The notes beneath the pieces were generated by a model. That model saw only the letters and a program-made list of their open reading frames with translations, made no database searches and was not told the DNA's origin. Of a stretch of DNA of 63,863 nucleotides, positions 1 through 63,863 are shown piece by piece. Location of the stretch: contig JACPIQ010000027.1 in the NCBI GenBank assembly GCA_016188005.1, positions 1 to 63,863 on the forward strand, read 5' to 3'. A program made the position numbers and the translations under genes. Each line of letters opens with the position of its first letter. Position 1 is the first letter of the stretch. Source of the stretch: Candidatus Rokuibacteriota bacterium. Lineage in GTDB: Bacteria > Methylomirabilota > Methylomirabilia > Rokubacteriales > CSP1-6.

Positions 1-206
1 ACCGACGCGCCCTTGTAGACGGGCGAATTGAAGGGATGCTCGGGGTTCTGCTTCCTCGCGTCCTCGAAGGCGTGCTCGCCCATGCCCTCGAAGGTCACGG
101 CCTTGAGGAAGCGCGCGGGGATGATGCGGTCGGTGTCGATGTCGTTGCCGGTGACGGGGATGCCGCGGCCCGAGATCTGGCGGCGCTTGAAATCAGTCGT
201 GGTCAT
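1..206 (-). CDS. leuD: 3-isopropylmalate dehydratase small subunit, 5' part only
   Basis: The N-terminal 68 codons of LeuD, which with LeuC isomerises 2- to 3-isopropylmalate in leucine synthesis; the window edge removes the rest. Visible residues include [20 protein letters not shown], the swivel-domain signature of the family, followed by [17 protein letters not shown]. The start ATG overlaps the leuC stop in an ATGA junction, so translation is very probably coupled and the two subunits are made together. Family members of about 165-200 residues mean roughly two thirds of the gene lies outside. Confidence 0.95.
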
Positions 207-1606
207 GCCAGAATCTCCCTCACGTCGGCGACGGCGCCGGTGATGGCGGCGGCCGCGACCATGGCCGGGCTCATGAGGAGGGTGCGCCCCGTGGGGCTGC
301 CCTGGCGGCCGATGAAGTTGCGGTTGCTGGACGAGGCGCTCATCTCGCGGCCCTGGAGCTTGTCCTCGTTCATGCCGAGGCACATCGAGCAGCCGGCCTT
401 GCGCCACTCGAAGCCTGCGGCCTGGAAGATCTCGTGCAGGCCCTCGGCCTCGGCGGCCTCGGCGACCTGCTGGGAGCCGGGCACGATGAGCGCGCGGACG
501 TGGCGTGCGACCTTACCCTTCCTCGCCACCTCCGCGGCGGCGCGCAGGTCGGACAGGCGGCCGTTGGTGCAGGAGCCCACGAAGGCCACGTCGATCCTCG
601 CGCCCTTGATCGGCTGGCCGGCCTGGAAGCCCATGTGGGCGAGGGCCTCGCGGAAGGTGGGCCGCTCGGGCTCGGGCTGGGCCTCGGGCGCCGGGATCTT
701 CTGGCTGACGCCCACTGACATGCCCGGATTGATGCCCCAGGTCACCACGGGCTCGATGGCCGAGCCGTCGAGGCGCGCGACGTCGTCGAAGCTGGCGCCG
801 GGCTCGGTGGCCATGGTCTTCCACCAGGCGGCCGCGCGGTCGAAGGCGGCGCCCGCGGGGGCATAGGGCCGGCCGCGGAGGTACTCGATGGTGGTCGCGT
901 CGGGGTTGACGTAGCCGAAGCGCGCCCCGCCCTCGATGGACATGTTGCAGACGGTGAGGCGCTCCTCCATGGTCATGCGGTCGATGGTGTCGCCGGCGTA
1001 CTCGTAGGCGTAACCCACGCCGCCCTTCACGCCGAGCTGGTTGATGATGGCGAGGATGACGTCCTTGGCATAGATGCCCCTGGCGAGCGATCCCTCCACG
1101 CGCACCTGGCGCAGCTTGGGCTTGGCCATGGAGAGGCACTGGGTCGCCAGGATGTCGCGCACCTGGGTGGTGCCGATGCCAAAGGCGATGGCGCCGACGG
1201 CGCCGTGGGTCGAGGTGTGGCTGTCGCCGCAGGCGATGGTCATGCCGGGCTGGGTGAGGCCCAGCTCAGGGCCGATCACGTGGACGATGCCCTGCTTGCC
1301 GCTCGCCATGTCGAAGAGCGGCAGGCCGAACTCCTTCATGTTCCGGTACATGTGCGCCGCCATCTCCTCCGCCATGGGGTCGGCGTAGGGGCGGCTCTGG
1401 TCCGTGGTCGGGATGATGTGGTCGAGCGTGCCGAAGGTGCGCTCGGGCATGCGCACCTTGAGCTTCAGGTCCCTGAGCATCTGGAAGGCTTGGGGGGTCG
1501 TCACTTCATGGATGAGGTGGAGACCGATCAGGAGCTGGGTCTGACCGGACGGCAGCGTCCGGACCGTGTGCGCTTCCCACACCTTGTCGAGCAGCGTGTG
1601 TGCCAT
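203..1606 (-). CDS. leuC: 3-isopropylmalate dehydratase large subunit
   Basis: A 467-residue aconitase-family protein catalysing the second step of leucine synthesis together with LeuD. The three cysteines expected to hold the 4Fe-4S cluster are visible: C346 in VGSCTNGR and C406 and C409 in GCSMCLG. The length is normal for bacterial LeuC. The ATG is preceded by GAGGAG at good spacing, and the stop overlaps the leuD start. It follows pncC by 58 bases, where a weak promoter-like pair is present, so leuCD may be transcribed separately from the long upstream gene run. No leucine leader peptide or T-box was seen. Confidence 0.97.
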
Positions 1607-1623
1607 GGAACTCCTCTTCGAGC

Positions 1624-1654
1624 GTGATAGAGCCGGGCTACCGGCTAGTGTAAA
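1624..1654 (-). promoter_or_regulatory. possible leuCD promoter
   Basis: On the minus strand TTTACA and TATCAC are separated by 19 bases, 17 bases upstream of the leuC ATG. Both boxes resemble sigma-70 hexamers but the spacer is long, so this is only a candidate. Confidence 0.3.
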
Positions 1655-1664
1655 CCCTTCGTGA

Positions 1665-2159
1665 TCAGCGCGCGTCCTCGCTCAGGCAGGACTCCAAGAG
1701 CTCGAGGGCGGCGCGGCTGAAGGCCCACATGTTGGCCTCGCGGTCGGCGCGCCCCGTCTCGACGGTGCGGGCGCGCTCGATGGGCCCCGCCACCGCGATG
1801 CAGGTGTGGCCCGCGGCATCGCCGTAGCGGTTGCCGCTGGGCCCGGCCGCGCCGGTCTCGGCCAGCCCCCACGTCGCGCCGAGCCTCTCGCGCGCCGTCC
1901 GCGCCTTGAGGAGCGCATAGGCCTCGGTGCTCGAGCGGATGCCGCGCAGCGCCTCGTCGGGCACCGCGAGCAGGACCCGCCGCGCCGCCCGCGTGTAGAT
2001 CACGCCCCCGCCCAGGAAATAGGCCGAGGCTCCGGGGATGGAGAGGAGGGCGGCGGAGATCAGGCCGCCGGCCGAGGACTCGGCCACGGCGACGGTATGC
2101 CCGCGGGCCACGAGGCGCGCGGCGACGGAGGCGGCCAGGGAGGCGAGCAGATCGGGCAC
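1665..2159 (-). CDS. pncC: CinA C-terminal-type NMN amidohydrolase
   Basis: A stand-alone CinA C-terminal domain of 164 residues. Members deamidate nicotinamide mononucleotide in pyridine-nucleotide salvage. Visible family features are [20 protein letters not shown] near residues 24-43, followed by FLGGGVIY, and the [10 protein letters not shown] segment in the second half. The start is the GTG giving [10 protein letters not shown], because upstream codons in this frame do not look like this family. It lacks the N-terminal competence/damage-inducible domain of full CinA. It sits 50 bases after the anti-sigma-like gene; a regulatory tie to that pair is not shown. Confidence 0.85.
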
Positions 2160-2209
2160 GGCGCCGAGGATAGCACGGGACGCCCCGGGGGCCCGTGCCA
2201 GGTCAGGAA

Positions 2210-2929
2210 TCAGAACACGGGCGACAGCTCGGTCTGCGAGCGCACCTTGACGAAGTACTCCTTGAGCCGCGTCACGTCGTCCTCGGAGACGAGGGCGGAG
2301 ATCAGCGCGCAGAGGAGTCCCTTGTCCTTCCAGAGGATGAGGCTGAAGCCGTTCTCCCGACGGATGAGCGGGCGCCAGCGGTCGATCTGGACCCGGCCCT
2401 GCTCGGGCAGGGGCACGCCGCCGCCGGGGACGATGATGTAGGTCACGGCATGGCCGTCCCTGTCCATGTAGCCCAGCGACATGCCGCGGTGTCCCTCCAC
2501 GTAGGTCGGCTGGGCGTTCACGAGGCGGATCTGCTCGTCCCCCGTGAAGACCCAGTTCAGGATCACGCCGCTCTCCTCCATGACGCGGGGCAGGGCCGCC
2601 GGGACCACGTCGGGCTCGCGCTGGGCCCAGCTCAGCGTGCGGGCGTGCTCCGTGACGACGGCGCGGGCGATCTGCTGGATGGGGTCCACGGAGCGGATCG
2701 CGGGCAGCCCGGTCGCCATCCACATGACCATCACCATGGCGGTGGCCAGCGCGGCCACCGACGGGGCCAGCCACGCCCAGCGCCAGCGCGGCTGGTGCTC
2801 CTCGGGCATGAGCACCCGCCGCACCGCGGCCCGCAGCTCGGGCGGAGCGGGATGGCGCGGCAGCCGCTCTCTCAGCCAGCGGCCGACCTCCGCGTCGTCG
2901 CCGGGCAGGTTCTGGGCTTCGGGGCACAT
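2210..2929 (-). CDS. membrane anti-sigma-like protein without zinc finger
   Basis: A 239-residue protein with a short cytosolic N-terminus (1-50), one membrane helix near 51-76 (WAWLAPSVAALATAMVMVMW) and an outside domain of about 160 residues. It starts four bases after the stop of the ECF sigma gene, the usual position of a cognate anti-sigma factor. The N-terminus lacks the HxxxCxxC zinc motif of ZAS anti-sigma factors, so the sigma-binding mode is unclear. The C-terminal part (GYMDRDGHAVTYIIVPGG and WKDKGLLCALISALVSEDD) resembles the extracytoplasmic part of other anti-sigma-like proteins of this type. Membrane topology is inferred from hydrophobicity only. Confidence 0.7.
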   Translation of the reverse strand: MCPEAQNLPGDDAEVGRWLRERLPRHPAPPELRAAVRRVLMPEEHQPRWRWAWLAPSVAALATAMVMVMWMATGLPAIRSVDPIQQIARAVVTEHARTLSWAQREPDVVPAALPRVMEESGVILNWVFTGDEQIRLVNAQPTYVEGHRGMSLGYMDRDGHAVTYIIVPGGGVPLPEQGRVQIDRWRPLIRRENGFSLILWKDKGLLCALISALVSEDDVTRLKEYFVKVRSQTELSPVF

Positions 2930-2933
2930 GGTC

Positions 2934-3458
2934 TCAGGCCTTCTGCTCTCGTCCGTAGTCCTTCAGGTATTCGCGCATCCGCTCCTTGGCCCGGAAGATG
3001 CGCGACTTCACCGTCCCGACCGGGCAGTCCATGATCCGCGCCACATCCTCCAGGGGGAACCCTTCCACCTCGGCCAGCAGCAGCGGGGTCTTGAACTCTT
3101 CCGGAAGCCGGGCCAGGGCCCGCTCGAGGTCGGTGTGCACCTCGGTGCTGGCGCCGCCCTCATCCGGGGCATCGTGGAACATGGGCGCCCCGCCCGCCGG
3201 AACGCCGTCCTCGGAGAGCGCCGGCTCGCGCTCCCGCAGCCGGTAAAAGGTGAGGAACGTATTCCTCAGGATCTGAAACAGCCAGGCCCTGAGATGGGTT
3301 CCCCGCTCGAAACGATGGGAGAAACGCATCGCCCGGACATAGGTCTCTTGCACCAGATCCTGGGCCTCCGAGCCGTTCCGGGTCAGATAGACCGCGAGGT
3401 TGTGGAGTGCGTCCAGGTGCTGGAGGGCCTCCTGGCGAAACTCCTCGTCGGGGTTCAT
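2934..3458 (-). CDS. ECF-family RNA polymerase sigma factor
   Basis: A 174-residue ECF sigma factor. Region 2 is at about residues 25-80 (EAQDLVQETYVRAMRF, then a tryptophan-containing RAWLFQILRNTF). Region 4 is at about 115-160 (LPEEFKTPLLLAEVEGFPLE and CPVGTVKSRIFRAK), the helix-turn-helix that reads the -35 element. The acidic linker between them is normal for the group. It lies inside the fol/leu gene run, 22 bases after folK, and is followed immediately by its likely membrane regulator. Target promoters cannot be deduced from the window. Confidence 0.92.
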   Translation of the reverse strand: MNPDEEFRQEALQHLDALHNLAVYLTRNGSEAQDLVQETYVRAMRFSHRFERGTHLRAWLFQILRNTFLTFYRLREREPALSEDGVPAGGAPMFHDAPDEGGASTEVHTDLERALARLPEEFKTPLLLAEVEGFPLEDVARIMDCPVGTVKSRIFRAKERMREYLKDYGREQKA

Positions 3459-3480
3459 CGCGGGCTCGACCGCCCGGGCC

Positions 3481-4029
3481 TCACCGCTCGAACCAGCGGC
3501 GCGGCAGGCTGGTCATCTGCACCTCGTGCTCGTCCGAGAGGCCGGCCAGGAGGGCCTCGGCCGTCCGGTAGAGGGTGGGGTGCTCCCAGTCGGGCGCCAG
3601 ATCGGCCAGGGGTCTCAGCACGAAGGCGCGCTCGTGCATGAGGAGATGCGGGATGCTGAGCTCGGCGGTGGCGCTGATGACCTTGTCACCGTAGCCGAGG
3701 ATGTCGATGTCGAGCGTCCGCCGCTCGTACCGGCCATCCTCGGGCGTGCCGGCGACCCGCACCCGCCCCAGCGCCCGCTCGATGCCCTGGAGCTCGTCGA
3801 GGAGTGCCCTCGGCGGCACCGAGGTCTCGATGGCCACCACGCAGTTGAAGAACGACGCCTCCGGATCCGCCGCCTCACCGGGGTTCGCCTCCCAGGGCTC
3901 GGTCTGGTACAGGGGCGAGGCGTCCAGGAACTGCACGGCGGGGAGGCGCCGGAGCCGCTCCACGGCCTGGCGCAGGCACTCGAGCCGGTCACCGAGGTTG
4001 GAGCCGAGGCCAAGGAACACCCTGGCCAC
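3481..4029 (-). CDS. folK: 2-amino-4-hydroxy-6-hydroxymethyldihydropteridine pyrophosphokinase
   Basis: A 182-residue HPPK that transfers pyrophosphate from ATP to the pterin alcohol in folate synthesis. The GLGSNLGD loop is at residues 7-14 and the family hallmark RRTLDIDILGYGD with the metal-binding aspartates is near the middle; SIPHLLMHERAFVL follows, also characteristic. A GTG start is used because the preceding gene stops two bases upstream and residues before it do not fit the family. It directly follows folB, which supplies its substrate, so the two consecutive folate steps are co-transcribed. Confidence 0.94.
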   Translation of the reverse strand: MARVFLGLGSNLGDRLECLRQAVERLRRLPAVQFLDASPLYQTEPWEANPGEAADPEASFFNCVVAIETSVPPRALLDELQGIERALGRVRVAGTPEDGRYERRTLDIDILGYGDKVISATAELSIPHLLMHERAFVLRPLADLAPDWEHPTLYRTAEALLAGLSDEHEVQMTSLPRRWFER

Positions 4030-4031
4030 GG

Positions 4032-4394
4032 TCAGCGCTCGCGGGTCACTTCCACCCCCGGAGTCGCATGCAGACCCTCCATGGGTGGCGTCAGCTTCCG
4101 CACCCGCACCCGGACCTGCCGGCAGGGGAATTCCCCGAGCAGCGTCTGGGCCAGCCCCCCGGCGAGGCGCTCGAGGAGATTGACCCGCTCCCGCGTGCAC
4201 ACTTCCACCACCCGGGCCGCCACCGCTCCGTAGTCCACCGTGGCCCGCAGGTCGTCGGACACCGCCGCCGGAGCGAGATCCACGTGAAGCTCCACATCCA
4301 CCGAGAACCAGGCGCCCACCGTCTGCTGGGCGCGGGTGACGCCATGGTGGCCGTAGAACCGGACGTCCTCGAGGAAGATCTTGTCGGAGGTCAG
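4032..4394 (-). CDS. folB: dihydroneopterin aldolase, probable CTG start
   Basis: A FolB-type aldolase that cleaves dihydroneopterin to the substrate of FolK. The conserved N-terminal block KIFLEDVRFYGHHGV lies upstream of the first GTG at 4319, so starting there would lose essential family residues. In frame, the only plausible upstream initiator is CTG at 4394, which overlaps the dapL stop as CTGA. That mirrors the four-base overlaps used by the neighbouring genes and gives 120 residues, the normal family length. A catalytic-region glutamate and lysine are present (NLLERLAGGLA and VRVRKLTPP). The identity is sure; the start is an inference. Confidence 0.88.
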   Translation of the reverse strand: MTSDKIFLEDVRFYGHHGVTRAQQTVGAWFSVDVELHVDLAPAAVSDDLRATVDYGAVAARVVEVCTRERVNLLERLAGGLAQTLLGEFPCRQVRVRVRKLTPPMEGLHATPGVEVTRER

Positions 4395-5572
4395 AGCTTG
4401 AGCCTCTGGAGCCGCTCCATGGCCTCCGCCAGCCGCTTGGCCTCGATCGTCAGCGCGATGCGGTAGAAGCCCTCGCCGGAGGGCCCGAAGCCGACCCCTG
4501 GGGTCACGACGCAGGCGGCCTCCTCCAGCAGCCGGGCCGCGAAGCTGCGCGAGTCGAGCCCTCCCGGCGTGGGCGCCCAGACGAAGAAGGCGGCCCGGGG
4601 GACGTCCACCTCCCAGCCGAGAGCCCGGAGCCCGGCGACGACGACGTCGCGGCGCTCCTGGTAGATGCGCCGGTACTGCTCGGCGACGTCCTGTGGCCCG
4701 CTGAGCGCGGCGATGGCCGCCTCCTGTATCGCCTGGAAGACCCCCGAGTCCACGTTGGTCTTGACCTTGCCGAGCCCCGCCACCGCCTCGGCATTGCCGA
4801 CGATGAAGCCCACGCGCCAGCCGGTCATGGAGTAGGTCTTCGACAGCGAGTGGAACTCGACGCCGATCCCGCCGGCCCCCGGCGTCTCCAGGAAGGAGGG
4901 GGGGCGGTAGTCATCGAAGCGCAGCTCGGAATACATCGCGTCGTGGCAGACGAGAATGCCGTGGGCCCGGGCGAACTCCACGACGCGCGCGAAGAACTCG
5001 CGCGTCGCCGTGGCGGCCGTGGGGTTGTTCGGGTAGTTCAGGTACATGAGCTTGGCCCGGCGGGCGATGGCGGGGGGAACCGCGTCGAGATCGGGCATGA
5101 ACCCATTCTTCCGCAGGAGCGGCATGAAGTGGACCTCGCCGCCCGCGAACCAGGTGCCCGCCGCGTACACGGGGTACCCCGGGTCGGGCACCAGCACCAC
5201 GTCGCCGGGGTTGACGAAGGCCAGCGGCATGTGCGCCGTGCCCTCCTTGGACCCGACGAGCGCGAGCACCTCCGTCTCCGGGTCCAGGACCACGCCGAAG
5301 CGCCGCCGGTACCAGTCGGCCGCGGCGGTGCGGAACTCGATCATCCCCTCATAGGAGGGGTAGCGGTGATGCTCCGGGTTCTCGGCGCCGCGCTTGAGGG
5401 CCTCGACGACATGCGGGGGCGTCGGCAGGTCGGGATCGCCGATGCCCATGTCGATGAGGTCGGCGCCCCGCGCCCGCGCCTCGCGCTTCTTCCTGTCGAT
5501 CTCGGCGAAGAGGTAAGGGGGGAGCCGCTTCAGGCGCTCCGCCAGCTCCGGGATCCTGGAACCGTGTGTCAC
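4391..5572 (-). CDS. dapL: LL-diaminopimelate aminotransferase
   Basis: A 393-residue class I/II PLP aminotransferase that makes LL-diaminopimelate directly from tetrahydrodipicolinate, bypassing the succinylated or acetylated branch. The PLP lysine is K245 in HSLSKTYSMTGWR. The segment TNVDSGVFQAIQEA is typical of DapL, and the N-terminal LIDMGIGDPDLPTP matches the group. The GTG start overlaps the stop of the upstream FAH-family gene (GTGA). Its position in a dapA-dapB run supports the DapL assignment over a general alanine or aspartate aminotransferase; a related enzyme next to hom (27334-28506) lacks the TNVDSG signature. Confidence 0.9.
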   Translation of the reverse strand: MTHGSRIPELAERLKRLPPYLFAEIDRKKREARARGADLIDMGIGDPDLPTPPHVVEALKRGAENPEHHRYPSYEGMIEFRTAAADWYRRRFGVVLDPETEVLALVGSKEGTAHMPLAFVNPGDVVLVPDPGYPVYAAGTWFAGGEVHFMPLLRKNGFMPDLDAVPPAIARRAKLMYLNYPNNPTAATATREFFARVVEFARAHGILVCHDAMYSELRFDDYRPPSFLETPGAGGIGVEFHSLSKTYSMTGWRVGFIVGNAEAVAGLGKVKTNVDSGVFQAIQEAAIAALSGPQDVAEQYRRIYQERRDVVVAGLRALGWEVDVPRAAFFVWAPTPGGLDSRSFAARLLEEAACVVTPGVGFGPSGEGFYRIALTIEAKRLAEAMERLQRLKL

Positions 5573-6342
5573 GCTATCGCCTCCTGGAGCCTGATCACGG
5601 GATTGACGAGGCTCCCGATGCCTTCGATGCGAACCTCCACCCTGTCGCCGGGCTGCATGGGGCCGATGCCCGCCGGGGTGCCGGTGGCGATGACGTCTCC
5701 CGGGAGGAGCGTCATCACCGCCGAGATGCGCGCCACCAGCTCCTCGACGGGGAAGATGAGGTTCTTGGTGCTGGACGCCTGCTTGCGCTCGCCGTTGAGG
5801 AAGCTCTCGATCTCGAGCCCCCCCGGGTCCAGGTCGGTGGCGATGCAGGGGCCCAGGGGGCAGAAGCTGTCGAAGCCCTTGGCCTGGGTCAGCTGCCCGT
5901 CCCGCACCTGCAAGTCCCGCGCGGTGACGTCGTTCAGGCACGCGTAGCCCAGCACATGCTCCCGCGCGCGCCCCGGAGGCACGTGGCGCGCCCGCTTCTT
6001 GATGACCACGGCCAGCTCGGCCTCGTAGTCCACCCGCGTGGACTGGGCGGGGTAGACGATCGGGTCGCCGGGACCGATGAGCGCCGAGGGGGGCTTGAGG
6101 AAGATGAACGGCTGGGTCGGCACGGGGAGGCCCACTTCCTCGGCGTGGTCGCGGTAGTTGAGCCCGATGCCCACGATCTTGCCAGGCAGGAGCGGGCTCA
6201 GCAGCACGGTCTGGCGGAGGGGGTACCGCTTCCGCCCCTTCTTGAACGTCCCGAACGGGGTGCCGGCGTACTCGATGACGTGGGTGCCCTCGATGACGCC
6301 GTAGCGCGTCTTGCCCGCCGCCTTGAACCGGACGATCTTCAT
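5569..6342 (-). CDS. fumarylacetoacetate hydrolase family protein
   Basis: A 257-residue FAH-fold protein. Metal-binding and active-site segments are visible: GIGLNYRDHAEEVG, FLKPPSALIGPGD, DYEAELAVVIKKRAR and the C-terminal TPAGIGPMQPGDRVEV. Members act as 2-keto-diacid hydrolases, isomerases or decarboxylases such as oxaloacetate decarboxylase or acylpyruvase. The exact substrate cannot be read from sequence. It overlaps dapB upstream and dapL downstream by four bases each, so it is made as part of the lysine operon. A housekeeping role on a reactive keto acid of that pathway is possible but unproven. Confidence 0.88.
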   Translation of the reverse strand: MKIVRFKAAGKTRYGVIEGTHVIEYAGTPFGTFKKGRKRYPLRQTVLLSPLLPGKIVGIGLNYRDHAEEVGLPVPTQPFIFLKPPSALIGPGDPIVYPAQSTRVDYEAELAVVIKKRARHVPPGRAREHVLGYACLNDVTARDLQVRDGQLTQAKGFDSFCPLGPCIATDLDPGGLEIESFLNGERKQASSTKNLIFPVEELVARISAVMTLLPGDVIATGTPAGIGPMQPGDRVEVRIEGIGSLVNPVIRLQEAIA

Positions 6343-7142
6343 GTCAGCCCGAGGACGTCCTCCATCGAGTAGAGTCCCGGGCGCGCCTCCGCCACGAACC
6401 GGGCCGCGCGGAGCGCGCCCCGGGCGAAGGTGTCCCGGCTGTGAGCGCGGTGGGTCAGCTCGAGCCGCTCGCCGAGCGCGCCGAAGGAGACCGTGTGCTC
6501 GCCCACCACGTCGCCGGAGCGCTGGGCGAGGATCCCGATCTCGCCGCGGGTCCGCTCCCCCGGCAGCCCGTGGCGCCCGTAGACGGCCGCGCGGGTGAGA
6601 TCGCGCCCGAGCGCCTGCGCCACGACCTCCGCCAGGCGGAGCGCCGTGCCGCTGGGGGCGTCCTTCTTGAAGCGGTGGTGGACCTCCGTGATCTCCACGT
6701 CGTAGTCCTCCCCCAGGAGCCGGGCCATCTCGCGGAGCACGCGGAAGGCCACGTTGACTCCCACGCTCATGTTGGGGGAGAGGAGGACGGCCGCCTCCCG
6801 CGCCAGGAGCTCGATCTCGTGCCGCTGGGTGGCGGAGAAGCCGGTGGTGCCGATCACCGCGCGCCCGCGCTGCCGCGCGACCGCGCGCAGGTGGGCGAGG
6901 CTCGCGTCCGCCACGGAGAAGTCGATGAGGATGCGGTCGGGGCCGAGGAGGCCATCGGGGTCGCCCGAGATCGGCACGTTCACGCGCCCGATGCCCGCCA
7001 CCTCCCCCGCGTCCCTGTGAAGGGCGGGGTGGCCCGGTGCCTCCAGCGCCCCCACCAGCCGGAGATCGCGCTCGTCCTGGAGCAGGGCGACGAGACGGCT
7101 CCCCATGCGGCCGGCCGCGCCGGCGATCACCACGTCTGGCAT
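6339..7142 (-). CDS. dapB: 4-hydroxy-tetrahydrodipicolinate reductase
   Basis: A 267-residue DapB that reduces the DapA product using NAD(P)H. The N-terminal Rossmann motif GAAGRMGS is at residues 8-15, and the substrate-binding/catalytic block EVHHRFKKDAPSGTAL lies near 150-168 with the paired histidines and the lysine. It starts ten bases after dapA and overlaps the next gene by ATGA. Length and order (dapA then dapB) are normal. Confidence 0.97.
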   Translation of the reverse strand: MPDVVIAGAAGRMGSRLVALLQDERDLRLVGALEAPGHPALHRDAGEVAGIGRVNVPISGDPDGLLGPDRILIDFSVADASLAHLRAVARQRGRAVIGTTGFSATQRHEIELLAREAAVLLSPNMSVGVNVAFRVLREMARLLGEDYDVEITEVHHRFKKDAPSGTALRLAEVVAQALGRDLTRAAVYGRHGLPGERTRGEIGILAQRSGDVVGEHTVSFGALGERLELTHRAHSRDTFARGALRAARFVAEARPGLYSMEDVLGLT

Positions 7143-7152
7143 GGCGGCGGGA

Positions 7153-8043
7153 TCAGCCCGGGAGGAGGCCCTGCTGCTTGAGGACGGTCCGGAGGCGCTC
7201 CCGGTTGCCGTCCGACATGCGGCACAGCGGCAGGCGGAACTCGGGCTCGAGCCTGCCCATCATGGCCATGGCTTCCTTGACCGGGATGGGGTTGGTCTCG
7301 ATGAACATGGCGCGGCAGAGCGGGAAGAGCCGCAGGTGGATCTCCCGGGCGAGCTTCCAGTCTCCGGCCAGCGCCGCATGCGTCAGCTCCGCGGTGTCCC
7401 GCGGAACGATGTTCGCGATCACCGAGACGACCCCGCGTCCCCCGACGGACATGAGCGGCAGCGTGAGGGTGTCGTCGCCCGAGAGGACCGAGAAGTCCGG
7501 GCCGCAGGCCAAGAGCACCTGGGTCATCTGGTCGAGCGACCCCGAGGCTTCCTTCACGCCCACGATGTTCGGACAGCCCTTGGCCAGGCGCTGGAGCGTG
7601 TCGGTCTCGACGTTGACCGCCGTCCGGCTCTGGATGTTGTAGACGAGGATCGGGATGTCCACCGCCTCGGCCACGGCCCGGAAATGGCGGTAGAGTCCCT
7701 CCTGGGTCGGCCGGTTGTAGTACGGGTTCACCACGAGCGCGCCGTGCGCGCCGGCCCCCTTCGCGTGGCGGGTGAGATCGATGGCCTCGGCCGTGGAGTT
7801 GGAGCCGGTGCCCGCGATGACCGGGATCCGGCCGCCGGCGGCCTCCACGACCACCTCCACGACGCGCTTGTGCTCGTCGTGGGACAGGGTCGGGGACTCC
7901 CCGGTGGTGCCGCAGGGGACGATCGCGTCCGTGCCGCTCGACGCGTGCCACTCCACGAGCTCCCTGACCTTGGCCTCGTCCACCGCCCCATTGCGGAACG
8001 GGGTCACCATCGCGACGATCGAGCCCTGGAATGTGCGTCGCAT
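7153..8043 (-). CDS. dapA: 4-hydroxy-tetrahydrodipicolinate synthase
   Basis: A 296-residue class I aldolase condensing pyruvate with aspartate semialdehyde, the first step committed to lysine. The Schiff-base lysine is K164 in VGVKEASGS and the proton-relay tyrosine lies in VYNIQSR. PCGTTGESPTL near residue 43 forms the pyruvate pocket. The ATG at 8043 is chosen because GGAGG sits eight bases upstream; an in-frame ATG at 8061 has no such site. It is the first gene of a long co-directional run and has its own candidate promoter at 8103-8132. Confidence 0.97.
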   Translation of the reverse strand: MRRTFQGSIVAMVTPFRNGAVDEAKVRELVEWHASSGTDAIVPCGTTGESPTLSHDEHKRVVEVVVEAAGGRIPVIAGTGSNSTAEAIDLTRHAKGAGAHGALVVNPYYNRPTQEGLYRHFRAVAEAVDIPILVYNIQSRTAVNVETDTLQRLAKGCPNIVGVKEASGSLDQMTQVLLACGPDFSVLSGDDTLTLPLMSVGGRGVVSVIANIVPRDTAELTHAALAGDWKLAREIHLRLFPLCRAMFIETNPIPVKEAMAMMGRLEPEFRLPLCRMSDGNRERLRTVLKQQGLLPG

Positions 8044-8102
8044 CACCAAGTCCTCCGTCATGCTCGTGCCGGACGGGATTCCGGCGCCGCGGGATTTGTC
8101 CG

Positions 8103-8132
8103 ACTCTAGCACCACACCCCGAACCACTTCAA
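8103..8132 (-). promoter_or_regulatory. candidate dapA promoter
   Basis: Minus-strand TTGAAG and TAGAGT separated by 18 bases, with the -10 box about 60 bases upstream of the dapA ATG. It lies in the 167-base divergent gap between dapA and lysA and would drive the lysine-folate-leucine gene run. Confidence 0.5.
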
Positions 8133-8167
8133 GCGGACGCCTCCCGTGGCCGTCGCGCCGCCAGCTG

Positions 8168-8176
8168 GGGTATCAT
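8168..8176 (+). promoter_or_regulatory. candidate lysA -10 element
   Basis: TATCAT at 8171-8176 lies 34 bases before the lysA ATG, in a GGG-TATCAT-GG context resembling the TATAAT of the rpoA and methyltransferase leaders. No convincing -35 box was seen. Confidence 0.4.
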
Positions 8177-8210
8177 GGCCCGGCTGTCATCCCGGGAAGG
8201 AGGAGCCGGC

Positions 8211-9473
8211 ATGTCCCCAACGTCCGCGGGCGGCGCGCGCCCGTTCCTCACCGCCGAGCGGGCCGCCGAGGTGCGCCGCTGCTTCGGCACGCCGAGCTAC
8301 GTCTACGATCGCGCCACCCTCGAGACGGCCGCGCGCGAGGCGCTGGCCATGCCGGCGCCGTTCGGGCTCACCGTCCGCTACGCGATGAAGGCCAATCCCA
8401 GCCGCGGCATCCTGGCGCTCTTCCGCGACCTCGGATTGCACATCGACGCCTCCAGCGATCACGAGGTGGAGCGGGCGCTCCGCGCGGGGTTCCGTCCCGA
8501 CGCCATCCAGCTCACCTCCCAGCTCCCGTCCCGGCGCCTCGGCGAGCACGTGGCCCGCGGCGTCCGGTTCAACGCCTGCTCGCTGCATCAGCTCGCCGAG
8601 TTCGGTCGCATCGCCCCCCGCCACGAAGTCTCCGTCCGCATGAACCCGGGGCTCGGGACCGGCTCGACCAAGCGGACCAACACGGGCGGCCCCGCCTCGA
8701 GCTTCGGGATCTGGCACGAGCACCTCGACGAGGTGAAGGCGATCGCGGCGCGCCACGGCCTCGGGATCACGCGGCTGCACACCCATGTGGGCTCGGGCAC
8801 CGACCCCGAGGTGTGGAACCGCTGCGCTCTGATGACCCTCGATCTCGCCGCCGAGCTCCCGGATGTCAGCGCCGTCAATCTCGGCGGGGGATTCAAGGTG
8901 GGCCGCATGCCGGAAGAGCCCTCGGTGGACCTGGCGGAGGTCGGCGCCCATGTCCGCCGCGAGCTGGAGGGGTTCCGCCGGCGGCATGGCCGCGAGCTGA
9001 GGCTCGAGATCGAGCCCGGCACCTACCTGGTGGCGCTGGCCGGGGCGGTCGTGGCCACCTGCGTGGACGTGGTGGACACGGGGCGCGAGGGCTATCTCTT
9101 CGCCAAGCTCGACACCGGCATGCCGGAGATCGCGCGGCCCTCGCTCTACGGCGCCCAGCACCCCATCGACGTGCTCGCCACGGGCCGCGAGCCGGCGGCG
9201 GTGGTCTTCGTGGGCCCGTGCTGCGAGTCCGGCGACATCCTCACGCCGGCGCCGGGGGATCCGGAGGCCCTGGCGCCGCGCTGGGTGCCGCGGCCGGAGA
9301 TCGGCGACCTGGTGGTGGTGGGGGGAGCCGGGGCCTACTGTGCCGCGATGGCGACCATCAACTACAACTCCTATCCGCAGGCGCCGGAGGTGATGCTCGA
9401 GCCCGACGGGACGCTGCGCCTGCTCCGCGGCCGGCAGAGCCTGGAGCAGATCTGGCAGAACGAGGTCGACTGA
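8211..9473 (+). CDS. lysA: diaminopimelate decarboxylase
   Basis: A 420-residue fold-III PLP decarboxylase performing the last step of lysine synthesis. PLP-lysine K60 lies in RYAMKANPSRG, and the second-half active site shows GPCCESGDIL and the late GAYCAAMATINYNSYPQAP block. The ATG at 8211 is preceded by AAGGAGGAG. It is divergent from dapA, so both ends of the lysine pathway share a control region. The substrate-specificity loop was not checked residue by residue, but no other member of the family fits this context better. Confidence 0.9.
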   Translation: MSPTSAGGARPFLTAERAAEVRRCFGTPSYVYDRATLETAAREALAMPAPFGLTVRYAMKANPSRGILALFRDLGLHIDASSDHEVERALRAGFRPDAIQLTSQLPSRRLGEHVARGVRFNACSLHQLAEFGRIAPRHEVSVRMNPGLGTGSTKRTNTGGPASSFGIWHEHLDEVKAIAARHGLGITRLHTHVGSGTDPEVWNRCALMTLDLAAELPDVSAVNLGGGFKVGRMPEEPSVDLAEVGAHVRRELEGFRRRHGRELRLEIEPGTYLVALAGAVVATCVDVVDTGREGYLFAKLDTGMPEIARPSLYGAQHPIDVLATGREPAAVVFVGPCCESGDILTPAPGDPEALAPRWVPRPEIGDLVVVGGAGAYCAAMATINYNSYPQAPEVMLEPDGTLRLLRGRQSLEQIWQNEVD

Positions 9474-9478
9474 GGGCT

Positions 9479-9502
9479 CTCGCGGAATACCGTGCCCGCG
9501 AG
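9479..9502. terminator. weak hairpin between convergent lysA and lipoprotein genes
   Basis: Seven-base arms CTCGCGG and CCGCGAG enclose a ten-base loop just after the lysA stop, in the 51-base convergent gap. There is no T tract, so function as a terminator is uncertain. Confidence 0.3.
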
Positions 9503-9524
9503 GCGCCGGACAGCCGCGTCCCGG

Positions 9525-10604
9525 TCACGGGACGACGACGGTGACCTCGTTGGAGCGGGGGCTCTCGTTCGGGGTCCGCGCCCGGTCCAGTGCGGTCACG
9601 GCATACCGCAGGCGGGCGCCAGCGGTGACCTCGCGGTCGACGAACACGGTGTTGACGGCGGCCGTGGTGCCCACGCGCAGGAAGGCGCCGCTCCCGGTCG
9701 CGCGGTAGATGGCGTAGACCGCCACGTCGGCGTCCGGACTGGGACTCCAGGCGAGCCGCACCGCCGTCGGGGAGGGGATGGCCGCGAGGTTGGCGGGCGG
9801 GCTCGGAGGCGTCATGTCCACGGGCGTGACGGCGACCGGCGCGGAGGCCTCGCTGCGCGCCGTGCCCGTCCCCACGCTCCGCACGGCGCGGATGGCGTAC
9901 CGGTAGGTGGTCTCGTTCTCGAGGCCCGTGTCGGTGAACGTGGTGGCGGCGAGGGGCTCCGGCGTGATCGGCGCCAGGGGGGCCTCCGCGCCCGCGGCGC
10001 GGAGGATGACGTAGTGGATGTCGCCCCCGAGGGCGCTGCCGTCGATGAGGCGTGCCGGGGCCTCCCAGCGCAGGCGCACCTGTCCCTCGCCCGGGGCCGC
10101 GGCCAGGTTGCGCGGGGGGGCCGGCGCTGCCAGGTAGCCCACGACGAGCCGCTCGGAGGGCGCGCTCGAGCGCCCCGTGGCGTCCAGCGCGGTGACCACG
10201 TAGACGTACTGGCGGCCGAAGGCGAGGCCCCGGCGATCCACCCACTGGACGCTGTCGCCCCGGACCACCGCCGGCTCGGGGGCTGCCAGCCGGATCGCGG
10301 CGATCTCCTCGTAGCCCACCACCTGGCCCCGGGAGACCATGGCGGACCTGAGCGGCGCCCCCTCGACCGCCTCGCGGCGATGGAGCTTGACCGTCGCCAG
10401 GTCCCGGAGCCGCGTGCCGTCCATCCGCGTCTTCGGGTTGACCCAGCGGAGCACGATGGCGTCCGCGTCGACGGAGGCCTCCAGCGCCGACGCCGCGGCG
10501 GGAAGCCGCCGCTCCGGCGCCACGGGCGGCCCCTTCTTGCCGCAGCCGGCGGGACCCACGCCCAGCAGCGCCAGCGCCGCCAGAGCCCAGGCCAGACGCC
10601 TCAC
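9525..10604 (-). CDS. fibronectin type III repeat lipoprotein with LptM-like N-terminus
   Basis: A 359-residue predicted lipoprotein. After a short hydrophobic signal (residues 3-17), C21 is the likely lipidated cysteine. The following CGKKGPPVAPE resembles the N-terminal motif of LptM/YifL-type small lipoproteins. The rest is three FN3-like modules, seen as repeated SxxNLAAxPxxxxVRLxW and YxYxVxALD patterns near residues 50-150, 150-250 and 255-355. The GTG start overlaps the argH stop (GTGA). In many Proteobacteria a short lipoprotein with this start lies beside lysA; here it also ends 51 bases from lysA, but in convergent orientation. Role unknown; surface or periplasmic binding is a guess. 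Confidence 0.75.
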   Translation of the reverse strand: MRRLAWALAALALLGVGPAGCGKKGPPVAPERRLPAAASALEASVDADAIVLRWVNPKTRMDGTRLRDLATVKLHRREAVEGAPLRSAMVSRGQVVGYEEIAAIRLAAPEPAVVRGDSVQWVDRRGLAFGRQYVYVVTALDATGRSSAPSERLVVGYLAAPAPPRNLAAAPGEGQVRLRWEAPARLIDGSALGGDIHYVILRAAGAEAPLAPITPEPLAATTFTDTGLENETTYRYAIRAVRSVGTGTARSEASAPVAVTPVDMTPPSPPANLAAIPSPTAVRLAWSPSPDADVAVYAIYRATGSGAFLRVGTTAAVNTVFVDREVTAGARLRYAVTALDRARTPNESPRSNEVTVVVP

Positions 10605-12001
10605 CCGCGCCAGCCCTTCTCCACGAGCGCCCGGGCGGCGGCCAGGGCGCGCTTCACCTCGTCGGGGGCCGTCCCGCCGAGCACCGCCCGCGCAGCGAGC
10701 GAGGCCTCCACGGTGAGGGCGCGGTGCACGTCGGCCTCGATCAGCCGTGAGAACCCCCTGAGATCCTCCAGCGTGAGGTCCCCCAGCTCCTTGCCCTGCG
10801 CCAGGCCGTGGCGCACGGCGCGGCCCACGACCTCGTGCGCCTCCCGGAAGGGCAGCCCCTTGCGCACGAGGTAGTCCGCCAGGTCGGTGGCGGTCGAGTA
10901 GTTGGCCCCGGCGGCCTCGCGCATGCGCTCGACCTTGAAGGTGAGGGAGCGGAGCATCGGCGGCACCACGGCCAGGACGGCGCGCAGCGTGTCCACGCTG
11001 TCGAAGAGCGGCTCCTTGTCCTCCTGCATGTCGGAGTTGTAGGTGAGCGGGAGGCCCTTGAGCGTCGCGAGTACCGCCACGAGGTTGCCGTACAGCCGCC
11101 CCGACTTGCCGCGGATCAGCTCGGCCACATCCGGGTTCTTCTTCTGCGGCATGATGGACGAGCCCGTCGCGAAGGCGTCGGAGAACTCCACGAAGCCGAA
11201 CTCGCTGGTGGCCCAGAGCGTGAGGTCCGCCGCCAGCCGCGAGAGGTGCATGCCGACGATGGCGGCGTGGGAGAGGAACTCGACGACGAAGTCGCGGTCG
11301 CTCACGGCGTCCATGCTGTTGGGGCTCGCCACGGTGAAGCCCAGCTCCTGCGCCAGCGTCTCCCGGTCGATGGGGAAGGCCGTCCCCGCCAGCGCCGCCG
11401 CGCCCAGCGGCAGCACGTTCACGCGCGCCCGGCCGTCGCGCAGGCGATCGCGGTCGCGCTGGAGCATGACGACGTAGGCCAGCAGGTGGTGGGAGAGGAG
11501 GACCGGCTGCGCCCGCTGGAGATGCGTGTAGCCGGGCATGGCCGCGCCGAGATGCTCCTCGGCGCGATCGAGGAGCGCCTGCTGGACCTCCCGCACGCCC
11601 TCGTCCACCCGGACGATGACCTCCCGCAGGTAGAGGCGCTCGTCCAGCGCGATCTGATCGTTGCGCGAGCGGCCCGTGTGCAGCTTGCCTCCCACGGGCC
11701 CGGCCAGCTCCACGAGCCGGCGCTCGATGTTCATGTGGATGTCCTCGAGCTCGCGGCGGAACGGGAAGCGCCCCTCGGCCAGCTCCGCGCGGACGGCCGC
11801 GAGGCCGTCGAGCAGCGCGGTGAGCTCCCCCTCGCTGATGAGACCGGCCCGGGCGAGGGCGCGGGCCCACGCGGCGCTGCCCTCGATGTCGTGGGGCCAC
11901 AGCCGGCGGTCGAAGGCCAGGGAGGCGGTGAATGCCTCGGCCTCCGGGTCCTGCCCCTGGGCGAAGCGCCCCGCCCAGGGCTTGCCGGCTCCGGGGCTCA
12001 C
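10601..12001 (-). CDS. argH: argininosuccinate lyase
   Basis: A 466-residue member of the fumarase/aspartase superfamily that splits argininosuccinate into arginine and fumarate. Visible signatures are KLHTGRSRNDQIALD, PGYTHLQRAQP with the catalytic histidine, and the flexible signature loop GSSIMPQKKNPD. The GTG start (VSPGAGKPWAGRFAQG) fits the family N-terminus. It lies 37 bases after plsC and its stop overlaps the next gene. It is the only arginine gene in the window. Confidence 0.96.
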   Translation of the reverse strand: MSPGAGKPWAGRFAQGQDPEAEAFTASLAFDRRLWPHDIEGSAAWARALARAGLISEGELTALLDGLAAVRAELAEGRFPFRRELEDIHMNIERRLVELAGPVGGKLHTGRSRNDQIALDERLYLREVIVRVDEGVREVQQALLDRAEEHLGAAMPGYTHLQRAQPVLLSHHLLAYVVMLQRDRDRLRDGRARVNVLPLGAAALAGTAFPIDRETLAQELGFTVASPNSMDAVSDRDFVVEFLSHAAIVGMHLSRLAADLTLWATSEFGFVEFSDAFATGSSIMPQKKNPDVAELIRGKSGRLYGNLVAVLATLKGLPLTYNSDMQEDKEPLFDSVDTLRAVLAVVPPMLRSLTFKVERMREAAGANYSTATDLADYLVRKGLPFREAHEVVGRAVRHGLAQGKELGDLTLEDLRGFSRLIEADVHRALTVEASLAARAVLGGTAPDEVKRALAAARALVEKGWRG

Positions 12002-12038
12002 GAGAGGGATCCAGCCCCGACCGTCGGCCGGCGGGCGG

Positions 12039-12779
12039 TCAGCGCCAAGCGCGGGCCTCGCGCATGGGCTCGGGGCCACGGTCCAGGAGCGCGGCGATCT
12101 GAGCCATGACGCGCCGGGTGAACTCCTCGCGATCGTCGCGCGTCGCGCGCCGATGCCGCGGGAGGGTTGCGTGCACCGGCGGCCCGAAGGACACCGACAG
12201 CGGGTGCCGCCGGGGCAGGTAGAAGCGCTGACCGGCGAGGGCCTCGAACGTGCCCCGGATGGCGGCAGGAACCACGGGTGCCCCCGACCGGAGCGCGATG
12301 GTGGCCACGCCCGGCTGGCCGGGCATGAGGCGGCCCTGGCGACTGAACGGCCCCTCGGGGAAGATGCCCAGGACGCCGCCGTCCTCCAGCACCCTGAGCG
12401 CGCGCTTGATGGCCCCGGGGTCGGGACGCTGGAGGTTGATGGGGATGGACCGGATGTGACGATGGAAGGCCGGATGAAGCGGGCTCGCGCGGTACACGCG
12501 CGGCATGACGAGGAACGCGATGGGCTTCGGCAGCGCCACGCCCAGCACGACGCCATCCAGGTAGTTGTGGTGGTTGGCCGCCAGGATGAAGGGTCCCGAG
12601 GGGGGGAGGTGCTCGGTGCCCTCCACCGCCAGGTCGAACCAGACGCGCAGCACCGGGGCGCACCCCGTCCGCAGGAGCCGGTAGAGGAGCGGGAAACCCT
12701 CGCCATCGCGGCACGGCGCGGGCAGAGCCGCCGGCCGCGGCAGGATGGACACCGCGCTCCGGTCCTCCGCTGATGTCAT
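12039..12779 (-). CDS. plsC: 1-acylglycerol-3-phosphate O-acyltransferase family protein
   Basis: A 246-residue PlsC-type membrane acyltransferase. The catalytic HX4D motif is present in AANHHNYLDG, with the first histidine spaced four residues from the aspartate. The second block FPEGPFSRQGRL supplies the phosphate-binding FPEG. An N-terminal amphipathic or membrane helix (LLYRLLRTGCAPVLRVWFDL) precedes the catalytic core. The ATG at 12779 is preferred, but a TTG at 12818 would add 13 residues and neither has a clear ribosome site. The acyl acceptor could be lysophosphatidate or another lipid. It is co-directional with mltG and argH. Confidence 0.85.
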   Translation of the reverse strand: MTSAEDRSAVSILPRPAALPAPCRDGEGFPLLYRLLRTGCAPVLRVWFDLAVEGTEHLPPSGPFILAANHHNYLDGVVLGVALPKPIAFLVMPRVYRASPLHPAFHRHIRSIPINLQRPDPGAIKRALRVLEDGGVLGIFPEGPFSRQGRLMPGQPGVATIALRSGAPVVPAAIRGTFEALAGQRFYLPRRHPLSVSFGPPVHATLPRHRRATRDDREEFTRRVMAQIAALLDRGPEPMREARAWR

Positions 12780-12839
12780 GACGCGGTCGGTTATAGCACT
12801 CGCTGCTCGCTCAGACAAGGAAGGCGCGGGCGTGCCCCG

Positions 12840-13895
12840 TCAGCGCGGTCTCGCCAGGCGGTACCTCGCCACGGCGCTGTTGTGGTCTTCGAGGCTGCTC
12901 GAGAAGTGGTGGCGCCGATCATCCATCGAGACGAAGTAGAGATAGTCCACCCGCGCGGGATTGACCGCGGCCTCCATGGCCGCGCGCCCGGGGCTGGCGA
13001 TGGGCCCCGGCGGCAGGCCCACACGCCGGTACGTGTTGAACGGCGAGTCCACCTGCAGGTCCTCCCGCGACAGCGCGCGGCCGTTCTTGCCGATGGCGTA
13101 CTGCACGGTCGGGTCGGCCTGCAGCGGCATGTCGCGCTTGAGCCGGTTCCAGAACACGGCCGAGATGAGCGGCATCTCACTCCGCTCCACGGCCTCCTTC
13201 TCGATGATGGAGGCCAGCGTCAGCAGCTGGTGGACGCCGAGCTCACGCGCCCGCGCCTGCTCGCGCAGCTCCGGCGTCATCCGCTCCCGCATCCGCGCCA
13301 CCATCCGCGCCAGCAGCTCCTCCACCGTCACGCCCTTCACGAACTGGTAGGTGTCGGGGAAGAGGTAGCCCTCCGCGCTGTCGGCGTCGATGTCGAGCCG
13401 TCGGAGGACGACACGGTCGTGGGCCGCCCGGAGCACGTCCCGGGCCGGGGCGAGCCGCTCCGCCTCGAGGAGGCGCGCCAGATCCTCCAGGGTCGCTCCC
13501 TCGCGGAGGAGGACGGTGCGCTGGCGGATCCGCCCGGCCTCGAGGAGCGCCAGCACGTCCAGCGTGGTCGCGCCCTGGGGGAACTCGTACTCGCCCGCCT
13601 TGAGGGCGCGGGCGCTGCCCCGGATGACGGAGAGCAGCGTGAAACCGAGGGGACTCCGGATCACGCGGGCCTCGCCGAGCCGCCGGGCCATGGACAGGAG
13701 TCCCGTCTGGGCCGGGATCTCAACCACCTGGCTCCCGTGGGCGAGCCCCGGGGCGGCGGTGGAGACCCACCACGCCTGGAGGCCGAGGAAGAGCAGCAGC
13801 GCCGCCGCGGCGCTCCCGAGCGCCGCCCGCCGGGTGCGGCCGGGGCGCTGGGGGGCGTCGCCACGGCTCGCGGAGAACCACGCTCGCCCCATCAT
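12840..13895 (-). CDS. mltG: endolytic murein transglycosylase MltG
   Basis: A 351-residue YceG/MltG protein, an inner-membrane anchored enzyme that cuts nascent glycan strands. It has one N-terminal membrane helix (AAAALLLFLGLQAWWV, residues about 30-45), a LysM-like region, then the catalytic domain with EGYLFPDTYQF, the active-site glutamate in LASIIEKEA, and RRVGLPPGPIASPG near the C-terminus. Length is normal. Two adjacent ATG codons (13895 and 13892) could start it. Its promoter must lie in the 142-base gap shared with divergent rpoA. Confidence 0.94.
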   Translation of the reverse strand: MMGRAWFSASRGDAPQRPGRTRRAALGSAAAALLLFLGLQAWWVSTAAPGLAHGSQVVEIPAQTGLLSMARRLGEARVIRSPLGFTLLSVIRGSARALKAGEYEFPQGATTLDVLALLEAGRIRQRTVLLREGATLEDLARLLEAERLAPARDVLRAAHDRVVLRRLDIDADSAEGYLFPDTYQFVKGVTVEELLARMVARMRERMTPELREQARARELGVHQLLTLASIIEKEAVERSEMPLISAVFWNRLKRDMPLQADPTVQYAIGKNGRALSREDLQVDSPFNTYRRVGLPPGPIASPGRAAMEAAVNPARVDYLYFVSMDDRRHHFSSSLEDHNSAVARYRLARPR

Positions 13896-13983
13896 GATTT
13901 CGTGTTATCTTGCCTGGACTTCGCGGCCCAGTCAACGAAGTGGGGCCTCGGAGCCCCCGCGGGCTCCCCTTCCGGGGCTTTGC

Positions 13984-13992
13984 TGGTATAAT
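13984..13992 (+). promoter_or_regulatory. rpoA extended -10 promoter
   Basis: TGG-TATAAT at 13984-13992 is a perfect -10 hexamer with an upstream TG, 45 bases before the rpoA ATG. No good -35 box is present 17 bases upstream, as is usual for extended -10 promoters. It shows that this rpoA copy can be transcribed on its own. Confidence 0.65.
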
Positions 13993-14037
13993 GGCTGACC
14001 GGGGCGCCGCCGCTCGACCGTCCCAGGAGGAATTCCC

Positions 14038-15039
14038 ATGCTGCAGTTGACGCTTCCGGTCCGCCACGAATGGCTCACCAGCGAGCGCGCGTACGGCAAG
14101 ATCGCGGTGGAGCCGTTCGAGCCGGGCTTCGCGCTCACGGTGGGCAACGCCTACCGTCGGGTGCTCCTCTCCTCGATCCACGGAGCGGCCCCCACGTGGG
14201 CCAAGATCGAGGGGGTGCTCCACGAGTTCTCCTATCTCCAGGGCGTGAACGAGGACATCCTCGACATCATCATGAACCTGCGGAAGGTGATCTTCGCCCT
14301 GCACGTGAACCGGCCGAAGATCCTGCGGCTGAAGGCGCAGGGGCCGCGCACCGTGACGGCGGGGAACTTCGAGCCCGACGCCGACGTGGACATCCTCACG
14401 CCGGAAGTGACGCTGGCGACGCTGGACAAGGACGGCAGCCTCGACCTGGAGCTGTGCGTGGAGCGCGGCCGCGGCTACCAGGCCGCCGAGCGGCGCGAGC
14501 CGGAGGCCCTGGCCATCAACGCCATGCTCATCGACTCGAACTTCTCCCCCGTGAAGCGCGTCAACTTCCACGCTGAGCCGCTGCCGGGCGGCGCCGAGGA
14601 GCGCCTCCTCCTGGAAGTCTGGACCAACGGCAGCGTGACCCCCGAGGCCGCCGTGGCCGAGGCCTCGCGGATCCTGGAGGACCAGTTCGCCCTGCTCGTG
14701 GACTTCCCGCATACCCCGCCCGAGGAGGAGCACGGGCGGGAAGAGGGGGCCGAGCCGCCGCCCAGGATCGAGCTGAACGAGCATCTCTTCCGCAACGTGG
14801 ACGAGCTCGAGCTGTCGGTACGCGCCTCCAACTGTCTCAAGACGGCCAACATCCGCAGCATCGCCGACCTCGTGCAGAAGACCGAGTCGGAGCTGCTGAA
14901 GACCAAGAACTTCGGGAAGAAGTCTCTGAACGAGATCAAGACGATCCTGGGAGAGATGGGGCTCTCCCTGGGCATCCGGCTTGATCCCGAGGAGCTGGAG
15001 CGGCTGCGCGCGCAGTACGAGCGCGCCTTCGAGGGCTAG
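14038..15039 (+). CDS. rpoA: DNA-directed RNA polymerase alpha subunit
   Basis: A full 333-residue alpha subunit. The N-terminal assembly domain shows [19 protein letters not shown] and [15 protein letters not shown]. The C-terminal domain carries the DNA- and activator-contact residues in [20 protein letters not shown] and [15 protein letters not shown]. The ATG follows AGGAGG. Unusually it is not in a ribosomal-protein cluster: no rpsD, rplQ, rpsK or rpsM is nearby. It stands alone with its own promoter and a strong terminator. Position 36 of the NALRRVLLSS consensus is Y here ([10 protein letters not shown]). It may be the sole rpoA moved away from the ribosomal operon or a second paralogue. 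Confidence 0.97.
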
Positions 15040-17503
15040 CCTTCCTGCCCGCTCCCGCGCGTCCCACCACGGCCCCCGGGCCCCCGCCGGGGGCCGTGGT
15101 GTCTTCAGGGACGGCCTCGGGGTCCAGGTCGAGCCGCTCCGTGATCCCGCGGGCCCACCGCGTCGTCCACAGCCGCGACCCGTCGGTTTCCAGGATGACG
15201 GCGCCGTCCCGGTCCGTGCGGTAGACGCGCGCCCCCGCGGCGGCCAGCCGCCCCAGGGTCTCGACGGCCGGATGGCGGAAGGGGTTGCGCACCCCCGCCG
15301 AGACCACGGCGACGCCGGGCCGGGCGACCTCGAGGAAGGGGTGGTTCGTCGCGAGGCGGCTGCCGTGATGGGCGACCTTCAGCACGATGCTCCGGAGCGG
15401 GGGGCTGCGGTCCAGCAGGGCGGTCTCACCGTCGAGGCCGAGGTCGCCCGTGAGCAAGAGGGAGAGGCCGCGCCAGTCGAGCCTCAGGACGAGGGAATGG
15501 TCGTTGTCGGTCACCGGCGCGCTCGCGGGGGCGCGAGGCGCATCCGGCGAGGGGGGCGCGGGGTTCAGGACCGTGACGAGCGCCGACCCGACCCAGATGC
15601 GCTGCCCCGCCGACAGGACGCGGCGGGGCGCCCCCGAGCGCTCCATCGCGCGCACTGTCTCCTCGCTGCCCGCGTGCCACCGGCCGTTCTCCCACACCTC
15701 GCCGACCCGGAAGCCCCGCATGATCGCGGCCAGCCCGCCCGCGTGATCGGCATCGGAATGAGTGGCCACCACCACGTCCAGCCGCCGCGCCGGCAGGTTC
15801 CACAGGAACGGCGCCACCACGCGCTCGCCCGCGTCGAAGCGCCCGGCGCCTCCCGTGCCCCCGTCCACGAGCATCCGATGCCCCTCCGGGAGATCGATCA
15901 GCGCCGCGTCGCCCTGGCCCACGTCGAGGAAGACCACTCTCAGCCGGCCGTCGCCCGGGCGGAGCCAGGGCCAGGCCGACAGCGCCACCGCCAGGGCGAG
16001 GCAACTTGCCGCCGCACTCCGCGTCCAGGGCATGGCGCTGGCATGGGGCAGCAGGAGCAGGGCTGCGTACCACGTCGCGATGGCGGCCCAGCCGGGCGCC
16101 GGCAGGTGCACCATGGCCGCGGGGACGGCCGCCGCCGACCAGACCGCGAGGCGGAGCAGGAGCAGGAGGGCCCACAGCGCATCCAGGAGGAGGCCGCCCA
16201 GCGCCTCGCTCAGTGCGGCCACGACGACGGCGAGGAGGCCGAGCGTGGTGGCCGCTCCCGCCAGCGGAACCACCGCGAGGTTGGCCGCCACTCCGACGAG
16301 CGAGAGCTGGTTGAAGTGGGCGGCCATGATCGGGGTGACGGCCCCCTGGGCGGTCAGGCTCACGGCGACGGCCACGGCGAGGACGCGTGGCCAGCGGCGA
16401 GCCTCCAGCGCTGCCTGCAGGACGGGAGCCGCGTGGACGATGCCGGCGGTGGCGGCGAAGGAGAGCTGGAAGCCCGGATCCCAGAGATCGGCCGGGCGCC
16501 AGGCCAGCAGCAGCAGCGCCGCCAGCCCGAGGGCATTGCCCACCCGCGACTCACGCTCGAGCAGCATCCCGAGGAGAATCAGGAGCCCCATGACCGTGGC
16601 CCGCAGGACCGAGGCCTGCCCGCCCACGACGAGGGCGAAGCCGGCGAGGACCGCCCCGGCGACGATCGCCGTCGCGCGTCGGGGCACGCCGAGGAGGGAG
16701 AGCGTCACGAAGACGGAGGCGGCGACGAGCGCGACGTTCGAGCCGGAGACGGCCAGCACGTGATAGACACCGGCGCGCCGGAAGGCCTCGTCCGTCTCCC
16801 TCGGCATGGCGCTCCGCTCGCCCAGCACGAGCCCAGCCAGGAGGGCCGCCGAGCCCTCCGGGAGCCGCGCCCGCATCGTCGCCACCGCCCATCGCCTGAC
16901 GCGCACGGGCCACGGCGGCGCGTCCACCGTGAGCGCCCCCAGCCGGTCGCCGCGGCCGCTGCCGACGAGGGCGATGCTCTCGCGGCGCAGGTGCGCCGGA
17001 TAGTCGAAAGCCCCGGGGTTCCTGAAGCCCACGGGCGGGTGGAGCCGGACATGCGCCCAGAGGCGCTGCCCCTCTCCCAGGGCCTCGGCGCTCTCGCCGT
17101 AGATGGTGAGCAGCAGCCGTCCCGTGGCCGGCCGACGGGCCTCGCCGTCCCAGACCGCATCCACCTCGAGGAGGAGGCGCATCCGGTCGGGAGCCCAGCG
17201 CAGCGGCTCCTCCGCGAGCGTCCCCTCCACCGTGACCGGTCCCTCTCCTGCCAGGGCCGTGATGTGCTCGGGCGGCAGCGGCTGGGGATGGACGCGCAGC
17301 AGCGCGACGGCGCCCACGGCGAGGAGGAGGCCGGCCGTGGCGACGCGCTCGTGACGAAGCGCGAGCGCCGTGGCCGCGGCCGCCAGCAGGCCGCCGGCGC
17401 CGGCGATGAGCCATGGCGTGGGGACGGTCAGCCACGCGCCCGCGGCGACGCCGGCCGCCCAGGCCAGCGCCAGGGGCACCAGGGGCGCCCCGGCGGCGCC
17501 CAT
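14936..17503 (-). CDS. comEC: DNA internalization-related competence protein ComEC/Rec2
   Basis: An 855-residue inner-membrane channel protein for DNA uptake. The N-terminal part has two hydrophobic helices then an OB-like region. The Competence domain with many membrane helices spans about residues 200-480 ([33 protein letters not shown]). The C-terminal metallo-beta-lactamase-like domain follows from about 530 ([29 protein letters not shown]). Family proteins normally end near [14 protein letters not shown]; here the frame continues about 70 residues of low-complexity Pro/Gly/Arg, crossing the rpoA terminator and 104 bases of rpoA. It starts one base after comEA. Confidence 0.9.
15065..15101 (+). 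terminator. rpoA terminator hairpin, inside comEC frame
   Basis: Perfect 15-base arms (CACCACGGCCCCCGG and its complement) with a seven-base loop, 25 bases after the rpoA stop, followed by TCTTC. The very stable stem should stop rpoA transcription even with a poor T tract. On the other strand the same bases encode the [14 protein letters not shown] part of the ComEC tail, so comEC either reads through it or ends upstream. Confidence 0.7.
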
Positions 17504-17504
17504 C

Positions 17505-17963
17505 CTAGTCGCCCACGGAGATCAGATCGCGCAGGGCGGCGAGCCTCTTCGCGCCGAGGCCCAGCACCTGGCGCAGCGCCTCGGGGGAGTCGAAGCGCCC
17601 GCGGCGCTGGCGCTCCTCGACGATGCGCCGGGCGAGGCCCGGGCCGATGCCGGGCAATCGGGCGATCTGCTCCGCATCCGCCTGGTTGACATCGAGCGGG
17701 CGCGGGTCCGCCGTGACGGGATCGGACGGCTGGCCTGGCTCGTCCGCCGGGCGGGACGATCCGGCCCCCCGCCGCGGTCGGGCCTCGCGCGCCGGGGGCG
17801 GCGGCGGAGGCGGCAGCGGGGTGACCGGCTCCTCGCGGTCGAAGGACTCGAGTCGCTCCGCCCACTCGGGGAAACCGGCGCGCCACTCGCGCACGGCGAG
17901 CCCGAGAAGGAGCAAGGCCGCCACCGCGAGGAGGAGGCGGAGCTGAGGGCGCGGGTAGAGCAT
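17505..17963 (-). CDS. comEA: ComEA-like helix-hairpin-helix DNA-binding protein
   Basis: About 152 residues: an N-terminal membrane helix (LRLLLAVAALLLLGLAVREW), a proline-rich linker with eight consecutive prolines, and a C-terminal HhH domain (DVNQADAEQIARLPGIGPGL then RRIVEERQRRGRFDSPEALR). The anchored HhH architecture is that of ComEA, which binds incoming DNA and hands it to ComEC, encoded one base downstream. The ATG at 17963 has AGGG at good spacing; a GTG nine bases earlier is also possible. The proline linker is compatible with spanning the periplasm or wall layer. Confidence 0.88.
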   Translation of the reverse strand: MLYPRPQLRLLLAVAALLLLGLAVREWRAGFPEWAERLESFDREEPVTPLPPPPPPPAREARPRRGAGSSRPADEPGQPSDPVTADPRPLDVNQADAEQIARLPGIGPGLARRIVEERQRRGRFDSPEALRQVLGLGAKRLAALRDLISVGD

Positions 17964-18031
17964 CACGCTCACCCTGCCATCGCCGCCGGCGCGCGACTAG
18001 AGTGTCAGATCAGATACGCCCCGCAGAGTTG

Positions 18032-18235
18032 CTAGCGCGTGACGCCCTGCTTGGCCCGCGTGAGCCACACCTGCGCCAGGTCGGCATCGGCCCAGCCGTG
18101 GGACCGGAGATGGGCCACCCAGGCCTTCACGGTGGCTGCAGGGACCTCGGTCTCGTCCCGATCGACTTCGATGCGGTCGGGGCAGGGCTGACGGCTCGTG
18201 CGTTCCGAAGCTGGGGCCGATTCGGTAGGTTTCAT
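18032..18235 (-). CDS. small uncharacterized protein
   Basis: A possible 67-residue acidic-then-basic soluble protein with no membrane segment. The ATG at 18235 has GGAAGGG upstream at reasonable distance, and a TATACT -10-like box lies at 18366-18371. The second half (VKAWVAHLRSHGWADADLAQ) looks like a real amphipathic helical domain with regular hydrophobic spacing. No family was recognised. It sits alone between the dehydrogenase and comEA. The 267 bases upstream of it (18236-18502) hold nothing else convincing. Confidence 0.5.
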   Translation of the reverse strand: MKPTESAPASERTSRQPCPDRIEVDRDETEVPAATVKAWVAHLRSHGWADADLAQVWLTRAKQGVTR

Positions 18236-18502
18236 GCGCAGTTCCCTTCCTCGCCCGGCAGATGGAGTCCGGCGAGGCCGACGGTGGGACGGGGAGCTAC
18301 CGGCGAGGACGCGCGAGGGTAGCGGGGACGCCGGCCCCGCCATTCTCTTCCGCGAAGAGGATCTCAGTATACAGGGAACGGGGCTCGCGTCGGCCTGCGA
18401 TCTCCTGGCGGAGGAGGCGGACTGCAGCAGCCTGCGGATGCGCGCGGCCACGTCCTGCGCCGAGGCAGCCCACCACGGAGCTGGGCAGCGGCGGCGACGG
18501 GG

Positions 18503-19639
18503 TCAGGGGGTGAGCGCGGCGCGCGTGAGGGTGAGCGTCTCCTTGTTGTGCCACTCGCTGGCCGCGAAGGCCTCGTTGATCCGCTCGAGGGGGTACTTGT
18601 GGGAGAGGATCCGGTCCCACGGCCAGCGGCTCTTGGTGCGCGCGAGGAAGTCCAGCGCCCGCGGGATGACCCACGGGTCGTACTGGAAGACACCCACGAT
18701 CTTCTTCGAGCCCCAGACGAGGAGAGAGGGCTCCAGCTCCACCTTGGCGCCGCGGCTGATGGTGCCGATCTCGATGTAGGTGCCGCCGGCGCGCAGCATG
18801 TCGATCCCCTCCGGGATGACGGCGGGGAAGCCCACGAGGTCGCAGGCCACGTCGGCGCCAACGCCGTCGGTCCACTGGCGCACGAGCCGGAGGCGCTCCT
18901 TCCGGTCGGGGACCTCGCGGATGTTCAGCGTGTGGTCGGCGCCGAAGGCCCGGGCCAGCTCGAGCCGACCGGGGAGCTGGTCCACCACGATCACGCAGGA
19001 CGCGCCCATGTCCTTGGCGACGGCGGCGGCCTGGACCCCGAGCCCGCCCGCGCCCTGGATCAGCACGCGGTCCCCCAGGCGCACGCCCGCCACGGTGAGG
19101 CCGTAGATCACCTGGGACAGGGCGCAGTTGACGGGAGAGACCACGTCGTCGGAGAGCCCGTCGGGCACCTTGAAGACGGCGCCGCCCGGGCGGAGATAGT
19201 AGTGGTCCGCGAAGGCCCCGTGCAGGTGCGGGAAGACGGAGGCGCCCACGGGCCGCTCGATCTTGTGGCGGCAGGCCGCCGGCTCCTTGTGCAGGCACGC
19301 ATGGCAGCGGCCCAGGCACGCATAGCAGCGGCCGCACGGGTAGAAGTAGGCATAGGCCACGCGGTCGCCTTCCTTGAGGGGCCGGCCGAGCGAGTCCGTC
19401 TTGATCCGGGAGCCGAGGCGGGCGACGCGGCCCGTCATCTCGTGACCGAAGATCCAGCCGTCCTCGGGGTACTTGAGGGGGGCGTCCCCCCGCCAGAAGT
19501 GGAGATCGGAGCCGCAGATGTTCGCCACCGTGACGCGGACCAGGATGCCCTCCGGCTCCAGCTCGGGGATGGGCACCTCGCGCAGCTCGAAGGGCCGGCC
19601 GGGACCGAAGAAGACGGCGGCGCGGGCTGTCTCCGGCAT
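18503..19639 (-). CDS. zinc-dependent medium-chain alcohol dehydrogenase, duplicated zinc loop
   Basis: A 378-residue MDR-family dehydrogenase. The catalytic zinc site shows C42 (CGSDLHFW) and H65-E66 (GHEMTG). The NAD(P)-binding GAGGLGVQAAA lies near residue 195. The structural-zinc loop has six cysteines (102, 105, 108, 112, 115, 123) instead of four. A seven-residue unit GRCHACL is repeated by a 21-base tandem duplication, and removing it restores the normal C-x2-C-x2-C-x7-C spacing. The substrate is unknown. It is downstream of lysC with a conserved intergenic element between, and the small ORF in that element ends one base before this ATG. Confidence 0.88.
   Translation of the reverse strand: MPETARAAVFFGPGRPFELREVPIPELEPEGILVRVTVANICGSDLHFWRGDAPLKYPEDGWIFGHEMTGRVARLGSRIKTDSLGRPLKEGDRVAYAYFYPCGRCYACLGRCHACLHKEPAACRHKIERPVGASVFPHLHGAFADHYYLRPGGAVFKVPDGLSDDVVSPVNCALSQVIYGLTVAGVRLGDRVLIQGAGGLGVQAAAVAKDMGASCVIVVDQLPGRLELARAFGADHTLNIREVPDRKERLRLVRQWTDGVGADVACDLVGFPAVIPEGIDMLRAGGTYIEIGTISRGAKVELEPSLLVWGSKKIVGVFQYDPWVIPRALDFLARTKSRWPWDRILSHKYPLERINEAFAASEWHNKETLTLTRAALTP
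19292..19333. repeat. 21 bp tandem duplication in dehydrogenase zinc loop
   Basis: Two adjacent 21-base units, 19292-19312 and 19313-19333, differ at a single base. They add seven residues with two extra cysteines to the structural zinc lobe of the dehydrogenase. Confidence 0.9.
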
Positions 19640-19656
19640 CTCAGGTCCTTTGTCTC

Positions 19657-19722
19657 GCTTGAGTGTAAATGACTTCGGTCTGGCGGTTCGGCCTCTTCGC
19701 GCAAGCGCTCATCGGGGCGTCC
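19657..19722 (-). promoter_or_regulatory. conserved intergenic element, copy 1 (lysC to dehydrogenase)
   Basis: A 66-base block about 80% identical to 25822-25889. Read on the minus strand it is GGACGCCCCGATGAG, a hairpin CGC-TTG-CGCG, CGAAGAGGCCGAACCGCC, then GTCATTTACACTCAAGC. The hairpin arms differ from copy 2 yet stay paired. An ORF starting at the internal ATG (19712) runs 23 codons (MSACAKRPNRQ at its start) and stops at 19641, one base before the dehydrogenase ATG. It is either a structured leader RNA, a coupled leader peptide or a small dispersed repeat; no known riboswitch consensus was matched. Confidence 0.7.
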
Positions 19723-19734
19723 CCTTTCACCGTC

Positions 19735-20964
19735 TCAGCCTCTGCGCTCCCTGGCAAGATCGAAGGCGTCGTGGAGCGCGCGGACGGCGAGCTCCGTGTA
19801 CTTGTCCTCGATCACGCAGGACACGGCGATCTCGGAGGTGGAGATCATCTGGATGTTGATCCCTTCCTTGGAGAGCGTGGAGAACATCTGCGCGGCCACG
19901 CCCGCGTGGCTCCGCATGCCCACGCCCACGATGGAGACCTTGGCCACCCGGTCGTCCGCGGCCACGCCCGCCGCCCCGATGTCCTGCGCCTGCCGGGCCA
20001 GCACCTGCTCGGCGCGCGCGCGGTCGGCGCGCGGGAGGGTGAAGGAGATGTCGGTGAAGCCGTCGCGGCTGATGTTCTGGACGATCATGTCCACGACGAT
20101 GCCCTGGGCGCCCAGGGCCCCGAAGACCTGCGCGGCGATGCCGGGCCGGTCGGGCACGCGGAGGATGGAAACCTTGGCCGGGCCCCGGTCATGCGTGATG
20201 CCGGTGACCACCACCTCTTCCATGCTGTGATCCTCCCTGGTCACGAGCGTGCCCGGGTCCGGCTTGAACGTGGAGCGGACGTGGACCGGCCCCCCGAACT
20301 TCTTGGCGAACTCGACGGAGCGCGACTGTAGCACCTTGGCGCCAAGGCTCGCCATCTCGAGCATCTCGTCGTAGGAGACGCGCGGGAGCTTTCGCGCCTC
20401 GGGTACCACGTTGGGGTCGGCCGTGTAGACGCCGTCCACGTCGGTGAAGATCTCGCAGACGTCGGCCTTGAGGGCGGCGGCCAGCGCGACGCCTGTGAGG
20501 TCCGAGCCCCCGCGCCCCAGCGTCGTGATCTCGCCCGCCTCCGTCATGCCCTGGAAGCCGGCCACCACCACGATCTTCCCCGCGGCGAGCGCCGCGGCGA
20601 TGCGCTCGGCGCTGATGCGCTTGATGCGGGCCTTGGTGTGGACGGCATCCGTGATCAGGCCCACCTGGGGCCCGGTGAAGGAGCAGGCGGGGTGGCCGAG
20701 GCTCTGCAGCGCCATCGCCAGGAGCCCGATGGTGACCTGCTCGCCGGTGGCCAGCAGCATGTCCATCTCGCGCGGGTCCGGGGTTGGCGTGATCGCGGAG
20801 GCCAGGGCGACCAGGGAGTCGGTGGTCTTGCCCATGGCCGAGACGACGACCACCACGCGATCCCCGTGGCCCGCCGACTCGGCCACCCGCCGGGCGACGT
20901 TCTTGATCTTCTCGGGATCGGCGACGGAGGAGCCGCCGTACTTCTGGACGATGAGGAGGCCCAT
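19735..20964 (-). CDS. lysC: aspartate kinase
   Basis: A 409-residue aspartokinase, the entry step for lysine, threonine and methionine. The amino-acid kinase domain begins [13 protein letters not shown] and contains [16 protein letters not shown] and [12 protein letters not shown]. Two ACT domains occupy about residues 265-405 ([20 protein letters not shown] and [19 protein letters not shown]), the usual site of feedback control by lysine or threonine. Length is that of a monofunctional enzyme. Upstream, TAGGAT about 20 bases before the ATG may be part of a promoter. It is not adjacent to asd, which is absent from the window. Confidence 0.96.
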
Positions 20965-21030
20965 GACAGAGAGGCATCCTACACGAGATCCGCCGGCCGA
21001 AAAAGAGCCGGACGCGCCGCAGGCGGAGCG

Positions 21031-21693
21031 CTACCGGCCCGGCCGCTCGGGCCCGGGCGGATGCGGGCCTGGCAGGCCGGGCCTGCCGCGGCGCGGGAGC
21101 TCCTCCCGGCGCGGCAGGCCCTGGCCGCCCTGCCGCTCGCGGCGCTCCCGCCACACTTCGCGCGCACGCTGGCGCTCCGCGGGGGTCATGGCACGCCAGC
21201 GCTCCAGATTCCGCTCCACGCGCTGGCGCTCCTCCGGCGTCATGGCCTGGTACTGGCGGAAGCGCTGGAGGAGCTGCTGCTGTCGCTCGGGGGGCAGCCG
21301 CCGGAAGCGCTCGTGGGCGGTCTCCAGCTCGCGCTGGCGCTCCGCCGGTAGCGAGTTCCACCGCTGGAGGTCCTCGAGGATCCTGGCGCGCTCGGGCGGG
21401 CTCAGCTTCCCCAGCCGCTCCTGGTTCTGCCGCGCCGCCCTGCGCTCCTCCGGGGTCAGCGACTTCCAGTGCCGGTAGTTGTCAAGGACGCGCTGGCGCT
21501 CGGCGGGAGGCAGGGCCCGCCAGCGCTCCAGATTCCGCCGGACGATCTCCTGTTCCTCGGGGGAGAGCCGCTCGAGCCCCTGGATCCCTGGCTCGGAGGG
21601 CTGGCCCCGCGGCGGCAGCTGGGCCAGCGGCGCACCCGTGTCGGCCATCAGCATGGCCGCCGCCAGCGTCGCCACCCACAGGAGCCTCACCAT
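21031..21693 (-). CDS. secreted DUF3106-like protein with eight helical repeats
   Basis: A 220-residue protein with an N-terminal signal (LLWVATLAAAMLMADTGAPLA). It then has eight consecutive 17-18-residue units of the pattern L[ST]PxERxxxxxNxxRWRx, for example LPPAERQRVLDNYRHWKS and LTPEERRAARQNQERLGK, followed by a Pro/Gly/Arg tail. The pattern matches DUF3106-type proteins of unknown function and is reminiscent of the LTPxQ motifs of periplasmic CpxP/Spy-like helical proteins. It is the last gene of an operon with an ECF sigma and its anti-sigma, so it is probably a target or partner of that envelope response. Confidence 0.75.
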   Translation of the reverse strand: MVRLLWVATLAAAMLMADTGAPLAQLPPRGQPSEPGIQGLERLSPEEQEIVRRNLERWRALPPAERQRVLDNYRHWKSLTPEERRAARQNQERLGKLSPPERARILEDLQRWNSLPAERQRELETAHERFRRLPPERQQQLLQRFRQYQAMTPEERQRVERNLERWRAMTPAERQRAREVWRERRERQGGQGLPRREELPRRGRPGLPGPHPPGPERPGR

Positions 21694-21694
21694 C

Positions 21695-22048
21695 TCACTT
21701 CACCTCCTTCGAGGACTGCGTCGCAGGCGAGGACCGCGTCGCAGGCTGCCCGGACCCCGTGGGCGCCGCCTGGGGCGGCGGACTCTCCAGGAAGCGGAGC
21801 GCCTCGAGCACGCGGAGCTGCTCCAGCAGCCGGAGCCGCTTGCCGACCTCGCGGTCACGCGCGTAGTCGCCGCTGTTCAGGACGTCGAGGTCCCGCAGCA
21901 TCTCGGCGTCGAGCCTTCCCGCCGGGGCCGGCTGCGCCCCGGCGCCCCGCGCCGCCGGGATCAGCCCGAGCAGCGCCAGCAGGAGCGCCGCGAGCCGGGA
22001 GCCGCCCCGGCCCCGGGGTCCCGGCCGCGGCTCGCCGGCGACGCGCAC
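21695..22048 (-). CDS. small secreted protein sharing a leucine motif with the anti-sigma factor
   Basis: A 117-residue protein with a hydrophobic signal (RLAALLLALLGLIPAARGAG), an acidic/leucine-rich helix (KRLRLLEQLRVLEALRFLES) and a low-complexity tail. The helix resembles the C-terminal tail of the neighbouring anti-sigma (RLQIVQRLELLEDLDVIGG), which suggests the two outside segments may interact or share origin. It begins one base after the anti-sigma stop and ends one base before the DUF3106-like start. No family recognised. Confidence 0.65.
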   Translation of the reverse strand: MRVAGEPRPGPRGRGGSRLAALLLALLGLIPAARGAGAQPAPAGRLDAEMLRDLDVLNSGDYARDREVGKRLRLLEQLRVLEALRFLESPPPQAAPTGSGQPATRSSPATQSSKEVK

Positions 22049-22546
22049 TCACCCCTCACTGGTGAGCGGCAGGCGATCGAGCCCGCCGATCACGTCGAGG
22101 TCCTCGAGGAGCTCCAGCCGCTGGACGATCTGCAGCCGCGAGATGAGGTCGAGCCGGCTCGCGAGGATCGCGTTCTCGATGGCGGCCTGATCCCCCTGGG
22201 TCGGCCCCCACCCGTTTCCGCCGGGCAGGCCGACGTAGAGGAGCACGCCCACGAGTCCGGCTGCCAGGGCCACCGGCACGGGCGGCCAGGCCCAGCGGCG
22301 GAGGAAGCCCGGCCGGGCCCGTCGCCTGCGATCGGCGAGCTTCTCCCTGAGCTCGGCCCGGTAGGCGCCCCAGTGAATGGGCGGCGCCGCCGGTCGCGCC
22401 AGCTCCGCCGCCAGCCGCTCGAGCTCGCCGAGGGCGGCCCGACAGGCCGCGCAGGCGGCCATGTGTGCCTGCACCTCGCGCGCCTCGGCCGGCGGGAGCT
22501 CGCCGCGCAGGTAGGGAACCAGGCGGTCGTCGGCATGACCGGTCAC
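22049..22546 (-). CDS. zinc-finger anti-sigma factor
   Basis: A 165-residue protein with an N-terminal zf-HC2/ZAS motif (HMAACAACRAALGELERLAA, His-x3-Cys-x2-Cys) that would clamp the sigma factor. It has one membrane helix (VPVALAAGLVGVLLYVGL, about 91-108) and a short outside tail rich in leucine. It overlaps the sigma gene by four bases, the standard layout of a sigma/anti-sigma pair. The tail ends in a run of regularly spaced leucines that recurs in the next gene's product. Confidence 0.88.
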   Translation of the reverse strand: MTGHADDRLVPYLRGELPPAEAREVQAHMAACAACRAALGELERLAAELARPAAPPIHWGAYRAELREKLADRRRRARPGFLRRWAWPPVPVALAAGLVGVLLYVGLPGGNGWGPTQGDQAAIENAILASRLDLISRLQIVQRLELLEDLDVIGGLDRLPLTSEG

Positions 22547-23148
22547 GGCGCGCTCCCGATGCGCCGCCTCAGCGTCGTGAAGGCGCGGTGCAGGTGCACA
22601 CGCACCGTCGCCTCCGACAGGCTCAGCACCTCGGCGATCTCCTTGGTGGGCAGCCCCTCCCGGCAGGAGAGCAGCACGGCCGCGCGCTGCTGCTGCGAGA
22701 GCTCCTCCACGGCCTTCCAGAGCCGGCTCATGCGGCGGTCCTCGTCCACGGCATCCCCGGGATCGGTGAAGGGCGCCGGCTGCCGCGCCACGGGATCGCG
22801 GTCCGCCGTGTCGGCCGTGGCGGGATCACGCCAGGACAGGAGCCGACGCCAGCCCCGGCTGCGGCGCCGGTGGTCCAGGCAGCAGTTGACCAGGATGCGG
22901 TAGAACCAGGTGGAGAACTTGGCCTGCCCGGCGAAGGTGCGCGCCGACTCGTGCAGCCTGATGAAGGCCTCCTGCGAGCAGTCCTTGGCGTCTTCACGGT
23001 CCCGCAGCATGGACCACGCGATCCGGTAGGCACGCTCCTGGTACCGCTCCACGAGGAGATCGAAAGCCCCAGGCTCCTGGACGCCGACGCGACGGCAGAG
23101 CGCTTCATCCGAGATCTCGACGGGTTCCACTCGGCCCGATCTTCCCAC
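22543..23148 (-). CDS. ECF-family RNA polymerase sigma factor
   Basis: A 201-residue ECF sigma factor with region 2 at about residues 25-95 (GAFDLLVERYQERAYRIAW, DCSQEAFIRLHES, FSTWFYRILVNCCLDHRR) and region 4 at about 145-195 (LSQQQRAAVLLSCREGLPTK, LSLSEATVRVHLHRAF). The 35-residue acidic linker is within family range. It is co-transcribed with its anti-sigma and two secreted helical proteins, and preceded by a coiled-coil protein gene on the same strand. Confidence 0.93.
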   Translation of the reverse strand: MGRSGRVEPVEISDEALCRRVGVQEPGAFDLLVERYQERAYRIAWSMLRDREDAKDCSQEAFIRLHESARTFAGQAKFSTWFYRILVNCCLDHRRRSRGWRRLLSWRDPATADTADRDPVARQPAPFTDPGDAVDEDRRMSRLWKAVEELSQQQRAAVLLSCREGLPTKEIAEVLSLSEATVRVHLHRAFTTLRRRIGSAP

Positions 23149-23168
23149 ACGCCCATCTCAGCCACCAA

Positions 23169-23208
23169 GCCGGCGGAGGCGAGGCGCGTCGGCCCCGCCC
23201 CCGCCGGC
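23169..23208 (-). terminator. hairpin between coiled-coil and sigma genes
   Basis: Arms GCCGGCGG and CCGCCGGC (eight pairs) with a 24-base spacer in the 68-base gap. It may end or attenuate transcription of the coiled-coil gene before the sigma operon. There is no T tract. Confidence 0.35.
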
Positions 23209-23216
23209 GGCCTGTC

Positions 23217-23594
23217 TCATCGTCCGCGCCGCTGCCTGAGGTCGCGGTGGAGCTCGCGCCGGTCCTGGCGCAGGTCCCGCACGTCGTCGCGCCGGTCCCT
23301 GAGGTCTTCCCGCAGCTCCCGCCGGTCGCTCCGGAGCTCCTGACGCGCGTCTCGGATCCGCTCCGGGTCGCCTGCCCTCACGGCCTCGCGCAGCTCCCGC
23401 CTGTCGCCGCGCAGCTCGAGCCGGTCCTCGCGGATCTCCCGGGTGTCCTGCCGGATTTCCCTCCGGTCCTGGCGGATGTCCTTGAGATCCTGCCTGATCT
23501 CCTGGGCCCCCGCCACCAGGGTCAGGAGCCCCACCACAGCGCAGATGGCGGTCACCGTGATCGCTCCCGCCGTCCAGCCCGTCACTTGCCTCAT
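23217..23594 (-). CDS. secreted coiled-coil protein of heptad repeats
   Basis: A 125-residue protein: signal or anchor (ITVTAICAVVGLLTLVAGA), then about eleven near-perfect seven-residue units of the type IRQDRRE/LRxDRRE. The units are interrupted once near residue 70 by AVRAGDPER, which would make a helical hairpin of two charged arms. GGGAGG precedes the ATG. The strict Arg/Asp/Glu alternation suggests a highly charged envelope protein; no enzymatic motif is present. It lies upstream of the sigma operon in the same direction. Function unknown. Confidence 0.7.
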   Translation of the reverse strand: MRQVTGWTAGAITVTAICAVVGLLTLVAGAQEIRQDLKDIRQDRREIRQDTREIREDRLELRGDRRELREAVRAGDPERIRDARQELRSDRRELREDLRDRRDDVRDLRQDRRELHRDLRQRRGR

Positions 23595-23730
23595 CGCCGT
23601 CCTCCCGTGTCGGGGCGCCCCCCGGATTGGCTACCTTGCCCCATGAGACGGCTCGGGCCGGGCAGGCGTTTACACCTTCGGCCGGGGGAGGCCCCGGGCC
23701 GCGCCTCGCGCGAGTGGGTTCCGGCGGGGA

Positions 23731-24729
23731 TCAGGTCCGCAGCGAGGGCGGGGCGACGCCCGTCGTGCGGGCGGCGTCGGCGAGGCTGACGTGCTCCACG
23801 AACAGCAACGCCAGCCCCCAGAGGGTGACCGGGAAGTACTGCGAGGCATGGAGCAGCAGGGAGAAGGACAGGGCCTCGGTCCGCGGCACCGAGAACAGCG
23901 CCAGCGCGACCACGACCACGGCCTGCACCACCCCCGCGAAGCCGGGGCTCGAGGGCAGGCTCACCCCGAGGCCGAGAAGGGCCAGGACCGCCCACGCCGC
24001 GCCCCAGGGCAGCGCCAGATGGGCGGCGCGGAAGGCCGTCCACACGACCGTGGCCAGGAGTAGCCAGATCCCCGCCGACCAGAAGACGATGGGCAGGAGG
24101 TGGTGCGGCGCCCGGATCCCGCTCAGCCCCTCGTTGACCGTCGCGAAGATGCCCCGGGCGCGGCCCTCGACGGCGGGCCAGCGGCCCAGGAGCCGGCCGA
24201 GCACGCGCTCGCAACGGCCCGGAGCGATGGCGACGACGGCGAGGGCCACGATCAGCGCGAGATCCGCTGAGATGAAGACCAGGGCCGCCCACCGGAGCTC
24301 CCGGGGCACCGTCACGAGGAGGAAGAGGCCGGCCAGCATGAGCCCCACCGCGATGGCGTCGAGGACCCGCTCCACGACCATGGTGGCCACCGTGGTCCAG
24401 AAGCGCTGCCCGCGGCGGGCCACCACGTAGGCGCGGACCACCTCGCCTGCCCGGAGCGGCAACAGGTTGTTGCCCATGTAGCCGATCATCACCGCGCTGA
24501 AGAGGTGGACGGGGTGGGCGCCGGGAGGGAACAGGAAGGCCCAGCGGCGCGCGCGGAACCAGAGTGACAGGAGGTTGAGCGCGATGCTGGCCGCCAGCAG
24601 CCCCCAGTGTGTCCGCGCCAGCAGGACCGGGATGGCGTGGACGTCGGCGTCGCGGAAGACGTAGACGAGGAGTCCCGCGCTCACCGCCAGCCCCAGCAGG
24701 ATCTTCAGGAGCCGTCCGCGCGACGGCAC
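23731..24729 (-). CDS. lysylphosphatidylglycerol synthase TM-region/UPF0104 family protein
   Basis: A 332-residue integral membrane protein with about eight hydrophobic helices. Signature segments are IGYMGNNLLPLRAGEVVRAY and LGVSLPSSPGFAGVVQ, typical of the MprF flippase-like/AglD/UPF0104 family, which moves or modifies lipids or glycolipids. It has only the membrane module; no C-terminal aminoacyl-transfer domain is present. The GTG start is eight bases after thrC, so it is in the hom-thrC operon, although its role there is unexplained. The C-terminal 30 residues are polar. Confidence 0.85.
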   Translation of the reverse strand: MPSRGRLLKILLGLAVSAGLLVYVFRDADVHAIPVLLARTHWGLLAASIALNLLSLWFRARRWAFLFPPGAHPVHLFSAVMIGYMGNNLLPLRAGEVVRAYVVARRGQRFWTTVATMVVERVLDAIAVGLMLAGLFLLVTVPRELRWAALVFISADLALIVALAVVAIAPGRCERVLGRLLGRWPAVEGRARGIFATVNEGLSGIRAPHHLLPIVFWSAGIWLLLATVVWTAFRAAHLALPWGAAWAVLALLGLGVSLPSSPGFAGVVQAVVVVALALFSVPRTEALSFSLLLHASQYFPVTLWGLALLFVEHVSLADAARTTGVAPPSLRT

Positions 24730-24737
24730 GGGCGGGA

Positions 24738-25802
24738 TCAGAACCCGAGCTGGGCGAGCACGGCGTCGAGCCGCGGCGGCACGCTGATGGGGCGGGAGGC
24801 GGACTCGAGCGCCGTGTCGGGGTCCTTGAGTCCATGTCCCGTGAGGGTCAGCACGAGCGTCGCCCCCGGCTCGAAGCGCCCCGCCTTGACCATCTTCATG
24901 AGCCCCGCCACCGTCGCGCAGGAGGCGGGCTCCATGAAGATCCCCTCCTCGCGGGCGAGCATGCGGTAGCCGCGGATGATCTCCTCGTCGGTGACGGCCT
25001 CGATCCAGCCGCCCGAGTCGTGCAGCGCTTCCTTGGCCAGCCCCCACGAGGCCGGGTTGCCGATCTTGATGGCGGTGGCGACGGTCTTCGGCTCCGTGAT
25101 GATGCGCTCCTCGACGATGGGCGCCGCGCCGGCGGCCTGGAAGCCCACCATTCTCGGCAGCTCCTTGGCGAGCCCCGCGCGGTGGTACTCGCGATAGCCG
25201 CGCCAGTAGGCCGTGATGTTGCCCGCGTTGCCCACGGGGATGAGGTGATAGTCGGGAGCGCGCCCGAGCTGGTCCACGACCTCGAAGGCGCCGGTCTTCT
25301 GTCCCTCGAGCCGGAAGGGGTTCAGGCTGTTCACGAGCGTCACCGGATGGCGCTCGGCGATCTGCCGGACGATGTCGAGAGCCTGGTCGAAGTTGCCGTC
25401 CACCACCAGCACGGTGGCGCCGTGGATGGCGGCCTGCGAGAGCTTCCCGATGGCGACGGCGCCCTTCGGCACCATGACGAAGGCGCGCATGCCCGCGCGC
25501 GCCGCATAGGCCGCCGCCGAGGCCGAGGTGTTCCCGGTGGACGCGCAGATGACGGCGCGCGAGCCGGCCTCCGCGGCCTTGGAGATGGCCAGCGTCATGC
25601 CGCGGTCCTTGAAGGAGCCCGTGGGATTGAAGCCCTCGCACTTGAGAAAGATGCGCAGGCTCGGGTCGGTGGCCTCGGCGAGCCGCGGGGCGGGCACGAG
25701 CGGCGTGTTGCCCTCGTGGAGCGTCACCACCGGGGTCTTCGGCGTGACGGGCAGGAAGGCCCGGTACCGCTCGATCACTCCCGGCCACGCCGCGGATGTC
25801 AT
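24738..25802 (-). CDS. thrC: threonine synthase
   Basis: A 354-residue PLP enzyme making threonine from O-phosphohomoserine. PLP-lysine K65 lies in NPTGSFKDRGM, with the TGNTSASAAAYAARAG loop and PVGNAGNITAYWRGYREY further on. It is the short, bacterial-archaeal type without the N-terminal extension of plant enzymes. It follows hom in the same direction, separated by 121 bases containing the second copy of the conserved element. The element's small ORF stops on this ATG (ATGA), so thrC translation may be coupled to it. Confidence 0.95.
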   Translation of the reverse strand: MTSAAWPGVIERYRAFLPVTPKTPVVTLHEGNTPLVPAPRLAEATDPSLRIFLKCEGFNPTGSFKDRGMTLAISKAAEAGSRAVICASTGNTSASAAAYAARAGMRAFVMVPKGAVAIGKLSQAAIHGATVLVVDGNFDQALDIVRQIAERHPVTLVNSLNPFRLEGQKTGAFEVVDQLGRAPDYHLIPVGNAGNITAYWRGYREYHRAGLAKELPRMVGFQAAGAAPIVEERIITEPKTVATAIKIGNPASWGLAKEALHDSGGWIEAVTDEEIIRGYRMLAREEGIFMEPASCATVAGLMKMVKAGRFEPGATLVLTLTGHGLKDPDTALESASRPISVPPRLDAVLAQLGF

Positions 25803-25821
25803 GCCGGGTCTTCTCCACGTT

Positions 25822-25889
25822 GCCTGAATGTAGATGACATCGCGCGGCGGTTGGGCCTCTTCGCCCCTGCGGGGCTCATCGGGGCGTCC
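25822..25889 (-). promoter_or_regulatory. conserved intergenic element, copy 2 (hom to thrC)
   Basis: A 68-base block matching 19657-19722. Minus strand: GGACGCCCCGATGAG, hairpin CCCC-GCA-GGGG, CGAAGAGGCCCAACCGCC, then GTCATCTACATTCAGGC. Compared with copy 1 the stem changes on both arms while staying paired. From ATG at 25879 a 26-codon ORF (MSPAGAKRPNRR at its start) ends at 25799 with its TGA overlapping the thrC ATG. A one-base length difference shifts the peptide frame relative to copy 1 after residue 12, while the DNA beyond it stays conserved. This argues for selection or ancestry at the nucleic-acid level. Confidence 0.7.
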
Positions 25890-25923
25890 GCATTGCCGAC
25901 CTGCTGTGTCGCCGGGAGGAGGA

Positions 25924-27225
25924 TCATGCTGGTTCGACCCGGATCATCGTCGTGCGGGAGGCGACGACGGGGAGGCGGTCGATGGCGGCCAGGGCGGCCC
26001 GCATGTCCCGCTCGCGGGCCTCGTGGGTCATCATCACCACGGGCACCGCCTCGCCTTCGGCGCGCCCCTTCTGCAGCACGGAGACGAGCGAGATGTCGTG
26101 GCGGCCCAGGATGCCGGCCACCTGGGCCAGCACGCCGGGGCGATCCAGGGCCATCACGCGCAGGTAGTAGGCGGAGCGGATCTCGTCCATGGGCCGGAGC
26201 GGCAGCGGCGCCTTCGCCACCGACGGCAGCTCGACCGGGAGCGCCGGGATGCCGTGGGCCACGCGCCGGGCGATCTCGAGCGCGTCCGACCACACGGCCG
26301 ACGCGGTGGGGAGCTGGCCGGCGCCGCGGCCGTAGAACATCAGGTTGCCGACATTGTCGCCGGTGATGAACACGGCGTTGTAGACCCCGGAGACGGCCGC
26401 CAGCGGCGACTGGGCCGGGATCATGGTCGGGTGCACCCGCGCCTCGAGCCCGCCGTCCGAGGCCTTGGCGATGGCGAGGAGCTTGATACGGTAGCCCAGC
26501 TCGGCCGCGTTGGTCACGTCCTCGTGGCCGACGCCCGTGATGCCCTCGGTGTAGATGTCCTTGAGGTCCAGGGAGGTCCGGAACGCCAGCATCGCGAGAA
26601 TCTGCAGCTTGTGGGCCGAGTCCATCCCCTCGATGTCGAGCGTCGGGTCCGCCTCGGCGTAGCCGCGGGCCTGGGCCTCCTTGAGCACCACGGAGAAGTC
26701 GAGCCCCTCGTCGGTCATCTTCGACAGGATGTAGTTGCACGTGCCGTTGACGATGCCGAACACCGAGGCCATGCGGTTGGCCGGCAGCCCCTCGCGGACG
26801 GCGCGGAGCAGGGGGATGCCTCCGGCCACCGCTGCCTCGAAGCCCAGCATGACGCGGTGGCGCCGCGCCTCCTCGAAGATCTCCGTCCCGTGATGGGCGA
26901 GGAGGGCCTTGTTGGCCGTGACGACGTGCTTGCCGGCGGCGACCGCGCGCAGGATGAAGGTGCGCGCCGGCTCGAGACCCCCGATCAGCTCGATGACGAT
27001 CTGGATGGAGGGATCCTCGAGCACCTGCGCGGCGTCGGGGCAGAGCGGCAGGCGGGCCAGGTCGATTCCCTCCCGGGGCCGCGTGAGGTCGGCGTCAGCG
27101 ACGGCCGCCAGCGTGAGCTGGCAGTCGGTGCGCTCCTGCATCTCGTCGCGGTGACTATCGAGGATCTTGACGACGCCCGCGCCGACGGTGCCCAGTCCAA
27201 GAAGGCCTATTCTGATCTCGGTCAT
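25924..27225 (-). CDS. hom: homoserine dehydrogenase
   Basis: A 433-residue NAD(P)-dependent enzyme reducing aspartate semialdehyde to homoserine. The nucleotide-binding GLLGLGTVGAGV is at residues 7-18, the catalytic segment GTCNYILSKMTDEG is mid-protein, and a C-terminal ACT domain (MALDRPGVLAQVAGILGRHD) is the usual threonine sensor. The ATG at 27225 gives the family N-terminus; a longer in-frame start at 27306 would add residues coded by a 66-base-period repeat and is rejected. It lies downstream of an aminotransferase and upstream of thrC. Confidence 0.96.
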   Translation of the reverse strand: MTEIRIGLLGLGTVGAGVVKILDSHRDEMQERTDCQLTLAAVADADLTRPREGIDLARLPLCPDAAQVLEDPSIQIVIELIGGLEPARTFILRAVAAGKHVVTANKALLAHHGTEIFEEARRHRVMLGFEAAVAGGIPLLRAVREGLPANRMASVFGIVNGTCNYILSKMTDEGLDFSVVLKEAQARGYAEADPTLDIEGMDSAHKLQILAMLAFRTSLDLKDIYTEGITGVGHEDVTNAAELGYRIKLLAIAKASDGGLEARVHPTMIPAQSPLAAVSGVYNAVFITGDNVGNLMFYGRGAGQLPTASAVWSDALEIARRVAHGIPALPVELPSVAKAPLPLRPMDEIRSAYYLRVMALDRPGVLAQVAGILGRHDISLVSVLQKGRAEGEAVPVVMMTHEARERDMRAALAAIDRLPVVASRTTMIRVEPA

Positions 27226-27229
27226 TGGA

Positions 27230-27331
27230 GTCGCGGGCACCGGGGCCGGTGGCCCGCCCGCTCCTTGTGGCTCGCTGCGCTCGGGTTCATGGGGGGTCGC
27301 GGGCACCCGGGCCGGTGGCCCGCCCGCTCCT
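27230..27331. repeat. 36 bp direct repeats, 66 bp period, upstream of hom
   Basis: Copies at 27230-27265 and 27296-27331 differ at one base of 36. They start 66 bases apart and fill most of the 108-base gap between the aminotransferase stop and hom start. The period equals that of the repeat inside pxpB (44541-44672). The unit contains GGGCCGGTGGCCC, a short inverted repeat. Confidence 0.85.
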
Positions 27332-27333
27332 GA

Positions 27334-28506
27334 CTACCTGGAGGTGAGGCTCCGAAGGCCCCGGAGCGCCTGTCTGATGCGCTGCTCGTTCTCCACCAGC
27401 GCGAAGCGCACGAACCCCTCGCCGTACTCCCCGAAGCCGACGCCCGGGGAGACGGCGACGCCGGCCTCCTGGATGAGCATCTTGGCGAACTCCAGGGAGC
27501 CCATCGCACGGAAGGTCTCCGGCACGGGGGCCCAGACGAACATCGTGCCCCTGGGCTTCTCGACCTTCCAGCCGAGCTTGTTCAGCCCGTGCACCAGCAC
27601 GTCCCGCCTGCGCCGGTAGACCTCGCGGATCCCCTCCACGCAGGACTGATCCTCTTCGAGGGCGATGATGCCCGCGATCTGGATGGGCTGAAACACGCCG
27701 TAGTCGAGGTAGGACTTGATGCGCGCCAGCGCCTGGACCATCTCCCGGTTGCCGCAGCAGAAGGCCAGCCGCCAGCCAGCCATGTTGTAGGACTTGGTGA
27801 CCGAGAAGAGCTCGACGCCCACCTCCTTGGCCCCCGGCACCTCGAGGAAGGACGGGGGCGTGTAGCCATCGAAGTGGATATCGGCATACGCGAAGTCGTG
27901 GACCACCATGAGCCGGTGCTCCTTCGCGAAGTCCACGACCTTGACGAAGAAGTCGCGATCGACGCAGAGCGTGGTCGGATTGTGAGGGAAGGAGAGGATC
28001 AGGAGCTTGGCCTTGGGCCACGAGAGCCGTGCCGTCTCCTGCAGCCGGGCGAAGAAGTCCTCTCCCGGCACGAGCGGCACGGAGCGCAGATCCCCGTCGG
28101 CGATGACCACCGAATAGGCGTGAATCGGGTAGGTCGGATTCGGGACCAGCGCCCCGTCACCCGGCTGCAGCACGGCCAGCGCCAGGTGGGCCAGCCCTTC
28201 CTTCGCGCCGATGGTGGCGATGGCCTCGCTCTCGGGGTCGAGCTCCACCCCGTAGCGTGTCCGGTACCAGGTGGTGATGGCCTTCCTGAGCCGCGTGATG
28301 CCGCGGGAGGCCGAGTACCGGTGATTGCGCGGATTCCTGGCGGCCTCGACGAGCTTGTCGACGATGTGCTTTGGCGTGGGCTGATCGGGGTTGCCCATCC
28401 CCAGGTCAATGATGTCCTCGCCCCGGGCTCTCGCCTTGGCCTTGAGGTCGTTGACGATGGCGAAGACGTACGGGGGCAGCCGCTTGATCCGGTAGAACTC
28501 GTCCAT
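27334..28506 (-). CDS. class I aminotransferase, AlaC-like
   Basis: A 390-residue PLP aminotransferase with K238 in [20 protein letters not shown] as the cofactor lysine, [12 protein letters not shown] at the N-terminus and FPHNPTT for substrate binding. Sequence style is that of glutamate-pyruvate (AlaC) aminotransferases. Placement directly before hom and thrC suggests a role in amino-donor supply for the aspartate family, though aspartate aminotransferase activity is also possible. The ATG at 28506 is chosen over one nine codons upstream because of the family start and the promoter position; the predicted leader is then only about 16 bases. Confidence 0.88.
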
Positions 28507-28528
28507 GGCTTGGTTCTCGGTGCGGGAA

Positions 28529-28558
28529 ATCATACTCCGCGCTCGCGCTCGGTGTCAA
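28529..28558 (-). promoter_or_regulatory. promoter of the aminotransferase-hom-thrC operon
   Basis: Minus-strand TTGACA and TATGAT separated by 18 bases: a consensus -35 and a five-of-six -10. This is the best match in the window and places the start site about 16 bases before the aminotransferase ATG. Confidence 0.75.
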
Positions 28559-28615
28559 CAAAACGTCCCAATGGCGCGGAGATAGACAGCACCCGGGGCC
28601 GCTGGCAGTTCGGGG

Positions 28616-28644
28616 TTGACACCCCCTGATGGGGATGCTAAGAA
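28616..28644 (+). promoter_or_regulatory. candidate promoter of the M23 peptidase gene
   Basis: TTGACA at 28616-28621, a 17-base spacer, then TAAGAA at 28639-28644. It faces away from the operon promoter at 28529-28558. The -35 is perfect and the -10 modest. Confidence 0.5.
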
Positions 28645-28746
28645 CTCGCTAGCCTGCGGGCAGGAAACCGCCGCGGCGCCTTCCGGAATTCAGGTAGTCA
28701 GCGCGTGCTCACGAGCGCTCCCGACGCCGAGCAACGGTGACCCGGG

Positions 28747-29682
28747 ATGAACGAGTCCAGGCCAACGAGGAGGCCGGCGAGGTCCATGAGCAGCGGGAGC
28801 GCAGAGCGGGTCCACCTGGTCATCGAGCGGACGGACGGCTCGCGCATCGTCCGCCTGCCGGCGCCACGCTGGCTCGTCTCCGTCGTGGTGGGGCTCGGCG
28901 GGCTCATGCTGGTGGCTGCGGGTGCGCTGTACACCGACTACGTCGCCCTCAAGAAGCAGCGGGCTGCCTTCGCGGCCCTGGAGGTGCGCCTCGCCGAGCA
29001 GCAGCAGGTGATCGACGGGTTCCAGCAGCGCGTGAGCCGCGTGCGCGCCGAGGTGGACAGCTGGCAGGATCTGCGCGCGAAGATCTGGCAGCCCTTCGGT
29101 CCGGACGCCGGCATGCCCGCGCGCGGCACCGGCATCGGCGGCGGCACCGCCCAGCGGCACCTGGAGAGTTCCCAGCCCCGGTTCTCCATCCTGGATGAGC
29201 TGGAGCAACTCACAGCCGTGGTGGCGGACGAGGGCGAGAGCCTCCGCGCCCTCGAGCGCTTCATCGGCAAGGCAGGGAAGGTGCTGGCCTCGCTCCCATC
29301 GCGCTGGCCGGTGCGCGGTCCGGTCAACTCGGACTTCGGCGGGCGGTCCTCCCCCTGGTCGTCGGGCTCATCGGAGTTCCACGGTGGGCTCGACATCGGG
29401 GCGGCCCGCGGGACCCCCGTCATGGCGCCCGCCCCCGGCACCGTGGTGTTCGCCGGGCGCCACGCCGAGTACGGGGTGACCCTCGTGATCGACCACGGCA
29501 ACGACATCAAGACGCTCTACGGGCACCTGACCAAGGTGACCGTCGCCCAGGACCAGACGGTGCAGCGCGGCCAGCAGATCGCCGTCACCGGCAACACCGG
29601 CCGCTCCTCCGGTCCCCACCTCCACTACGAGATCCAGGTCAAGGGCCAGCCGGTCGATCCCCGCAGCTACCTCTGGGACTAG
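28747..29682 (+). CDS. membrane-anchored M23 family metallopeptidase
   Basis: A 311-residue LytM/NlpD-like cell-wall endopeptidase. One membrane helix (41-61) follows a basic cytosolic start. A coiled coil spans about 66-105, and the M23 domain lies at 185-310. Zinc ligands are H212 and D216 (FHGGLDIG) and H293 in GPHLHYEI, with H291 and H260 available for catalysis. All active residues are present, so it is a likely active hydrolase rather than a degenerate activator. A second start at 28786 is possible. It is transcribed alone. Confidence 0.92.
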   Translation: MNESRPTRRPARSMSSGSAERVHLVIERTDGSRIVRLPAPRWLVSVVVGLGGLMLVAAGALYTDYVALKKQRAAFAALEVRLAEQQQVIDGFQQRVSRVRAEVDSWQDLRAKIWQPFGPDAGMPARGTGIGGGTAQRHLESSQPRFSILDELEQLTAVVADEGESLRALERFIGKAGKVLASLPSRWPVRGPVNSDFGGRSSPWSSGSSEFHGGLDIGAARGTPVMAPAPGTVVFAGRHAEYGVTLVIDHGNDIKTLYGHLTKVTVAQDQTVQRGQQIAVTGNTGRSSGPHLHYEIQVKGQPVDPRSYLWD

Positions 29683-29747
29683 CCGGCCGCCGATAGAGGC
29701 CCATCTGGGGAGCCTCTCCCCGTCCTGGTGGGGGGTGGCTCGCGGGG

Positions 29748-30560
29748 TCAGGAGGAGGGGTGCCTGGCGAGGAAGGCGAGCGCCGCCCGGTTGAAGGCCT
29801 CGGGCTGCTCGATGGGGTGGAGATGGCCCGCGTCCGGGATCACGACGAGGTCGGCCTGCGGGATGCGGGCTTGCAGGGCGCGTGAGTGGCCCGGCGGGAC
29901 CATGATGTCGTCGGCCCCCGTGGTGATGAGCGTGGGCACGCGGATCTGTGACAGGCGCTCCAGACTCGACCAGCGGCCGATGGCGTCGGCCTGACGCCTG
30001 AGCCCCACGAGGCTCGTCGGATAGGGGTTGTCCACGGCCCGCTGGATCAGGAGATCCACGAGACCGGGCTTCTCCGCCACGGTCTTCGGGCTGAGCACCC
30101 AGGCCAGCATCATCCGCGCGAAGGTCTCGCGGCTCTCCTGGGCGCGGACGCGGAGCATTCCATCACCGCGGAAGGAGAGGAAAGGGTCGGTCTGCGGCAG
30201 CGTGCCGTGCAGCCCGAGCGTGAGCACCCGAGCGGGGTGGCTCAGCGCGATCTCCTGGGCGATCATCCCGCCCATGGACATGCCGTGCACGTGGGCCCGG
30301 GCGATGCCGAGCGCGTCGAGGAGCCCCACGGTGTCGGCGGCCATTCCGGAGATGGTGTAGGGGGAGTCGGGCTGCGCGCTCTGCCCGGCGCCGCGATTGT
30401 CGAGGAGGACCACCCGGTACTGCGCCGAGAAGGCCGGCACCTGGAAGGCCCAGGCCGTGTGATCGCCCCCCCAGCCCATGATGAGGACGAGCGCCACGCC
30501 GTCCTCGGGGCCGACCTGCTGATAGAAGATCTCGACGTCGTTGACGCGCACCTCGGGCAT
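29748..30560 (-). CDS. alpha/beta fold hydrolase
   Basis: A 270-residue alpha/beta hydrolase. The nucleophile serine lies in HVHGMSMGGMIAQEIALSHP, the oxyanion segment is ILIMGWGGDHTAW-like near residue 25 (VLIMGWGGD), and the acid and histidine are expected in TTGADDIMVPPGHS and DAGHLHPIEQP. This is close in style to 3-oxoadipate enol-lactonases and esterases; substrate unknown. The ATG at 30560 gives the usual MPEVRVNDVEIFYQ start. The gene lies beyond a 125-base palindrome that separates it from the ABC transporter genes. Confidence 0.88.
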   Translation of the reverse strand: MPEVRVNDVEIFYQQVGPEDGVALVLIMGWGGDHTAWAFQVPAFSAQYRVVLLDNRGAGQSAQPDSPYTISGMAADTVGLLDALGIARAHVHGMSMGGMIAQEIALSHPARVLTLGLHGTLPQTDPFLSFRGDGMLRVRAQESRETFARMMLAWVLSPKTVAEKPGLVDLLIQRAVDNPYPTSLVGLRRQADAIGRWSSLERLSQIRVPTLITTGADDIMVPPGHSRALQARIPQADLVVIPDAGHLHPIEQPEAFNRAALAFLARHPSS

Positions 30561-30597
30561 GACCGTCACTCTCCCCCAGCGGACGGCGCCCACGGCG

Positions 30598-30722
30598 CCG
30601 GGCGCCGAGAAGGGTCCAGATGCAAGGCGGCGCCCGCTGGCCGCAGGCGAGGCGTACTCCCTGTACGTTGAGCCTGCGGCCGAGGGCGCCAACGCAGCAG
30701 ATGGGCCCTTCTCGGCGCCCGG
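30598..30722. repeat. 125 bp nested palindrome, MITE/REP-like element
   Basis: Outer 21-base arms at 30598-30618 and 30702-30722 match at 20 positions. Inside, GGCCGCAGGC pairs with GCCTGCGGCC, GGCGCCC with GGGCGCC and CGTAC with GTACG around a short centre near 30660. The outer end abuts the stop codon of the upstream ABC ATPase gene. Transcribed, it would fold into one long hairpin. There is no coding capacity for a transposase, so it may be a mobilised non-autonomous element or a REP-type sequence. Confidence 0.8.
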
Positions 30723-31664
30723 CTAAGCGCGGACCTGGCAGGCTACCCAGTGCCCCGGCGAGATCTGCTTGAGGACCTGGTCGTTCTCCGCGCAGGATGG
30801 GATGCGGACGGGGCAGCGCGTGTGGAAGCGGCAGCCGGAGGGCGGCTTGATGGGGCTCGGCACGTCGCCCTCGAGGAGAATCCGCTTCCGCTTCACCGCG
30901 GGGTCGGGGATCGGCACCGCGGAGAGCAACGCCTCGGTGTAGGGGTGCTTGGGGTTCGTGTTGCCGAGGTACATGACCGCCACGCGCGTGGAGATGTGCT
31001 CCACCACGGAAAGGTCGTGGGCGATGAAGAGATAGGTCAGGTCGAACTGCTTCTGGAGGTCCTCGAGCAGGTTGATCACCTGGGCCTGGATGGAGACGTC
31101 CAGGGCGGACACCGGCTCGTCGCAGACGATGAGCTTGGGACTCACGGCCAGGGCACGGGCGATGCCGATGCGCTGCCGCTGCCCACCGGAGAACTCGTGC
31201 GGGTAGCGCCGGAGGTGGTCGGCGGCGAGCCCCACCGTCTCGAGCAGGTGGACGACCCGGTCCTCGCGCTCGCGTTTCGTCTTGGCGAGCTTGTGGATCA
31301 CCAGCGCCTCGCCGATGATCGAGCCCACCGTCATGCGCGGGTTGAGCGACGCGTACGGGTCCTGGAAGATGATCTGCATGTCGCGGCGCAGGTGGCGCAG
31401 GGCCCGCTTGTCCAGGGTGGTCACGTTCTGCTGGCCGAACCACACCTCGCCGGCCGTGGGCTCGATGAGCCGCAGGATGCAGCGCCCCGTGGTGGACTTC
31501 CCGCAGCCGGACTCGCCCACGAGCCCGAGTGTCTCCCCCTTCAGGATCTCGAAGGAGATGTCGTCCACGGCGTGCACGCGGGCGACCTCCCGGGAGAAGA
31601 GGCCCCCGCGGATCGGGAAGTACTTCTTGAGGTTCTTGATCCGGAGCAGCGCCTGTTCCGCCAT
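30723..31664 (-). CDS. oligopeptide/dipeptide ABC transporter ATP-binding protein (OppF/DppF type)
   Basis: A 313-residue ABC ATPase with Walker [10 protein letters not shown] near residue 55, signature [15 protein letters not shown], Walker [13 protein letters not shown], and the C-terminal oligopeptide-transporter extension with cysteines ([19 protein letters not shown]). Its partner ATPase is immediately upstream. No permease or peptide-binding protein gene is nearby, so the membrane partner must be coded elsewhere. Its stop is directly followed by a long palindrome that could end the transcript. Confidence 0.93.
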
Positions 31665-31677
31665 GGTCTCGGTCCTC

Positions 31678-32655
<978 letters not shown>

Positions 32656-32751
32656 GGCCTGTCCCTTCATCCTCTTGTCCTCAACATGCTTGTCGCATGT
32701 TGACCGTGGGCCAGATGGTCGGATCGACCCGCGGGTCGTTATGGCGATCCG

Positions 32752-33789
32752 CTACCAGGTGGTCGTGATCTCCCGGAGGGCGCCGAGGGCCCGGTCGATG
32801 TCCTCCGAGTCCACGTCCTTGTGGGTGACGCAGCGGATGGCGGCCGGCCCGATCTGGTGGATCTTCACCTTGCGGGCGAGGGCCCCCGTGACGAGCGCCG
32901 CGACACCGCCCTCCCGCTCCACTCGGAAGATGACGATGTTCGTCTGCACCTTGGCGAGGTCCACCCGGCAGCCCGGCAGCCGCGCCACCCCCTCGGCGAG
33001 GCGGCGCGCATGGGCGTGGTCCTCGGCGAGGCGCTCGACCATGGTCTCCAGCGCCACGAGCCCTGCGGCGGCCAGCACGCCCGACTGCCGCATGCCGCCG
33101 CCCAGCATCTTGCGGATGCGCCGGGCGCGCGCCACGAAGTCCCGGGTGCCGCAGACCAGGGAGCCCACCGGGGCGCCGAGCCCCTTGGACAGGCAGAAGG
33201 TGAGCGAGTCCACGTGGCGGGTGAAGTCCCGCAGCGGGCGGCCGAGGGCGACCGCCGCGTTGAAGATCCGCGCGCCATCGAGGTGCACCGGGACGCCCGC
33301 GACGTGCGCCACGGCCGCCACGGCCTCGATCTCCTCCGGAGTGCAGCAGGTGCCGCCGTGCCGGTTGTGCGTGTTCTCGAGGCAGACGAGTCCCGTCGGC
33401 GGGATGTGGACGTTGCTCGGGCGGATGCTCTCGCGCACCTGCTCCGGCGTGAGGAAGCCCCGCGCGGTGGTAATGGCCAGCGTCTGCACCCCGCCGATGA
33501 GGGCCGTTCCCGCCACCTCGTAGTTGAAGATGTGGCAGTCACGGTCGAGGATGATCTCCTGGCCCGGCCGCGTCTGTGCCAGCACGGAGACGAGGTTGCC
33601 CTGGGTGCCGGAGGTGACGAAGAGCGCCGCCTCCTTTCCCGCGCGCCGGGCCGCGTCCTCCTCGAGGCGCTTGACGGTGGGATCCTCCTCCCACACGTCG
33701 TCCCCCACCTCGGCGCGCGCCATGGCCTCCCGCATGGCCGGGGTGGGGAGCGTGAGAGTGTCCGAGCGCAGATCCACCACGTCGTGCAT
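32752..33789 (-). CDS. ltaE: low-specificity L-threonine aldolase
   Basis: A 345-residue fold-I PLP enzyme cleaving threonine/allo-threonine to glycine and acetaldehyde. PLP-lysine K202 is in TFCLSKGLGAPVGS, the N-terminal DLRSDTLTLPTPAMREAM is the family hallmark, and VHLDGARIFNAAVALG binds the cofactor. It lies four bases after bamD. In this window it could feed glycine to the glycine cleavage system at 50296-53198, or connect with the local threonine pathway; this is inference. Confidence 0.94.
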   Translation of the reverse strand: MHDVVDLRSDTLTLPTPAMREAMARAEVGDDVWEEDPTVKRLEEDAARRAGKEAALFVTSGTQGNLVSVLAQTRPGQEIILDRDCHIFNYEVAGTALIGGVQTLAITTARGFLTPEQVRESIRPSNVHIPPTGLVCLENTHNRHGGTCCTPEEIEAVAAVAHVAGVPVHLDGARIFNAAVALGRPLRDFTRHVDSLTFCLSKGLGAPVGSLVCGTRDFVARARRIRKMLGGGMRQSGVLAAAGLVALETMVERLAEDHAHARRLAEGVARLPGCRVDLAKVQTNIVIFRVEREGGVAALVTGALARKVKIHQIGPAAIRCVTHKDVDSEDIDRALGALREITTTW

Positions 33790-33793
33790 GGGG

Positions 33794-34582
33794 CTACCTC
33801 ACCGCCGTCCGGAGCCGCTGGGCCGCGCGCCGGCCCCAGTCGGTGTGGGCGAACTCGGTGGCCAGCTGGCGGAGCCGGTCCTGGGCGTCCTGGGCCCGGC
33901 CCTCCTTGGCATAGACGTCCGCCAGCCTGTAGAGAGCCTCGGGCACCACCAGGGTCCGCGGGTAGTCCTTGAGCAGGGCCTCGAGCCGCTGGCGCGCCGC
34001 GGCCGGGTTGCCCTGGTCCAGGTAGTAGGAGGCGACCCAGAGTTCCTTCTGAGCGAGGCGCCCGCGACAGATGTCGATCTTGGCCAGCGCGTCGGAGGCG
34101 TAACGGCTGTCGGGATAGTCGCGGACCAGCTTCTTGAAGGCCTCCATGGCCTTGGCCGTGATGCCCTGGTCCTGCTCCACGGGCTTGAGCTGGTCGTAGT
34201 AGCTCATGGCCAGCCGGAACTGCGCGAGGTCGGCGATCTCGTGACGCGGGAAGAAGGCCAGGAAACCCTCGAGCTCCTTGATGGCCTTGTCCCACTCCCC
34301 CTCGCGGTAGTAGGCCTCGCCCAGGAGGAAGCGGGCGCGGGCGGCGTGGCTGGACTGCGGGTGGCGCTCGACGATCTTGCGAAAGTGGGTCCGGGCCTCC
34401 TCGTAGCGCTTCTTGGTCATCTCCGACTCGCCCGCCTGGTAGAGATCGGCGGCCGGCAGGAGCGGCTGCGGCCTCTGCCTGAACAGCTCGGCGACGTACG
34501 AGCCGACGGAGGAGCACCCTCCGACGAGGAGCGCTGCCGCGAGCACGGCGGGGACCAGAAGGGCCTGCGACCTGGGGCGCAT
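33794..34582 (-). CDS. bamD: outer membrane assembly lipoprotein BamD
   Basis: A 262-residue BamD/YfiO: lipobox LLVGGC with C23 lipidated, then about five TPR units (for example YQAGESEMTKKRYEEARTHF and YREGEWDKAIKELEGFLAFF). It is part of the beta-barrel assembly machine at the inner face of the outer membrane, firmly showing a Gram-negative envelope. Length and repeat count are normal. It starts the minus-strand gene group and is divergent from the LarA-like gene. Confidence 0.93.
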   Translation of the reverse strand: MRPRSQALLVPAVLAAALLVGGCSSVGSYVAELFRQRPQPLLPAADLYQAGESEMTKKRYEEARTHFRKIVERHPQSSHAARARFLLGEAYYREGEWDKAIKELEGFLAFFPRHEIADLAQFRLAMSYYDQLKPVEQDQGITAKAMEAFKKLVRDYPDSRYASDALAKIDICRGRLAQKELWVASYYLDQGNPAAARQRLEALLKDYPRTLVVPEALYRLADVYAKEGRAQDAQDRLRQLATEFAHTDWGRRAAQRLRTAVR

Positions 34583-34650
34583 TCGTGAGGAAGGTACGGT
34601 CAGACCCCTTCAAAGTCAAGGACATGTTGACAGGCCCCGATCCCTTCCGT

Positions 34651-35913
34651 ATGATCCCGCCGATGCCGTTCCCCAGGATGGTGCGCGTCCGGCAGACCTT
34701 CCCGCGCCCCCGGCTGGCCGACATCCCCGGCGGTGTCCGTGCGGCTCTCGCTGCGGCGCGCCTGCCCATCAAGCCGGGCGACACGGTGGCGGTCGGCGCG
34801 GGCAGCCGCGGCATCGCCAACATCGACGTCATCGTCAAGGCGACGGTGAACTTCCTCCGCGACCTCGGCGCCCGTCCGTTCATCTTCCCGGCCATGGGAA
34901 GCCACGGAGGCGCCACCCCCGAGGGCCAGCGCGAGGTGCTCGCCCACTACGGCATCACGGAAGGCGCCATGGGCTGCGAGATCCGCGCCACCATGGAGGT
35001 CGTCCAGGTGGGCGAGGCCCTGGGGATGCCCGTGTGGCTCGACCGCATCGCCTCCGAGGCCGGCTGGATCGGGCTCGTCAACCGCGTCAAGCCCCACACC
35101 GACTTCAAGGGCAGCATCGAGTCCGGCCTCTTCAAGATGATGACCATCGGGCTCGGCAAGTGGCAGGGCGCCACCCAGTACCACCGGGCCAATGTCACCC
35201 ATGGCTACGAGACCGTGATCAGTGCCGTGGGGCGGGAGATGCTCGCCAGGGCGCGGATCGGCTTCGGGCTGGGCATCGTCGAGAACGGGTACGACGAGAC
35301 GGCGCGCGTGGAGGCCTTCAACGCCGCGGAGCTCGAGGCGGGAGAGCGCCGGCTCCTGAAGGACGCCCGGGACTGGATGGCGCGGCTGCCCTTCTCCCCC
35401 ATCGACGTGCTGGTGGTCGAGGCGATCGGCAAGAACATCTCCGGCGCCGGCATGGACACCAACGTGATCGGCCGCCCGTCCAACCCCCACGAACCGTTCC
35501 CGGCGGATCCCAAGATCCTCTGGATCGTGGCGCTCGACCTCACCGAGGAGAGCGGCGGCAACGCCACCGGCATCGGCAACGCCGACTTCACCACCCGGCG
35601 GCTCCGCGACAAGGTCGACTGGAAGAAGACGGCCATCAACTGCCTCACGGCCTGTGCCCCCAACGGGGCCAAGCTGCCGCTGGTCTTCGACTCCGACCGT
35701 GAGGCCGTGGAGAGCGCGCTCGACTGCATCGGCCTCACCCGGCCCGAGCAGGCGCGCGTCATCCGCGTCACGAACACCCTCGTCCTCGGCGAGATCGACT
35801 GCTCCGAGGCCTTCCTGCCGGAGATCGCCGCGCGCTCCGACCTGGAGGTCATCGGCCCGCCGCGCGCGCTTCCGTTCGACGCCGGCGGGCAGATCGTCCC
35901 GTTGGCGCCCTAA
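34651..35913 (+). CDS. LarA-like (DUF2088) protein, lactate racemase N-terminal family
   Basis: A protein of about 420 residues. FIFPAMGSHGGATPEGQREV and VGAGSRGIANIDVIV mark the DUF2088 N-terminal fold of LarA-type nickel-pincer racemases, and NRVKPHTDFKGSIESGLFKM looks like the substrate pocket. The C-terminal half differs from classic LarA, so racemase activity is not assured. Several in-frame ATGs (34651, 34663, 34678) are possible; none has a clear ribosome site. It directly precedes a TAXI TRAP system, which suggests it acts on the imported organic acid. Confidence 0.75.
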   Translation: MIPPMPFPRMVRVRQTFPRPRLADIPGGVRAALAAARLPIKPGDTVAVGAGSRGIANIDVIVKATVNFLRDLGARPFIFPAMGSHGGATPEGQREVLAHYGITEGAMGCEIRATMEVVQVGEALGMPVWLDRIASEAGWIGLVNRVKPHTDFKGSIESGLFKMMTIGLGKWQGATQYHRANVTHGYETVISAVGREMLARARIGFGLGIVENGYDETARVEAFNAAELEAGERRLLKDARDWMARLPFSPIDVLVVEAIGKNISGAGMDTNVIGRPSNPHEPFPADPKILWIVALDLTEESGGNATGIGNADFTTRRLRDKVDWKKTAINCLTACAPNGAKLPLVFDSDREAVESALDCIGLTRPEQARVIRVTNTLVLGEIDCSEAFLPEIAARSDLEVIGPPRALPFDAGGQIVPLAP

Positions 35914-35932
35914 CGAACAAGGAGACTCCGCC

Positions 35933-36913
35933 ATGCCTACTCGGGGGACACGCATCCTGTCGGTTCTGCTGGCGCTGGGGCTCAGCGGCGCGGCGCTCGT
36001 GGTGCCCGCCCAGGCCCAGCAGAAGGCGAACGTGGTGTTCTCGGCCGGCCCCACGGGGGGCTCGTGGACTCCCATGGCCGCGGCCACCGCGGACGTCGTC
36101 AGGAAGAAGTTCCCCGAGGTGGACGTCCAGGTGGAGCCGGGCGCGGCCCTGGTCAACATGGAGAAGATCCGCAACGACAAGGCAGACCTCGGCTGGTCCA
36201 TGACCACCGTGGTGGCCGACGCCCGCGCGGGGGCCGGCTCCTGGAAAGGCAAGCAGACGGACAAGCCTCTCCTGGTGGCCAACTACTATCCGAACGTCTG
36301 GCAGCTGGTCGTGCCGGCCGACTCGGACATCAAGCAGATCTCCGACCTCAAGGGAAAGCCGGTGGCGCTTCCGCCGCGTGGCAACACCAGTCTCGCCGAG
36401 GGGTGGGAGCTCCTGCTGCGCGTCCACGGGATGAAGCTCGACGACCTGGGCACCAAGAGCTACGGCTCCCTGACCGAGAACGTCGAGCTCATCAAGAACC
36501 GGCAGGCCGTGGCCATGGGGTGGTTCACCACCGTGCCCGCCTCCTTCGCCCTCGACCTCGGCTCCGCGCGCAAGATCCGGCTGCTGGCGGTCCCCGAGGA
36601 AAAGATCGCGGAGATGAAGAAGCTCAACGCGGGCTTCGTGCGTCACGTGGTCCTGAAGGGGGCCTACGCGGCCCAGGGGGTGGAGGCCGATGTGGTGACC
36701 ATCCAGGCGCCGACCATCCTCATCGCCTCGTCGAAGACCCCCGCGGAGGTGATCTACAAGATCACCAAGGCGATCGTCGAGGGGCGCGAGGCCTTCGGCA
36801 ACGTCACGGCGGCCATGAAGGGCGTGAGCGCCGGGCAGATGGCCGAGAGCTTCGGGCTTCCCCGCCACCCGGGGGCCGAGAGGTACTACCGGGAAGCCGG
36901 CCTGCTGAAGTAG
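35933..36913 (+). CDS. TAXI family TRAP transporter solute receptor
   Basis: A 326-residue periplasmic binding protein with a clear signal peptide ending at AQAQ. VFSAGPTGGSWTPMAAATAD is the TAXI-family substrate-binding start, and LPRHPGAERYYREAGLLK is the typical C-terminus. AAGGAG lies at ideal distance before the ATG. It belongs with the fused permease starting ten bases downstream. The ligand is not predictable; the preceding LarA-like gene hints at a hydroxy- or other carboxylic acid. Confidence 0.93.
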   Translation: MPTRGTRILSVLLALGLSGAALVVPAQAQQKANVVFSAGPTGGSWTPMAAATADVVRKKFPEVDVQVEPGAALVNMEKIRNDKADLGWSMTTVVADARAGAGSWKGKQTDKPLLVANYYPNVWQLVVPADSDIKQISDLKGKPVALPPRGNTSLAEGWELLLRVHGMKLDDLGTKSYGSLTENVELIKNRQAVAMGWFTTVPASFALDLGSARKIRLLAVPEEKIAEMKKLNAGFVRHVVLKGAYAAQGVEADVVTIQAPTILIASSKTPAEVIYKITKAIVEGREAFGNVTAAMKGVSAGQMAESFGLPRHPGAERYYREAGLLK

Positions 36914-36922
36914 CCGCGTCCG

Positions 36923-38812
36923 GTGCGCAAGCTCGCGGGCTACGCCGGGCTGGTGGTGGGCGTGGTGGGGGTGGCCATGTCCCTCTACCACCTCCACGCC
37001 CGGCTCACGACGGCGGCGCCCGATAGCCTCGCCCTCAGGATCATCACGCTGGCCTTCAGCCTCACCCTGGCCTTCCTGCTCTTCCCCCGGAAGGCCGGCG
37101 GCAGCCCCGAGCGGATCCCCTGGAGCGACCTCGCCCTGGCGGCGCTCTCGCTGGCTTGCGTGGGCTACCTCTTCGCAAACTACCAGTACGTGACGACCCG
37201 GATGCCCACAGCGGAGCCCCTGAGCCGGGCCGACATGATCGTCGCAGCAGTCGGCACGCTCCTGGTGCTCGAGGCGACGCGCCGGACCATCGGCCTCGCC
37301 CTGCCCGTGGTGGCCCTCGGGTTCATCGCCTACGGGCTCGCCGGCCCGTGGCTCCCCGGCGGGCTCGGGCACCGGGGGCTGTCGCTCGAGATCCTCCTCG
37401 ACCAGACGTACTTCACCACCGAGGGCATCTTCGGGATCCCCATCGGGGTCGCGGGCACCTACGTCATCCTGTTCATCATCTTCGGCGCCTTCCTGGAGAA
37501 GTCGGGCGCCGGCCAGTTCTTCATGCACTTCGCCAACGCCATCGCCGGCGGCTCCCGGGGCGGCCCCGGCAAGGTGGCGGTGGTGTCCTCCAGCCTCTTC
37601 GGCACCATCTCGGGGTCGGCCGTGGCCAATGTCATGGTGGACGGCTGGCTCACCATCCCCATGATGAAGCGGACGGGGTTCAAGCCGGAGGCGGCGGCGG
37701 CCATCGAGGCGGTGGCGTCCACGGGCGGCCAGATCATGCCGCCCATCATGGGAGCCGCCGCGTTCGTGATGGCGGAGTTCCTGGGGGTGTCCTACGGGCA
37801 GGTGATGATCGCCGCGGCGATCCCGGCTCTCTTCTACTACGGCGCGCTCTTCGCCGCGATCCACTTCAACGCGATCCGGAGCGGGCTCCGGGGGATCCCG
37901 CGCGAGGAGCTCCCGATCCTGGGCCACATCATCATGCGGCAGGGGCACCTGTTCATCCCGCTCCTGATCATCTTCGCGCTGCTGGTGCAGGGATACACGG
38001 CCACGTACGCCGCGATCATCTCCACGGCCTCCGTGCTGGTCCTGTCGTGGGTGAGGCCCGAGTCCCGCGTCACCCCCCGCCGGGCCATCGAGGCCCTCCA
38101 GGACGGGGCCTTCCAGACGGTGCCCGTGGCCATGGCCACGGCCTCCGCCGGCGTCGTGATCGGCGTGATCCTCCAGACCGGGCTCGCGATCCGGTTCACC
38201 AGCTTCCTCGTGAGCGTCGCCGGCGGCAGCCTGCTGATCGCGCTGGCGATCACGATGATCGCCGGTGTCATCCTCGGCATGGGCATGCCGACCACGCCGG
38301 CCTACATCATGCAGGCGGCGCTGCTGATCCCGGCGCTGATCAAGCTCGGAGTCGCCCCCATGGCGGCCCACATGTTCGCCTTCTACTTCTCGTGCCTGTC
38401 GGCCGTGACGCCGCCCGTGGCGCTGGCCGTGTACGCTGCGGCGTCCATCAGCAAGTCGGGCCTGTGGGGCTCCGGCTGGCAGGCCGTGAAGTTCGCCGCG
38501 GCGGGCTTCATCGTGCCCTTCTTCTTCGTCTACTCGCCCCCGCTCCTCTTCTCGGGCTCCTGGGAGGAGATCCTGCTGGCGGTGGTGACCGGAGGCGTCG
38601 GGGTCGTGGCGCTGGCCGCGGGCCTGGAGGGCTACTTCATCCGCACCGCCCACTGGTGGGAACGCGTCCTGTTCATCGCCGCCGCCGTCATGCTGATCAA
38701 GCCCGGCCTGTACACCGACCTGGCGGGGCTCGGGCTGCTGCTGGTCGCGCTGGGGCTGCAGCGGCTGCGGCCCCGGAGCGCGGTGGCGCTGGCGGTGGGA
38801 TCGCCCCCGTGA
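36923..38812 (+). CDS. fused TRAP transporter permease, TAXI type (DctQ-DctM fusion)
   Basis: A 629-residue membrane protein with about 16-18 hydrophobic helices. The N-terminal four-helix part corresponds to DctQ and the remainder to DctM. Family signatures are VVSSSLFGTISGSAVANVM and VASTGGQIMPPIMGAAAFVM, with the second repeat TMIAGVILGMGMPTTPAYIM. These two loops form the ion and substrate path of the elevator domain. A GTG start is used. Its stop overlaps the start of a 31-codon ORF. Confidence 0.94.
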   Translation: MRKLAGYAGLVVGVVGVAMSLYHLHARLTTAAPDSLALRIITLAFSLTLAFLLFPRKAGGSPERIPWSDLALAALSLACVGYLFANYQYVTTRMPTAEPLSRADMIVAAVGTLLVLEATRRTIGLALPVVALGFIAYGLAGPWLPGGLGHRGLSLEILLDQTYFTTEGIFGIPIGVAGTYVILFIIFGAFLEKSGAGQFFMHFANAIAGGSRGGPGKVAVVSSSLFGTISGSAVANVMVDGWLTIPMMKRTGFKPEAAAAIEAVASTGGQIMPPIMGAAAFVMAEFLGVSYGQVMIAAAIPALFYYGALFAAIHFNAIRSGLRGIPREELPILGHIIMRQGHLFIPLLIIFALLVQGYTATYAAIISTASVLVLSWVRPESRVTPRRAIEALQDGAFQTVPVAMATASAGVVIGVILQTGLAIRFTSFLVSVAGGSLLIALAITMIAGVILGMGMPTTPAYIMQAALLIPALIKLGVAPMAAHMFAFYFSCLSAVTPPVALAVYAAASISKSGLWGSGWQAVKFAAAGFIVPFFFVYSPPLLFSGSWEEILLAVVTGGVGVVALAAGLEGYFIRTAHWWERVLFIAAAVMLIKPGLYTDLAGLGLLLVALGLQRLRPRSAVALAVGSPP

Positions 38813-38904
38813 GCCGCGCGGCCCTGGCGGCCCTCACCCTCATCGCGGCGGCGCTGCTGTGCGGGACCGTCGCCTACGGTATCCTGCGCCTCTACGCGTA
38901 CTGA
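38809..38904 (+). CDS. 31-residue membrane miniprotein coupled to TRAP permease
   Basis: GTG at 38809 overlaps the permease TGA (GTGA) and opens a 31-codon frame: a basic start, a single hydrophobic helix (ALAALTLIAAALLCGTVAYG) and an aromatic basic end (LRLYAY). The coupling by overlap, the same device used by other gene pairs here, and the clean membrane helix support a real small subunit. No known family was recognised. The next gene begins 70 bases later, so this is the last gene of the transporter unit. Confidence 0.55.
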   Translation: MSRAALAALTLIAAALLCGTVAYGILRLYAY

Positions 38905-38974
38905 CGGGCCGCCGTGACGCTTCAGCTCCCGCTCGTGCCGCTCCCCTGAGGGCCGGCGGCGCATCCCGAGGGCG

Positions 38975-39553
38975 ATGGGCACCTCCGATCCGCCGACCCC
39001 CCCGCCGGAGGCGATCCCGCGGGAATTCGACCGCCAGGTCGTCCTCAGGGACGGGGCGCGTGTCTGGCTCCGCGCTATCCGTCCCGACGACGAGGCGCGC
39101 CTGGTGGACCTGTACGGCCGGCTGAGCCACCACACCGCCTACCAGCGCTTCTTCACGGTGCTGAAGCGCCTGCCGCCCGACTGGGCCCACTTCTTCGCCA
39201 ACGTGGACTACCGGAAGCGGATGGCGCTGGTGGCCGAGCACGAGCATGAGGGCCGGCTCGAGCTGATCGGGGTGGGCCGCTACGAGCCGGCCGACGAGGC
39301 GGCCACTGCCGAGGTGGCCTTCGTGGTGCAGGACGGCTGGCAGGGGAGGGGCCTCGGGGCCGTCCTCCTCGACGACGTCACGCGGGCGGGCGAGGCGCGC
39401 GGCGTGCTCCGCTTCCGCGCCTTCGTCCTCGCCGACAACGACCGGATGCTGGATCTCCTGACGCGCTTCACCGACGTCCTGGAGCGCAAGCTGGAGGACG
39501 GTGTCGTGAGCCTCGTCTTCAGGCGACAGCCCGCTCCGCCGCCAACCGGCTGA
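38975..39553 (+). CDS. GNAT family N-acetyltransferase
   Basis: A 192-residue GNAT protein. RDGARVWLRAIRPDDEARLV is the domain start typical of Pat-like protein-lysine acetyltransferases, and VQDGWQGRGLGAVLLDDVTR is the acetyl-CoA pyrophosphate-binding loop. It lacks a cNMP domain and the acyl-CoA ligase module found in some relatives. The C-terminus after residue 160 is weakly conserved. It has no obvious functional tie to its neighbours; substrate unknown. Confidence 0.85.
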   Translation: MGTSDPPTPPPEAIPREFDRQVVLRDGARVWLRAIRPDDEARLVDLYGRLSHHTAYQRFFTVLKRLPPDWAHFFANVDYRKRMALVAEHEHEGRLELIGVGRYEPADEAATAEVAFVVQDGWQGRGLGAVLLDDVTRAGEARGVLRFRAFVLADNDRMLDLLTRFTDVLERKLEDGVVSLVFRRQPAPPPTG

Positions 39554-39568
39554 GCGCGGGGCGGCCCG

Positions 39569-40087
39569 TCAGAGCAGCTTTTCCATGATCAGGGTGTCCA
39601 CCCACTTGCCGTCGAGCATTCCCTGTTCGCGGTAGATCCCGACCCGTCTGAAGCCGAGCCGCTCGTAGAGGGCCACGCCCGACTCGTTGAACGGGAAGGT
39701 CGAGAGCACCATCTTGTGGTAGCCGATCTCCCGCGCCAGCTCGACCAGCCGCTCGAGGAGCCGATGGCCCACACCCCGGCCGCGCCACCCCCGGTCGACG
39801 TACACGGAGAAGTCGGCCACGTGCTCGTAGGCCTTGCGCGAGTTGAACTGGTTGAGGCTGCCCCAGCCGATGGTGAGCGGGGACCGGGCACCCTCGGGCG
39901 CGAGGACCTCGGCCACGATCACGGGGTGGCGGCGGCTTCGCGAGGCCATCCAGTGTCGTCGCTCGGCCGGCGTGCGCAGCTCGGTCTCGAGGGTCGCGAT
40001 GCGGTCCTCGATCCCCTGGTTGTAGATGAGGCAGATGGCCTCCGCATCTGCCTCGGTGGCGGGGCGCACGCTGACTGCGGGGCTCAC
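39569..40087 (-). CDS. GNAT acetyltransferase, phosphinothricin-acetyltransferase-like
   Basis: A 172-residue GNAT enzyme. VRPATEADAEAICLIYNQGI at the start, WRGRGVGHRLLERLVELARE for acetyl-CoA binding and the late FNESGVALYERLGFRRVGI match the PAT/Pat-like (MddA, YncA) group that acetylates amino-acid analogues such as methionine sulfoximine. The GTG start overlaps the upstream epimerase stop (GTGA). The substrate is inferred only from family. Confidence 0.85.
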   Translation of the reverse strand: MSPAVSVRPATEADAEAICLIYNQGIEDRIATLETELRTPAERRHWMASRSRRHPVIVAEVLAPEGARSPLTIGWGSLNQFNSRKAYEHVADFSVYVDRGWRGRGVGHRLLERLVELAREIGYHKMVLSTFPFNESGVALYERLGFRRVGIYREQGMLDGKWVDTLIMEKLL

Positions 40088-41067
40088 CGGGCCGGCTCCA
40101 GCTCCCGCGCATCGAGACGGCCCGAGCCGGCCAGCGCCGCGAACTCGTCCAGCGTCTTCCTGATGCCCTCGCGGAGCCCCGTCCGGGGGCGGGGCCCGAG
40201 GTCGCGCTGGTAGCCCGTGTCGGCCAGCTCCTCGGGAAAGGGCATCTGTCGCTCCACGTGAGAGAGCCGTCCCCTGGCCTGGGGCCAGGCCTCCTCGATC
40301 ATGCGCACGACGTCCGCGATCCTGGCCGACTCGCCGTGGAGGTTGTACACCCGGGCGCCGTCCAGCGTCGAGCCGGCTCCGGCGAGGCAGGCCTGGGCCA
40401 CGTCGTCCGTGTAGACGAGATCTGTGGCGCCGCCCCAGCGGATCTCGAAGGACCGCCCCAGGACGGCGGCCTTCATGGCGAGCGTCGGGTCGGCGGTGAG
40501 ACCGAAGTCGCGTCCGGGCCCGTATACCGACAGCGGACGGAAGCCAATGGAGGCGATCCGATGCTCCTCCCAGTAGATGCGGGCTGTCTCCTCGTTGGCG
40601 ACCTTGTAGACGCCGTAATGCGTGGCGGGCTTCGGCGGGGAGTCGTCGGAGAGGGGCCCGGGCCCGTAGAGGTGCGGCGGCCCGAACACGGCGGCCGAGG
40701 AGAAGTACGTGACGCGGCGCACCCGGTCCCGATGCACCTTGGCCGCCTCGAAGACGTTGGCCGTCCCCACCACGTTGACGAGCGCCCCCCCCGAGGGATC
40801 CTGCCGGCAGAGCGGCACCTGCCAGGCGGCCAGATGGATGATGCGCGTGATGCCGTGGTCGCCCACGGCCCGGATGAGGGCGTCGCGGTCCGCGATGTTC
40901 CCTCGCACGAGGACCACCTCGGCGAGCCGCTCGGGCCCCACGACCAGGCGCAGGCGCCACGGGTCATCGCCGAGGTCGTAGCCCACCGGGTGCTCGCCCG
41001 CGGCCAGCAGCCGCTTGATGACCCATGCTCCGATGCATCCGAGTGCGCCCGTCACCAGCGTCGCCAT
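40084..41067 (-). CDS. NAD-dependent epimerase/dehydratase family protein
   Basis: A 327-residue extended SDR. The N-terminal GALGCIGAWVIKRLL binds NAD, the HLAAWQVP and YFSSAAVFG strands are typical, and the catalytic YxxxK is in THYGVYKVANE with serine in FSSAAVFG. It resembles nucleotide-sugar epimerases but carries no clear sugar-nucleotide signature, so the substrate is open. It is co-transcribed with the GNAT gene that overlaps its stop. Confidence 0.88.
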   Translation of the reverse strand: MATLVTGALGCIGAWVIKRLLAAGEHPVGYDLGDDPWRLRLVVGPERLAEVVLVRGNIADRDALIRAVGDHGITRIIHLAAWQVPLCRQDPSGGALVNVVGTANVFEAAKVHRDRVRRVTYFSSAAVFGPPHLYGPGPLSDDSPPKPATHYGVYKVANEETARIYWEEHRIASIGFRPLSVYGPGRDFGLTADPTLAMKAAVLGRSFEIRWGGATDLVYTDDVAQACLAGAGSTLDGARVYNLHGESARIADVVRMIEEAWPQARGRLSHVERQMPFPEELADTGYQRDLGPRPRTGLREGIRKTLDEFAALAGSGRLDARELEPAR

Positions 41068-41228
41068 CTTTCCTCCACATGGGGCGGGCGCGCGGGCTTC
41101 CCTCGGGCCCGCCCCCGCCGGATTCTCGCCCCCGCCTGACGTTCACGCGGCGCGCGGCGCTCCGACCCGTCGCGCGGGGCCGGACGCGGTCAGGCGCTGG
41201 CACGGTGCCTCCGCCGCGCCATTTTGGG

Positions 41229-41234
41229 TATAAT
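41229..41234 (+). promoter_or_regulatory. methyltransferase -10 element, suggests leaderless transcript
   Basis: TATAAT preceded by TTTGGG. Transcription would start near 41241-41242, where an in-frame GTG lies, so the mRNA may be leaderless or nearly so. No convincing -35 box. Confidence 0.55.
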
Positions 41235-41241
41235 GCGGCTC

Positions 41242-41970
41242 GTGTTCGACAGCAAGCGGTTCTTCGAGGAGTCGTGGCCCAAGGTCTCCCAGGGCTTCGA
41301 GTCCGAGGCCGACGCCGAGGCGGAGATCGCCTGGATCGTCGGGCACGCGCGGCCGCCCGCCGCCGGCCGAGTGCTCGACGCCCCCTGCGGCTTCGGGCGT
41401 CACTCGCTTGCTCTGGCGCGGCGGGGCTTCGCCGTCACGGGCGTGGACCTGAGCGAGACCGAGCTGGCCCGCGCCCGGGAGCGGGCCGCGGCAGCGGGCG
41501 TGACGCTCCGGCTCGTGCAGCAGGACATGCGCGACATGGACTTCTCGGCGGAGTTCGACCTCGCCCTCAACCTCTTCTCGAGCATCGGTTACTTCTCGGA
41601 CGACGAGGACCGCCTGCTGCTGGACCGGTTCTGCCTCGCGCTCAAGCCCGGCGGAACCTTCGTGCTCGACACGCGGAACCGCGACCACTTCATCCGGAGC
41701 TGCGCCGCGGAGGAGACCTACTCCCTGCCGGCCGGCAGGGTCACCATCAAGAACCGCATCGATCTCACGACGAGCCGGGTCCACGGCGAGTGGTGGCTCG
41801 AGGATGGACACCGCTGCCTGGGCGAGACCGAGCTCCGCCTCTACGCGGCCCACGAGCTCTACCGCATGCTGCGCCCCGAGCGCTGGTCACGGGTCGAGCT
41901 GTTCGGCGGTCTCGACGGCCGGCGCTTCGAGCTCGACTCCGCCCGCCTCGTCCTCGTTGCCACGAAATAA
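41242..41970 (+). CDS. SAM-dependent class I methyltransferase
   Basis: About 242 residues. Motif I VLDAPCGFGRHSLALARRGF and the following VTGVDLSETEL bind S-adenosylmethionine. LALNLFSSIGYFSDDEDRLL is the post-motif II region, and GGTFVLDTRNRDHFI is motif III-like. The start is placed at GTG 41242 because a perfect -10 hexamer overlaps the more upstream ATG at 41233; either would give the same domain. It precedes the hydroxyacid dehydrogenase by 21 bases. Methyl acceptor unknown. Confidence 0.85.
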   Translation: MFDSKRFFEESWPKVSQGFESEADAEAEIAWIVGHARPPAAGRVLDAPCGFGRHSLALARRGFAVTGVDLSETELARARERAAAAGVTLRLVQQDMRDMDFSAEFDLALNLFSSIGYFSDDEDRLLLDRFCLALKPGGTFVLDTRNRDHFIRSCAAEETYSLPAGRVTIKNRIDLTTSRVHGEWWLEDGHRCLGETELRLYAAHELYRMLRPERWSRVELFGGLDGRRFELDSARLVLVATK

Positions 41971-41991
41971 CTCCACAACCCTGGGAGCCAT

Positions 41992-42972
41992 ATGAAACCG
42001 CTCGTCGTCGTCGGTGGCGCCATTCATCCGGACGGGATCGCACAGCTCGAGACCGAGGCCCGCGTCGTCGTCACCGAGGAGACCAGCGAGGCGGGGATGG
42101 TCCGCGCCGCCAGGGAGGCCGAGGGGATCCTCTTCCGGATCAAGCCCCCCTGCAGCCGGTCGCTCATGGCGGCCTGCGCCCGGCTCAAGGTCGTCGGGCG
42201 TTACGGCGTGGGGCTCGACACCGTGGATCTCCCCGCGGCGACCGAGCTGGGCATTGCCGTCGTGCATGCGCCGGGATCCAACTCCGACTCCGTGGCCGAG
42301 CACGCCCTCATGCTGATCCTGGCCTGCGCCAAGCGGACCATCGTGCTGGACCGCATGACCCGCAAGTCGGACTGGTCGCCCGCCCGCTGGGAAGGGCTGA
42401 CCGAGATCAAGGGCCTGACCCTCGGCATCATCGGCGTGGGGAACATCGGCCGGCGCGTGGCGCGGCTCGGCGCGGCCTTCGGGCTGCGTGTCCTGGGCTA
42501 CGACCCCTACGTGGCGCCCGATGAGCTGCGCGCCCGGGGCGCCGAGCCCGTGCCGGATCTGGCCACGCTCCTGCGCCAGGCCGACATCGTGACCTGCCAC
42601 ACGCCCCACACGCCCGAGACGCACCACATGATCAACGCCACGACCGTCGCCCAGATGAAGGACGGCGTCATCTTCATCAACACCTCGCGCGGCAAGACCC
42701 AGGACGAGGGCGCGCTGCTGGCGGGACTCGGCAGCGGCAAGATCCGCGCGGCCGGCCTCGACGTGTTCGAGGAGGAGCCGGTGTCCTCGGACAACCCGCT
42801 GCTCCAGCTCGACAACGTCGTGGTCAGCTCGCACATCGCCGGCGTCACCGAGCAGGCGCACCGCAGCATCGGGCTCCAGGTGACGGCCGAGATGCTGCGC
42901 GTGCTGCGCGGCGAGCGGCCCACCGTCCTGGGCAACCCCGACCTCTGGCCGAAGCTCGCCCACCTCAGGTAA
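41992..42972 (+). CDS. D-2-hydroxyacid dehydrogenase family protein
   Basis: A 326-residue D-isomer hydroxyacid dehydrogenase. NAD-binding GIIGVGNIGRRVARLGAAFG, then FINTSRGKTQDEGAL, DVFEEEPVS and the catalytic histidine in VVSSHIAGVT. The catalytic arginine and glutamate of the family are expected in NTSRGK and FEEEPV. It is like phosphoglycerate dehydrogenase without its regulatory ACT domain, so serine synthesis or a different hydroxyacid are both possible. Confidence 0.88.
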   Translation: MKPLVVVGGAIHPDGIAQLETEARVVVTEETSEAGMVRAAREAEGILFRIKPPCSRSLMAACARLKVVGRYGVGLDTVDLPAATELGIAVVHAPGSNSDSVAEHALMLILACAKRTIVLDRMTRKSDWSPARWEGLTEIKGLTLGIIGVGNIGRRVARLGAAFGLRVLGYDPYVAPDELRARGAEPVPDLATLLRQADIVTCHTPHTPETHHMINATTVAQMKDGVIFINTSRGKTQDEGALLAGLGSGKIRAAGLDVFEEEPVSSDNPLLQLDNVVVSSHIAGVTEQAHRSIGLQVTAEMLRVLRGERPTVLGNPDLWPKLAHLR

Positions 42973-43023
42973 GCAGCGACAACAGGTGCGGGGGCCCTCC
43001 CACTCCCGCGCCGGGAGGGGCCC

Positions 43024-43812
43024 ATGCCCATCGACGCCCGCCACCCGAAGGAGATCCGGGCTGACATCCGCCGGGGCGCCCTCACCGGCGTCACCGCCGG
43101 GCTGGCGCCGGGATTCGTCCAGGCGAATCTCGCGGTCCTGCCCAAGGAGAGCGCCTACGACTTCCTCCTCTTCTGCCAGCGCAACCCGCGCCCGTGCCCG
43201 CTCATCGAGGTGACGGATCCGGGCTCCCCCGAGCCGGTCGGGGCGGCGCCGGGGGCCGATCTGAGGACGGACATCCCGCGGTACCGCATCTACAAGGACG
43301 GCGTCCTCGCCGACGAGGTCACCGACATCACGCCCTTCTGGCGCGATGACTTCGTGTCTTTCCTCCTCGGCTGCTCCTTCACCTTCGAGTGGGCGCTGCT
43401 GGACGCCGGGATCCCGCTCCGCCACATCGAGGAGGGGAAGAACGTCGCCATGTGGAAGACCTCGATCGCGTGCCGGCCGGCCGGACGCTTCCACGGCCCT
43501 GTGGTCGTCTCCATGCGGCCGATCCCGCAGGCGATGCTCGCCAGGGCCGTGACGGCCTCGGCACGCTTCCCCGGGGCCCACGGCGCGCCCATCCAGGTGG
43601 GGGATCCCGCCGCCCTGGGCATTGCCGACGTGACGAAGCCCGACTGGGGCGACTTCGTCGGCATCCGGCCGGGTGAGGTCCCCGTGTTCTGGGCGTGCGG
43701 GGTGACGCCGCAGGCCGTGGCGCTGGCCTCGAAGCCCGCCTTGATGATCACCCATAGCCCGGGGCACATGTTCATCACGGACCTGCCGAACCATGCCCTG
43801 GCCGTGATCTAG
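43024..43812 (+). CDS. DUF1445 putative hydro-lyase (YcsI/D-glutamate cyclase family)
   Basis: A 262-residue protein with the family blocks RGALTGVTAGLAPGFVQANL, FLLGCSFTFEWALLDAGIP, VVVSMRPIPQAM and ITHSPGHMFITDLPN. Members are found with the 5-oxoprolinase genes in many bacteria; some relatives are D-glutamate cyclases that make 5-oxo-D-proline. It lies four bases before pxpB, which supports a shared role in oxoproline handling. Catalytic residues are not obvious from sequence alone. Confidence 0.88.
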   Translation: MPIDARHPKEIRADIRRGALTGVTAGLAPGFVQANLAVLPKESAYDFLLFCQRNPRPCPLIEVTDPGSPEPVGAAPGADLRTDIPRYRIYKDGVLADEVTDITPFWRDDFVSFLLGCSFTFEWALLDAGIPLRHIEEGKNVAMWKTSIACRPAGRFHGPVVVSMRPIPQAMLARAVTASARFPGAHGAPIQVGDPAALGIADVTKPDWGDFVGIRPGEVPVFWACGVTPQAVALASKPALMITHSPGHMFITDLPNHALAVI

Positions 43813-43816
43813 CGGG

Positions 43817-44692
43817 GTGCCCGTGGTCACCCGTCCCGAGCCGCGCTTCCTGCCCTGCGGCGACCTGGCCGTGTCGGTGGAGCTGGGGGACGAGATCAGC
43901 CGGGAGGTCAACGCCCGCGTCCTGGCGCTCGAGTACCTGATCCGGCAGACGGGGCTGGCGGGCGTCAGCGAGACCGTCCCGTCGTTCCGGTCGCTGCTCG
44001 TCTACTACGACCCGCTCGTCGTCGGCTTCGACGCCCTGTGCGCGGCGCTCCGCGGGCTCGCGGCCGAGGCGCGGCCCGATGTGCTGCCGCCGGCCCGGAC
44101 GGTGGAGCTGCCGTGCTGCTACGGCGGCGAGCTGGGCTTCGAGCTGGAGGCCGCCGCGGCGAAGCTCGGGCTCGCCCCTGACGAGGTGGCACGGCTGCAC
44201 GCCTCGGCGGACTACTACGTCTTCTTCGTCGGGTTCACGCCGGGGCTCCCGTACATGACGGGCATGCCGGAGCGGCTCACCATCCCGCGGCTTCCGACCC
44301 CCCGCACCAACACGCCTCCCGGAAGCGTCGGCATCGGCGGCACCCAGTGCTGCATCTACTCCGTCGAGAGCCCCGGCGGCTTCTGGGTGCTCGGACGCAC
44401 CCCGCTGCGGCTCTACGATCCGGCCGCGCCCGATCCGATCCTGCTCCGTGCGGGGGACCGGGTGCGCTTCCGCCTCATCGACCGGGCCGAGTTCGACGCC
44501 ATCGCCGCCCAGGTGGCCGCCGGCACGTATGGACAGCGGAGCGGGCAGGGCGAGCCGAGGCGTGCCGCACGGCCAGGCGAGCGGATATGGGAGTCCCCCG
44601 AGCAGAGCGGGCAGGGCGAGCCGGGGCGTGTCGCACGGCGAGGCGAGCGGATATGGGAGTCCCCCGAGCAGAGCGAGGAGGGGGCGCGGTGA
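43817..44692 (+). CDS. pxpB: 5-oxoprolinase subunit B (KipI family), repeat-extended C-terminus
   Basis: A 291-residue protein whose first 240 residues form a normal PxpB/KipI domain: RFLPCGDLAVSVELGDEISR, FVGFTPGLPYMTGMPERL, and PRTNTPPGSVGIGGTQCCIY. With PxpA and PxpC it opens 5-oxoproline in an ATP-dependent way. Residues from about 243 are a tandem pair of a 22-residue unit (GERIWESPEQSGQGEP) coded by a 66-base repeat, absent from typical family members. The stop overlaps pxpC as GTGA. The GTG start is four bases after the DUF1445 gene. Confidence 0.9.
   Translation: MPVVTRPEPRFLPCGDLAVSVELGDEISREVNARVLALEYLIRQTGLAGVSETVPSFRSLLVYYDPLVVGFDALCAALRGLAAEARPDVLPPARTVELPCCYGGELGFELEAAAAKLGLAPDEVARLHASADYYVFFVGFTPGLPYMTGMPERLTIPRLPTPRTNTPPGSVGIGGTQCCIYSVESPGGFWVLGRTPLRLYDPAAPDPILLRAGDRVRFRLIDRAEFDAIAAQVAAGTYGQRSGQGEPRRAARPGERIWESPEQSGQGEPGRVARRGERIWESPEQSEEGAR
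44541..44672. repeat. 66 bp tandem repeat inside the 3' end of pxpB
   Basis: Two consecutive 66-base units, beginning at 44541 and 44607, with few differences and kept in frame as 22 codons each. The end runs into GAGGAGGGGG, the ribosome site for pxpC. The same 66-base period occurs upstream of hom (27230-27331), and both units share an ATG-CCCC-GAGC-AGCG-like core. Confidence 0.85.
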
Positions 44693-45627
44693 GCCGGCTG
44701 GGCATCCGCGAGGCCGGACCGTTCACGACCGTGCAGGATCTGGGGCGGCCCGGCTACCTCCGCGTGGGCATCCCGCCCTCGGGCCCCATGGACCGCGAGG
44801 CCTTCGTCCTCGCCAACCGCCTCGTGGGCAACGCGGACGGGGTGGCGGCGCTGGAGTCCACGTACAGCGGGCCACGCGTCGAGTTCGCCGATGACCGGAT
44901 CGTGGCGATCACGGGGGCCGACATGCCCGTCACGGTGGACGGCGTGGCGGCCCCGCGCTGGGAAGCGTTCCCCGTCCGGGCGGGCACAGTGCTCCGCCTC
45001 GGGGCGGCCCGCTGGGGCGTGCGCTGCTATCTCTCGGTCTCGGGCGGCATCGACACCCCCCCAGCCCTGGGCTCGCGGGCCACCTACGTGCGCGGCCGGC
45101 TGGGGGGACTCGCGGGGCGTACCCTCGAGCGGGGTGACTCGCTGCCGCTCGGGCCGCCGGGCGCCGGCCGGCCGGCCCGGCTGCGGCGCGAGCGCATCCC
45201 CGACTACTCCGTGGAGCCCGAGGTCCACGTGGTGCTCGGGCCCCAGGAGGACCGGTTCACCGCGGCCGGGATCGGCGCCTTCCTCGAGGGGCCCTACGAG
45301 ATGCTGCAGCAGTCGGACCGCATGGGCGCGCGCCTCCGCGGCCCGCGCATCGCGCACACGAGCGGCCACGACATCGTCTCCGACGGCGTGGCGCTGGGCG
45401 GCATCCAGGTCATCGGCGAAGGGCAGCCCATCGTGCTACTCGTGGACCGGCAGTCCACGGGGGGGTATACCAAGATCGCCACAGTGTGCTCCTTCGACAT
45501 CGGGAGGGTGGGGCAGGTGAAGCCCGGGCAGCGGCTCCGCTTCCGCCGCGTCTCGGTGGGGGAGGCCCACGCGTTGCTCGGCGCGCGGCGCCAGGAGCTC
45601 GCCGCCGCCACGGAGCCCGCGAGATAG
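44689..45627 (+). CDS. pxpC: 5-oxoprolinase subunit C (biotin-dependent carboxyltransferase-like, KipA family)
   Basis: A 312-residue protein with IREAGPFTTVQDLGRPGYLR, GIPPSGPMDREAFVLANRLV and, toward the end, SDGVALGGIQVIGEGQPIVL and DRQSTGGYTKIATVCSFDIG, all typical of the PxpC/KipA and allophanate-hydrolase C-terminal fold. It partners PxpB, whose gene it overlaps. The GTG start has GAGGAGGGGG just upstream, so the ribosome site is inside the pxpB repeat. Confidence 0.93.
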   Translation: MSRLGIREAGPFTTVQDLGRPGYLRVGIPPSGPMDREAFVLANRLVGNADGVAALESTYSGPRVEFADDRIVAITGADMPVTVDGVAAPRWEAFPVRAGTVLRLGAARWGVRCYLSVSGGIDTPPALGSRATYVRGRLGGLAGRTLERGDSLPLGPPGAGRPARLRRERIPDYSVEPEVHVVLGPQEDRFTAAGIGAFLEGPYEMLQQSDRMGARLRGPRIAHTSGHDIVSDGVALGGIQVIGEGQPIVLLVDRQSTGGYTKIATVCSFDIGRVGQVKPGQRLRFRRVSVGEAHALLGARRQELAAATEPAR

Positions 45628-45637
45628 GGAGGCCATC

Positions 45638-46963
45638 ATGCTCGAGCACGAGATCGGCGACTACACGGCCAAGACCCCGCGCTCGCGCGCCCTCTTCGAG
45701 GAGGCGCTGCGGGTGATGCCGGGCGGCAACAGCCGGACCACGACCTTCTTCGACCCGTACCCCTTCTACATCAGCCGGGGGTCCGGGGCGCGGATCTGGG
45801 ACGCCGACGGGGTCGAGCGGCTCGACTTCAACGGCAACTACACGAGCCTCATCCTGGGCCACGCCAACCCCGCCGTCGTCCGGGCGATCCAGGAGCAGGC
45901 GACCCGCGGCATGTGCTTTCCCGGTCCCAGCGAGCAGGAGATCCGGCTCGCCGAGATCCTGACGGCGCGCATCCCGAGCATGGAGGTCATCCGCTTCGCC
46001 AACTCGGGCACCGAGGCCACCATGCACGCCATCCGGGTGGCGCGCGCGTCCACGGGCCGGAGCAGGATCGCCAAGTTCGAGGGCGCCTATCACGGCACCC
46101 ATGACTGGGTGCTCGTGAGCGTCTCGCCCGACCCGGCCCAGGCCGGCTCACGGAAGCGCCCGAAGTCCGTGGCCTGGTCGGCGGGGATTCCCCCCGCGGT
46201 GCTCAAGCACGTGGTGGTGCTCCCCTGGAACGATCTCGCCGCCTGCACCGCGATTCTCGAGAAGCACGCCGCGGAGCTGGCCGCGCTCATCATCGACCCG
46301 ATGCTGGCCAACGCCGGGATGATCCCCGCCGGCGAGGGGTTCCTCGAGGGGCTCAGGGCGGCGACGAGCCGCCTCGGCATCCTCCTCATCTTCGACGAGG
46401 TCATATCCTTCCGGGTCGCGCGGGGAGGGGCCCAGGAGCGCTTCGGGGTCCGCCCCGACCTCACCACGCTGGGCAAGATCATCGGCGGCGGCCTGGCCGT
46501 CGGCGCCTTCGGCGGGCGGGCGGAGGTGATGAACTTCTACGATCCGCGCGGCGGCCGGGGGCGCATCAACCACGGCGGCACCTTCAACGCCAACCCGCTC
46601 ACGATGGCGGGGGGAGTGGCCACCCTGGAGCAGCTCACCCCGGAGGCCTATGCGCGGCTCGACGCCCTGGGCGATCGGTTGCGGGACGGCGTGAGGCGGA
46701 TGCTCCAGCGCAAGAAGCGCCCGGGGCAGGTGACCGGCGCCGGCTCGCTCTTCTGGCTCCACTGGACGAAACGGCGGCTCGGCGACTTCCGCTCGGCGCG
46801 GCCGGAGGACCCGAGGGCGCCGATGCGCCTGTTCATGGGGCTCGTCAACGAGGGCGTGCTCATGTCGCAGCGCGGGCTCGGCGCCTGCTCGCTGGCCATG
46901 AGCGAGGCCGACGTGGACCGGTTCGTCGAGGCGCTGGGCCGCGTCCTCGACCGGGAGAGCTAG
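45638..46963 (+). CDS. class III aminotransferase, glutamate-1-semialdehyde aminomutase-like
   Basis: A 441-residue fold-I PLP enzyme: RVMPGGNSRTTTFFDPYPFY, SGTEATMHAIRVARASTGR, IFDEVISFRVARGG, and PLP-lysine K280 in TTLGKIIGGGLAVGAFGG. The overall pattern is close to HemL-type aminomutases, but placement after pxpABC-type genes and differences in the first third point to an amino-acid or omega-aminotransferase instead. GGGAGG precedes the ATG. It could feed or use glutamate derived from oxoproline; this is inference. Confidence 0.85.
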   Translation: MLEHEIGDYTAKTPRSRALFEEALRVMPGGNSRTTTFFDPYPFYISRGSGARIWDADGVERLDFNGNYTSLILGHANPAVVRAIQEQATRGMCFPGPSEQEIRLAEILTARIPSMEVIRFANSGTEATMHAIRVARASTGRSRIAKFEGAYHGTHDWVLVSVSPDPAQAGSRKRPKSVAWSAGIPPAVLKHVVVLPWNDLAACTAILEKHAAELAALIIDPMLANAGMIPAGEGFLEGLRAATSRLGILLIFDEVISFRVARGGAQERFGVRPDLTTLGKIIGGGLAVGAFGGRAEVMNFYDPRGGRGRINHGGTFNANPLTMAGGVATLEQLTPEAYARLDALGDRLRDGVRRMLQRKKRPGQVTGAGSLFWLHWTKRRLGDFRSARPEDPRAPMRLFMGLVNEGVLMSQRGLGACSLAMSEADVDRFVEALGRVLDRES

Positions 46964-47000
46964 TGCGGACCGCCGCCAGCGCCGGGGCGCTCACCCGTCC

Positions 47001-47837
47001 ATGCGCGTGACGTTCTGGGGCGTGCGCGGGTCCGTCCCGAGCCCGGGGCTGTCCACCCTGCGCTACGGCGGCAACACCTCCTGCCTCACGGTCGACTGCA
47101 ATCCCGGCCGAAGGCTCGTGCTGGATGCCGGCACCGGGATCCGGGCGCTGGGCCGGGTGCTGGAGGGGGGGACGGAACCGATCGTCCTCCTCCTCTCCCA
47201 CACCCACTGGGACCACATCCAGGGCTTTCCGTTCTTCGAGCCCATCTACCAGCGAGACCGGGTCATCGACGTCTTCGCCCCGGCGAACAGTCATAGCATG
47301 CTCTGCGGGCTCGTCGAGCAGATGGACGGGTTCCGCTTCCCGGTGACGCCGGATCGCCTCCCGTCCCGGATCAGCTGTATCACCGCGGACCACATGGCCA
47401 TCCTCCGCGGGCGCGGGTTCGACATCGCCCGGATCGCGACCAACCACCCGGGGGGCGGCTGGGGCTACCGGATCGCGAGCGAGGGGCGGTCGGTCGTGTA
47501 CCTCACCGACAACGAGCTCGAGCCCCCGCCCCCCGAGACCACGACGCGCGAGCAGTTCGCGGAGTTCTGCCGGGGGGCTGACGTGCTGATCCACGACGCT
47601 CAGTACCTCGAGAGCGACATGGGGCGCAAGCACGGCTGGGGCCACAGCGTGGTGAGTCACGCCTGCCGGCTCGCCGTCGCTGCCCAGGTGAAGCACCTGG
47701 TCCTCTACCACCACGATCCCGAGCGGGACGACGCGGAGATCGACGCCATCCAGGACGACGCGCGGGCGTGGCTCGAGCGGGCCGGCGCGCGGACGCGGTG
47801 CAGCGCCGCCTTCGAGGGGTTGATCCTCGACGTCTGA
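47001..47837 (+). CDS. MBL fold metallo-hydrolase
   Basis: A 278-residue metallo-beta-lactamase fold protein. The metal motif SHTHWDH gives H67, H69, D71 and H72; further ligands are expected in NHPGGGWGYRI, LTDNELEP and LYHHDPERDD. The N-terminus MRVTFWGVRGSVPSPG marks the subgroup related to RNase Z-like or cyclic-nucleotide phosphodiesterase proteins often encoded near signalling genes. Substrate not predictable. Confidence 0.88.
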   Translation: MRVTFWGVRGSVPSPGLSTLRYGGNTSCLTVDCNPGRRLVLDAGTGIRALGRVLEGGTEPIVLLLSHTHWDHIQGFPFFEPIYQRDRVIDVFAPANSHSMLCGLVEQMDGFRFPVTPDRLPSRISCITADHMAILRGRGFDIARIATNHPGGGWGYRIASEGRSVVYLTDNELEPPPPETTTREQFAEFCRGADVLIHDAQYLESDMGRKHGWGHSVVSHACRLAVAAQVKHLVLYHHDPERDDAEIDAIQDDARAWLERAGARTRCSAAFEGLILDV

Positions 47838-47872
47838 GTCCGGGCCGCCGCGCGACGGGCCGCGGGGCCGGC

Positions 47873-47910
47873 TAGCAGGATGCGGGACAACTCCGTGCAG
47901 CAGCCTGCTA
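47873..47910. terminator. hairpin between convergent MBL and SDR genes
   Basis: Eleven-base arms (47873-47883 and 47900-47910) match at ten positions around a 16-base centre. The right arm contains the SDR stop codon. It would end both converging transcripts. It resembles small dispersed palindromes seen at gene ends, but no second copy was found in the window. Confidence 0.5.
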
Positions 47911-48681
47911 CGCCATGGCGCCGCCGTCCACCGTGTAGAGGCCGCCGGTGATGAAGGCGGCGCCCGGGCTGCACAGGAAGGCCACCAGCTCGGCCACCTC
48001 TCCGGGCGTCCCGTAGCGCCGCAGGGGGATCGTGGCCTCGAACCGCCGCCGCGCTCCCTCCTCGTCCCTGGCGTTGAAGCCAACGTGGAGATCGTGCGCC
48101 ATGGCCGTCTCGATGGGAGCGGGACAGATGGCGTTCACGCGGATGCCGTGGCGCGCCAGCTCCAGGGCGGCGGTGCGCGTGAGCCCCACCACGGCGTGCT
48201 TGCTGGCCGTGTAGGCCACCAGGCCCGGAGTCCCCCGCATCCCCGAGATCGAGGCGGTGTTGACGATGGCGCCGCCGCCCCGCGCCCGGATCGCCGGCGC
48301 CACGGAGCGGAGCCCGAGCCACACGCCCTTGAGGTTGACCGCGATCACGCGGTCGAAGACGTCCTCGGGGTACTCCACCAGCGGCGCGACGGCGCCGAGC
48401 ACGCCCGCGTTGTTGAAGAAGCAGTCGATGCCGCCCCAGCGCTCGACCGCGGCGGCGACATAGCGCTGGACGTCGGCGGCCCGGGTGACGTCGGCCTCCA
48501 CGGTGAGCGCTTCCCCGCCCGCGCGCGTCACGGCCCGGGCGCTCTCGTCGAGGCCCGCCGTTGCCAGATCCACCAGCGCGACGCGCGCGCCCTCGGTCGC
48601 GAAGCGCACCGCGGCGGCCCGGCCGATGCCGCCGCCGCCGCCCGTGATGACGACCACCTTGCCCTCGAAGCCCCTGGCCAT
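47908..48681 (-). CDS. SDR family oxidoreductase
   Basis: A 257-residue classical short-chain dehydrogenase: cofactor motif TGGGGGIGRA (about residues 13-22), FNNAGVLGAVAP, SISGMRGTPG with the catalytic serine, and YTASKHAVVGL with the YxxxK pair. C-terminal FLCSPGAAFITGGLYTVDGG is characteristic. GGGGGGAG precedes the ATG at 48681. It is divergent from pxpA. Substrate unknown. Confidence 0.92.
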   Translation of the reverse strand: MARGFEGKVVVITGGGGGIGRAAAVRFATEGARVALVDLATAGLDESARAVTRAGGEALTVEADVTRAADVQRYVAAAVERWGGIDCFFNNAGVLGAVAPLVEYPEDVFDRVIAVNLKGVWLGLRSVAPAIRARGGGAIVNTASISGMRGTPGLVAYTASKHAVVGLTRTAALELARHGIRVNAICPAPIETAMAHDLHVGFNARDEEGARRRFEATIPLRRYGTPGEVAELVAFLCSPGAAFITGGLYTVDGGAMA

Positions 48682-48856
48682 GTCGCTCCCCCCCTGTGAC
48701 GCGGTCACTGCCCCTCGCGGGACTCTAGCACGGGTGGTGCCGGCGCCGCCGCCAGGGCCCCGCGGTGTTCCGCGCTGCGCGGCGCCGCTCCCGGCGAGTT
48801 AGAATCGTCACACGGGAGAGGCCGTCGACCCAGGAACTGAGAAAGGAGCCGCCGCC

Positions 48857-49630
48857 ATGGCGAAGAGCATCGACCTCAACTGCGACATGGGGGAGTCCTA
48901 CGGGCGCTGGACGCTCGGGGCCGACGAGGCCGTCATGCCGTTCATCACCTCGGCGAACGTGGCCTGCGGCTTCCACGGCGGCGATCCCCACGTGATCCGC
49001 AAGACCGTGGAGCTGGCGCTCAGGCACAACGTGGCCGTGGGCTCGCACCCGGGGCTGCCCGACCTCATCGGCTTCGGGCGGCGGAAGCTGGAGGTCACGC
49101 CGCAGGAAGTGCGCGACTACATGTGCTACCAGACCGGCGCGCTGCGGGAATACCTCCGGGTGGCCGGCGCCGAGCTGCAGCACGTCAAGCCCCACGGGGT
49201 CCTCTACAACATGATGGAGGCCGACGAGGCCCTGGCGGCGGCGGCGGGGCAAGCGGCCATGGAGTCCGGGCTCATCCTGATGACGCTGGCGTCTGGCAAG
49301 TACGACGCCACCTGCCGCAAGCTGGGCGCCCGTGTGGCCTCGGAGGGCTTCGCCGATCGCACCTACAACGTGGACGGCACGCTCACCTCGCGGAAGATTG
49401 CCGGCTCCGTCATCACGGATCCTGCCAAGGCCGCCGCCCAGGCGGTGAAGATGGCCATGGAAGGAAAGGTGCGGACCCTCGACGGCGTCGAGATCGACAT
49501 CTCCGTGCAGACCATCTGCTGCCACGGCGACACCCCCGGGGCCGACCGGAACGTGCGGGCGGTGCGCGAGGCACTGGAGAAGGCGGGCTGCCAGGTGAAG
49601 CCGCTGCGCCACTGGCTGCCCCTGCCTTGA
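48857..49630 (+). CDS. pxpA: 5-oxoprolinase subunit A (LamB/YcsF family)
   Basis: A 257-residue PxpA: DLNCDMGESYGRW, NVACGFHGGDPHVIRKTV, VGSHPGLPDLIGFGRR and QTICCHGDTPGADRNV, which carry the conserved metal or ATP-site acids and histidines. It completes the ATP-dependent 5-oxoprolinase with PxpB and PxpC, coded 3.2 kb upstream on the same strand. TAGAAT at 48800-48805 could be its -10 element. An A/G-rich stretch (GAAAGGAG) gives a good ribosome site. Confidence 0.95.
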   Translation: MAKSIDLNCDMGESYGRWTLGADEAVMPFITSANVACGFHGGDPHVIRKTVELALRHNVAVGSHPGLPDLIGFGRRKLEVTPQEVRDYMCYQTGALREYLRVAGAELQHVKPHGVLYNMMEADEALAAAAGQAAMESGLILMTLASGKYDATCRKLGARVASEGFADRTYNVDGTLTSRKIAGSVITDPAKAAAQAVKMAMEGKVRTLDGVEIDISVQTICCHGDTPGADRNVRAVREALEKAGCQVKPLRHWLPLP

Positions 49631-49713
49631 GTGTTCGCCCTGGCCGCCGCTCCTGTGCATAATGGAGCGAGACGGCCGCGCGCCGTCCCATCCGCTCGCA
49701 GGGAGGATCTCAC

Positions 49714-50148
49714 ATGAACCGTGCATGGCAGCGCGTGACCAGCTGGGGGACCGTCATCGGCTTCGCGGCCGCGCTCTCGGGCTGCGCTTCGGCGGAGCGC
49801 CCGAACGTCTACGCCTACCCGAAGAAGGGCCAGACGGCCGAGCAGCAGTCGCGGGACACGATGGAGTGCCAGGCCTGGGCCAAGCAGCAGTCGGGCTTCG
49901 ACCCGGCGATGGACACCGCCAAGGGCGCCGGCGTCGGCGCCGTGCTCGGCGCCCTCGGCGGGGCCGCCGCGGGTGCTGCCATCGGCGCGGCCACCGGGAG
50001 CCCGGGCACGGGAGCGGCGATCGGGGCGGCGGCAGGCGGCATCGGCGGGGCCGCCACCGGCGGGACCTACAACTACTCCAAGTCGAAGGGCGGGTACGAC
50101 CAGGCCTTCGGCGCCTGCATGGGCGGCCGCGGCTACTCCACTCGCTGA
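49714..50148 (+). CDS. glycine-zipper lipoprotein
   Basis: A 144-residue predicted lipoprotein with C24 after LSG as the lipidation site. KKGQTAEQQSRDTMECQAWA and QQSGFDP precede a glycine-zipper region (about 68-115) rich in GxxxG steps, expected to form tightly packed helices in or at the outer membrane. Two further cysteines (in MECQAW and GACMGG) flank the zipper. CATAAT at 49658-49663 may be a -10 box. Function unknown; related proteins are envelope-stress or structural lipoproteins. Confidence 0.8.
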   Translation: MNRAWQRVTSWGTVIGFAAALSGCASAERPNVYAYPKKGQTAEQQSRDTMECQAWAKQQSGFDPAMDTAKGAGVGAVLGALGGAAAGAAIGAATGSPGTGAAIGAAAGGIGGAATGGTYNYSKSKGGYDQAFGACMGGRGYSTR

Positions 50149-50251
50149 GATCCGATGGCCCGACCCCCCGGCGAGTTGCGTGGCCGGGGAGCGGCGCCGC
50201 GCGCCGGCCCGCGCGGGTGGCTCGTCGCCCGCTGTCGGGCCGCACTCGCGC

Positions 50252-50280
50252 TTTACCTGCCGCTCCCGCTCGATTAAGAT
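50252..50280 (+). promoter_or_regulatory. gcv operon promoter
   Basis: TTTACC and TAAGAT separated by 17 bases, with the -10 ending 15 bases before the gcvT ATG. The leader would be about ten bases, so there is no room for a glycine riboswitch. Confidence 0.6.
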
Positions 50281-50295
50281 GAGTCGGGTTTTCTC

Positions 50296-51414
50296 ATGAC
50301 CGCCTCCGCATCCACGTCCCCGCTCAAGCGCACGCCGCTGTTCGACGTCCACGTCGAGGCGGGAGCGAAGCTGGTGCCCTTCGGCGGCTGGGAGATGCCG
50401 GTGCAGTACTCGAGCATCATCGAGGAGCACCGCGCGGTGCGCGGGGCCGCGGGGCTCTTCGACATCAGCCACATGGGCGAGCTCGAGGTGCGCGGGCCCC
50501 GGGCGCTGACGGTGGTGCAACGGCTCACCACCAACGACGCCGCGGCGCTCGCCGAGGGCCAGGTCCAGTACACGCTCCTGTGCGATCCGGAGGGCGGGAT
50601 CGTGGACGATCTCACGCTCTACCGGCTCGGGTCCGAGCATTTCATGCTGACGGTCAACGCCGCCAACACCGCCAAGGACTGGGCGTGGGTCACGGCGCAG
50701 GGCGCGGAGGTCGAGTGGCGCGACCTGAGCCAGGAGACCGCCCTCCTGGCGGTGCAGGGGCCCGCGGCCGAGGCCCTCGTCGGAGGACTCGCGGACCGTG
50801 ACGTCACGGGCGTCGCCTACTACCACTTCGCCCGGGGCGCGGTGGCCGGCGTGCCGACCCTTATCTCCCGCACGGGGTACACGGGGGAGGACGGCTTCGA
50901 GCTCTACGTGGCGGCCGGGGACGCGGAGCGGCTGTGGCACGCCCTCATGGAGGCCGGTCGGCCCCACGGCCTCCGTCCCATCGGGCTCGGCGCCCGCGAC
51001 ACGCTCAGGCTCGAGATGCGCTACGCGCTCTACGGCAACGACATCGATCACAGCACGAGCCCGCTGGAGGCCGGGCTCGGCTGGGTGGTCAAGCCGGCCA
51101 AGGGGGAGTTCGTCGGCCGGGGGGCCATCGAGGCCCTGCGGGCGCGCGGCCTCACGCGAAAGCTCGTGGGCTTCGAGATGATCGAGCGCGCGGTGCCGCG
51201 GCACGGCTACCGGCTCCTCAGAGCCGGCGCCCCCGTCGGCGCCGTCACCTCCGGCTCCTTCGCGCCGAGCCTCGAGCGCGGCATCGGCATGGGCTACGTC
51301 CGGGCGGGCCTCGCCGCGATCGGCACCGAGATCGACGTCGAGATCCGCGGCGCATCCCACCCGGCGCGCGTCGCGCGCACGCCCTTTTGCCCGTCCCACA
51401 CCAAGAAGGCCTAG
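50296..51414 (+). CDS. gcvT: glycine cleavage system T protein (aminomethyltransferase)
   Basis: A 372-residue T protein that moves the methylene group from the H-protein arm to tetrahydrofolate, releasing ammonia. FGGWEMPVQYSSIIEEHRAV, GLFDISHMGELEV and YTGEDGFELYVAAGD are family blocks, and SPLEAGLGWVVKPAKGEFVG marks the C-terminal domain start. The length is normal. It is first in gcvT-gcvH-gcvPA. Confidence 0.96.
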   Translation: MTASASTSPLKRTPLFDVHVEAGAKLVPFGGWEMPVQYSSIIEEHRAVRGAAGLFDISHMGELEVRGPRALTVVQRLTTNDAAALAEGQVQYTLLCDPEGGIVDDLTLYRLGSEHFMLTVNAANTAKDWAWVTAQGAEVEWRDLSQETALLAVQGPAAEALVGGLADRDVTGVAYYHFARGAVAGVPTLISRTGYTGEDGFELYVAAGDAERLWHALMEAGRPHGLRPIGLGARDTLRLEMRYALYGNDIDHSTSPLEAGLGWVVKPAKGEFVGRGAIEALRARGLTRKLVGFEMIERAVPRHGYRLLRAGAPVGAVTSGSFAPSLERGIGMGYVRAGLAAIGTEIDVEIRGASHPARVARTPFCPSHTKKA

Positions 51415-51439
51415 CGGCCGCCAGTCCCAGGGAGGCGAG

Positions 51440-51832
51440 ATGTCCAACGTGCCGGCGGACCTCAAGTACACCAAGGAGCACGAGTGGGCGAAGATCGAGG
51501 GCGGACAGGCCCGCGTCGGCATCACGGCCTTCGCCCAGGAGCAGCTGGGGGACGTGGTCTTCGTCGAGCTGCCGAAGGTCGGAGCCAGGGTGACGGGCGC
51601 GAAGAGCTTCGGCGTCGTGGAGTCGGTGAAGGCCGTCTCGGATCTCTTCGCGCCCCTCTCCGGCGAGGTCGTCGAGGTCAATGTCGAGCTGACGAAGCAG
51701 CCGGAGACCGTGAACAGCGACCCGTATGGCCGGGGGTGGATGATCGTCGTGAAGCTGTCCAATCCCGCCGAGGCGGACGGCCTCCTGAGCGCCGAGGCGT
51801 ACGAGCAGCTCATCGCCGCCGCCGGCCACTGA
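51440..51832 (+). CDS. gcvH: glycine cleavage system H protein
   Basis: A 130-residue lipoyl carrier. The lipoylated lysine is K64 in GVVESVKAVSDLFAPLSG. DLKYTKEHEWAKIEGG and VNSDPYGRGWMIVVKL are typical of the N- and C-terminal parts. AGGGAGG precedes the ATG. It shuttles the aminomethyl group between P and T proteins. Confidence 0.97.
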   Translation: MSNVPADLKYTKEHEWAKIEGGQARVGITAFAQEQLGDVVFVELPKVGARVTGAKSFGVVESVKAVSDLFAPLSGEVVEVNVELTKQPETVNSDPYGRGWMIVVKLSNPAEADGLLSAEAYEQLIAAAGH

Positions 51833-51854
51833 GCGGACGCGGCGAGCCCCGGAC

Positions 51855-53198
51855 ATGCGCTACATCCCCAACACGCCCGCCCAGCAGCGGGAGATGCTCG
51901 CGCGGATCGGCGCGGGCAGCATCGAGGAGCTGCTCGCCGGCATCCCCGCCAAGGCCCGGCTGTCGCGGCCGCTGGGCCTGCCGGCCGCCATGGCCGAGAA
52001 CGAGCTGGTGCGCCACATGCGGGCCATGGCCGCTCGGGACGCGTCAGCCGACGACTTCGCCTGCTTCCTGGGGGCCGGCTCGTACGACCATGCCATCCCG
52101 AGCCCCATCACCCACCTGATCTCCCGCGGCGAGTTCTTCACGGCCTACACGCCCTATCAGCCCGAAGCCAGCCAGGGCACGCTCCGGACCATCTTCGAGT
52201 ACCAGACGATGATGGCCGAGCTCACCGGCATGGACGTGGCCAATGCCTCCATCTACGACGGCGCCTCGTCGCTGGCCGAGGCGGCGCTCATGGCGCATGC
52301 GGTGACCGGGCGCGACGGCATCCTGCTCTCCCGGGGGGTGAACCCGCTCTACCGGCAGGTGGTGGAGACTTACTGCGAGGGGGTGGATCTCCGGCTCCGC
52401 TCGGCGCCCCTGGGCGACGGCGTCACGGACCTCGATGCCCTCCGCAAGGCGGTCTCGGAGAAGACCGCCGGCGTGGTGATCCAGTACCCGAACTTCCTCG
52501 GCTGCCTCGAGGACATCCGCGCCGCGGGGGAACTCGCGCATGCGGCCGGCGCGCTCCTGATCGTGGCGGCGGACCCCGTGAACCTGGGCCTCCTCACCCC
52601 GCCCGGCGCGCTCGGGGCCGACATCGTGGTGGGCGAGGGGCAGGGGCTCGGGGTGCCCATGAGCTACGGGGGACCGGGGCTGGGGGTCTTCGCCGCGAGG
52701 CAGGAGATCGTCCGCCGCATGCCCGGGCGCCTGGTGGGTGCCACCGTGGACCGCGACGGGCGGCGGGGGTTCGTGCTCACGCTCCAGACGCGCGAGCAGC
52801 ACATCCGCCGCGAGAAGGCCACCTCGAACATCTGCACCAACGTCGCCCTGTGCGCGCTCATGGCCACCATCTACGTGGCGATCATGGGCACGCAGGGTCT
52901 GCGCCGGGTGGGGGAGCTGTCCACGGCCAAGGCGCACTACGCGGCGGCGCGGCTCACGGAGGTTCCCGGCGTCCGCCTCCGCTACGGGGCGCCCTTCTTC
53001 AAGGAGTTCGTGCTCGCATTGCCCAAGGCGCCCGACCGCGTCGTGAAGCGGCTGATGAAGGCGCGGATCCTCGCCGGGGTGCCGCTCAAGGCCTTCGACC
53101 GGGCCCACAAGGACTGTCTCCTCGTGGCGGTGACCGAGCAGCGGACCCGGGGCGAGATCGACGCCTACGCGGCGGCCCTCGCCGCCGCGGTGGCCTGA
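51855..53198 (+). CDS. gcvPA: glycine dehydrogenase (aminomethyl-transferring) subunit 1
   Basis: A 447-residue first half of the split P protein: MRYIPNTPAQQREMLARIG, CFLGAGSYDHAIPSPITHLI, YTPYQPEASQGTLRTIFEYQ and NASIYDGASSLAEAALMA. The PLP-binding lysine lies in the partner GcvPB, not here. No gcvPB follows; the next gene 189 bases on is an RND adaptor. The intervening gap holds only a weak GC hairpin near 53301-53325. The second subunit must be coded elsewhere for glycine decarboxylation. Confidence 0.96.
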   Translation: MRYIPNTPAQQREMLARIGAGSIEELLAGIPAKARLSRPLGLPAAMAENELVRHMRAMAARDASADDFACFLGAGSYDHAIPSPITHLISRGEFFTAYTPYQPEASQGTLRTIFEYQTMMAELTGMDVANASIYDGASSLAEAALMAHAVTGRDGILLSRGVNPLYRQVVETYCEGVDLRLRSAPLGDGVTDLDALRKAVSEKTAGVVIQYPNFLGCLEDIRAAGELAHAAGALLIVAADPVNLGLLTPPGALGADIVVGEGQGLGVPMSYGGPGLGVFAARQEIVRRMPGRLVGATVDRDGRRGFVLTLQTREQHIRREKATSNICTNVALCALMATIYVAIMGTQGLRRVGELSTAKAHYAAARLTEVPGVRLRYGAPFFKEFVLALPKAPDRVVKRLMKARILAGVPLKAFDRAHKDCLLVAVTEQRTRGEIDAYAAALAAAVA

Positions 53199-53387
53199 GC
53201 GGCGAGGATCTCCACGCCGGTGACGCAGATGTGGCTCCACCTCTCGCCGGGGTGTCCCCGCTACTGTTCCGTCCCGGCGCCCGCCACGTAACGCGCCGGG
53301 CGGGGCCGGGAGCCGGCTCGCCCCGGCCGCAGCGGGGGGCCACCTCACAGCCCATCCTCCCGGGAGCTGCTGGTGTAACATCCAAGT

Positions 53388-54611
53388 ATGGCTGCGTCAC
53401 GCGCGCGCCAAGGCCACCTGTCATGCGTGCTCGGGCTGGCAGCCGCCCTCGCGGGTCTCGGTTGCGAGGGCCCGGGCCCGGCGGCGGCCCCGGCGTCGTC
53501 CGCGGGCCACGCGCTCGAGCCGCGGCCGGTTCGGCTCGTCCCCGCGCGGGAGTCCGTCACCGACCGTCGCGTCAACGCGACGGGGACGCTGGCGGCGGAC
53601 GAGCAGGTCGTGCTCGGCGCCAAGGTCGCCGGCCGCGTCGGGGAGCTGCTGGTGGATCTCGGCAGTCGAGTCCGCCGCGACCAGGCGGTGGCGCGGCTCG
53701 ACCCGACCGACGCGCAGATCCGGGTGGACCAGGCGGTGGCGGCGCTCCAGCAGGCGCGGGCGCGGCTGGGGCTGTCCCCCCAGGCCAGGGACGATCGCGT
53801 CGATCCCGAGCAAACCGCCCCCGTGCGACAGGCGCGCGCGGTGCTGGATGAGGCCAGACTCACCCGGGAGCGGATGGAGCGTCTCTGGAAGCAGGAGCTC
53901 GTGGCCCGGGCCCAGGTCGACACGGCGGTTTCGGCGCTGGGCGTGGCAGAGGGACGCTACCAGGACGCGATCGAGGAAGTGCGCATCCGCCAGGCCGTGC
54001 TGCTCCAGCGCCGCTCTGATCTCGAGCTGGCGCGCCAGCAGCTGACCGACACCATCGTCACCTCCCCCATCGACGGCGCGGTGAGCGAGCGCCGGGCATC
54101 GGTGGGGGAGTACCTCGCGGCCGGCGCCCCGGTCGTCACGATCGTCAAGCTGCACCCGCTGCGGCTCCGGCTGGCCGTCCCCGAGCGCGAGGCGGCCGGG
54201 GTGCGGGTGGGGCAGCCCGTTCTCGTGACCGTCGAGGGCGCGCCGGGCGAGCACCGCGGTCGCGTCGCCCGCATCTCGCCCGCGATCACCGAGCTGAGCC
54301 GCACGCTGATGGTGGAGGCGGAGGTAGCCAACGGGGGAGCCGCGCTCCGCCCCGGCGCCTTCGCCAAGGCCGATATCGTGGTGGCGGGCGACGTGCGCAT
54401 CGTCATCGTGCCCGCGGCGGCCGTGGTCACCTTCGCCGGTGTCGAGAAGGTGCTCACGGTGGACCAGGGGCGCGCCGTCGAGGTCCGCGTGCAGACCGGG
54501 CGCCGTCTGGGCGATCGTGTCGAGATCGTGGCCGGCGTCGAAGCCGGCATGCCGGTGGTCGACCAGCCGGGCAGTCTGACCGCCGGCCAGCCGGTGGCGG
54601 TGCACCCCTGA
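53388..54611 (+). CDS. RND efflux periplasmic adaptor lipoprotein
   Basis: A 407-residue membrane-fusion protein. The lipobox ends at C26 (LAGLGC). Beyond it come a split lipoyl/barrel-sandwich (VVLGAKVAGRVGELLVDLGS and VTSPIDGAVSERRASVGEYL), a long alpha-hairpin of about 100 residues (PVRQARAVLDEARLTRERME) and the beta-barrel. It links the inner-membrane RND pump, encoded 44 bases downstream, to an outer-membrane channel that is not coded here. Substrates unknown. Confidence 0.92.
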   Translation: MAASRARQGHLSCVLGLAAALAGLGCEGPGPAAAPASSAGHALEPRPVRLVPARESVTDRRVNATGTLAADEQVVLGAKVAGRVGELLVDLGSRVRRDQAVARLDPTDAQIRVDQAVAALQQARARLGLSPQARDDRVDPEQTAPVRQARAVLDEARLTRERMERLWKQELVARAQVDTAVSALGVAEGRYQDAIEEVRIRQAVLLQRRSDLELARQQLTDTIVTSPIDGAVSERRASVGEYLAAGAPVVTIVKLHPLRLRLAVPEREAAGVRVGQPVLVTVEGAPGEHRGRVARISPAITELSRTLMVEAEVANGGAALRPGAFAKADIVVAGDVRIVIVPAAAVVTFAGVEKVLTVDQGRAVEVRVQTGRRLGDRVEIVAGVEAGMPVVDQPGSLTAGQPVAVHP

Positions 54612-54655
54612 TCGCGCCCGGCTCCGCCCGCACGAGGGTTTAGGCCAGACCCCCC

Positions 54656-57600
54656 GTGCAGAAGCTCGCCGAGGTCTGCATCCGCCGTCCGGTGTTCGCG
54701 GCCATGATCGTGCTCTCCCTGGTCGTGGTCGGCGCCGCGTCCTACGCCCGCCTCGGCGTCGACCGGTTCCCCTCCGTGGATCTCCCCACCGTCAGCGTCC
54801 GCACGGAGCTGGCGGGGGCCTCGGCCGAGGAGGTGGAGACCCAGGTCACGCGCGAGATCGAGCAGGTGGTCAACACGGTGCAGGGCATCCGCGAGCTCCG
54901 GTCGATCTCGGGCCCCGGCCAGTCTATCGTCATCGTGGAGTTCGAGCTGCGTCGGAACATCGACGTGGCGGCCCAGGACGTGCGCGAGAAGGTTGCTCTC
55001 GCGATCCGGAACCTTCCGCGCGACGCGAGGGCGCCCATCATCGCCAAGGCCGACAACGACCAGGCCCCGGTGCTCACGGTGGCGGTGGCGGGGGACCGGC
55101 CGCTGCGCGAGCTCACCGAGCTGGCCGACAAGGTCGTCAAGGTCCGGCTCGAGCGGTCGTTCGGCGTCGGGGAGGTCCGGCTGGTGGGCGGCCTGACCCG
55201 CGCGATCAACGTCTGGGTCGAGGCGGACCGGCTGGCCGCCTACCAGCTCCCGATCACCGCGGTCCGCGACGCCCTGATCCGGCAGAACGCCGACATGCCC
55301 GGGGGCAATGTCACCGCCGGCCTTCGCGAGTCCTCGCTCCGTACCCTCGGCCGCCTCGCCGACCCGCGGTCCTTCGACGACGTCGTGATCGCCTCCGCCA
55401 ACGGCGCGCCGATACGGGTGCGGGACATCGGCCGCGCCGAGGACGGCACCGCCGAGCAGCGCTCGGTGGCCCGCCTCAACGGCGTCCCCAGCGTGATCCT
55501 CGAGGTCCGGCGGCAGTCGGGGGAGAACACCGTTGCGGTCATCGACGCCGCCAAGGGTAGCCTCCGCCACCTTGCCGCCCAGATCCCGCCCGACGTGCGC
55601 CTCGAGGTGATCCGCGACCAGTCTCACTACATCCACGCCGCGCTCCGCGAGATCAAGCTCCACCTCGTCCTGGGCTCGATCCTCGCGTCCCTCGTCGTGC
55701 TGGCGTTCATGCGGAGCTGGCAGGCGACCATCATCGCCGCCGTCGCCATTCCGACCTCGGTCATCTCGGCCTTCGGGACGATGTACGCCCTCGGCTTCAC
55801 GCTCAACAGCGTGACGATGCTGGCCCTTGTGCTGATGGTCGGCATCGTCATCGATGACGCCATCGTCGTGCTCGAGAACGTCTTCCGCTTCGTCGAGGAG
55901 AAACGGATGACGCCGTTCGAGGCCGCCAGGGCCGCGACCGCCGACATCGGCCTCGCCGTCATGGCGACCACCTTCAGCCTGGTCGTGATCTTCCTCCCGG
56001 TCTCCTTCATGTCGAGCGTGTCGGGGCGGTTCCTCTACCAGTTCGGTGTCACGGCGGCGGTCTCGGTGCTGGTGAGCCTGCTCGTGTCCTTCACGCTCAC
56101 GCCGATGATGAGCGCCCGGATGCTCCGCACGGGCGGCGGCGCGGGCCAGGAGGGCGCCGCGTCCCGCCGCGGGTTCTACGCCTGGCTCGACCGCGGCTAC
56201 GCCTTCACCCTGCGCCTCGCGATGCGTCATCGCTGGGTGGTGGCCGCCCTCTGCCTCGCCGTCATCGGCGCCTCCTGGCCCGTCTACGGCTGGGTCAAGC
56301 AGGAGTACACGCCGAGCGACGTGGACGAGAGCGAGTTCCAGGCGACCATCAACGGCCCCGAGGGCATCTCGATGCCCGCGATGGACGAGGCGGTCCGGGC
56401 CATCGGCGACGAGGTCCGCGCGGTGCCGGGCGTCGCGACCGTCCTCGTCACCGCGGGCGGCGGCTTTCTCGGCCGCATCAGCCAGGGCAACCTGTACGTG
56501 CGCACCACGCCCCACGAGGAGCGCACGCTGGGCCTGGGGCGGATCTGGGACGCCCTGCGGCGCGGCGACCCGCTGGCCGCCTTCCGCGGCAACTTCACCC
56601 AGCGTGAGGTGATGCAGCAGGTGCGCCAGCGCCTCCGGAAGTTCCGCGACTTCCGCATCCTCGTGCGCAATATCCCCGGCTTCAACATCGGGGGAGGCAG
56701 CTTCGACATCGACTTCGTCCTGCGCGGGCCGGACCTCGAGTCACTCGTGCGCTACGCCGAGGATCTGCGCACGCGCGCCATCGCGCTCGGCGGCATCGCC
56801 GATCCCGACACCACCCTGCGCCTCGACCGGCCGGAGCTGCGTGTCCGCATCGACCGCGCGCGCGCGGCCGACCTGCACGTGGACACCGAGCAGATCGCCA
56901 CCGCGCTCCGCCTGATGGTGGGCGGCGACACCGAGGTGTCGCGCTTCCGCGATCCCACCACCAACGAGGACTACTTCGTCCAGCTCCGGCTCTCCGAGCA
57001 GGGCCGGGGTGACCTGGGCACGATCTCGCGCCTCTTCGTCTCGCGGCAGAACGGCGGGGGCGGCCCCGGCAGCCTCGTGCGGCTGGACAACGTCGTCGAG
57101 ATCGTTCCGGGCTTCACCGCCTCCCGCATCGACCGCTCGGACCGGCAGCGCGAGGTGCGCCTGCGCGCCGTCGTGCTCCCTGGCCACGGCCAGGCGGACC
57201 GGATTGCCGCCCTGCGCGGCGCCGTCGCGCAGATGGGGCTCCCGGCGGCGTACTCGACCGCCATCTCCGGCCGGGCGCGCGAGCTCGAGCGGACCTTCAC
57301 CGAGTTCCTGTGGGTGTTCCTCCTCTCGGTGATCTTCATGTACATGATCCTCGCCGCCCAGTTCGAGAGCCTGATCCACCCGTTCACGATCCTGCTCTCC
57401 CTGCCGCTGTCCGTGCCCTTCGCCCTGCTCTCGCTCTGGTACACCGGGAACACGCTGAACCTCTACTCGGCCCTCGGCGTCCTGGTGCTCTTCGGCGTCG
57501 TGAAGAAGAACGCCATCCTGCAGATCGACCACATGAACAACCTGCGGGCCGATGGCATGGAGCGCATGGCCGCCATCATGCAGGGCAACCGCGACCGCCT

Positions 57601-57880
57601 CCGACCCATCCTGATGACCACGCTCACCCTCGTGGCCGGGATGCTCCCGCTGTGGGTGGGGACGGGGCCCGGCGCCGAGGAGCGCCGCTCCATCGCCGTC
57701 GTGGTGATCGGCGGCCAGACGCTCTCGCTGCTCCTCACGCTGCTCGTGACGCCGGTCGCGTACTCCATCTTCGAGGACGCGGCCCGCGCCCTGGGACGGG
57801 TGCCGAGCTTCGCCCGCCGCCGGCCGGCGCTCGGGGGGCGCCGCTGGCGCCTCCGCCCGCGCGGCGAAGACGGGCGGTGA
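54656..57880 (+). CDS. efflux RND transporter permease subunit
   Basis: A 1074-residue AcrB/MexB-type proton-driven pump. It starts CIRRPVFAAMIVLSLVVVGA (TM1). The two periplasmic porter halves are present, and TM4 carries VGIVIDDAIVVLENVF with the adjacent aspartates of the proton relay. TM10-11 has SALGVLVLFGVVKKNAILQI. The length is normal. The C-terminal 45 residues are arginine-rich and outside the core. The GTG start has only a weak ribosome site. Specificity (drug, metal or hydrophobe) cannot be told from sequence. Confidence 0.93.
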   Translation: MQKLAEVCIRRPVFAAMIVLSLVVVGAASYARLGVDRFPSVDLPTVSVRTELAGASAEEVETQVTREIEQVVNTVQGIRELRSISGPGQSIVIVEFELRRNIDVAAQDVREKVALAIRNLPRDARAPIIAKADNDQAPVLTVAVAGDRPLRELTELADKVVKVRLERSFGVGEVRLVGGLTRAINVWVEADRLAAYQLPITAVRDALIRQNADMPGGNVTAGLRESSLRTLGRLADPRSFDDVVIASANGAPIRVRDIGRAEDGTAEQRSVARLNGVPSVILEVRRQSGENTVAVIDAAKGSLRHLAAQIPPDVRLEVIRDQSHYIHAALREIKLHLVLGSILASLVVLAFMRSWQATIIAAVAIPTSVISAFGTMYALGFTLNSVTMLALVLMVGIVIDDAIVVLENVFRFVEEKRMTPFEAARAATADIGLAVMATTFSLVVIFLPVSFMSSVSGRFLYQFGVTAAVSVLVSLLVSFTLTPMMSARMLRTGGGAGQEGAASRRGFYAWLDRGYAFTLRLAMRHRWVVAALCLAVIGASWPVYGWVKQEYTPSDVDESEFQATINGPEGISMPAMDEAVRAIGDEVRAVPGVATVLVTAGGGFLGRISQGNLYVRTTPHEERTLGLGRIWDALRRGDPLAAFRGNFTQREVMQQVRQRLRKFRDFRILVRNIPGFNIGGGSFDIDFVLRGPDLESLVRYAEDLRTRAIALGGIADPDTTLRLDRPELRVRIDRARAADLHVDTEQIATALRLMVGGDTEVSRFRDPTTNEDYFVQLRLSEQGRGDLGTISRLFVSRQNGGGGPGSLVRLDNVVEIVPGFTASRIDRSDRQREVRLRAVVLPGHGQADRIAALRGAVAQMGLPAAYSTAISGRARELERTFTEFLWVFLLSVIFMYMILAAQFESLIHPFTILLSLPLSVPFALLSLWYTGNTLNLYSALGVLVLFGVVKKNAILQIDHMNNLRADGMERMAAIMQGNRDRLRPILMTTLTLVAGMLPLWVGTGPGAEERRSIAVVVIGGQTLSLLLTLLVTPVAYSIFEDAARALGRVPSFARRRPALGGRRWRLRPRGEDGR

Positions 57881-57890
57881 CCAGCAGCCT

Positions 57891-58049
57891 CTATCGGTCC
57901 CGGGCCGCCGCCGACGCGTCCACCACGCGGACCGATCGGGCGACTTTCTCCAGTGGACGCCGCTCGAACACGACCTCGACCGTCATACCCTCGCGGAGCT
58001 CCTCGAGCGCGGCGACCTGACCGGCCCCCTGGATGCGTGATACGCTCCA
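57891..58049 (-). pseudogene. fragment of a small-domain protein, no start
   Basis: About 52 minus-strand codons read SRIQGAGQVAALEELREGM then VEVVFERRPLEKVARSVRV and end at TAG (57891-57893). This looks like the C-terminal half of a small beta-barrel domain. An in-frame TGA sits immediately before it and there is no start codon, so it is probably a gene remnant. Confidence 0.45.
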
Positions 58050-58130
58050 TCACATCGTTCCGCCATGCTGATACCGTCGACGGCGCAGAGCGGCACCACG
58101 ACAGAGGGCGGCACCGGGGCTCGTCGTGTA

Positions 58131-58157
58131 GGAGTTACAGAGTACGCGTGTAACTCC
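58131..58157. terminator. perfect 9-bp inverted repeat downstream of the RND genes
   Basis: GGAGTTACA and TGTAACTCC enclose GAGTACGCG and are followed by TTCCCTGTTTTC. The AT-rich stem and trailing T run fit a terminator for the RND operon, 250 bases after its stop. A dyad operator is the alternative reading. Confidence 0.5.
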
Positions 58158-58332
58158 TTCCCTGTTTTCTGCGTGCCGTCTGGCGCGCGCCCTCCCGGGC
58201 GCGTCCGAAGGCTCCGCAGGACCGTGTATTGCGGCCAGGACTGACGGAGCTGGCATCGATGTTGCCCTGTCGTGCCGGAAGCGTGGCCGGCTGGTGCACT
58301 GGACAAGGGCCCGCGATCGTGGCAGATCAGCC

Positions 58333-58431
58333 GTGAGAACCCTCGAGCGGGGCTCGACGGTGAGGGCGAGCTCCGAGACCAAGGATGGCACCAAGGTCGT
58401 AACCGATATCCAGATCATTCCCGGCCGCTAG
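58333..58431 (+). pseudogene. second small-domain fragment
   Basis: A 32-codon frame, LERGSTVRASSETKDGTKVV then TDIQIIPGR and TAG, recalls the C-terminal repeat of secreted small beta-barrel proteins with the LKEGxxVRASYExKDGK pattern. The N-terminal half is missing. Together with 57891-58049 it suggests decayed copies of one family on both strands. The remaining part of the 650-base gap (57881-58531) shows no other gene. Confidence 0.35.
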
Positions 58432-58531
58432 CCTGCGGCCCGCGGGCGACCCGACTCAGCAGGCGGGGCGGAGGTCCACCCCGGATCTCCGCCCCGCAAG
58501 CGTGCGTCAACCGCAACGGAGCACCGTGGCC

Positions 58532-59494
58532 ATGGCCCGATACGTTTGTGTCGTGTCGCGAGACCACCCGCTGCTGGTCGGATACATGATGGTCGCGCTG
58601 GCAGGCGACACCTCCGCGCGCGACGAGATCCAGATCGTGCTGGACCGCCGCCGCGAGCCCGGCGACTCCGTGGGCGGAGCCGACCACCCCGCCGGTCCCG
58701 ATCGCCGACAACCCCGAGGCGTCGAGGCGGCCCTGCGCGGGCGTCCATACGTCCTGGTGCCCGAGACGGCGGAGTCGCCCAGCCCCCGCAAGCGCCGGTT
58801 CACGGTGGCCAGGGCAACCGGGCCCGACCGACGCTCCCGCGCCAGCGTCCGGTGGCCGTTGACGGTGGCGCTGGGCCTTCTCGGCGCCGCCATAGTGGCT
58901 CTGGGCGCCTTGACGCTGTTGCCGCGCCTCGGCATCGAGAGCCCGTCGGGACCGATCGCACCGGTGCCCTCCCGGGAGCGGGGCGCGGCGGACGTGGCGG
59001 AGACCCCTCTCCGCGAGCAGCAGGAGGCACCGCCCGGCCTCTCTGCCGCGCCCGGGCGAGATGCCTCCGGTCCCTCGACACCGGCAGCGGAAAGCGGAGC
59101 CCGGGAGGCGCCGCCTCTCTTGCCGCCGCCCCGGGCGGCCGCCCCCTCGGCGTCGTCTGGCGCCGCGCAAGTGGAGAGCCCGACCGGGAGCGCGCCCGCG
59201 TTCCCGGGGCTGCCGCGCGTCGACATGGCCAGCCGGCGCCAGGGGCGCGCCGGGAAGGGGAGCATCGTCTACACTGCGCGCGTCAGGGATCCCGGCGGCC
59301 AGCCTCTCAAGGGCGCCGACGTCTCGCTCCACGCCGTGCTCTCCGACGGCACGCGGCGGGAGATCCGCCTCCGACCGACCTCCGGGCCCGGGGTGTATCG
59401 GGGGACGGTGTTTGTGGGTGCCAGGCTCCCCGCTGAGCTTCGCGTCCGCGTCGTCCTCGGTGGCAGCCGGTTCGAGGTGCCCGTCGAGCCATAG
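58532..59494 (+). CDS. uncharacterized single-pass membrane protein with C-terminal Ig-like domain
   Basis: About 320 residues. The N-terminal 45 residues (ARYVCVVSRDHPLLVGYMMV, EIQIVLDRRREP) form a small conserved-looking cytosolic domain. Then come a basic segment, a membrane helix (108-131), a Pro/Ala/Ser linker of about 95 residues and a C-terminal beta-rich domain (240-320; VYTARVRDPGGQPLKGADVS) resembling carboxypeptidase-regulatory or Ig-like folds. It suggests a link between a cytosolic sensor and an exported domain. No family was recognised; an ATG ten codons upstream (58502) is also possible. Confidence 0.6.
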   Translation: MARYVCVVSRDHPLLVGYMMVALAGDTSARDEIQIVLDRRREPGDSVGGADHPAGPDRRQPRGVEAALRGRPYVLVPETAESPSPRKRRFTVARATGPDRRSRASVRWPLTVALGLLGAAIVALGALTLLPRLGIESPSGPIAPVPSRERGAADVAETPLREQQEAPPGLSAAPGRDASGPSTPAAESGAREAPPLLPPPRAAAPSASSGAAQVESPTGSAPAFPGLPRVDMASRRQGRAGKGSIVYTARVRDPGGQPLKGADVSLHAVLSDGTRREIRLRPTSGPGVYRGTVFVGARLPAELRVRVVLGGSRFEVPVEP

Positions 59495-59578
59495 CCCGGA
59501 GTCCCGCGCCCTGGCGATGTCCCAGCAGTCCCCCTTTCCCGTCGAGGCGCGCGCTGGCAGTCGGGTGCGATGCGAGTC

Positions 59579-60511
59579 CTAGTCAGCCAGGCTCGCGAAC
59601 AGGGCCGTGCTCAGGTACCGCTCGCCGAAGGATGGGATGATCACGACGATGAGCTTCCCCGCGTTCTCGGTCCGCCGCGCGACCTCCACCGCTGCCCAGA
59701 GGGCCGCCCCGGAGGAGATGCCCACCAGGAGGCCTTCCTCGCAGGCCGCCCGGCGGGCCGTGGTGAGGGCGTCGTCGTTCTTCACCCGGATGATCTCGTC
59801 GTAGATCTTGGTGTTGAGCACGTCAGGGACGAAGCCCGCGCCGATGCCCTGGATGGGATGGGGGCCCTTCGGCCCGCCCGAGAGGACCGGGGAGGCGTCG
59901 GGTTCCACGGCCACGCACTTGAAGGCGGGCTTGCGTGCCTTGATGACCTCGCCGATGCCGGTGATCGTTCCGCCGGTGCCGATGCCCGCCACGAGGACGT
60001 CGGCCTTCCCGTCAGTGTCACGCCAGATCTCCTCGGCCGTGGTCCGCCGGTGGATCTCGGGGTTCGCCTCGTTCTTGAACTGCTGCGGGATGAAGTAGCG
60101 CGGGTCGCTCGCCGCCAGCTCCTCGGCCCGCTTGATGGCTCCGGCCATGCCTTCGCTGCCCGGGGTGAGGATCAGCTCCGCGCCGTAAGCCCGTAGGAGC
60201 ATTCGGCGCTCCTTGCTCATCGTCTCGGGCATGGTGAGCACCAGCTTGTAGCCGCGGGCGGCACAGACGAAGGCCAGGGCGATACCGGTATTGCCGCTGG
60301 TCGGCTCCAGGACGACGGTGTCCGGCTTGATCTGGCCCGCCTTTTCGGCGGCGTCGAGCATCGCCACGCCGATGCGGTCCTTGACGCTGTGGGCGGGGCT
60401 GTAGAACTCGAGCTTGGCCACCACCTCGGCCTGGGCGCCGTCGGTCAAGCGGCGGATCCGTACCAGGGGGGTGTTGCCGACCAACTCGGTGACATCATTT
60501 GCGATTCGCAA
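59579..60511 (-). CDS. cysK: cysteine synthase A
   Basis: A 310-residue O-acetylserine sulfhydrylase. PLP-lysine K44 lies in [15 protein letters not shown], with [13 protein letters not shown] near residue 70 and [15 protein letters not shown] around 176. The TTG start gives exactly the family N-terminus [18 protein letters not shown] and has GGGAGG seven bases upstream. There is no in-frame ATG in the right place. It follows the TAXI receptor gene but has its own strong promoter. Confidence 0.95.
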
Positions 60512-60582
60512 GGGTGTCCCTCCCGTCCTGGGGTTTTCCCTCGCCCGGCCAAGCTCCGCGGCTTCGTGGCGAGAATGGGGCA

Positions 60583-60611
60583 ATTCTAAAGTTGTCGATC
60601 GATATTATCAA
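60583..60611 (-). promoter_or_regulatory. cysK promoter with internal palindrome
   Basis: Minus-strand TTGATA and TAGAAT with 17 bases between them, 72 bases before the TTG start. The spacer contains the palindrome TCGATCGA and the whole stretch is much more AT-rich than its surroundings. A regulator binding site inside the spacer is possible. Confidence 0.7.
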
Positions 60612-60748
60612 GAGTTCAGCGAACAGACCCCGGGACCCGTCACCCGTCGTCTGGCGGGCATGTGGTGCGGGGCAATGGACCGCCGACGCCGATGGCCGGC
60701 GGCACTGCTCTCGGACTCCGCCGGGTCGTCCCCGCCGTGTCCGGGGTG

Positions 60749-61738
60749 CTAGCCTTCGATCTTGAGCCCCTTGGCTCGGTAGTACCGGGCGGCCCCGGGA
60801 TGGACGGGAATCGTGTTGCCGCGGAAGGCCTGCTCGAGCTTGAGCGTCTTGGCGAAGCCACCGATCTTCCGGAACTCCTCGACGTTGTCCCACAGGCTCG
60901 CCGTGATGCCCTCGGCGATCGCGTCCGGCATGGAGGCCGGGACGATGAGCACGGTCACCACGGAGAATGTCTTGTAGTCCTGCTTCATCGCCTTGTATGT
61001 CCCGGCCGGGATCGTATCGATGACGAGCCCCGGGATGCGCTGGGTGATCGCCTTCAGGAAGCCGTCGTCCATTGCCAGGAAGCGGAGCGCCATCGAGGTC
61101 TCGGCCTCGAGGATCCACGAGGAGGGAGCGCCCGTGTTCCGGAAGATCAGGTCGAGCTGGCCGTTCTTCATCATCTCCGCCGCCGGCCCGTCGCTCACGT
61201 ACTGGAGCATGCCGCCCCGCTTCTGGAGGTCCTCGATCGAGGAGCCGTAGATCGCCAGCGCATGGCCCACCAGCCGGTGCGTGATGGAGCCCTTCGTGTA
61301 GCCCTGGATGCGCGCCGGCTTCGTCGCGATGTCCCGGAACTCCTTGATCGAGTTGTCGGTCATGACGAAGGCGTGCGCAGGGACCGTGTGTAGGGCGGCC
61401 AGGAACCGGACATTCCTGGTCTCCTTCCCCTTCCACTGCTCCACGCCGTGGTAGACCTCGTACAGCACGTCGGCGCTGGTGATGCCGAGCTGCGCGCGGT
61501 TCTCGTTGATGGTGACGACGTTCGCCACGGTCGCGCCGGGGCTGTTGCTGGCGGTGACGCCCTTGACGCCGCGGTTGATGAGCTCCGCGAGCTTGCTGCC
61601 CGTGATGCCCCAGCTCCCTTCCGGGGTCCCGCCGACGATGCGCACGAACCTGTAGCCCTGGGCGTCGGCGTCCGGCACGCCGGCGGCGAGGGAGAGGACG
61701 ACGGCGGTCGCGAGTCCGAAGACGATGAGCTTCCTCAT
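60749..61738 (-). CDS. TAXI family TRAP transporter solute receptor (second copy)
   Basis: A 329-residue periplasmic receptor with signal peptide ending near AADADAQ (after VVLSLAAGVP). RIVGGTPEGSWGITGSKLAE is the TAXI substrate-binding start, and GNTIPVHPGAARYYRAKGLK the characteristic end. Unlike the receptor at 35933-36913 no TRAP permease gene is adjacent, so it either uses the permease elsewhere or is an orphan. The two receptors differ throughout. Confidence 0.92.
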   Translation of the reverse strand: MRKLIVFGLATAVVLSLAAGVPDADAQGYRFVRIVGGTPEGSWGITGSKLAELINRGVKGVTASNSPGATVANVVTINENRAQLGITSADVLYEVYHGVEQWKGKETRNVRFLAALHTVPAHAFVMTDNSIKEFRDIATKPARIQGYTKGSITHRLVGHALAIYGSSIEDLQKRGGMLQYVSDGPAAEMMKNGQLDLIFRNTGAPSSWILEAETSMALRFLAMDDGFLKAITQRIPGLVIDTIPAGTYKAMKQDYKTFSVVTVLIVPASMPDAIAEGITASLWDNVEEFRKIGGFAKTLKLEQAFRGNTIPVHPGAARYYRAKGLKIEG

Positions 61739-61769
61739 GGGGTGCCTCCCGCGCCGGACGAGGCCGGCG

Positions 61770-61955
61770 TTACGTTCGGCCTGGACGGTCCATCCGGCCG
61801 GCGATCACGAACACGGCCGCGATCGACGCTGGCAGGAGGATGATGAAGAGGTCGATGTCGACGATCCGCACGTTCCTGGTTCCCGCCACGATCAGGCCGG
61901 CCGGAAGCCCGATCAGGGCGCGCGCCTCGACCCTGCTGCCGCGACGCGCCGGCAC
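61770..61955 (-). CDS. possible 61-residue membrane protein upstream of the TAXI receptor
   Basis: A short frame with a basic N-terminus, then a charged segment and one hydrophobic helix (IDLFIILLPASIAAVFVIAG). It ends 31 bases before the TAXI receptor start on the same strand. Single-helix ORFs next to both TRAP-type loci in this window suggest, but do not prove, a small accessory protein. The start codon is uncertain, and the 212 bases upstream hold no other gene. Confidence 0.35.
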   Translation of the reverse strand: MPARRGSRVEARALIGLPAGLIVAGTRNVRIVDIDLFIILLPASIAAVFVIAGRMDRPGRT

Positions 61956-62167
61956 CTGCCCACACGCTGTCCCGCAGGAAGGGCGGCGCCATCAGTCCCG
62001 GAGTCCCCGGGGTAGGGCTCGCGGCCCGAGGGCGGGCGGGCCGGATGGGGGCGGCGATCTCGGCCAGGGTGGCGCCGGTTCTCACCGGGCGTCGGGTCAG
62101 GCCGCAGCTCGCATCCTCGAAGGACTCGCTGGATGTCATGGGCAGCTGCGATAGACTACCACGCACG

Positions 62168-63247
62168 ATGGGGCTGAGGACGATCGTCTGTGGGGCCGGG
62201 CGTGCGCTGCTCCCTCTCGTCATGGCCGCCGGCCTCGTCGCGGACGTCGCCGCCCAGCCGCCGGGGGGGGAGGCGTGGATCGACGTCCACGTCCACCTCG
62301 TCGGCGGACGCGGGCCCGCCCAGGACTACCCCGGCGCCGTCGCCGCGGCCCTCGCGGCGATGGAGCCGGCGGGCATCAAGAAGATGGTCCTGATGCCGCC
62401 GCCGCAGGTCAATGGTCCGGCCGCGCCCTACGACCTCGACGCCTTCGCGTGGCTCGCGAAGCGCTACGCCGGCCGCCTCGCCTTCCTGGGCGGCGGCGGC
62501 AGGCTGAACCCGATGCTCCAGGAGGCAGCCCTGCCGGTGAGCCCGGCTGTCCGCGGGCGGTTCGAGAAGGAGGCGCGGGCGATCCTCCGGCAGGGCGCGG
62601 CGGGCTTCGGCGAGATCAGCGCGCATCACCTGTCGCTGGTGCCCGGGCATCCCTACGAGTCGGTGCCCGCGGACCACCCGCTGCTGATGCTCCTCGCCGA
62701 CCTGGCCGCCGAGCACGACGTGGTGATCGACCTCCACTTCGACGTGGTCGCGGAGGACATGGCCCTGCCCGGCTGGCTGACGTCCCCGGCGAACCCGCCG
62801 CGGCTGGCTTCGAACCTCGCCGCCTTCGAGCGCCTGCTCGAGCACAACCCGAAGGCCCGGTTCGTCTGGGCCCACGCCGGCTCCGACTTTCTCGGCGGCT
62901 GGACGGTGGACCTCAGCCGGCGGCTGCTGGACCGGCACCCCAACCTGTACATGAGCCTGCGGCTGGCGCCCGCCCGGGTGCCCGCGAACTACCCGGTCAC
63001 CCCGGCCCAGGGGATCAAGCCCGGGTGGCTCCAGCTCCTCCGGGACTTTCGCGACCGCTTCGTGATCGGCAACGATCAGTTCATCGCCGCCCCCAGCCTG
63101 CACGGCCAGGGCCCCGGCCTCGCCTTCGCCCGCTTCGCGGGGGCGAACCGCGCCCGCACGAGGATCTTCCTCGGCGCCCTGCCGCCCGATCTGCGCCGCC
63201 AGATCGGATACGACAACGCCGTCCGTCTGTACAAGCTCCAGGACTGA
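62168..63247 (+). CDS. secreted amidohydrolase family protein
   Basis: A 359-residue protein with a signal peptide (LLPLVMAAGLVADVAAQ) followed by IDVHVHLVGGRGPAQDYPGA, the HxH start of the amidohydrolase barrel. Further metal and catalytic candidates are GEISAHHLSLVPGHPYE, DLHFDVVAEDM and WAHAGSDFLGG, and IGNDQF near the end. It belongs to the amidohydrolase-2 group (decarboxylases and lactonases), here exported to the periplasm. Substrate unknown. Confidence 0.82.
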   Translation: MGLRTIVCGAGRALLPLVMAAGLVADVAAQPPGGEAWIDVHVHLVGGRGPAQDYPGAVAAALAAMEPAGIKKMVLMPPPQVNGPAAPYDLDAFAWLAKRYAGRLAFLGGGGRLNPMLQEAALPVSPAVRGRFEKEARAILRQGAAGFGEISAHHLSLVPGHPYESVPADHPLLMLLADLAAEHDVVIDLHFDVVAEDMALPGWLTSPANPPRLASNLAAFERLLEHNPKARFVWAHAGSDFLGGWTVDLSRRLLDRHPNLYMSLRLAPARVPANYPVTPAQGIKPGWLQLLRDFRDRFVIGNDQFIAAPSLHGQGPGLAFARFAGANRARTRIFLGALPPDLRRQIGYDNAVRLYKLQD

Positions 63248-63371
63248 CCGGTGGAGGGAGATTCGAGGCACGCGTCGATGTCCGGCGCCCGCAGGACTGC
63301 CGGCCCGGGCGCGCGCCGCCGCGGGCGCTCGATGTCGAGGAGCGCGCGAAGGCGGAGCGCCGCCGGCCGGG

Positions 63372-63863
63372 TCAGCCCTTCAGGCCGGTCACGGAGATGC
63401 CCTTGACGAAGAACCGTTGAAACGCCAGGAACACCACGACCATCGGCAGGACCGTCGCCACGACCGCCGCCATCACCAGGTGCCAGTCGGCGAACATGCC
63501 CATGAGGCCGTAGAGCCCGAGAATGACCGTGCGGACATCGTTCTTCTGGAGGAAGACCAGCGGGCCCAGGAAATCATTCCACGTGTTCTGGAACGCGAAG
63601 ATGGCGACCGCGGCCAGCACGGGCTTCGACAGCGGAAGCATGATCCGCCACCAGATGCCGATCTCGCTGGCGCCGTCGATCCGCGCGGCGTCCACCAGCT
63701 CGGACGGGATCGTGAGGAAGGACTGCCGCATGAGGAAGATGAACAGCGGTGTGCCGAAGAACGCGGGCACGACGAGAGGGAGGAACGTGTTGATCCACCC
63801 GAGTTGCTGGAAGAGGACGAAGAGCGGGACCAGGCGGACGATCAGGGGGACCATCAGCGTGCT
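63372..63863 (-). CDS. carbohydrate ABC transporter permease, 5' end cut by window
   Basis: The C-terminal 164 codons or so of a MalG-type inner-membrane permease. The EAA loop ELVDAARIDGASEIGIWWRI and following LPLSKPVLAAVAIFAFQNTW are the contact site for the ATPase. Several membrane helices are visible and the protein ends AFQRFFVKGISVTGLKG, the typical terminus. Its start and the remaining transporter genes lie beyond the right edge. It is convergent with the amidohydrolase gene. Confidence 0.92.
   Translation of the reverse strand, partial: STLMVPLIVRLVPLFVLFQQLGWINTFLPLVVPAFFGTPLFIFLMRQSFLTIPSELVDAARIDGASEIGIWWRIMLPLSKPVLAAVAIFAFQNTWNDFLGPLVFLQKNDVRTVILGLYGLMGMFADWHLVMAAVVATVLPMVVVFLAFQRFFVKGISVTGLKG

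Follow-up and report, generated by a model that had tools for sequence, protein, structure and literature searches.

A cluster of five minus-strand genes in a 5.4-Mb Rokubacteria MAG very probably constitutes an autoregulated ECF envelope module. We put at roughly 0.6 the probability that it works as an RseA/RseB-like, autoregulated envelope-stress ECF switch in which a DUF3106 protein is the periplasmic partner of the anti-sigma factor and a small exported protein, p117, is a soluble copy of the anti-sigma tail. The computed basis for this model is a conserved gene order, export and topology signals, a conserved promoter, recurrent envelope targets, a hexad repeat shared by the tail and p117, and the opposite charges of the tail and DUF3106. 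The interpretation offered in the original prediction, made from the letters of the window (the whole 63,863-nucleotide stretch that was analyzed), is thereby supported in part.

The five open reading frames lie where they had been placed, all on the minus strand. Farthest upstream is a gene for an exported hairpin protein of 125 aa, rich in R, D, E and Q (23217..23594), for which Pfam gave no match over the cut-off. The ECF sigma factor (22543..23148; 201 aa) consists, as expected of this class, of sigma2 and sigma4 only: PF04542 (Sigma70_r2, 3e-18) covers residues 32-98 and PF08281 (r4_2, 2e-16) residues 142-192. Its nearest solved chains are SigH, SigW and RpoE. Elsewhere in the window, a second ECF-type sigma region 2 is present at 3228-3422. 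The claim that a zinc-finger anti-sigma gene overlaps the sigma gene holds: the GTG start of the former and the stop of the latter share 4 nt (GTGA, 22546-22543), and the 165-aa membrane anti-sigma factor (22049..22546) matches zf-HC2 (PF13490, 2.5e-10). Its HMAACAAC sequence is an Hx3Cx2C motif, which together with the domain match is as expected of a class I (ASDI) zinc-binding anti-sigma factor; weak sequence matches link it to ChrR and other anti-sigma structures. The GTG of p117 (21695..22048) follows immediately, at 22048, after the anti-sigma TGA. This protein of 117 residues has a signal peptide and belongs to no family in Pfam or NCBIfam. A single nucleotide separates its stop from the start of the last gene (21031..21693), which encodes an exported, basic helical-repeat protein of 220 aa (net charge +15) that is a member of DUF3106 (PF11304, 1.3e-27; 96.8 bits against a Pfam gathering cut-off of 24.3). 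Scans of the operon for Sigma70-type promoters and intrinsic terminators found none.

A footprint across the regions upstream of orthologues revealed a common element, GTAAAC-N17-CGTCNNAY. In the window it reads GTAAAC-N17-CGTCTCAT (23643..23673, minus strand), some 50 nt ahead of the start codon (ATG) of the hairpin gene, and we take it to be a predicted autoregulatory ECF promoter. This site (23673-23643) is the sole one of its kind in the window and the sole exact strict match in the genome. Among 57 genomes of the family, the strict motif had 66 matches compared to 6 for a reversed control, and 29 of the 66 sites are located at the module itself. In loci with a hairpin gene the element stands ahead of that gene; in loci without one, it stands ahead of sigma. 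The hairpin gene, earlier described simply as preceding the sigma gene, is indeed upstream, and the conserved promoter ahead of it indicates that the operon of the window species begins with it. Four loci from other phyla have the same element at the start of sigma, against an expectation of 0.08. ECF systems are characterized by AAC/CGT boxes, an anti-sigma gene transcribed together with sigma, and autoregulation (PMC8103513); at the level of sequence, the 4-nt overlap and the GTAAAC-N17-CGTC footprint conform to this pattern. At three further loci in two genera (L137, L146 and L149; sites near position 1500), a GTAAAC-N17-CGTC promoter is followed immediately by a conserved ORF of 45-49 residues that includes a hydrophobic segment, YLVTHGLP.

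Further sites recur ahead of genes for exported or envelope proteins. LTXXQ (Spy/CpxP-like) genes are predicted targets in four genomes from three genera (G013, G015, G043 and G031), DUF1800 genes in three genomes (G029, G008 and G002, the last in the window's genus), genes for MacA-like efflux adaptors in two (G047 and G028), and a DUF6600-type protein is a predicted target in genus g19. The window's genome has a one-mismatch site, GGAAAC-N17-CGTCTTAC, ahead of a DUF6600 protein, although some one-mismatch matches here are probably due to chance. In genus g9 the predicted target is an exported "PQFxGxWVLD" protein adjoining a PhoD-like phosphatase, and a similar protein is a predicted target in G006. 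At the five g9 loci (L144, L145, L148, L150 and L151), this protein has about 175 residues and the motif PQFxGxWVLDRxQSQ, lacks a Pfam family and is followed by the phosphatase. Finally, G022 has a stand-alone hairpin-like gene with its own predicted promoter. The proposal of an envelope-stress module fits both the predicted autoregulatory promoter and this predicted set of exported and envelope proteins. The regulon also suits another reading, in which the operon's three exported proteins (DUF3106, p117 and the hairpin protein) serve as output only: chaperone-like or structural stress proteins, transcribed along with the regulators, that have no role in sensing, the likeness of p117 to the tail reflecting an old duplication or a generic envelope-associated repeat. 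Effectors are common in ECF operons, LTXXQ chaperones are themselves predicted targets, the hairpin-like gene of G022 stands alone under its own promoter, modules can do without p117 or the hairpin gene, and DUF3106 could work elsewhere in the envelope as a mere regulon effector. We consider this reading possible but rather doubtful in light of how tightly DUF3106 is tied to the locus.

In the window's family, the order hairpin-sigma-anti-sigma-p117-DUF3106 recurs across 33 loci, one of them truncated (L040). In 21 of the 33, a hairpin homologue is encoded immediately ahead of sigma, and p117 is found in all but a few. Its absence from three modules (L026, L027 and L038) indicates that p117 is not essential. 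At L027, which belongs to G006, a DUF1800-like exported protein is encoded directly behind DUF3106; in genus g7 and in G002, DUF1800 is a promoter target in its own right. A DUF3106 protein above the cut-off is present in 62 genomes of the phylum, of which 59 have an anti-sigma gene on the same strand 97-692 bp upstream. Three further families of the class have the same four-gene order, with diverged sequences. Conservation extends to a sample from other phyla, in which an ECF sigma gene lies upstream of DUF3106 on the same strand in 22 of 24 loci; the two exceptions are a decayed locus (L091) and one that ends at a contig end (L094). About half of these loci encode a small exported protein between the anti-sigma and DUF3106. 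The original prediction, which would have fallen without a conserved gene order, is borne out on this point. A chance neighborhood of unrelated genes is extremely improbable, being refuted by the cross-phylum order, the shared promoter, and the overlapping and abutting ORFs. DUF3106 was not found in plasmid records and is absent from 18 genomes of the G095 and G097 phyla. Where it occurs, it is almost always single-copy and bound to the ECF locus across phyla, a tighter association than is usual for an effector and one that argues against a purely downstream role. At one locus from another phylum (L092:2912-4237), a fusion protein joins DUF3106 to a FecR domain that scores barely above the Pfam cut-off; the DUF6600 proteins predicted to be targets of the promoter in genus g19 and in the window's genome are FecR-like.

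The anti-sigma factor is arranged as an HxxxCxxC zinc finger, an Arg-rich stretch, a single hydrophobic segment (residues 88-107) and a tail. Under the positive-inside rule, the position of the Arg-rich stretch ahead of the segment suggests that the tail lies outside the cytoplasm. This tail (residues 123-160; 22067..22180, minus strand) is acidic and carries the hexads LDLISR-LQIVQR-LELLED-LDVIGG. In genus g19 (L041:5591 onward; L028-L030, L032, L036 and L040), the anti-sigma has lost its zinc finger and keeps the juxtamembrane motif PPxxHWGAYRAELREKL, the membrane segment, the tail and an ATGA overlap with sigma. Class I anti-sigma domains without zinc are known (PMC7406223). Since the tail is retained where the zinc finger is gone, it seems to be the more constant part in this lineage, a pattern that also speaks against the exported proteins being output only.

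A regularly spaced leucine helix common to p117 and the anti-sigma tail was part of the original prediction. A shared pattern exists and is strong across relatives, but its period is six residues, not seven, and in the window pair it is modest (z 3.1, p 0.013 for this pair alone). Both the tail and the p117-like proteins have two adjacent hydrophobic residues plus Leu or Met every six residues, as in LELLED-LDVIGG of the tail and LRLLEQ-LRVLEA-LRFLES of the conserved p117 core (21785..21913, minus strand), which resembles the tail by alignment and similarity tests. At locus L093 the hexads read MDMYRH-MDLYEH-MDMIEH and MYEHMDMYEHM. Hydrophobic autocorrelation peaked at lag 6 (z about 10) and lag 12 (z about 7-8) with lag 7 depleted, which rules out a heptad or leucine zipper reading of either protein. 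In 13 of 13 distant genomes, tail and p117 were well above shuffled sequence in similarity. The small protein of L093 and the L028 anti-sigma have hexads that weakly match LED_rpt (PF20854, E 0.003-0.01, below the cut-off), a possible lead on repeat structure. We also considered whether tail and p117 from the same genome resemble each other in excess; a raw p of 0.003 rose to 0.13 with composition-controlled z-scores, and this candidate signal was dropped. The hexad repeat is accordingly a family trait, and the controlled comparison gave no significant sign of pairwise co-evolution.

These results bear on the earlier proposal that a secreted helix may engage the anti-sigma, taken here as direct binding of p117 to the tail by homotypic pairing of hexads, with DUF3106 independent. 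The two proteins do carry the same repeat with similar hydrophobic spacing and their adjacency is conserved, yet both chains are mostly acidic, which disfavors like-with-like pairing, and the pair-specific signal vanished under composition control. An AlphaFold fusion of anti-sigma and p117 (in-frame read-through, TGA=W, three orthologues) was uninformative, giving an unreliable model with pLDDT 40 and pTM 0.23. We judge direct pairing unlikely. By charge, DUF3106 is the better candidate for a ligand of the tail. Anti-sigma tails are acidic in all loci examined (-2 to -14), whereas DUF3106 copies of the family are basic, at +8 or more in all but one, and intact copies outside the family range from +7 to +46. 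The window p117 is +2 as a whole after the signal region and -2 in its core. Modeled alone with AlphaFold2, DUF3106 forms eight helices with an 18-residue period in good confidence (pLDDT about 75-93 over the repeats, 21127..21561, minus strand), in agreement with the eight repeats of the original prediction. A Foldseek comparison of this model with the PDB had a best E of 2.5 and no fold match at E <= 0.001, and a sequence search of the PDB likewise gave no match.

In the model that we favor, the zf-HC2 domain of the single-pass anti-sigma factor would retain sigma at the inner membrane at rest. Basic DUF3106 would bind the acidic hexad tail outside the cytoplasm and keep the anti-sigma intact and inhibitory, as RseB shields RseA; RseB and MucB are known to bind and protect the periplasmic domains of RseA and MucA (PMC7593790). 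Being secreted and soluble and carrying a copy of the tail motif, p117 may compete for, or assemble with, the same partner and so set the threshold. Envelope stress would then pull DUF3106 away, the anti-sigma would be inactivated, probably by regulated proteolysis, and the freed sigma, acting at GTAAAC-N17-CGTCNNAY promoters, would transcribe the operon that encodes it and a limited number of genes for exported or envelope proteins. We infer the contacts of DUF3106 and p117 with the tail, the signal and the proteolysis. Whether DUF3106 and p117 are regulatory through the tail is, in our estimate, about evenly balanced. A bolder form of the idea, in which members of the p117 family are secreted tail mimics competing for DUF3106 as a basic helical-repeat receptor, with the response set by the ratio of tail to decoy in a widespread ECF class, is speculative, and we advance it only tentatively.

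Several known systems resemble parts of this arrangement. Like RpoE-RseA-RseB and AlgU-MucA-MucB, it combines an ECF sigma, a single-pass anti-sigma and a periplasmic accessory in one operon with envelope targets (PMC7593790); it differs in having DUF3106 and p117 as accessories, an anti-sigma built of zf-HC2 and a hexad tail, and a GTAAAC-N17-CGTC promoter. Neither p117 nor DUF3106 had an RseB-like match in Pfam or NCBIfam. In CnrH-CnrY-CnrX, one operon encodes both a small membrane anti-sigma and the helical periplasmic protein that governs it, and the present locus likewise pairs a small membrane anti-sigma with a helical, putatively periplasmic protein. However, CnrY is a class II anti-sigma (PMC7406223), and no CnrX-like match was found here. 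CpxP and Spy (LTXXQ) are, like DUF3106, exported all-helical proteins of envelope stress, and LTXXQ proteins are predicted co-targets in our set; in contrast, DUF3106 is a run of 18-residue helices, and neither it nor p117 matched the LTXXQ profile (PF07813) in Pfam. In Proteobacteria, a DUF3619-DUF3106 gene pair occurs beside ECF sigma genes, and this order, sigma-DUF3619-DUF3106, may be familiar to annotators. Locus L102 bears a likeness to it: sigma is followed by a protein with weak similarity to DUF3619 (E 0.04, under the cut-off) and then DUF3106, with no zinc finger and no separate p117. DUF3106 is unmentioned in the literature searched, which left out most subscription papers. Thus the parts are of a known kind of system, while that literature seems to contain no description of their combination, of the p117 family or of the role assigned to DUF3106.

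DUF3106 is an uncharacterized family, for which a role as periplasmic partner of an anti-sigma factor is plausible. Now that it is placed in one ECF/anti-sigma locus over several phyla, with a conserved promoter and a predicted regulon, its function is open to direct test. The promoter motif is a tool for mapping regulons in uncultured Rokubacteria, and p117, if it does act as a secreted mimic of the tail, would represent a new way of tuning transmembrane stress signaling.
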